Positions 1-23,638 of a DNA stretch of 23,638 bases are shown piece after piece. This DNA comes from a virus. The stretch is from IMG/VR virus record IMGVR_UViG_3300050026_000365, positions 1 to 23,638 of that record. One strand, given 5' to 3'. The notes under the pieces were generated by a model, which did not search any database, had not been told where the DNA came from, and worked only from the letters and a program-made list of their open reading frames with translations. Numbering within the stretch: the stretch's first letter is position 1; each line of letters starts with the position of its first letter. The translations under genes and the position numbers were made by a program.

Positions 1-161
1 TAAAAGGTTGCCACGGTAAAAGTCCCAGCACCATAAACCCAAATCTTAACAGTTGTAATAAGACCATTAGACCCGGAAGGATTATCTAAGCAAATCTCGG
101 TTTTTCCAGTTGTATCATGGATATTTGGACTTACTGGTAATATTCCTAAGGTAATACTCAT
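1..161 (-). CDS. Partial hypothetical phage protein (N-terminus only)
   Basis: A frame opens at ATG 161 and runs off the left edge without a stop, giving 53 residues starting MSITLGILPVSPNIHDTTGK. The ATG directly follows the TAA of the upstream gene (162-164), and AAGGTGAAG at the end of that gene can act as ribosome binding site, so translational coupling is likely. The visible part is rich in Gly, Thr, Val and Ile with a beta-strand look, as expected for a virion or fibre accessory protein at the end of a structural operon. No family is recognised; only the reading frame and coupling are well supported. Confidence 0.6.
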   Translation of the reverse strand, partial: MSITLGILPVSPNIHDTTGKTEICLDNPSGSNGLITTVKIWVYGAGTFTVATF

Positions 162-623
162 TTACTTCACCTTGTAAGGAACTTTAGACTTAATTGGAAC
201 TGTCGTAAAATCAGTTCCTTTAATTTTAGAGATTCTATTTTCACAATGCTCTGGAGAATGGATATTAAATTTCACCAGTTGATTTGTATTCCATTCTAAA
301 TGTCCAGAAACAAAATTCTCATGAGACATATTCAGAGCAAGCTCACCCACATATAAAATTTCTTCATCCGTGATCGTAGGCTGCGCTTGGATAAAGTGAC
401 AACAGAATGGGTTATCTTGCCACTGTTTAGGGAATTGATTAAACCAAACCTTTTCAGTTTCGCTACTATCAAAAGTTGGAATTATAGTGCCATCTGGTAT
501 TACTGGAACTTGAACATGGTGTTCTTCATAACCAGATTCACCCGGCTCATGATAAAGATCATAACGAATCTGACATAATCCTCGGTCATGACAACAGCCT
601 GATTTTTCAATTTTAAAATACAT
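162..623 (-). CDS. Hypothetical protein, 153 aa, Cys/His-rich
   Basis: Complete 153-residue frame starting at ATG 623, preceded by a GAGAGAAA-like purine run. It contains CC pairs near residues 10-11 and 74-75, plus scattered His, but the spacing does not form a recognisable zinc-finger pattern. No signal peptide or membrane segment is seen. It lies 10 bp after the Gly-Thr-Ser-Gly fibre-like gene and abuts the partial gene to its left, so it belongs to the end of the virion operon. It could be a tail-fibre assembly factor or minor tail protein, but nothing in the sequence proves this. Function unknown. Confidence 0.65.
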   Translation of the reverse strand: MYFKIEKSGCCHDRGLCQIRYDLYHEPGESGYEEHHVQVPVIPDGTIIPTFDSSETEKVWFNQFPKQWQDNPFCCHFIQAQPTITDEEILYVGELALNMSHENFVSGHLEWNTNQLVKFNIHSPEHCENRISKIKGTDFTTVPIKSKVPYKVK

Positions 624-633
624 ACTTTCTCTC

Positions 634-2256
634 TTACGCTGAAGTGAAGCTCGCTAAATAATATCCGTTCACATACCAGATAGTCACAACATCGCTCACG
701 TTCGGTGATGTTGAGTTCGTCGGTGAAGTCCCGCCGCCGAGCCATGTTCCGCTAGTCCCCGCCAGTTGTGGCCAGCCTGTAGTCCCCTGTGCAATGCCCT
801 TTGTCCCTGACGCTCCTTGCACGATTCGGAATCGGTAAACTTGCCCCTCAGTGGGATTGGAAAAAGTGACTATGTGTCCAGTTGTCGACATCGTTCCCGA
901 AAAGCCATTTCCCCATGCAAAGTTTAAAGAAAATGTTCCGTTTGTGGCAGCTACGGGAACAGTTGTAGCACCGAGGAAGTTGCCAGTGCCAGAGGTGCCG
1001 GATGTCGAACTTGTCCCCGAAGTCCCACTGGTTGAAGACGTGCCTGACGAACCTGACGTTGAAATCGCCGATGTGCCGGAAGACCCTGCCACGCCGCTCG
1101 TGCCACTCGTTGAAATCGAACTCGTCCCTGATGACCCGCTGGTGCCGCTACTGCCGGACGTCGAGTTGGACCCACTGGTACCAGAGGTCGAAACCCAAGA
1201 GGTACCGGAAGACCCGGACGTTGAACTGGTGCCGGAACTGCCACTCGTGCCTCCTGTCGAAAAAGAAGACGTGCCGCTGGTGGAAGAGGTCCCGGACGTA
1301 CCTGAAGTTGATACCCATGTGGTACCGCTCGTCCCTGAGGTGGAAATCCAAGGGGTGCCACTCGTCCCGGAGCTACCGCTGGTACCACGGGTTCCACTCG
1401 TACCGCTTGTTGATACTGGCGTGGTACCGCTGCTACCGCTGGAGCCAGACGTACCAATGAACGACGTGCCCGAGCTGCCTGCTGGAGCCGAAGTGCCCGA
1501 GCTTCCGGACGTGCCACTTGTGCCAAATCCTGACGTACCGCTCGTGGAACTCGAACCGCTGCTTCCGGACGTGCTTATTGAAGATGTCCCAGATGAACCA
1601 CTCGTGGAAATCCAAGTGGTGCCCGAAGACCCGCTCGTGCCTGAAGTCCCAACCGAACTCGTCCCGGAACTACCGGCAATACCCGAGCTGCCTGACGTGC
1701 CCCCTGTTCCTGGAATACCAAGGCTACTCGTCCCCGAGGTACCGCTGGTGCCGGACGTGCCAAGTGATGCTCCATCTCGACCGGATGTCCCTGACGTAAC
1801 ATTTGAAGACGTGCCGGAACTGCCGCTCGTGCCTGAGGTTGAAAAAGAAGACGTGCCGCTCGTGCTGGAAGAGCCACTACTCCCTGAAGTACCGGAGATC
1901 CCCGAAGACCCCGCTATCCCAATCCCGCTCGTGCCACTACTGCCGGACGTCGAGTTGGACCCGCTGGTACCGGAGGTTGAAACCCAAGAGGTTCCGGATG
2001 ATCCGGACGTTGAACTGGTGCCGGAACTGCCGATGAATGACGTCCCAGACGTTCCCGAAGTGGAGACAGAACTGGTGCCTGAAGTACCGCTAGACCCGCC
2101 TGTGCCTGAAGAACCGAAGAAGGTGCCATCTTTGCCGGAAGAGCCTGACTTCCCCGGAAGCCCACTTGCCAAACTGACATTGATCGGCTGAGATTGAGAA
2201 ATTCCAACCTTGATCACAGGAGCTTCTTTTATAATGACATTTATATTTTCAATCAT
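634..2256 (-). CDS. Gly-Thr-Ser-Gly repeat fibre-like virion protein
   Basis: About 540 residues. I take ATG 2256 as start because it overlaps the TGA of the upstream gene by one base; a TTG one codon earlier is also open. Residues 1-33 form a non-repetitive head (IENINVIIKEAPVIKVGISQ) leading into a short collagen-like GLPGKSGSSGKDG. Roughly 390 residues of GTSGSSG-type repeats follow, with interspersed STSG and WVSTSG units. The last ~110 residues are a beta-rich non-repetitive domain (from NFLGATTVPVAATNG to the end), as in trimeric fibre tips. The head-shaft-tip architecture and position after the baseplate-like gene suggest a host-contact fibre or decoration. Ser/Thr density makes O-glycosylation conceivable, but that is inference. 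Confidence 0.75.
   Translation of the reverse strand: MIENINVIIKEAPVIKVGISQSQPINVSLASGLPGKSGSSGKDGTFFGSSGTGGSSGTSGTSSVSTSGTSGTSFIGSSGTSSTSGSSGTSWVSTSGTSGSNSTSGSSGTSGIGIAGSSGISGTSGSSGSSSTSGTSSFSTSGTSGSSGTSSNVTSGTSGRDGASLGTSGTSGTSGTSSLGIPGTGGTSGSSGIAGSSGTSSVGTSGTSGSSGTTWISTSGSSGTSSISTSGSSGSSSTSGTSGFGTSGTSGSSGTSAPAGSSGTSFIGTSGSSGSSGTTPVSTSGTSGTRGTSGSSGTSGTPWISTSGTSGTTWVSTSGTSGTSSTSGTSSFSTGGTSGSSGTSSTSGSSGTSWVSTSGTSGSNSTSGSSGTSGSSGTSSISTSGTSGVAGSSGTSAISTSGSSGTSSTSGTSGTSSTSGTSGTGNFLGATTVPVAATNGTFSLNFAWGNGFSGTMSTTGHIVTFSNPTEGQVYRFRIVQGASGTKGIAQGTTGWPQLAGTSGTWLGGGTSPTNSTSPNVSDVVTIWYVNGYYLASFTSA
1142..1242 (-). repeat. 101-bp long repeat, copy A (partner at 1931-2031)
   Basis: This block matches 1931-2031 with about seven mismatches by eye and the same length. 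Both encode a SSTSGSSGTSWVSTSG-type segment. It is far more alike than the rest of the tract, so it looks like a recent internal duplication. Confidence 0.8.
1931..2031 (-). repeat. 101-bp long repeat, copy B (partner at 1142-1242)
   Basis: Second copy of the long near-identical block in the repeat tract. Mismatches to copy A are single-base changes, several at third codon positions, with no indel. Confidence 0.8.
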
Positions 2257-2633
2257 CAATTCAATCCCGTTGTACCCGAAGTACCTGCTGTACCAGCACT
2301 GTCCGTCACATCATATTCAATAGTGAATTTTCCTCGCAGCACGGTATAGACATTTCCAGAGGTATCCACCGCCTGAATATCAAAATCATAATCTCCAGGA
2401 AATAATTGTTGAGTATCCGCCGGAAGCAAAGTTAATGCTGTTTGCCCCTGAGTAGGATTTGTATGCTGAGTAATAATTTTTTGAAGTGCTGCTTCGGAAT
2501 CTGGCTGTAGCCAGTTTTTTTTCAACGTAAAAAAAACACTCCACCCGGTGATGTCAATTGGCCCTTGCTCATTTGAAAAAGTAAGGGTGCAATTATAAGA
2601 ATCACCCCTAATCATACGAAGATTCGTTAACAT
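2256..2633 (-). CDS. BppU-like baseplate/neck beta-sandwich protein
   Basis: 125 residues from ATG 2633, with a GAGGTAG ribosome binding site just upstream. The N-terminal ~105 residues (DSYNCTLTFSNEQGPIDITG, then WSVFFTLKK, PGDYDFDIQAVD, and VLRGKFTIEYDVT) match the general pattern of N-terminal domains in BppU-type baseplate upper proteins: a polar beta-sandwich with an ITGW..FFTLK core. The C-terminus ends in a short SAGTAGTSGTTG tail like that of the neighbouring repeat proteins. It overlaps the fibre-like gene by one base, so the two are probably made in fixed ratio, with this one possibly anchoring the fibre. The family call is by motif recall and is moderate. Confidence 0.55.
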   Translation of the reverse strand: MLTNLRMIRGDSYNCTLTFSNEQGPIDITGWSVFFTLKKNWLQPDSEAALQKIITQHTNPTQGQTALTLLPADTQQLFPGDYDFDIQAVDTSGNVYTVLRGKFTIEYDVTDSAGTAGTSGTTGLN

Positions 2634-2683
2634 TATTTTACTACCTCAAAAATATAGAGAAGCTAAAATCATTGCCAATCCTT

Positions 2684-2857
2684 TTATGTGCCGGTGCCTG
2701 ACGTCCCACTGCTACCGCTGGTCCCTTTTCCGCCGGACGTGCCGCTGGTTCCTGCTGTATTACTGCGCCCTGAGGTACTGAATATTGCAGTTCCAAGACA
2801 AGCGGTATTTCTCGCATTAAGCTCTTCCTGTAATCTTTTTATTGCATTAATAGCCAT
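2684..2857 (-). CDS. Small GTSG-tailed protein A (57 aa)
   Basis: I choose ATG 2857 rather than the upstream TTG or ATG 2863, because GGAGG sits 8 bases before it and far too close to ATG 2863. The protein has a helical head (MAINAIKRLQEELNARNT), a short linker CLGTAIFSTSG, then a tail of SGTSGTSGGKGTSGSSG. It is paralogous to the gene just upstream (2890-3057): both start MAI, share an NT...GTA segment, and end in GTSG repeats. They lie between the neck adaptor and the baseplate-like gene. Possibly a small virion peptide whose head binds a structural ring and displays the repeat tail; function unproven. Confidence 0.65.
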   Translation of the reverse strand: MAINAIKRLQEELNARNTACLGTAIFSTSGRSNTAGTSGTSGGKGTSGSSGTSGTGT

Positions 2858-2889
2858 TTTCATGTCCTCCAAAAAAGGCCAACTATTTA

Positions 2890-3057
2890 TTAATGAGTTG
2901 TGCCGCTCGTGCCGCTCGTCCCGGACGTTCCACCAGTACCGCTCGTAACCCCAGTGCCGCTCGTCCCGGATGTGCCAGCCTGAAAAGCAGTGCCAATCAC
3001 GTTTGTATTCCCCGCTTTTATCGCTTCCCTTAAATTTCTCAAAGCCACGATAGCCAT
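2890..3057 (-). CDS. Small GTSG-tailed protein B (55 aa)
   Basis: ATG 3057 is preceded by GGAGGATAATAAG, a strong ribosome binding site with good spacing. The product is a ~16-residue helical head (MAIVALRNLREAIKAG), NTNVIGTAFQ, then GTSGTSGTGVTSGTGG and further repeats, ending TTH. It is a tandem paralogue of the downstream 57-residue protein. The head is conserved in pattern (MAI.A...L.E...A.NT...GTA) while the repeat tails differ in length. The gene is short but supported by its ribosome binding site, paralogy and operon position directly after the adaptor gene. Confidence 0.65.
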   Translation of the reverse strand: MAIVALRNLREAIKAGNTNVIGTAFQAGTSGTSGTGVTSGTGGTSGTSGTSGTTH

Positions 3058-3073
3058 CTTATTATCCTCCTAT

Positions 3074-3787
3074 TTATGAACCAAAAGGGCGCGACCTCAT
3101 GCGCGCGCTATCCAAATTATTACTTCTCATGAACCTTTCGGTCTTTGCCGAAACCGCTTTGCCAAAATGCTGTTCAAACTTCTTTTCGTATAATTCTGAT
3201 TTCTGGAGATTAAATGTTTCCGAATCGTTTTTCAAAAAAGCCAAATGCGCTGCCCAGTAAAGCATTTTTCTATGATACCGCTCAGGAATTTCAGGATAAG
3301 TAATTCCGTATCCTGCAGTTCCGGTTAGATTTGAATTTAACGTCAATTCATTAAGCGGAAGTCTTGAAACCTGAAGAAACGCAGTCCCCGCTTCGATTGA
3401 AGCCCCAACAAACATAATCTCGCCTTCGTTTTCAATTATGTATGCTCCAACCTGCCCGTGTCGCCCAGACCACCCAGGATGTTCTTGATCCATCCGGCTA
3501 CGCGTTGTTTGTCTCAAGGGATATGAATGTTGAAACGAGGTACCAAATTTTGCTCTTTTAACAAGCAAAACCTTATCATGCAAAGGATACCAAGAAACGC
3601 CTACCTGAATTGGAATTTGACAAACCGCCGGATTATGTTCCTCAATGATTAAATGAGCTCGTCTGGTAGCTTCATCCTGAGCTTCCCGAATATCAAAAAC
3701 CAATTCGGGATCTGACCAGAGATAGGGCTCAACAACATCATCAAGAAACTCTGCCCTAAGTATATTAAGTAATTGGGTTAGAATCAT
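3074..3787 (-). CDS. SU10-type neck/adaptor protein
   Basis: 237 residues. The N-terminal half (LNILRAEFLDDVVEPYLWSD, then DIREAQDEATRRAHLIIEE) has the helical pattern of head-tail adaptor proteins of the SU10/phiEco32 type, and the central part is beta-rich (VGVSWYPLHDKVLLVKRAKF). Such adaptors sit under the portal and form the upper neck ring in podoviruses. Length fits the family (about 200-260 residues). The start at 3787 overlaps the upstream gene by 23 bp and has only a weak ribosome binding site, so coupled translation is likely. Family assignment rests on motif recall and on its place in the structural operon. Confidence 0.65.
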   Translation of the reverse strand: MILTQLLNILRAEFLDDVVEPYLWSDPELVFDIREAQDEATRRAHLIIEEHNPAVCQIPIQVGVSWYPLHDKVLLVKRAKFGTSFQHSYPLRQTTRSRMDQEHPGWSGRHGQVGAYIIENEGEIMFVGASIEAGTAFLQVSRLPLNELTLNSNLTGTAGYGITYPEIPERYHRKMLYWAAHLAFLKNDSETFNLQKSELYEKKFEQHFGKAVSAKTERFMRSNNLDSARMRSRPFGS

Positions 3788-4202
3788 CGCTCGGAGGCCC
3801 CGCTAAGATTTCTATGTTAAAACGTGGAATATGACGCACAGATTCCACACCGGTTTCTTCATCACGTTCGACTTCAGTGTAGATGCACTTTTTCATCATG
3901 TTGATAACCGGTACCGGTAATTCCACGGGAGTATTCTTTGTGATCCACATGTTATATGTGTTCAAAGAAATGAAAGGCCGTTTACTTTCGTTTGCGCGGC
4001 CAGTTTCCCGAAGAATAATCCACTTCCTCTTATGCCCTCCAGCGTGGGTAAAGAAAGTAGGATCAAAATCACCACCAATTTCCACGTTCTCATTGTTTAC
4101 CGAAATATTCGGTTTCTCATGACCAGCCAAAACCGTTGGGTTTTCTCTCGGGATTATCCCATCCCCGCCGACGTTAATTCCGCTAATTGCATCTTTTATC
4201 AT
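3765..4202 (-). CDS. Hypothetical virion protein, 145 aa
   Basis: ATG 4202 follows an AAAGAGGGC ribosome binding site. The N-terminus is polar (IKDAISGINVGGDGIIPREN), and a central stretch GGHKRKWIILRETGRANESK is basic. Residues 85-115 are hydrophobic and beta-like (NTYNMWITKNTPVELPVPVI). No catalytic motif or membrane span. It lies between a hairpin terminator and the neck adaptor and overlaps the latter, so a head-completion or minor capsid role is plausible. Not recognised. Confidence 0.65.
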   Translation of the reverse strand: MIKDAISGINVGGDGIIPRENPTVLAGHEKPNISVNNENVEIGGDFDPTFFTHAGGHKRKWIILRETGRANESKRPFISLNTYNMWITKNTPVELPVPVINMMKKCIYTEVERDEETGVESVRHIPRFNIEILAGPPSDDSNPIT

Positions 4203-4229
4203 TTTTTTGCCCTCTTTTTAATTAGTTAA

Positions 4230-4262
4230 AGTGACGCCATCGACTACACCGATGGCGTCACT
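4230..4262 (-). terminator. Hairpin terminator or attenuator in the structural operon
   Basis: A perfect 13-bp inverted repeat (AGTGACGCCATCG / CGATGGCGTCACT) with a 7-base loop lies in the 80-bp gap after the decoration-like gene. On the minus strand it is followed by TTAACTAATTAAAAAG, so the U-tract is weak. It may terminate partially, or stabilise the 3' end of the abundant capsid message. Confidence 0.65.
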
Positions 4263-4283
4263 CCATGATTAACGCAATACCGA

Positions 4284-4889
4284 TTACGGCTCGTAAATCG
4301 GCATATTATACAACTGGACGATGTTCATTGAAGAAACCCCAGAGTTTATCGCACCGACGCCGGACGTAAACGCTGTTGCTCCGGTAAAAATCTCAACATA
4401 TCCGATTGCGCAATTCTGTTGAGGTAGGTCAGGCATAAATGCTCCGGGGGCCAGTGCAGGAGTCCCGTACCCGTAATAGGTACCAGCAGTACCAGCGGCG
4501 GACTCGTTTCCTTTGGTAATGGTTACTTTTCCATTTTTATCCATTGATACCAAATATTTACAATAGGTCCCAGTGCCTTGAGTTCCCAAAGATGCGGGGA
4601 ACTGAATATTGGTATTGGCGGTTCCTGCGCACAGCATACCATCAATGATAACAGAGCCCACAGTAGTCAAGGCGATACCGACGACTCCACCCGAACCACC
4701 GCCAGTTCCCAGTACCAGTTGCGGATGTGTAACTACCCTATTGTTGATCCCCGACAGAGCCCTGCGATCAGACTCGTCCATGAAAGCCATGAACGCCGAA
4801 CGCTTTGCAACTATCGGTTGGCTCAAATTTGCATAGCCCGAATTCCATACTTTCTGTTGAGCTAATTGATTTTCAATTATGTCACCCAT
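4284..4889 (-). CDS. Putative capsid decoration / head-fibre protein
   Basis: 201 residues from ATG 4889, with AGGAGG seven bases upstream. The N-terminal ~55 residues are helical and polar (MGDIIENQLAQQKVWNSGYA, then RSAFMAFMDESDRRALSG). The rest is a Gly/Thr/Ala-rich beta region (LGTGGGSGGVVGIALTTVGS, NGKVTITKG, AAGTAGTYYG) ending with a CAIGYVEIFTG strand typical of phage fibre or decoration folds. It comes directly after the major capsid gene and before a hairpin, a usual place for decoration proteins. No enzymatic motif. It could instead be a tail fibre adaptor; the virion role is inferred from composition and location. Confidence 0.5.
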   Translation of the reverse strand: MGDIIENQLAQQKVWNSGYANLSQPIVAKRSAFMAFMDESDRRALSGINNRVVTHPQLVLGTGGGSGGVVGIALTTVGSVIIDGMLCAGTANTNIQFPASLGTQGTGTYCKYLVSMDKNGKVTITKGNESAAGTAGTYYGYGTPALAPGAFMPDLPQQNCAIGYVEIFTGATAFTSGVGAINSGVSSMNIVQLYNMPIYEP

Positions 4890-4954
4890 AATGTTTCCTC
4901 CTATTTTTGCTGTGTAAAATTACACTAACCATGTAAAAGGTTAGAAATAGTTAA

Positions 4955-5962
4955 TTAGTTACTCGCCGCGCACTCATAAACCGTAAACCATGCGTCATTA
5001 AGAATGACAGCAGTTTGCATGGTTTTCCAAGAAACTGATCCGCGCTGCCCCAGAGGATCGGACTTCGAAGGCGAAGGATTAATAACCATCGGAGTGATGG
5101 CATATTTACCTTTCAGCGCAACCAGTCCAAAACTATCCTTGCCAACATACAGTATAGGATAGATATCGGCCGAGGTACCGGAAGTTGTAATCAATCCGGT
5201 CGGATTAGCCCCACTTGTTGATGCAGTTCCGCCGGAGTCCGGCCAAGACTGGAAAATCTGGCTGTGGAGATACCGCACATCTTCAACGGCGCCGATTTCA
5301 GACTCAAAAGGCGGAATCTGGCCGTAATCTTTAACATCGATAAAACCAGGCATAGCACGAACATCGGACTTCAGATCAACATGGCAAAGTGCCACGAAAC
5401 AGGGTAGGACGTTCTCGGTATTGAAATTCGGAGTGGATCGGATAATCGAAGTGATATGGCCAGCAAACTGGCGTTCCATGGAGCGGACGATCCGACGTTG
5501 GTCAGGCCTATTAACCGGGCTCACAATTGACGACTGAAGCGCCACACTGCCGGCATAAAACACATTACTGCCGGCTTTCAACTGGTTAAACCGGTAAGTT
5601 TCGATGGTCATGGCCGCTTGTTCACCAAGAACATTCTGTGCTTCCTGGAAGACAGGATCTTCATGGGTATCTGCGATGACATCGGAAATGGCCACGACAT
5701 TACCAAATTGCTGCAAGGTTGCGGTAATATCGGTGTATGTCAGTTTTTGGGCGGGTGGAGTAACACCTTCTACCAACGGTGTAAGCGTAAGGGGAAGATG
5801 TTCATAACGACGGAATTTAATCGTAGTTGATTTGTTGCCTGGAAGCGGTTTCATCTGCCCAAATTTTTCGAGCAGCATGTAAGGCATGCCGCGTTTTAAC
5901 AATTCTACTGCTGCGTAGGCTGCGGTCCGCGGTGAAATATCACCGTAAACAGTTGTATTCAT
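4955..5962 (-). CDS. Major capsid protein, N4-gp56 family
   Basis: 335 residues from ATG 5962, with AGGAGG five bases upstream. The N-terminus TVYGDISPRTAAYAAVELLK and the run LLEKFGQMKPLPGNKSTTIK, followed by FRRY, are hallmarks of the N4-gp56-type HK97-fold capsid family. The next conserved parts are also present: LTYTDITATLQQFGNVVAIS, DVIADTHEDPVF and the central helix around residues 115-130. Length is close to the family norm. Residues 242-265 hold a Ser/Gly/Thr-rich segment (GGTASTSGANPTG, TTSGTSAD) resembling the repeats of the fibre-like proteins. It forms the icosahedral shell and is placed after the scaffold-like gene as in other phages. Confidence 0.9.
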   Translation of the reverse strand: MNTTVYGDISPRTAAYAAVELLKRGMPYMLLEKFGQMKPLPGNKSTTIKFRRYEHLPLTLTPLVEGVTPPAQKLTYTDITATLQQFGNVVAISDVIADTHEDPVFQEAQNVLGEQAAMTIETYRFNQLKAGSNVFYAGSVALQSSIVSPVNRPDQRRIVRSMERQFAGHITSIIRSTPNFNTENVLPCFVALCHVDLKSDVRAMPGFIDVKDYGQIPPFESEIGAVEDVRYLHSQIFQSWPDSGGTASTSGANPTGLITTSGTSADIYPILYVGKDSFGLVALKGKYAITPMVINPSPSKSDPLGQRGSVSWKTMQTAVILNDAWFTVYECAASN

Positions 5963-5995
5963 TAGATCCTCCTATTCTCGATAAGAGATCAGGAA

Positions 5996-7006
5996 CTATT
6001 TTATACCAGCAACCACAGCAGCTTCTTCAAAGGCGCCTTCAAAGTCTTCCTTGTTGCCGACACCACTTTTAGTGCCAACCGGTTTCCTCCCGGAATCGAC
6101 TATTTCTTGCGATTGAAGCTTTTCCTGTGTTTTTTCATCCATTTGAGTGGCCGTTTTTGTGCTGGTAGTTACCTGAGTCCCAATATTGTTATCTTTTTTA
6201 AATCGGGAATAGAGGTCAATTACATCCTGCGTGTCGCCTTCATCAAAAACCTTTTGCAAGGCTGTCCGCAAAAATTTTGGTTGTTTGTCAACCCAACCCT
6301 TTAACGACCCATCGTCCCGATACTTCTCGTAATCCGGATGAGCAGTTTTGATGGAGGTAAAGTGAGTTTCCTCAGACGTCTTTTCAGAAGCCATGAGGAA
6401 CGGAGCCAAAGTATTAAGCAGAGTTTTATTTGAAGTTTCAATAGCTTCATCAATATAAGAAGATATCTTTTTCGCAAATATTGCTCTTTTCTTCTGCTCC
6501 GACTTACTAACTACATCGAACTCTTCATCGTATTTCGACAACTCCGCTTTTTCTTCATCGGGTAGGTCGTCATAAAGTTTCAAAAGGAATTCTGCCAGAT
6601 TTTCCTTTTTCTTTTCTGCTCTTGCCTGTTGAGTTTTGGTACCTTCCTGCAGTTTTTCGATCTCTGTCAATTTTGCCTGCAGAGAATCTAATTTAGTCGT
6701 CAGGGTTTCCTTTTCTTCTTTATCTTTTTTATAGATCCCCTGAAGAGTCAAATATTGCTGCTTATAGTCCTCGCTCCCTGATGTCCCTGCATCCCCAGAT
6801 TCTTCCTTCGGCTGTACCTGGCCATCGGTTCCGGATGTACTCTCGGAGATATTCTCTCCAGATGTACCCCGATCCTCTGACTCAGATCCCTTTTCCGAAT
6901 CTGATAAGCCTGTAGATCCATCCGCAAAAGCCTCATCCAACACGCTCTCCGTTTCAGGTGGCAGATCGGAAAGCTCATTCTTAACTGGTTCTACTTTTTT
7001 AGCCAC
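5996..7006 (-). CDS. Scaffold-like protein with GTSG-containing N-terminus
   Basis: 336 residues from GTG 7006 with a GAGAGGG ribosome binding site. The protein is highly charged. The N-terminal ~80 residues are acidic and Ser/Gly-rich, with RGTSGENISESTSGTDG and DAGTSGSED. Residues ~80-135 are a probable coiled coil (LQGIYKKDKEEKETLTTKLD, then SLQAKLTEIEKLQEGTK). The remainder is helical, ending in NKEDFEGAFEEAAVVAGIK. Such proteins directly before an N4-like capsid gene are usually internal scaffolds. The short C-terminal helix could bind capsid subunits. No protease motif is visible. The role rests on composition and gene order. Confidence 0.6.
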   Translation of the reverse strand: MAKKVEPVKNELSDLPPETESVLDEAFADGSTGLSDSEKGSESEDRGTSGENISESTSGTDGQVQPKEESGDAGTSGSEDYKQQYLTLQGIYKKDKEEKETLTTKLDSLQAKLTEIEKLQEGTKTQQARAEKKKENLAEFLLKLYDDLPDEEKAELSKYDEEFDVVSKSEQKKRAIFAKKISSYIDEAIETSNKTLLNTLAPFLMASEKTSEETHFTSIKTAHPDYEKYRDDGSLKGWVDKQPKFLRTALQKVFDEGDTQDVIDLYSRFKKDNNIGTQVTTSTKTATQMDEKTQEKLQSQEIVDSGRKPVGTKSGVGNKEDFEGAFEEAAVVAGIK

Positions 7007-7030
7007 AATACCCTCTCTTTATGTCTAAAA

Positions 7031-7085
7031 TAAAAAAGTGTGTCAAAATCGCCATCTGTTGGTACTGTGGCAAAATTGACACACT
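7031..7085 (-). terminator. Intrinsic terminator upstream of the capsid genes
   Basis: On the minus strand AGTGTGTCAA pairs with TTGACACACT (10 bp), continues after an internal loop into TGGC/GCCA, and is followed by TTTTTTATTTTAG. This is a good rho-independent terminator, separating packaging genes from the scaffold and capsid genes. Phage antitermination or readthrough would be needed to express the capsid genes from upstream. Confidence 0.8.
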
Positions 7086-7118
7086 CTGTCAATACCCTAT
7101 TTTATCTTTTTGGCTATT

Positions 7119-7328
7119 TTAGCAAGAATTTAACATTTCAGTGGCCGCAAAGAGTATTTCTTTTTTACTAAGGGAATCCCATTTCTCCCGTAAGTTCAAC
7201 GCAGATATGTATTTTTTCAACATTATTCGCCGCGAACTCGGAGCGTGGCGAAATGGCGAATAGGTTCCAATCTTCTGCAAATACTCGATTTCTTTTTTTG
7301 TTGTCCATGTTCTGAGGTACTCGTTCAT
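7119..7328 (-). CDS. Hypothetical small protein, 69 aa
   Basis: ATG 7328 has GGAGGG six bases upstream, while ATG 7334 abuts the ribosome binding site, so 7328 is preferred even though 7334 overlaps the previous stop as ATGA. The product starts MNEYLRTWTTKKEIEYLQKI and is basic and helical (RRIMLKKYISALNLREKWDS), ending EMLNSC. It is the last gene before the strong terminator. No family recognised; it belongs with the packaging genes by position. Confidence 0.6.
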   Translation of the reverse strand: MNEYLRTWTTKKEIEYLQKIGTYSPFRHAPSSRRIMLKKYISALNLREKWDSLSKKEILFAATEMLNSC

Positions 7329-7330
7329 TT

Positions 7331-7561
7331 TCATCCCTCCTGTTTTTGTATTATTGGTTTTTTAGTAAACGTGTCCTTTAAATACTTTAATTGCACTATT
7401 CTCCCCTGAATGTTTTGAATATCAGTTACGGGAGCAGTATCAATCTTTTCGCGTTGTTCATCAATTAAAGCATCCGTCAGGGCGATAAATAACCTAAATA
7501 ATTCGCTATCTTGACGCTCCCATATCTGTGCAATGATAGAAGCTTTATTGCCCTTTTCCAT
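7331..7561 (-). CDS. Hypothetical small helical protein after portal
   Basis: Of three in-frame starts, I prefer ATG 7561 (MEKGNKASIIAQIWERQDSE) because GGGAGGGG lies just upstream of it and inside the codons of the longest version. The 76-residue product is helical, with a likely amphipathic pair LFRLFIALTDALIDEQREKI and IQGRIVQLKYLKDTF. It overlaps the end of the portal gene by 17 bp in another frame, implying coupled expression. Small helical genes after the portal are common in podovirus-like phages, but I do not recognise this one. Confidence 0.6.
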   Translation of the reverse strand: MEKGNKASIIAQIWERQDSELFRLFIALTDALIDEQREKIDTAPVTDIQNIQGRIVQLKYLKDTFTKKPIIQKQEG

Positions 7562-9647
7562 CATCCCCTCCCGCATTAACTTTATCGTGAATCATTCCAG
7601 CAACATCGGCATGAGTTTTTAGTGTTTTTGCCTTTGTCAGATCGTTGGCCGAATCCGCCGTTGGCTTTTTCAAATTGGCATCCGAGTTTTTATCTTTCGC
7701 CTGGGCAGTCGCCTTCAGGGTCATGGCCTTTTTATAATCGATTTCGGCTTTTTGAACTTCCATCTCCAGTTTCTTCATCTCGGGATCATTTAACGCCGCA
7801 ACATATGGTTTGGCTTCGTCTTCAGTACGAAGCATTTCGATTGGGAGATCATGAGACTTCCACCGTGCAACCAGAAAATCTCTGGCCGGCACATAACAGC
7901 GCTCTTCGGGCGTCAATGTTGTGGACAATAAATTGAGCGCCTGCATCCGGACTTCTTTTGTAATTAAGCTGCTCGAACCCTGAGCCTTAACCACAAATCC
8001 GCCTTTGATGTCATTGCGTGGATTGAATTCCATGTTCCACTGATAAGCTGCTCCAATTACTTCCGTGGTGAAAGCATCAAAGTTTTTCACAATATCTTCC
8101 AACGAAACGGTTATGTTACTCATTCTCATTGAAACAGAACCGACCGGTTCATTCCCGCTTTTAGGAGGCTCGCTGATCATCCACCGCGGCAAACAGCTCT
8201 CGAGATCACCGATTTCAAGGAATGTATTCATAATATTTAAGATTTCTGGGATATGCGAATTGAATTCAACTGCTCGAAGCGCCGGGTATTGAGCATCATT
8301 GCCATATCCCTCTCTGTACCATATTTTTCTGGCATAAAATGAATCAATAGCTTGTCCGTCAATAAGAAGAGAAATGTTCGCTTCAACTTGAGGTCCTGCA
8401 ACACAGGCCGCGTTGTCAAGCACTCCACGAGCGGCTGCAGCAACAGCCATTTGACTGTGGCGAATGATTATAGGAAGGCCTTCTCCAAAAATACTTGTTT
8501 CATCTTTTTCATAATAAAAAAGACGGTGAGGACGTTTGCCATCAGCAATCTCATTTTCTTTTATCTTGATTACTTTATTTCCAAGAACCCATGCCTCCAT
8601 TTCAACAGCAGTACCGTCAGGATCATCGAGCATCCCCCAAAACTCCAGAACTTCATAATTATTGCCGATAACACGGACACTACCGGTTTGCCGTTTATTT
8701 TGCGCATCAATATCCTGGAGCTCTTGCTCAAACTCTTTCATTTGAGCATCCCCTTTGGGTTTTGTTTCCAGATACTCTTTAATAATTTTACCGTAAAAAT
8801 CCTTTCGCTTCGCCAATTCCTGCATTTCCAGTTTAGTCATAACATGACGCTCAAAATACCCTTCGGTTTTATCCGCATCTGTTACGCCCATGTCGGGATA
8901 CCAATCCCAGATCCGCGTGAATTTAAAAATAGGATATTTTTTATTTACTTTTTTAGAAACAAATTTCCCTTCTGCAAAATGCCATTCCTTTGTTTTGATT
9001 GTCTGCACCATTGGGCCACGGATGATACCAGTCCCGAAAGTAATCGCCGAACTCAAAACCTGCTTCGCTTCATCAACATAACGAGTTTCAAGTAATTGCT
9101 CGTCTATTTCATTCTGCATCTTGTCACTGCTTGCTTCAGCATATTTCTTTATTGCCTCGGCCAACAGAACTTGAAGTTCTTGAGGATCTAACGGTTGTGG
9201 CTGCGTCTGGGTTTGTTGTGCCTGAGCCATGGCTTCTTGGTTTTTTTGCTGAATAATCATTTGCCCTAACTGTTTTGCTATTTCTGGTGCAACTTCCGGC
9301 TCTGGTGAGGGTTCAATTGTGAAATTGCGATCCGTGGAAGGGAAAAGCATATTGTTGAGTCTGGATAAAACAGATTTAACTTTGGCTCGTGTTATCTTGG
9401 GGTAGGCATGTGAATTATTTTTTTCAATTATTACGTCCTGATCATAAATCCCGTGTATCTGCCGGAGATCCGCCAACCATTCAATTTCTTTTGGCCGACG
9501 ATTAGCATCGTTTTTATCAAACTTTCCCCTGAGTTTTACGCCGAGAACTTCCATCCACGCTTGTTTTTTAGCATCATCGCTGGTAGGATCTAGTTGTTCT
9601 TCTTCCTGACTCTCATGATTATCTTCTGCACTTTTTACCACGTCCAT
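7545..9647 (-). CDS. Portal protein (head-to-tail connector)
   Basis: 700 residues from ATG 9647, with AGGAGG four bases upstream and only 8 bp after the terminase stop. Early residues show the portal pattern (PKITRAKVKSVLSRLNNMLF, then PSTDRNFTIEPSP), a Gln-rich insertion near residues 135-155 (AQAQQTQTQPQPLDPQELQ), and a wing/stem core around NNYEVLEFWGMLDD and IFGEGLPIIIRHSQMAVAAA. Lys/Ala-rich helices close the C-terminus. Size and order (terminase, portal, scaffold, capsid) fit the large portals of N4/SU10-like podoviruses. It forms the dodecameric DNA gate at the capsid vertex. Confidence 0.8.
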   Translation of the reverse strand: MDVVKSAEDNHESQEEEQLDPTSDDAKKQAWMEVLGVKLRGKFDKNDANRRPKEIEWLADLRQIHGIYDQDVIIEKNNSHAYPKITRAKVKSVLSRLNNMLFPSTDRNFTIEPSPEPEVAPEIAKQLGQMIIQQKNQEAMAQAQQTQTQPQPLDPQELQVLLAEAIKKYAEASSDKMQNEIDEQLLETRYVDEAKQVLSSAITFGTGIIRGPMVQTIKTKEWHFAEGKFVSKKVNKKYPIFKFTRIWDWYPDMGVTDADKTEGYFERHVMTKLEMQELAKRKDFYGKIIKEYLETKPKGDAQMKEFEQELQDIDAQNKRQTGSVRVIGNNYEVLEFWGMLDDPDGTAVEMEAWVLGNKVIKIKENEIADGKRPHRLFYYEKDETSIFGEGLPIIIRHSQMAVAAAARGVLDNAACVAGPQVEANISLLIDGQAIDSFYARKIWYREGYGNDAQYPALRAVEFNSHIPEILNIMNTFLEIGDLESCLPRWMISEPPKSGNEPVGSVSMRMSNITVSLEDIVKNFDAFTTEVIGAAYQWNMEFNPRNDIKGGFVVKAQGSSSLITKEVRMQALNLLSTTLTPEERCYVPARDFLVARWKSHDLPIEMLRTEDEAKPYVAALNDPEMKKLEMEVQKAEIDYKKAMTLKATAQAKDKNSDANLKKPTADSANDLTKAKTLKTHADVAGMIHDKVNAGGDDGKGQ

Positions 9648-9655
9648 AACGCCTC

Positions 9656-12103
9656 CTATAGCATCCCCGTTTCTGACGAGACCGGCCCTCTTGATTTCAA
9701 ACCTGTTTGTCCCAATAACTTATCGCTGCGTTCCGTTCTTTTCCTTAAATCATTTACATAATAACAAAGATATTGCAAGGCTTCCGCCGGGTGAGAAAAT
9801 ATATTTTTAAAAGGCTCATCCGAATATTCATTTATTGTTCCTGGAATTTTCTTCCGATGATATCCTCCATTGAGTGCCTTCCTGAGCATAACGCATGCAG
9901 GTGAAATAACTATTGCCGGTTCACCATCAATCATTCTGGTTAGAAACCCTTGCACAGCGGCGACGCGCGGTAACAATGCGTTTGTCGGACATGGCCGCAC
10001 CAGGCGAAACCCATTGTTCCTTAATACCTCAAAACACGTTGATGAATCCGTAGGCGCTCTGGAAGAGCCTGAGGGATCACCATAACCGCCTTGAATTGCT
10101 ATCCCAAAATATTTCATTCTCATCTGCGGAATTGCGATAGTATTTAAAAAGATTTCAAGATCCATCCCATCAGAAACCAATTCATCAATAATAAGAAGCC
10201 GGCCACGCGGAGTTATCTGGGCAAGGATAAGCGTCGGATTGAGACCAAAGTCAAATCCACAAATCAAAGGCTGAGTCTTTAGCGGCTGAATAACAGACAA
10301 TGCAATATGCGTATTGTCATTGAACTGTTCGATAACGAGTTTACCTTCTGATGTGTATCCATACTGGCCCTCAATATAGACACGAACATATTGAGGAGAT
10401 TTGCCAATAGCTAAATCTTTATAATAATTTTTGGCGAGGTTTTTCAGGTTCTCGGCTTTGTTAGAAAGCCCGGAAGGTTGCTTGAAGATTGCCGCGGTTA
10501 TTGGTTTGTTCACCTCAAAGAATTTAAACCACTCGCTGTTTTCATCCGGCGGGTTAGTATCCATAATAATTCCGCACCAAGTACAGCCCCCATCTTTCTT
10601 CCCTGGGTATCGATTGATACGACCATCAAGAGCATCTATAATTGCCCAAGGAATTTCTCTCGCTTCGTTTACCCACGCTCCGGTTAATTCCAAGGAAAGC
10701 AAATTAGCAACCTGCTCTGGCCGATCAAGGGCGCGGAAAAGCAATTCAATATGAACACCGGGGAATTTTGTGATTGTGTAAATATGGTTAGTCACCGAAT
10801 ACTCGCCAAAGACAGTTTCAGGAAGCCAATCCATCACTGTGCGGATAGTCGTATCTTTTAATTGGGCGTAGGTCTGAGAACTTAGTGATATTACATAGTT
10901 GCGCCGTGTAACAACAACGTGACTTGGAACTTCTACGCAATAGACCAGCCCATCGTATTGTTGTTTATACCAATTATTTTTTCTCGAAGTTTGTGGTAGA
11001 TATTGATTCGCTTGATGTACCGTCAAAATAAAGTAAAAACCTTGACTTAAGAAACTACCAATCCGTCGCTTAGCGATGTATCTATTTAAACTTGCACTTC
11101 CTCCAGACCTTAAAATAATCTCCTGTAAATCATTCGCTAATTTTTCTGAAGAAGTATACAATCTTGTGGAGTCGTTTTTATGAGTTCGTGTATGGCCATC
11201 GCCTTTTTCGTAACCTCTGAGAAACGCTTGCAGGTGGCTGCTCGGAGCATTTTTTATCCAATCAGGTAGATGTTTTGTTCTTGAGTTGCCACACGGTAAA
11301 AGCTTTTCAATTAATAATTTAATATCATCGTTTACATACACACAATAATTGTACGCTGAACTGTTTGTGTTTTTGTTTCGCCCGTATTTAAAACCACAAG
11401 CATCAAGTAATTCGGTCACATATTTTATGTTTTCTTTTTGTGATACCGTAAGCCTCCAATGATAACCATGTGTATCTTTTCTTGGGTATTTCCCGACATA
11501 ACCTTCCGCAAACCAAAAACCAAAAAACTCAAACATTCTTTCCGAAAACTCAGAAAAACCACCATTATATTTTTCTATATTTTTCTTAAATCTATAATGA
11601 GTCATTCCATAAATATCACCAGCTTTATAAAATTCATAACCATACATTTTTTTCGTTCTACCGTTAATCATAGACGCGTAGAGACGATGATCCGGCGTTA
11701 CCAAGAAATCAATATTCCTGTTTTCATATCCAATCATCTCTCCCTTATAGGGCGAAGAATAATAAAAAGAAGGCGTAACAAAAACTAATTCATTGCCTTT
11801 TTCTTGACTCGCTATTTTATCTTCTGGCACCAAATCTTTAAATAATTGCCACCCACGCTTTTCAGTGAGGACCTCGGTCTGATCATCAAAACAATTACGA
11901 ATTATCGCCCATCGTGTTCTTCTGATTCCATCCTGAGAAGGTGCCTGCTCATGGGCGCGCCTGATGATTTCCATCAAACAGCCGCTCGACTTCCCGCTAG
12001 CGAATGGCCCAAGTAACCCTTTGATTCGCTTATTACTTTGCGCAAACTTCTTGATAGTGGGAACGTCGTTATAAGAATATACTATTTTGTAGGGTTCTGC
12101 CAT
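9656..12103 (-). CDS. terL: Terminase large subunit interrupted by an intein
   Basis: 815 residues, of which 71-410 are a predicted intein; the spliced protein would be 475 residues, a normal size. Extein motifs: Walker A GPFASGKSSG (32-41), the IIRN|TYAQLKDTTIRT segment rejoined across the intein, Walker B-like GAWVNEARE (475-483), and the RNase-H-like nuclease acids in CGFDFGLNP (Asp 618), LLIIDEL (639-642) and GGYGDPSG (Asp 676). It packages DNA at the portal by ATP hydrolysis and cuts it. The ATG overlaps the preceding stop (TAATG). Without splicing, the ATPase would be disrupted just after Walker A, so intein activity should decide phage packaging. Confidence 0.9.
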   Translation of the reverse strand: MAEPYKIVYSYNDVPTIKKFAQSNKRIKGLLGPFASGKSSGCLMEIIRRAHEQAPSQDGIRRTRWAIIRNCFDDQTEVLTEKRGWQLFKDLVPEDKIASQEKGNELVFVTPSFYYSSPYKGEMIGYENRNIDFLVTPDHRLYASMINGRTKKMYGYEFYKAGDIYGMTHYRFKKNIEKYNGGFSEFSERMFEFFGFWFAEGYVGKYPRKDTHGYHWRLTVSQKENIKYVTELLDACGFKYGRNKNTNSSAYNYCVYVNDDIKLLIEKLLPCGNSRTKHLPDWIKNAPSSHLQAFLRGYEKGDGHTRTHKNDSTRLYTSSEKLANDLQEIILRSGGSASLNRYIAKRRIGSFLSQGFYFILTVHQANQYLPQTSRKNNWYKQQYDGLVYCVEVPSHVVVTRRNYVISLSSQTYAQLKDTTIRTVMDWLPETVFGEYSVTNHIYTITKFPGVHIELLFRALDRPEQVANLLSLELTGAWVNEAREIPWAIIDALDGRINRYPGKKDGGCTWCGIIMDTNPPDENSEWFKFFEVNKPITAAIFKQPSGLSNKAENLKNLAKNYYKDLAIGKSPQYVRVYIEGQYGYTSEGKLVIEQFNDNTHIALSVIQPLKTQPLICGFDFGLNPTLILAQITPRGRLLIIDELVSDGMDLEIFLNTIAIPQMRMKYFGIAIQGGYGDPSGSSRAPTDSSTCFEVLRNNGFRLVRPCPTNALLPRVAAVQGFLTRMIDGEPAIVISPACVMLRKALNGGYHRKKIPGTINEYSDEPFKNIFSHPAEALQYLCYYVNDLRKRTERSDKLLGQTGLKSRGPVSSETGML
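10874..11893 (-). mobile_element. LAGLIDADG-type intein in terminase
   Basis: 340-residue in-frame insertion. The first residue is Cys (CFDDQTEVLTEKRGWQLFKD), a classic splicing block A. FLVTPDHRLY is block B with the TPxH motif. FFGFWFAEGYVG and LQAFLRGYEKGDG are the two LAGLIDADG-like dodecapeptides of a homing endonuclease, and VYCVEVPSHVV resembles block F. I place the end at SSQ followed by Thr, because removing 71-410 restores the IIRN-TYAQLK terminase sequence. The expected His-Asn end is replaced by Ser-Gln. Confidence 0.85.
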
Positions 12104-12642
12104 TAGTACCTGCTTAAATTCATGTAGCTGGGTTTGCCGTTCGTCACCATGTCCTGAAACATCTTCGGTATATCCTCTTTTTTCTGCGGCCGATACGTTT
12201 CTATATTGTAAAACAAATCCCGGAGCAAGTCAATATCTTCTAGACAGCAATGTGAATAGCCATCTTTTTCGTACTCCCGCCAGCGTCCACTTCCCACGAG
12301 TTTCACCGGAATCTCTTCATGGTGAATATAATTCCGGATGACCTCAGCGCCACGCCAGAGGAGAAAGGGCGTGATCGTGTAGGCGAAAACAATCATTCTT
12401 TTTTCGATAGCCATGCCGACTGCCATCGCCAACATGGTATGTTCTGCAGCTCCGCAGTTAATTACCCACCCAGGGAATTTTTCACGCACCTTATCAAAAA
12501 CTCCATAGCCAACATCACCAAGAAGAAGCGCCACACCATCATATTTCCCCCGATCAAGGTCTTTCCATTTCCACCCCGAAGCCATCACTCCGTTAAAAGC
12601 CCACATCAATTCCAAAAGTTCGCTCGCAAAACTATTTCTCAT
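12103..12642 (-). CDS. Transketolase-like subunit, pyrimidine-binding domain
   Basis: 179 residues corresponding to the middle (Pyr) domain of thiamine-diphosphate transketolases. Recognisable are LLLGDVGYG (40-48), CGAAEHTMLAMAVGMA with the presumed cofactor-activating Glu 67, VFAYTITPFLLWRGAEVIRN, and VKLVGSG followed by GYSHCCLEDIDLLRDL. The usual third (C-terminal) domain is absent. Its partner, the PP domain, is encoded separately just upstream at 12783-13394, so the enzyme would be a heteromer. It could transfer a two-carbon unit in making an unusual sugar. The stop overlaps the terminase start as TAATG. Confidence 0.85.
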   Translation of the reverse strand: MRNSFASELLELMWAFNGVMASGWKWKDLDRGKYDGVALLLGDVGYGVFDKVREKFPGWVINCGAAEHTMLAMAVGMAIEKRMIVFAYTITPFLLWRGAEVIRNYIHHEEIPVKLVGSGRWREYEKDGYSHCCLEDIDLLRDLFYNIETYRPQKKEDIPKMFQDMVTNGKPSYMNLSRY

Positions 12643-12790
12643 CGGCCACCGCCTCGACTACCTCGTGACACTCTGGGCATAAAATCTCTCCAGTGTAATG
12701 CTTCCACCTGACACATTCAGTGGAATAACCTGTCCATCCACATTCAGGATTGCAACAATCTACTCTGTATTTTTCTACTTTTTTAGTCAT
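12632..12790 (-). CDS. Small zinc-ribbon protein (52 aa)
   Basis: A short gene from ATG 12790 with AAAGGAG seven bases upstream. The product carries CCNPECGW near residues 12-19 and CPEC at 38-41, a four-Cys zinc ribbon that could bind one metal ion. It overlaps the end of the PP-domain transketolase gene by 8 bp and the start of the Pyr-domain gene by 11 bp, so all three are coupled. It might help assemble the split enzyme or act independently; the sequence gives no direct proof. The strong ribosome binding site and clean metal-ligand pattern support it as real. Confidence 0.75.
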   Translation of the reverse strand: MTKKVEKYRVDCCNPECGWTGYSTECVRWKHYTGEILCPECHEVVEAVADEK

Positions 12791-13394
12791 TATAAAACTC
12801 CTTTAACGCCAAATATTCTGGATTGTCAAGTTTGTGATAATGTCCGGAAACACCTTCAAGATACGGAGGATGTACTGCCCTGTAAAAAGTCACCCTTCTG
12901 GAAAATGCTACTATTCTACTTTCAAGTTTATCGGTGTCTACTTTATCATAAGCTGAATAGCCATTCATTATTACAAAAAGTTTTACATTTTTTACTGGCA
13001 AATCTTCCATGAGTCTTAATGCTTCAAAACACGATCCTTCACAAAACTCCCCGTCCGAGCAAATACAATACACTGTAATCTCCGGCCGCGCCAACGCCAT
13101 GCCCAAGGCTATTGGAAAGCCCATGCCGAGGCTTCCGGTGCTGCAATCTATGCCTATTCCGCGATCAGGATGGGTGCGAAAATCCTTGGGAACATCCACT
13201 CCCAAATCTTCCAAAATGACTCGCAAAGCCAAGTACGAGTGGCCACAAGATAGGACAACTTTGTCTTCCGGCTTTTTCTTTGAATAAATATCCACAAGCG
13301 GCTCAACTGCATTCAGACAACTTGAGATATGCGCCAGTTGATTTTCGTAGCTGTGCTCAAGTATTTTTCGTTTATACCAATTTATTGATTTCAT
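12783..13394 (-). CDS. Transketolase-like subunit, thiamine-diphosphate-binding domain
   Basis: I choose ATG 13394 (MKSINWYKRK), which has AGGAG five bases upstream; a longer frame to 13475 only shadows the neighbouring gene. The 203-residue protein has the transketolase PP-domain order: SCGHSYLALRVIL (49-61), DCSTGSLGMGFPIALGMALA (83-102), then SDGEFCEGSCFEAL (113-126) with metal-binding Asn 144 in VIMNGYSAYDK. Two departures are visible: Met 91 where transketolases normally have a substrate-contacting His (TGSLGHG), and Ser-Asp-Gly instead of Gly-Asp-Gly. The partner domain is encoded at 12103-12642. Substrate unknown; an altered donor or acceptor is likely. Confidence 0.85.
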   Translation of the reverse strand: MKSINWYKRKILEHSYENQLAHISSCLNAVEPLVDIYSKKKPEDKVVLSCGHSYLALRVILEDLGVDVPKDFRTHPDRGIGIDCSTGSLGMGFPIALGMALARPEITVYCICSDGEFCEGSCFEALRLMEDLPVKNVKLFVIMNGYSAYDKVDTDKLESRIVAFSRRVTFYRAVHPPYLEGVSGHYHKLDNPEYLALKEFYND

Positions 13395-13533
13395 TTCTTC
13401 TCCTGATTGTTTGTCTAAACCCGCACCACTTACACCACAGTTGAATATCCCCGTCTGGGTAAATTGGTGGAGCATAATGCCAGTTGAAATGATGCGTTAT
13501 TCTCATTATCCACTTGTAGAAAAAATATCTCAT
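13372..13533 (-). CDS. Small CxxC protein (53 aa)
   Basis: ATG 13533 follows AGGAG with five-base spacing and overlaps the preceding stop as ATGA. The product starts MRYFFYKWIMRITHHFNWHY and has a single CKWC pair at residues 34-37, then a basic end (GFRQTIRRRNEINKLV). With one Cys pair plus His it might bind metal as a dimer. It overlaps the start of the transketolase PP-domain gene by 23 bp. Function unknown, but ribosome binding site and coupling on both sides support translation. Confidence 0.65.
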   Translation of the reverse strand: MRYFFYKWIMRITHHFNWHYAPPIYPDGDIQLWCKWCGFRQTIRRRNEINKLV

Positions 13534-13745
13534 TTTTTCTCCTTTTTATAGGCCTCTCTTTCGGCAACAAGAATTAATCCCTTATCTTTTGGATGTTTCC
13601 GATGTAGCCGTTTCAGTTCTTCCGAATAATCTACAGCCAAGGGATTCAGGTTCACGCGGTCAATCAACAACTTAATTTGCTGCGTGTAATCAATTATCTT
13701 CTTTTCCCGCCCTTCTAGCGCGTATGCCCGTTTCCCGTTTGTCAT
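13530..13745 (-). CDS. Hypothetical small charged protein (71 aa)
   Basis: 71 residues from ATG 13745, preceded by GGAGGAGATGTC. Highly charged and probably helical (EGREKKIIDYTQQIKLLIDR, then YSEELKRLHRKHPKDKG, ending AEREAYKKEKK). It follows immediately on a relic of an epimerase C-terminus, whose frame overlaps its first codon. No recognised domain. It sits at the junction between the epimerase region and the split transketolase. Confidence 0.6.
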   Translation of the reverse strand: MTNGKRAYALEGREKKIIDYTQQIKLLIDRVNLNPLAVDYSEELKRLHRKHPKDKGLILVAEREAYKKEKK

Positions 13746-13825
13746 GACATCTCCTCCAGTCCATTCATTATCAACAGTATATCCTTGACTGTTTTCTCCA
13801 ATCCTTCTTTAAGGCTATATTCCAG
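13742..13825 (-). pseudogene. Relic of an epimerase C-terminus
   Basis: In the frame ending at TGA 13744-13742, the sequence reads LEYSLKEGLEKTVKDILLIM and then NGLEEMS. It closely matches the end of the intact epimerase (QEYTLKAGLTKTVKEILEGM): 13 of 19 aligned residues from the first EY are identical. The remainder of that paralogue is missing and replaced by the small gene at 13815-14081. This looks like the tail of a second, deleted epimerase gene. Confidence 0.65.
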
Positions 13826-14081
13826 TTTTTCTGCGCTCCTGTTCTTTTTTCATTGCCTCTTGAAAGGTTGGTAGTTTGAGTTCATACCAAGGAACACATT
13901 TGAGGAGTTGAATAGATGTTTTTGTCGCTTTATCAAAATACCACTCAAACGCTCTTTCCTTTATTAACCACGGCCTAGCTTTTATAAATTTTATTAATTC
14001 ACAAATTCTTGAAAAAACAAGAAGAATTAAAAAACAAGACTGCTGCCAGATATTCCAACTATTTCTTTTTATTTTTTTCAT
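13815..14081 (-). CDS. Hypothetical protein with hydrophobic segment (88 aa)
   Basis: 88 residues starting at ATG 14081, overlapping the epimerase stop (TAATG). Residues ~13-28 are hydrophobic (QQSCFLILLVFSRICELI), which may be a membrane or amphipathic helix; the rest is basic. Its stop lies at the start of the epimerase relic, so its 3' end may have been created by the rearrangement that left the relic. No family recognised. It may be a chance frame in partly degenerated DNA. Confidence 0.45.
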   Translation of the reverse strand: MKKIKRNSWNIWQQSCFLILLVFSRICELIKFIKARPWLIKERAFEWYFDKATKTSIQLLKCVPWYELKLPTFQEAMKKEQERRKTGI

Positions 14082-14899
14082 TACATCCCCTCCAATATTT
14101 CCTTGACCGTTTTTGTCAATCCTGCCTTAAGGGTATATTCCTGCGTCCATCCTAGTGCCCTTAATTTTGAATTATCGACACACCATGAATCGGTACAGTG
14201 CTTGTGGAGTTTGCCCGTATGATAATTAATGTGAGGCTCCTTTCCCATTGCTTTTGCGATCACCTCAACAATTACAGAATTCGTATATTCAATCCCCGAA
14301 CTCACATTATAAATCGGACCACACAGGGAGGGTGCATCTTCCATAATTGTGAATATCGCGTCAATAAAATCTTCAACATGAACCCAATCGTGAACGCCGG
14401 GATAGAGATCGATTGCTTCGCCTGCGACTATCTTCCGAATTACAGTTGGGATAAATTTTTCTGGGCGTTCATATTTTCCGTACACCGATGATGGCCGGAC
14501 AATGACAATCATCTTTTCAAATTGCCGCGCAAACCCCTGACAGAGCAAAGTGCCCATGCCTTTCGTTGCATCATAAAGATTAGTGGGATTTATGAGATCA
14601 GACTCTTGCATTGAGACGCCCATGGGACCGTACTCTGAAGATGACCCCACATAAACAAAAATAGAATCTTTCATGTGAATAAATCGACAGAGCATTTTGT
14701 AGAGCAGATTCACATTGGCATCAAACATGTCTTCCGTTTTACGGACTTCGCCGGCGAGGTAAAAAATAAAATCGTAATTATACCCAATCGGCACGAGCCA
14801 ATCACGGCCTACCGTGTCGAATTCAATTCCATGATTCTCAAGATATTCACAAAGATTTTTCCCGATGAAGCCAGTCGAACCGGTTATGAGTGCTCTCAT
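14081..14899 (-). CDS. NAD-dependent nucleotide-sugar epimerase/dehydratase
   Basis: 272 residues. ATG 14899 overlaps the preceding stop as ATGA, with AGGAGG six bases upstream. The N-terminus has the Rossmann TGSTGFIG (6-13). Extended short-chain-dehydrogenase features follow: YLAGEVRK, active-site Ser in VGSSSEYG (85-91), and YDATK with catalytic Tyr 109 and Lys 113. Further parts VRPSSVYGKYERPEKFIP, DWVHVEDFIDAI and YNVSSG fit the GalE/RmlB-like family that converts nucleotide sugars. Length is a little short for the family (about 310), so the exact substrate is unclear. It works with the adjacent glycosyltransferase and transketolase genes, presumably in making or modifying a sugar. Confidence 0.85.
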   Translation of the reverse strand: MRALITGSTGFIGKNLCEYLENHGIEFDTVGRDWLVPIGYNYDFIFYLAGEVRKTEDMFDANVNLLYKMLCRFIHMKDSIFVYVGSSSEYGPMGVSMQESDLINPTNLYDATKGMGTLLCQGFARQFEKMIVIVRPSSVYGKYERPEKFIPTVIRKIVAGEAIDLYPGVHDWVHVEDFIDAIFTIMEDAPSLCGPIYNVSSGIEYTNSVIVEVIAKAMGKEPHINYHTGKLHKHCTDSWCVDNSKLRALGWTQEYTLKAGLTKTVKEILEGM

Positions 14900-15183
14900 G
14901 CGCGACCTCCTTTCATGGCCATCGACAGAGGAATTAATTCATCATTGTTTTTGTGATATTTTCCTTTTTCAAATATTTCAATTTCTATTGTGTGCCCAGG
15001 ATAATATCTGATTATGAACTCTAATTTGTTTTCGTCACAAAATTTTATCAAACCCTTTATCTCTTCGCTACCCACCGGATAAGGATAAGAGAATATGCTG
15101 TCTTTTTCAATTTTCGTAAAAAGGTGATCAATGATACCGCCATGAACTTCTCTGTGCAACTTTATTTTCATCTCCTTTACCAT
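14896..15183 (-). CDS. Hypothetical protein (95 aa)
   Basis: 95 residues from ATG 15183 with GGAGG seven bases upstream; an internal ATG at residue 5 has its own AAGGAG. Sequence MVKEMKIKLHREVHGGIIDH, then EKGKYHKNNDELIPLSMAMK. It alternates beta and helix and looks like a small soluble domain, with no metal or catalytic motif. It is coupled at both ends to sugar-enzyme genes. Not recognised. Confidence 0.6.
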   Translation of the reverse strand: MVKEMKIKLHREVHGGIIDHLFTKIEKDSIFSYPYPVGSEEIKGLIKFCDENKLEFIIRYYPGHTIEIEIFEKGKYHKNNDELIPLSMAMKGGRA

Positions 15184-15184
15184 G

Positions 15185-16015
15185 TTACGCCTCCTGTGTA
15201 ATTTTTATAAACTCTGTAAGTTTCAGTTGAAAATTCTTCTCCGCCTCAATGTAGTCTGATCTCATCAGATCGCTGTTCATCGTGCTCCTGGCCAGAGGCG
15301 CTTCAATGGTACAAAAACCCAGACCGCCAGAACCCCAAAATTCATGTTCCCTGTACTCCTGCCACGTCCAGGTATTGTCAGGCATCAAGACCACCGGACA
15401 TCCGCAGAGTCTTGCAATCTCCGTTATCGCTGTGACTGAATCGTAACAGTATAACATCTCACAGCGGTTCAGTTTATAGGCAAGGCGGCACTGGCCCTCA
15501 TCACCGCGAAAATCTTCTTTCCCTCCCAGTAGTGGGTAAAGAACCAACGGGTCGTTAAGGCTCGTGGCCTCCTGTCTGCTTTTGCCACGATAGACCAGTC
15601 TACCGTGCCGAGGAAGTTTCCCATCATAGAAAACATCAAGATCAATGTGAGGAATTAACATGACACGCTCTGGGGGAAGTCCCAACTTTGTATTGAAAAG
15701 TTTTGAGTAAGTATAGCAAATTCCGTCCGTAGGAATACTTGTTGGCCCACCACAAACCCCTGGTAAATTTAATAAATAATGAACTACTGTTTTAGTGTGA
15801 AACGGATTATTAAATAAAATTTCTGGTAGAACAGCAATTGCATTTTCATCATTACTTCCCCAAAGAGGAATCCTCTCCCACTTTGGGTTCTGAATTGGCT
15901 GATTTGTGAAAACGACTTGTCCTCTTTTTTGCAATTCTACTGCAAGTCTGTTTAAGACGACGATACCGCCGCTGCTTCTGTCGAAAGGTGGAAACCAAAC
16001 TGCGTATGGGTTCAT
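15185..16015 (-). CDS. Glycosyltransferase-like protein (GT-B type)
   Basis: 276 residues from ATG 16015, with AGGAGG lying in the last codons of the upstream HNH gene. The N-terminus (WFPPFDRSSGGIVVLNRLAV, then ELQKRGQVVF) has the opening helix pattern of GT-B glycosyltransferases. VMLIPHIDLDVFYDGK and LVYRGKSR fit the inter-domain region, and YCYDSVTAITEIARLCGCPV resembles the donor-binding part of GT-B enzymes, where a Glu contacts the nucleotide sugar. It is shorter than usual GT-B proteins (about 350-400) but keeps both halves. It probably transfers a sugar to a cell-surface or virion acceptor; donor unknown. Confidence 0.65.
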   Translation of the reverse strand: MNPYAVWFPPFDRSSGGIVVLNRLAVELQKRGQVVFTNQPIQNPKWERIPLWGSNDENAIAVLPEILFNNPFHTKTVVHYLLNLPGVCGGPTSIPTDGICYTYSKLFNTKLGLPPERVMLIPHIDLDVFYDGKLPRHGRLVYRGKSRQEATSLNDPLVLYPLLGGKEDFRGDEGQCRLAYKLNRCEMLYCYDSVTAITEIARLCGCPVVLMPDNTWTWQEYREHEFWGSGGLGFCTIEAPLARSTMNSDLMRSDYIEAEKNFQLKLTEFIKITQEA

Positions 16016-16016
16016 C

Positions 16017-16772
16017 TTATCCTCCTATGCAAAGTGATGGCTGGAATGGTTTTTCTAAAGTAGCTCGCTTACTCCTATTCTTTGAACACTCCAATGGTTG
16101 TAAGTTTTTCAAAGACCAACAAATGCGAAAATCTATATCTTCCGGTTTTTCAAAGTTAAAAACAGCAATAGGGATCTTATGATCTATTTCCCAAACAGTA
16201 CCGTAATTCTCCCAAGTCATCCCCGGCTTAAACAACTTCTCAAGGTGGCACTTGAGTTGGTCAATTGTAAATTTTACCAAAGATTCCCACGTCTGTTTAT
16301 TCTTAGCCCCATGAAGAGAATGTGAAATTCCTCCCGATATAGACTGTCTCAGTCTGTATTTTAAAGAACTTCTCCTTTTTGTTCCCCTTCGTTTCTCTAT
16401 TGCTCGAACCACTTCCGGATTATTTGTCCGCCATTTTTTAGTTGCTGTTTTTATTTTCTCCATGTTTGCTTCCCGATACTTTGCCGTTATTACACTTCTT
16501 TTTTCTGGGTGCTTTAACTCCCATTTTTTTGTTAATTCTTTCATCCTCTCTGGATGCGATAAACGCCAATTATTTGAATATCCTGGATGTGCTGCGCGCC
16601 ATATATCCTGCGCTGCTTGGTTCTTCGATGGATTATTTATTCTCCAGTTGAAAGATGTTTTATTCTTACAGCCCTTGCAAATAGAATATAAGCCATCGTT
16701 GGAATATTTATCCCTGTGAAAATAAACTAGAGTTGCTTCTTTTGGTTGACCACATTTTGAACAAATTTTCAT
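16017..16772 (-). CDS. HNH endonuclease, probable homing nuclease
   Basis: 251 residues. The N-terminal zinc ribbon has CSKCG and CKGC (4-7 and 32-35). A central basic region carries repeated W(R/E)...HPE/NPE units (RAAHPGYSNNWRLSHPER, KKWELKHPEKR, KKWRTNNPE), typical of free-standing HNH homing nucleases. The HNH core is WEIDHKIPIAVFNF with Asp-His at 197-198, and SLKNLQPLECSKNRSK supplies the later Asn residues. Such genes spread between phages by cutting DNA lacking them. The start overlaps the previous stop (ATGA) without a good ribosome binding site, while its 3' end contains the ribosome binding site for the next gene. Confidence 0.85.
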   Translation of the reverse strand: MKICSKCGQPKEATLVYFHRDKYSNDGLYSICKGCKNKTSFNWRINNPSKNQAAQDIWRAAHPGYSNNWRLSHPERMKELTKKWELKHPEKRSVITAKYREANMEKIKTATKKWRTNNPEVVRAIEKRRGTKRRSSLKYRLRQSISGGISHSLHGAKNKQTWESLVKFTIDQLKCHLEKLFKPGMTWENYGTVWEIDHKIPIAVFNFEKPEDIDFRICWSLKNLQPLECSKNRSKRATLEKPFQPSLCIGG

Positions 16773-17383
16773 TCTTCTTCTTCTTTTTTTATATCTATCA
16801 ATTGCCCTTCTGGATTAATAACACTCTCAAGGAACTTAAGATCCGCCCCTGATGGCATAGCGGTTTTTAGTTTTTCCGCATCGTTTTTTAATCCGCTGAT
16901 CACAAAAAAGAATCCAGAGTTCTGTCCCTGTGGTATCTTCAAACGAAGGCGTGCTTCCATTTCCTTAACTTCCACCTTGAGTAATTCTTTGATAATAACA
17001 TCCTGCAGCGCTTCACTCTTCTTTGCGCGTTTCAAGATTTTATTCCGCCCACCTAATTTCGCCAGAACCCATTTCAGGTCTTCACGCAGTTTTATTTCTT
17101 TGGCGTTGAGGATTCCATCATCACTATCGTCTTCGGGAGGTTCGACTTCCGGTTCCTCTTTTTTCCGATTCGGATCGTTGCTGCCAAAAAATCTTTTACT
17201 CGGGTCTTTGGCTATCGCTTCTTTTTGCACCGCATGCTGCTTAGCGAGAAATGCTTTTTGCTTTTCCGATAATTCCTTCTTGGCTTTCTTCATGATCTTT
17301 TTATGCCGGCGCGGAACCCGGTCAGGAATAATACTTTTTAAAATCTCAGCGCCCTTCGGCTCATTGCCTGGTTTACCGTCCAT
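16769..17383 (-). CDS. Possible terminase small subunit
   Basis: I choose ATG 17383 (MDGKPGNEPKG), which overlaps the methyltransferase stop as TAATG and has GAAGG upstream. The 204-residue protein is very charged: a basic N-terminus (RRHKKIMKKAKKELSEKQKA), an acidic linker (EEPEVEPPEDDSDDG), then a helical core KLREDLKWVLAKLGGRNKIL followed by IIKELLKVEVKEM. The 'DLKWVLAKLGG' segment resembles the central part of some phage small terminases. It is about 4.7 kb upstream of terL rather than adjacent. The call is tentative; an alternative is a DNA-binding virion protein. Confidence 0.4.
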   Translation of the reverse strand: MDGKPGNEPKGAEILKSIIPDRVPRRHKKIMKKAKKELSEKQKAFLAKQHAVQKEAIAKDPSKRFFGSNDPNRKKEEPEVEPPEDDSDDGILNAKEIKLREDLKWVLAKLGGRNKILKRAKKSEALQDVIIKELLKVEVKEMEARLRLKIPQGQNSGFFFVISGLKNDAEKLKTAMPSGADLKFLESVINPEGQLIDIKKEEEE

Positions 17384-18003
17384 TACCGCACCTTCATCAA
17401 AACAGCGAGAGCTTCTTTTTTGTATTCTCCAACAACTTCCCACTGTGGATTCTTTTTTATTTCTTCATACCACCGATGAAGTTCCGGCAGGGCTTTTATA
17501 AACTCAGCAGGGCCAACAACATCGTGAAGGCAAAGAACACCTCTATCCACTATCCGATGCCGGACAGCTTCATACGCATCTTTCATGGAAGAAAGAATAT
17601 CAAGGTCAAGAAGGCAATAGTGGATTTTGTGTAAAAACCAACATGAGTGATGATCAATTAATCCCCGAAGAAGAAGCACATCCAATTCCTGCCTGGCTAA
17701 TTCGGCGCGCTGATAAGCGATGGATAATTTTTCTTTACCATGTTCCTTGTAGTGGCCATCCATGCAGTTGGCCCCTGTTGATTCCGGACCGGTAGATAAT
17801 TGTTTTGGATGACCGGTGAAGGTATCAAAACCCCAAACAACTCCGCGTCCCTTCCACATTTTACCCAGAGATTCAACACCGCCACCATAAGCAACTCCCA
17901 TTTCCACGCCAACAAGTTCTTCATCCGGGAATTCATTCATAATGGTTTTTTGAATTATTGCCAGCAATTTATCCGCGCCGTTCAGACTGTTCAAATTAAT
18001 CAT
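17383..18003 (-). CDS. SAM-dependent methyltransferase, TylF/Methyltransf_24-like
   Basis: 206 residues from ATG 18003 with AGGAGG seven bases upstream. Motif I is LVGVEMGVAYGGGVESLGK (30-48), where an acidic residue precedes a glycine loop, followed by VVWGFDTFTGHP (55-66) with the second acidic residue. LLDLDI (131-136) and CLHDVV (158-163) match the metal-linked Asp residues of macrocin-type O-methyltransferases that act on sugars. Length fits, though these enzymes are often ~250. It heads the sugar-enzyme cluster and may O-methylate a sugar made by the downstream enzymes. It overlaps the ASCH-like gene by 8 bp. Confidence 0.75.
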   Translation of the reverse strand: MINLNSLNGADKLLAIIQKTIMNEFPDEELVGVEMGVAYGGGVESLGKMWKGRGVVWGFDTFTGHPKQLSTGPESTGANCMDGHYKEHGKEKLSIAYQRAELARQELDVLLLRGLIDHHSCWFLHKIHYCLLDLDILSSMKDAYEAVRHRIVDRGVLCLHDVVGPAEFIKALPELHRWYEEIKKNPQWEVVGEYKKEALAVLMKVR

Positions 18004-18667
18004 TTTTTATCCTCCTGAATTCAATTACCCAACACCATGGATTTGATGACCGCGGATACTTTTTACCGTTGATAGAATCCCAAAGTTGACAAAAAACATC
18101 TTTAGCCGAATTTCCACTTAAATATTTTTTGCCTGACCATATCTGAAATGAGTTACTATAGTTTGCATAAATATTCGTGATGCCCTCTTTTATTGCATCC
18201 TCTTCCGTAATCTCCTGCAACCTCTCCACTCTAACATTGGTAATTTCCAGCGTAATACGGGAAGCCCAGCGCGGCATAAAGATGGAAGGTCGCCAATGCG
18301 TCGGTACTTCTTTCCCTTCGCTGTTTATTATTTCATTTGGTGGGCGTAATAATCCGTCAGCTTTATAGTGGATAATTCCCGCAGGGCATCCCGCAAAAGT
18401 TTCCCTCAACCAAAGATAATCGCCAACTTGACCGTAAGGGCATTTAAAACCGTCGCCCTCAGGGTATGCTTCTTGTGCAAATTTATCCGTGACTTTCAGC
18501 GGGCCCCAAAATATAAAACTTCCATCTTTGTGTTTTGTGGCTTGAACCCATTGATCAGGTGCATTATTTATTTTTTCTAATCCTTTTGTACGCCGCGTCA
18601 GAGATTTAATATCTGCCAAAGTTGCTTTCACCATCGGTGTTGACATTAAGATCGGACGTTCTCTCAT
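17996..18667 (-). CDS. ASCH/PUA-like phage protein
   Basis: Start chosen at ATG 18667 (MRERPILMSTPMVKATLADI), which overlaps the upstream stop as ATGA and has GGAGGG nearby. The 223 residues match a widespread phage family: PILMSTPMVKATLADIKSLT, CPYGQVGDYLWLRETF, WRPSIFMPRWASRITLEITN, VRVERLQEITEEDAIKEGI and an LWDSING...NPWCWVIEF end. This family has an ASCH/PUA-type fold thought to bind RNA or modified nucleotides; its role in phage is not settled. The family fit is good by motif recall. Confidence 0.75.
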   Translation of the reverse strand: MRERPILMSTPMVKATLADIKSLTRRTKGLEKINNAPDQWVQATKHKDGSFIFWGPLKVTDKFAQEAYPEGDGFKCPYGQVGDYLWLRETFAGCPAGIIHYKADGLLRPPNEIINSEGKEVPTHWRPSIFMPRWASRITLEITNVRVERLQEITEEDAIKEGITNIYANYSNSFQIWSGKKYLSGNSAKDVFCQLWDSINGKKYPRSSNPWCWVIEFRRIKND

Positions 18668-18891
18668 TCCACTCCCTCCACTTCTGTCCACTCAATTTCC
18701 AATTTCACTGTCCAACTGTTTGGATGATCGTGCATCCAATTCCAGATCACCTTCGGGTCCACTCCCTGTTTCTTCGCCATTTTATCTACCATGAGTTTCT
18801 TCGCCTGCTCAAGAGAATAGGCCTGCGCATATTCTTTTTTCTTCTCAACATGGAAAGCAAAGATCCCTCTGTATAGATTTTTAGCGGCCAT
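18664..18891 (-). CDS. Hypothetical protein (75 aa)
   Basis: 75 residues from ATG 18891 with GAGG about nine bases upstream and its stop coupled to the ASCH-like gene. Sequence MAAKNLYRGIFAFHVEKKKE, then SLEQAKKLMVDKMAKKQGVD and a beta end WTVKLEIEWTEVEG. The alternation of strands and helices suggests a small folded domain, possibly DNA- or RNA-binding because of its charge. No known motif. It lies 20 bp after the primase/ATPase gene, in the early replication part. Confidence 0.6.
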   Translation of the reverse strand: MAAKNLYRGIFAFHVEKKKEYAQAYSLEQAKKLMVDKMAKKQGVDPKVIWNWMHDHPNSWTVKLEIEWTEVEGVE

Positions 18892-18911
18892 GTCAGAACC
18901 TCAAGAATCCT

Positions 18912-20624
18912 CTAGAATCGAAGGAATCCGAAATTGTTCAGTATATGAAATCTTGAACCTCTCTGCTGCAGTTCAAAGCGACACTTCTTCCCATCTATTT
19001 TACCATGCTTCGGCGCTTTGCATTTAAGAATTTCGCAAATACCTTCCGGATTTTCATTCGAGGTTGACTGATAAGTCGAGAAGGCGATAGCCAGTCTTGG
19101 CTTCTCCATAACAAGATCACCCGACCTGGGCATTTGCTGATGTTTCTTTTTCTGAATAGCGACAATTGCTATTCCCGTTGTTAATTTGTCCTGTATCTGG
19201 GTGAGAAACTCCGCCCCTCGAAAATAATCAGAATCCTTGAATTCCAGGTAATCGATAATATTGATCGCGTCCGGCCGGATGGCCATGTGAAAATCAGAAC
19301 TCCGCTTTACATAATCGGTAAGGTCCGATTGCTTCCAAAAACTGAGCGGCAAACTAAAGGCGGCGAATCGCTTCTTAAGTTCTGACTTACCCATCTCTGA
19401 TGAAATGTAGCGGAGTGGAGACCATTCCTTGTTGTCCTTCAAAACATTTAAACAGAAACTGCTCTTTCCGGAATTAAACTCTCCTGCCACCAGAATTATA
19501 TTCCCCTGACTGATTTCTGCAATATCGTTTAGCCCCAGGGGTAACTTTACCGGAAACTCTACCTCAATCTCTTCATGCTCTTCAAAGGTAATAAAATTAA
19601 CATCCTTCTCTACTAACTTGTATGAGCCTGGCCTATTACCGGATTCTTCTATAATTCCCCTGTCTTTCAAGCGTTTAAGCGCCATTCGCACCGCTGTTTT
19701 GTCCTCTTTTGTGACAACTTGTAACTCGTTGTAACACGATGTGACAGACATGTTACACGATTGTGACAAGATCCAAGACTCAACTTCAGCAGAAAGATTT
19801 CTTTCTTTCCTCTCCGCACGGTCTAAAGCGCTGTTACATTTTGTCACAATCCATTTCTTGTCCGGATTCTCTCCCCACGAAACAACAAGCCTTTCAAGTA
19901 TTTGTGTAATTTCTTCTTTTGGCATACCGCCTTTTACAAGACAATTTGCAGTATGGAACAGATCATTGTCCCTCGTTCCATTCTCAAATAATGTAACAGG
20001 TTGTGACAGGCCAGATGGGTTTTTACCGTTTTTTTCGTCTGCAGCCGGAGAGAGAGAGTTATATATAATATTATTATTATATATAATATTATTATATGCG
20101 GCCTTTAAGGCCGCTGGAAGATCTGTTAGCGCGCATCCGTCCGTGCCAATATCCCAGGAGTAGTCTCCTGCAATTCCCTTCTTTGAATTTACTGCATAGA
20201 GCTTCGAAGGCGGTGCCACAATATAACCACCTTCACCACGGTAATCCGTCCCCGGTATCTTGCCAACACCAACCGTGATCTTCAAATCTGCAGGGAAAAT
20301 AAAATAAAGATGCTGCCATCCAGTCGGAGTTCTCACGGTCGGAGTCATCAAGGTGTCAGGAAGGTATTTATTAATATTATAATCACCTTCTTCTGAATCG
20401 ATATCTACAACAAAAAGGCCGCTAAGCATGCCCGTAACAATGCCAACATTAGCGTCAGGAGTATCTCCCCACCAGTTTAATATCTCTTCCCTTGTTGCTA
20501 ATCTGGTTTGAAATTGAATCCACTTGACCAAGGGCTTCTTATCCCCCGGACAAATAGGAATTACTGACCACTTGTTTTTAAAACGATACTGTAAAGCGGC
20601 CTCTAAAAACGGATTGTTTCCCAC
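18912..20624 (-). CDS. Primase-polymerase fused to RecA-like ATPase
   Basis: 570 residues from GTG 20624 with GAGGGG about six bases upstream. Residues 1-170 form an archaeo-eukaryotic primase (prim-pol) domain, with WGDTPDANVGIVTGMLSGL, then VVDIDSE with the paired Asp 74/76, and WQHLYFIFP. Residues ~215-275 are a helical primase C-terminal domain. About 285-335 is a likely winged helix (KTAVRMALKRLKDRGIIEES). The C-terminal ATPase has Walker A GEFNSGKSS (381-389) and Walker B INIIDYLEF (454-462), and ends IAIVAIQKKKH. This combines priming and helicase-like ATPase in one chain and should start DNA replication. A short repeated AT-rich linker lies at 180-190. Confidence 0.85.
   Translation of the reverse strand: MGNNPFLEAALQYRFKNKWSVIPICPGDKKPLVKWIQFQTRLATREEILNWWGDTPDANVGIVTGMLSGLFVVDIDSEEGDYNINKYLPDTLMTPTVRTPTGWQHLYFIFPADLKITVGVGKIPGTDYRGEGGYIVAPPSKLYAVNSKKGIAGDYSWDIGTDGCALTDLPAALKAAYNNIIYNNNIIYNSLSPAADEKNGKNPSGLSQPVTLFENGTRDNDLFHTANCLVKGGMPKEEITQILERLVVSWGENPDKKWIVTKCNSALDRAERKERNLSAEVESWILSQSCNMSVTSCYNELQVVTKEDKTAVRMALKRLKDRGIIEESGNRPGSYKLVEKDVNFITFEEHEEIEVEFPVKLPLGLNDIAEISQGNIILVAGEFNSGKSSFCLNVLKDNKEWSPLRYISSEMGKSELKKRFAAFSLPLSFWKQSDLTDYVKRSSDFHMAIRPDAINIIDYLEFKDSDYFRGAEFLTQIQDKLTTGIAIVAIQKKKHQQMPRSGDLVMEKPRLAIAFSTYQSTSNENPEGICEILKCKAPKHGKIDGKKCRFELQQRGSRFHILNNFGFLRF
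20060..20094 (-). repeat. 17-bp direct repeat, 18-bp period, inside primase gene
   Basis: TATATATAATATTATTA occurs twice, at 20060-20076 and 20078-20094, in frame. It encodes a duplicated Asn-Ile-Ile-Tyr-Asn-Asn linker between the primase and downstream domains. The stretch is very AT-rich and symmetric, suggesting a slippage product. Confidence 0.8.
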
Positions 20625-20635
20625 AAGAGACCCCT

Positions 20636-20824
20636 CTAAATTTCTTTATTTAATTCACTCCATTTAAAACCCAATGCCTTTACAAACTTCTGCTGATAGT
20701 CTTCCGTCGCTTCCATGGCGCCCGAAAGAATGTTACTAACAGTAGTTTCATGTAACTCAATAGCCTTTGCGAATTTCCTCTGTGAACCAAATTGATTAAT
20801 GATTTCTATACGAATGCGTTTCAT
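20636..20824 (-). CDS. Small Cro/XRE-like helix-turn-helix regulator
   Basis: 62 residues from ATG 20824 with GGAGGGG five bases upstream. The sequence GSQRKFAKAIELHETTVSNI then LSGAMEAT fits the helix-turn-helix of Cro/CI-type regulators (helix 2 RKFAKAIEL, turn H, recognition helix ETTVSNILSG). The end KFVKALGFKWSELNKEI is a fourth helix. It is the first gene behind the leftward promoter and precedes the primase gene by 11 bp. By analogy it may repress or tune this promoter or the rightward one; no operator match has been shown. Confidence 0.75.
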   Translation of the reverse strand: MKRIRIEIINQFGSQRKFAKAIELHETTVSNILSGAMEATEDYQQKFVKALGFKWSELNKEI

Positions 20825-20950
20825 TGAATCCCCTCCAAGAAGTGAATAAAGACGAGAGCACGTTGAGTTTCAGACAACTTTTAGTCCTCCAGGCAAAGCC
20901 CAGATTCGGCTACCGACATCTTGAAACGCGTACTCCCGTCAGCCAAGGAT

Positions 20951-20980
20951 GACATAACCATAAAGTTTATTAGTTGTCAA
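20951..20980 (-). promoter_or_regulatory. Leftward promoter for regulator and replication genes
   Basis: On the minus strand TTGACA is followed by a 17-base spacer and TGG-TTATGT (an extended -10 form), or by 18 bases and TATGTC. The -35 is perfect but the -10 is weak, which suits a regulated promoter. An AT-rich stretch (TTTTTAAAAATAATCC) lies upstream. It sits about 125 bp before the regulator start and could drive the whole leftward operon. Confidence 0.5.
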
Positions 20981-21062
20981 GGATTATTTTTAAAAATTTT
21001 TATTAAAGAGAAATAGTAGCGGCGAACGCATACGGGGATGGGATACAATAGAAACATGGTGA

Positions 21063-21291
21063 GGGGGTAAAAACCAAAAAGGGGGTAGGTGGGGGGTCAA
21101 GGCAAGCATTCTTTTTGCCCAAAAAGGACCAGGTCAGCAGATGCCAGCAGGAGGCCAGGGCACGATCAACAACAAAAAACAAAGCAATGTCTAATAGTGA
21201 CCCATGCGAGGACTCGAACAAATAGCTTAACAAGCCTAAATCATTGCGTTTCCTTGTAGTATAATTTGTGCATGCCCCCAAATATACCCCC
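21063..21291. other. Candidate attP with inverted G5TA arm motifs
   Basis: The core candidate at 21198-21219 on the minus strand reads GTTCGAGTCCTCGCATGGGT then CA, like the T-loop and 3' end of a tRNA gene. On its left are GGGGGTA at 21063-21069 and 21081-21087 and GGGGGTCA at 21092-21099 on the plus strand. On its right, TACCCCC (21285-21291) and ATGCCCCC (21272-21279) are the same motif inverted. Such an arrangement (core flanked by inverted arm sites) resembles integrase attP sites. The bases before the core do not complete a T-stem, as expected of attP. No integrase gene is present in this window. Confidence 0.4.
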
Positions 21292-21329
21292 AAAATCTAT
21301 TCTGCACAGACTAGGTCATAATGAATAGT

Positions 21330-21393
21330 CCAAAATGGATGACCCAAAATGGATGACCCAAAATGGATGACCCAAAATGGATGACCCAAAATG
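21330..21393 (+). repeat. Iteron array, 14-bp unit, four copies and a partial
   Basis: CCAAAATGGATGAC repeats head to tail exactly every 14 bp at 21330, 21344, 21358 and 21372, then a partial copy CCAAAATG at 21386-21393. With no spacers it is not a CRISPR array. Such iterons are typical binding sites for a replication initiator or repressor. Confidence 0.85.
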
Positions 21394-21452
21394 AACCACT
21401 TGAACACAGGCAGCCTTGTGTCCCTCACTCCTCGATTGCCTCTCTTATTTAG

Positions 21453-21468
21453 TGTGTCAAAAAGCCCA
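21453..21468 (+). repeat. 16-bp direct repeat, copy 1 (copy 2 at 21535-21550)
   Basis: TGTGTCAAAAAGCCCA is repeated identically 82 bp downstream. Its TGTGTCAA core also occurs in the arm of the terminator near 7037-7046. Possible protein binding site. Confidence 0.6.
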
Positions 21469-21534
21469 CAAAAGCCGATAGTTGCATGCTACAACTACCT
21501 TGCAACCTCATGTTATCATTACTCAATACTGGCC

Positions 21535-21550
21535 TGTGTCAAAAAGCCCA
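21535..21550 (+). repeat. 16-bp direct repeat, copy 2
   Basis: Second perfect copy of TGTGTCAAAAAGCCCA, 82 bp from the first, in the gene-poor region before the rightward genes. Confidence 0.6.
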
Positions 21551-21778
21551 TAATCCGGGTATTTGCTGCCACTAAAGAGGCTTTTAAGCACTCCTCATCA
21601 AAAACAGCAAAACTCATCAGCATCTAACCTATTGATATTAAACCCATTAATAAACAAAGGCATATAAGCACAAACGGCACGGCCTTTGCACTATATAAAG
21701 GCGTTATGATAATCGGAAGCTTTAACGCACCAACCATATTTTAAAAAGGAGATCAAATAAAGAAAGGAGCATTTAATT

Positions 21779-21949
21779 ATGACACAAGAACAAAAAGCAC
21801 GAGAAAGCTGGAAAACACTCTACAAAGCGCAAAAGGGAAGCCCTGAAGAATTAACAGCATATCAACAGTATGTCAGCATTTCACAGGGAAATAAACCAGC
21901 TAAGAAGATCAAGACAATCCGAGAGATCAAGCAGCCGGTCAGGATTTAA
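21779..21949 (+). CDS. Small hypothetical protein (56 aa)
   Basis: ATG 21779 follows AAAGGAG with nine-base spacing. The product begins MTQEQKARESWKTLYKAQKG and ends IREIKQPVRI. It is charged and probably helical (KARESWKTLYKAQKGS, EELTAYQQYV) with a basic C-terminus. It is the first gene of the rightward module and stops 21 bp before the next gene's start. No family recognised, but the ribosome binding site and operon position support it. Confidence 0.6.
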   Translation: MTQEQKARESWKTLYKAQKGSPEELTAYQQYVSISQGNKPAKKIKTIREIKQPVRI

Positions 21950-21970
21950 ATAAAAAAAGGAGGCGTGAAA

Positions 21971-22282
21971 ATGTCAACAAACAAAATTCAGTATGTAGCT
22001 AATGTAGTACGGTGGTTTGATAAGATGAACGGGAACACTTATCATTCTGTAAATGTGACAGATGTTTCAACAGGGTTCACGATTTATTGTCCTTATCAAT
22101 ACGGATATGGTGATCATTATCGTCAAACCGCTCTTGTGGCCATGTATAAAGAAATGTGGATTAATAACGTGGATTACACCGATGATATTTTAATGATCGC
22201 GGTAGAAGTGGCAAGAAGGGTATTTTTATGTTTGAACGTGAAAACAATTATCCCATCATGTGGAATGTCACAGACGGATTGA
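21971..22282 (+). CDS. Conserved small phage protein, apparently frameshifted
   Basis: ATG 21971 is preferred because GGAGG is seven bases upstream; a GTG at 21965 sits too close. The protein begins MSTNKIQYVANVVRWFDKMN and contains GNTYHSVNVTDVSTGFTIY, CPYQYGYGDHYRQTALVAMY, a pattern I recognise from small phage/plasmid proteins of unknown function. The frame ends in an unlikely tail (VARRVFLCLNVKTIIPSCGM). Reading in the -1 frame from the ATTTTAATG run near 22188 instead gives FERENNYPIMWNVTDGLKKD, then CIKNGIA and a stop at 22314, which looks like the natural C-terminus. A one-base deletion, a -1 ribosomal slip or an assembly error explains this. Confidence 0.6.
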   Translation: MSTNKIQYVANVVRWFDKMNGNTYHSVNVTDVSTGFTIYCPYQYGYGDHYRQTALVAMYKEMWINNVDYTDDILMIAVEVARRVFLCLNVKTIIPSCGMSQTD

Positions 22283-22364
22283 AAAAAGATTGCATTAAAA
22301 ACGGGATTGCCTAACCATAACAACATGCTGACCTATCGGCTTGACGGGGAGAAAGAAGGGGAAA

Positions 22365-22559
22365 ATGGAAAACGTAATTAATCGGAAAAACCTTAAATTC
22401 AATCTCAAGATGAAAGACCAAACTCGTTGGCAAAGAGTTTTTGAACCAGCGGAGAAAGTAGCCTTTAATATAAAAGGCGGAGTTATTGAATATGTCAGGG
22501 ATCGTGCACGCAGAAACATTCGTGCAAAGGCTTATCTAAGAAGCAAGGGCAAAGAATGA
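22365..22559 (+). CDS. Hypothetical basic protein (64 aa)
   Basis: ATG 22365 has an AAGGGG purine run just upstream; the longer frame from TTG 22341 is less likely. The protein (MENVINRKNLKFNLKMKDQT, then RWQRVFEPAEKVAFNIKGGV, EYVRDRARRNIRAKAYLRSK) is strongly basic and probably helical, so it could bind nucleic acid. Its stop overlaps the next gene as ATGA. Not recognised. Confidence 0.6.
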   Translation: MENVINRKNLKFNLKMKDQTRWQRVFEPAEKVAFNIKGGVIEYVRDRARRNIRAKAYLRSKGKE

Positions 22560-22762
22560 AATTCACCGGCCAATTCAACTATCAAAATCAGATTTTTAAT
22601 CTGGTGACTGAGGCCGAAAGCGAACGTCAGGCGTGGCGATTCTTTTGTTATGGGATCGCCGCGCAACATGGTGTCCAGGCTCGAGTAATGCGTAATTATT
22701 TTAGGGAATTATATACTTTATTCCCTTTTCCTTGTTTATTTTCAATCTTTTTTAGCATGTAA
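22556..22762 (+). CDS. Hypothetical small protein (68 aa), possibly altered C-terminus
   Basis: ATG 22556 overlaps the previous stop (ATGA), so it is translationally coupled. The head MKFTGQFNYQNQIFNLVTEA, ESERQAWRFFCYGIAAQHGV and RNYFREL look like a folded small domain. The last ~15 residues (FPFPCLFSIFFSM) are hydrophobic and Phe-rich, encoded in AT-rich DNA, and may be a degenerate read-through into intergenic sequence rather than original protein. No known family. Confidence 0.55.
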   Translation: MKFTGQFNYQNQIFNLVTEAESERQAWRFFCYGIAAQHGVQARVMRNYFRELYTLFPFPCLFSIFFSM

Positions 22763-22816
22763 CCTCTTGATATTGTTTAATATTGCAAAATAAATTAAAA
22801 TAATTAAAAATAATCC

Positions 22817-22845
22817 TTGACAAACCTAAGCGATTAGGATATATT
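22817..22845 (+). promoter_or_regulatory. Strong rightward sigma-70-type promoter
   Basis: TTGACA (22817-22822), a 17-base spacer, and TATATT (22840-22845) form a near-consensus promoter, with an AT-rich UP-like stretch upstream. It lies about 32 bp before the start codon of the zinc-ribbon gene. The 19 bases TAAAAATAATCCTTGACAA are identical to the upstream part of the leftward promoter at 20974-20992. Confidence 0.8.
22825..22838 (+). promoter_or_regulatory. Palindrome in the promoter spacer, possible operator
   Basis: CCTAAGCGATTAGG (5-bp arms around GCGA) sits between the -35 and -10 boxes, where a bound repressor would block RNA polymerase. A candidate site for the small helix-turn-helix regulator or an unseen repressor; no second copy was found near the leftward promoter. 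Confidence 0.5.
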
Positions 22846-22877
22846 AGCATCAACAATAGATAAGGGAGGATTAAAAA

Positions 22878-23300
22878 ATGAAAACACTCGCAAACAGAAA
22901 AACAGAAGTAACGGTTAAACGCCCGGACGGGAAAATTGAAACGATTACCCATCCAAAGATTGATTATTTTACTCCCGCAATATTTAGCCAGATGCAAAAG
23001 GCTATGGTGGACGCGGGACGCGGAGAAGTTATCTCTTACCGTAATATTGATGCGGTTGTGGAGATGGAGGAGAGCGATTATCAGGGACGTTGCGAGAGAT
23101 GCGGCACGGCGATTGACACGCGTAAAGTATACCATCAACAAGAGCGTATGTCTTTTGGCGGCGGCACGGTTAATGTAGCCGCTTATTACTGCGACCATTG
23201 CCGCCGGTTGTTGACCGAGATAGGTAAGGGCGAGTACACCCCGATGCAAGAGAGAGCAACAGAGAGACCCGACAACACACCAAATTATAAGGAGGATTAA
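22878..23300 (+). CDS. Hypothetical zinc-ribbon protein (140 aa)
   Basis: ATG 22878 follows GGGAGG with eight-base spacing. An N-terminal segment (TLANRKTEVTVKRPDGKIET, then ITHPKIDYF) is beta-rich. A central zinc ribbon has CERCGTAIDTRKVYHQQ and YYCDHCRRLLTEIG, two CxxC pairs spaced about 30 residues apart. The C-terminus is polar and probably disordered. It might bind DNA or scaffold other proteins; zinc binding is the only function visible. It is the first gene behind the strong rightward promoter, so it should be highly expressed if derepressed. Confidence 0.7.
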   Translation: MKTLANRKTEVTVKRPDGKIETITHPKIDYFTPAIFSQMQKAMVDAGRGEVISYRNIDAVVEMEESDYQGRCERCGTAIDTRKVYHQQERMSFGGGTVNVAAYYCDHCRRLLTEIGKGEYTPMQERATERPDNTPNYKED

Positions 23301-23304
23301 CATT

Positions 23305-23638
23305 ATGTGGACAAAAAAATCATATGACGCGCTGTATAACTGGATTGACAAAGCCAAACAAGCACAGGTCAAAAAAATCTTACTGGCCGATGGACTTAAT
23401 GATGTTGTTGATCGGCTTGAGGCGCAAACAAATATGGGTGTATGGTTTGCAATCACGCGAGAGGCTTGTGACGCTGTTGGCGATAAGATTGTGGAGCAAT
23501 CGGCCAACGAAGCGGAAATTGAACTTAATAAAGCCGCCGCCGCGTTAGGCCGTAAAGGCGGCTCTGTTAAATCAGACCGTAAAGCAAAATCATCCGCCGC
23601 AAATGGCCTCAAGGGCGGGCGGCCCAAAAAAGAAAACA
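23305..23638 (+). CDS. Partial protein with AT-hook-like tail
   Basis: The frame opens at ATG 23305 (GGAGG nine bases upstream) and is still open at the right edge; 111 codons are visible. Start MWTKKSYDALYNWIDKAKQA; then helical LADGLNDVVDRLEAQTNMGV and GDKIVEQSANEAEIELNKAA. The visible C-terminal part (LGRKGG, SAANGLKGGRPKK) is basic and contains a GRPKK AT-hook-like motif, as in tails of some plasmid and phage DNA-binding proteins. It lies 5 bp after the zinc-ribbon gene stop, so they are an operon. The full length and function are unknown. Confidence 0.65.
   Translation, partial: MWTKKSYDALYNWIDKAKQAQVKKILLADGLNDVVDRLEAQTNMGVWFAITREACDAVGDKIVEQSANEAEIELNKAAAALGRKGGSVKSDRKAKSSAANGLKGGRPKKEN

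Follow-up and report, generated by a model that had tools for sequence, protein, structure and literature searches.

Genes of the window and its collagen-like cassette

The window, meaning the whole stretch of DNA analysed here, is a complete virus record of 23.6 kb and is itself a genome fragment. Its virion genes occupy the minus strand and follow one another as terminase, portal, scaffold-like protein, major capsid protein, decoration-like protein, small protein, SU10-type adaptor, two small proteins, BppU-like protein and fibre; the terminase carries a LAGLIDADG intein-like insert. The closest capsid relatives among public phages have 33-43% identity. Relatives were gathered via the capsid and via an adaptor profile, and L073 was added from a Deltaproteobacteria MAG contig. 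The SU10-type head-tail adaptor (3074-3787, minus strand; Pfam SU10_adaptor, 1.4e-15) is the conserved gene that precedes a cassette ending in the fibre. All window features given with coordinates below are likewise on the minus strand.

The gene at 634-2256 encodes a collagen-like fibre of 540 residues, comprising a short beta-type N-terminal anchor, a GTS/GSS shaft and a C-terminal tip, as judged from Pfam, PHROG and the orthologous fibres of L074, L080, L081 and L088. Its match to Pfam Collagen (PF01391; E 8.4e-6, 25.9 bits) does not reach the curated cut-off of 27.2, and the match to the PHROG "collagen like minor tail" stands at 0.0054. The L074 and L088 fibres hit models of collagen-like adhesins at E<1e-38, yet also under the cut-offs of those models. 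In the shaft (residues 33-432; 961-2160), which was delimited by glycine spacing, 62 of 100 Gly-Gly spacings are exactly three, against a null mean of 14. The X position of the Gly-X-Y triplets is Thr or Ser and the Y position Ser, and proline and charged residues are nearly absent. Recurrent interruptions of the form GT[ST]-[WSPA]-[VIF]-STSG are present, and glycine holds its period less strictly here (0.62) than in other GTSG fibres (0.70-1.00). A tandem repeat finder detected no array in the fibre DNA. A block of 36 residues is duplicated within the shaft (1924-2031 and 1135-1242; 93% DNA identity), and the two copies differ at eight synonymous and zero nonsynonymous codons (neutrality P about 4e-5), which implies that the shaft sequence, including its interruptions, is under purifying selection. 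The tip (634-984) aligns at 28-30% identity with the tips of the GTSG fibres L055, L061 and L063. This is suggestive, but the HMM score is at the level of the shuffled control and gives no support for a relation to the widespread tip domain.

The start codon of the fibre gene overlaps the stop codon of the gene for an Ig-like/BppU-like protein of 125 residues (2256-2633; phrog_1084, 4e-20). BppU_N (PF10651) scores 0.053 for this protein and matches two of eight family members, at best with 3e-4. The predicted model is all-beta with low confidence; the prediction for the fibre tip is of low confidence too, and fold searches with both were uninformative. Viral scans with these two single proteins gave no relatives. 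Comparison of homologues defines a C-terminal collagen-like tail, GTAGTSGTTGLN (2259-2294), whose GTAG is invariant in all eight homologues, while the codons differ among them. The two small proteins before it each combine an anchor peptide with a Gly-X-Y tail, as recognized by alignment and glycine phase: protein B (2684-2857; Gly phase P 0.001) with the peptide MAINAIKRLQEEL, and protein A (2890-3057), which has orthologues in L003 and L073, with the peptide MAIVALRNLREAI. Glycine keeps to one phase of three in the small tails, with single breaks, and in the BppU-like tail (P about 0.001).

The cassette is conserved in L003, L073, L074, L075, L079, L080, L081 and L088. In these relatives the adaptor is followed by one or two anchor-peptide proteins, a BppU-like protein of 119-128 residues ending in the invariant GTAG, and mostly a fibre with a GTSG shaft. 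The first small protein of L074 is an exception, and the L003 sequence ends too early to show the remainder of the cassette. The anchor-peptide proteins share a conserved N-terminus of about 12 residues, MAIxxxKxLxEDL, and then a tail built of GTS or ATSAGxAGTA repeats. Fifteen matches to the peptide were counted against 4.1 expected, 13 of them downstream of the major capsid protein or adaptor, and in more distant capsid relatives the peptide is found at the N-terminus of unrelated proteins at the same position, suggesting that it would act as a docking peptide. That the small tails generally zip into the fibre helix was considered and is disfavored, because in L079 no GTSG fibre was seen after the GTS tails, and in L081 and L088 the fibre is accompanied by tails of a different build.

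Distribution of the GTSG motif among virion proteins

The original prediction placed one Gly-Thr-Ser-Gly sequence in at least six neighboring virion proteins. G[TS]SG was counted in each protein and compared with composition shuffles. The fibre has 54 occurrences against 4.2 expected (P<0.0005), the two small proteins of about 55 residues have 5 against 0.09 and 5 against 0.08 (both P<0.0005), and the BppU-like protein has one, in its tail, against 0.01 (P 0.012). A weaker excess than in these proteins is seen in the scaffold-like protein, with 2 against 0.03 expected (P 0.0005), in a disordered N-terminus (6776-6871); the TSG positions recur in the L003 scaffold and GTSG in that of the L079 phage, and they are absent from most other relatives. 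For these five proteins the prediction stands. The capsid protein does not belong with them: it has no G[TS]SG, and its two TSG triplets reach P 0.03 in the shuffles. The stretch with STSG/TTSGTSADIYP (5168-5236) is mostly an ancestral capsid loop, since the second TSG belongs to the loop of the capsid family itself (ISTSGTxADVYP), which is present in repeat-free relatives as well; orthologue alignment limits the extra sequence to the roughly six-residue ASTSGANPTG stretch and rules the capsid out as a repeat carrier. The GT-rich runs of the decoration-like protein (4284-4889), which the original prediction had also listed, are mostly conserved family sequence, GTQGTG being conserved in L003 and partly in other relatives. 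No motif enrichment was found in this protein (P 0.28), and it was excluded in the same way.

Counting the motif in the proteins of the phage and of relatives had been proposed at the outset. None of the non-virion proteins of the window reaches P<0.05 for motif excess. When the repeat genes are left aside, the broader motif G[TS][ASTDN]G has an observed/expected ratio of 10.8 in the window and 3.2-10 in seven cassette relatives, versus 0.3-1.2 in six cassette-less ones, and the extra motifs of the lineage outside its repeat-rich genes lie mostly in virion genes. This excess indicates that a motif common to several virion proteins is a true property of the lineage.

A TibC-like glycosyltransferase linked to GTSG repeats

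The sugar genes of the window are situated at 12103-14899. Pfam and NCBIfam identify a split transketolase-like pair (12103-12642 and 12783-13475) and a nucleotide-sugar epimerase/dehydratase-like gene (14081-14899), and a putative GT-B-like glycosyltransferase (15185-16015) was recognized by eye; the latter gave no significant family match and no PDB relative. It had been proposed that sugar enzymes of the same transcription unit may decorate the repeat. Glycosylation itself gains indirect support from the linkage of a TibC-like/GT4 enzyme to GTSG repeats, but the linked genes are different ones: the transketolase pair was not found in the cassette relatives, and the epimerase, for which a viral scan with the single protein gave no relatives, is present in only one of them.

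GT4 genes above cut-off occur in four of six cassette records versus none of 14 cassette-less ones. In the cassette relatives the enzyme has about 930-1380 residues, with a GT4 domain and a C-terminal TibC-like (protein O-heptosyltransferase) domain. It is encoded in 5/7 cassette relatives versus 0/14 cassette-less relatives (Fisher P 0.001). The L079 enzyme matches TIGR04414 with 243 bits (cut-off 200) and TibC in the PDB (4rap) with E 1e-46; L074 (190 bits), L080 (166 bits) and L081 (121 bits on a partial sequence) remain under the cut-off. In L079 the gene lies between terminase and portal, within the virion-assembly module, and in the L073 contig it lies 5.7 kb behind the gene at the fibre position. 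The two cassette relatives without the enzyme are the shortest contigs, and all five longer contigs encode it. The 23.6-kb fragment of the window gave no match to a TibC-like gene; the copy of this phage would lie beyond it.

The phage TibC-like domains retain the catalytic Asp, the Thr/Lys donor contacts and the four iron-finger Cys residues. The equivalent of TibC Arg-286, which confers ADP specificity, is Ser in L079 and Arg in 7 of 52 viral domains (position taken relative to Trp-305), and that of Pro-300, involved in stereoselectivity, is mostly replaced. These replacements imply that the donor sugar, and even the reaction, may differ from those of TibC. Searches of these repeat proteins with TibC-type target repeat models found none.

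The linkage extends beyond this lineage. An ORF was counted as repeat-rich when it contained at least six G[TS][ASTDN]G motifs; this motif was chosen after the lineage had been seen. Among the best 80 of 427 enzyme relatives in viral contigs (54 clusters), ranked by a lineage-derived alignment and thus not a random draw, 33/54 clusters have a repeat-rich ORF near the TibC-like gene, versus 1/69 control loci (P 1e-14), the controls being phages related to the window, not random viral contigs. With up to 10 kb examined per side, the nearest repeat ORF in the 33 positive clusters always lies within 6 kb, on the same strand in 26. Conversely, of 20 contigs chosen solely for GTSG fibres, eight hold TIGR04414 over the cut-off, with 271-322 bits. 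Four of 50,697 phage records contain the TibC-type domain. One is the Microcystis phage isolate Mel-JY01 (190 kb), in which 94 of 94 GTSG-like matches lie within the initial 9.7 kb (5% of its length) around the TibC-type gene; two belong to a 735-kb uncultured phage, in which a GTSG-rich ORF lies about 5 kb from the gene; in the fourth, the stretch read contained no repeat ORF. The closeness within contigs and the Mel-JY01 genome serve as controls independent of the choice of motif and loci.

Proposed O-glycosylation of the fibre

The linkage suggests that these phages coat their own fibres with sugar by themselves. Our main reading, to which we assign a probability of roughly 0.55, is that the fibres are proline-poor and collagen-like and are O-glycosylated by a phage-encoded enzyme of the bacterial autotransporter heptosyltransferase (BAHT) type. 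GTSG would then be a collagen-like Gly-X-Y repeat, making up the shaft in one long fibre of the virion and the tails in its small neighbors. Each protein would be docked on the virion through a short amphipathic peptide at its N-terminus or, in the case of the fibre, through a beta-type anchor, with the repeat projecting outward. During fibre production the TibC-like + GT4 O-glycosyltransferase would transfer sugar to Ser/Thr of the repeat, in this lineage and in unrelated GTSG-fibre phages. The sugar would stabilize and shield the nearly proline-free triple helix and shield the virion; threonine glycosylation is said to stabilize other collagens (discussed in PMC3368898; for BclA, PMC8968730). 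In this lineage the scattered G-T-[AST]-G loops of other virion proteins would probably be acceptors too. Several points count against the main reading: scattered motifs outside repeat genes are enriched in this lineage alone (ratio 0.61 in unrelated TibC-positive phages), the window fragment gave no TibC-like match, the Arg-286 and Pro-300 equivalents are mostly replaced, 21 of the 54 clusters gave no repeat ORF in the stretch examined, the controls were related phages, the glycine period of the fibre is irregular, and its Pfam Collagen match falls just short of the cut-off. A broader formulation is put forward more tentatively, with odds somewhat short of even: that tailed phages possess a self-contained system of virion-fibre O-glycosylation, in which a GT4-TibC fusion and its collagen-like GTSG substrate are encoded side by side, and that this lineage adds acceptor loops in other virion proteins.

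The fibres might instead be ordinary unmodified collagen-like fibres, the TibC-like enzyme acting on, for example, a host surface glycan or autotransporter and being co-inherited with host-range genes. EPclA produced in E. coli gives stable triple helices without glycosylation (PMC3368898), phage host-recognition regions often contain glycosyltransferase genes whose presumed role is the alteration of host LPS (PMC7029224), and in 21/54 TibC-like clusters a repeat ORF was not found in the stretch examined. We nevertheless consider this explanation rather unlikely: the nearest characterized relatives of the enzyme O-glycosylate Ser residues in repeat proteins, the enzyme and the repeat are less than 6 kb apart and mostly on one strand, cassette-less relatives lack the enzyme, and in L079 its gene is inside the virion-assembly module. 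Still less probable are flexible low-complexity linkers with neither triple helix nor sugar, retained solely for solubility. The near absence of proline and charge makes the stability of an unmodified triple helix doubtful, and scaffold N-termini of the relatives are disordered, acidic and variable in composition; against this, glycine is in phase in the tails, many GTSG fibres are strictly periodic (0.70-1.00), the GTAG tail is invariant, and the duplicated blocks have diverged only synonymously.

The view of the original prediction, that a single DNA repeat spread through the virion genes by recombination, is highly improbable despite the GT-rich insertions that relatives carry in loops of the adaptor and scaffold and the internal DNA duplications of the fibre, because DNA sharing between genes does not exceed what the amino acid sequences impose. 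The longest exact DNA common to the fibre and another gene is 9-14 nt per gene (P 0.16-0.99 in synonymous-codon shuffles), and no similarity between repeat genes above this null was found. Comparison of codon use, also proposed at the outset, revealed 35 different codings among 50 TSG triplets, so that identical motifs are coded in highly varied ways, as is the BppU-like tail among homologues.

Collagen-like phage tail fibres are known from EPclA-D of E. coli O157 prophages (PMC3368898) and from FibU (gp68) of 80alpha, with a BppU-like N-domain and a collagen-like stretch (PMC7048315). The window resembles them in having a virion-attachment domain followed by a Gly-X-Y shaft, and in the association of a BppU-like domain with collagen-like sequence. 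It differs in that X and Y are Thr/Ser, with almost no proline or charge and with hydrophobic interruptions, in that the BppU-like protein and the fibre are separate, overlapping genes, and in its additional 55-residue anchor + tail proteins. BAHT enzymes (TibC/AAH; TIGR04414; PDB 4rap, PMC4358343) attach sugars to Ser/Thr of bacterial adhesins of the autotransporter type. The linked phage enzyme shares the catalytic and iron-finger residues in its C-terminal domain and has a Ser/Thr/Gly-rich repetitive neighbor as its likely substrate. Unlike BAHT enzymes, it has a fused GT4 domain at the N-terminus and another domain in the middle, with the Arg-286 and Pro-300 equivalents mostly changed, its neighbor is a collagen-like virion repeat and not a beta-helical autotransporter, and the window fragment lacks it. 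Mimivirus L230 glycosylates viral collagen, modifying hydroxylysine with glucose (PMC4691112). As in the proposal made here, a viral enzyme modifies the virus's own collagen-like proteins; our proposed acceptors, however, are Ser/Thr, the enzyme family is another and the virus is a bacteriophage. Mycobacteriophages such as Maravista are presumed to add sugars to their capsids by means of glycosyltransferases of their own (PMC11256854), which is likewise comparable to the proposed decoration of virion proteins by phage enzymes; enzymes and substrates are taken to differ.

Uncultured phage contigs with GTSG fibres number in the hundreds, and in the papers searched (subscription papers and preprints were not covered) we found no TibC-type enzyme tied to phages and no enzyme tied to these fibres. 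If the proposal is correct, the sugar coating of the fibres that recognize the host would be under the control of the phages themselves, with consequences for adsorption, stability and recognition, and the stability of nearly proline-free collagen repeats would be explained. Mel-JY01, an isolate with both the enzyme and the repeats, allows a direct test.

A shared N-terminal peptide behind the adaptor

Proteins encoded behind the SU10-type adaptor that are otherwise unrelated have a short N-terminal peptide in common, as seen in L005 (6163), L008 (13145), L011 (10035 and 10649), L012 (4049 and 5229) and L013 (10811 and 11467). This peptide is a candidate for a general docking peptide for virion fibres. 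In some relatives, the same anchor, the conserved N-terminal peptide of the small cassette proteins, bears ATSAGxAGTA repeats in place of GTS repeats (L075 6760-6981, L127 10325-10753, L081 7180-7395, and L088 6058-6318).

Intein-like inserts and homing endonuclease-like ORFs

In the window, the terminase large subunit gene (9656-12103) contains an insert that resembles an intein and includes a LAGLIDADG domain. In the L074 phage, an intein-like insert with a match to Pfam Intein_splicing interrupts the GT4-TibC gene, which encodes a GT4 domain fused to a TibC-like domain (L111 888-5015). Both of the closest relatives, L003 and L073, carry a homing endonuclease-like ORF that interrupts or precedes the capsid gene near its start (1353-2490 and 750-1365, respectively).

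Other features of the window and a hint of the host

The window has a transketolase-like gene split into a pair (12103-13475), present here in a phage; no such split pair was found in the 18 other phage records searched. Between divergent gene blocks lies a short DNA repeat (21330-21393) of 4.6 copies of a 14-bp unit with zero mismatches. Because L073 (JAJFTS010000264.1), the closest long relative, was binned with a Deltaproteobacteria MAG, a deltaproteobacterial host is hinted at.
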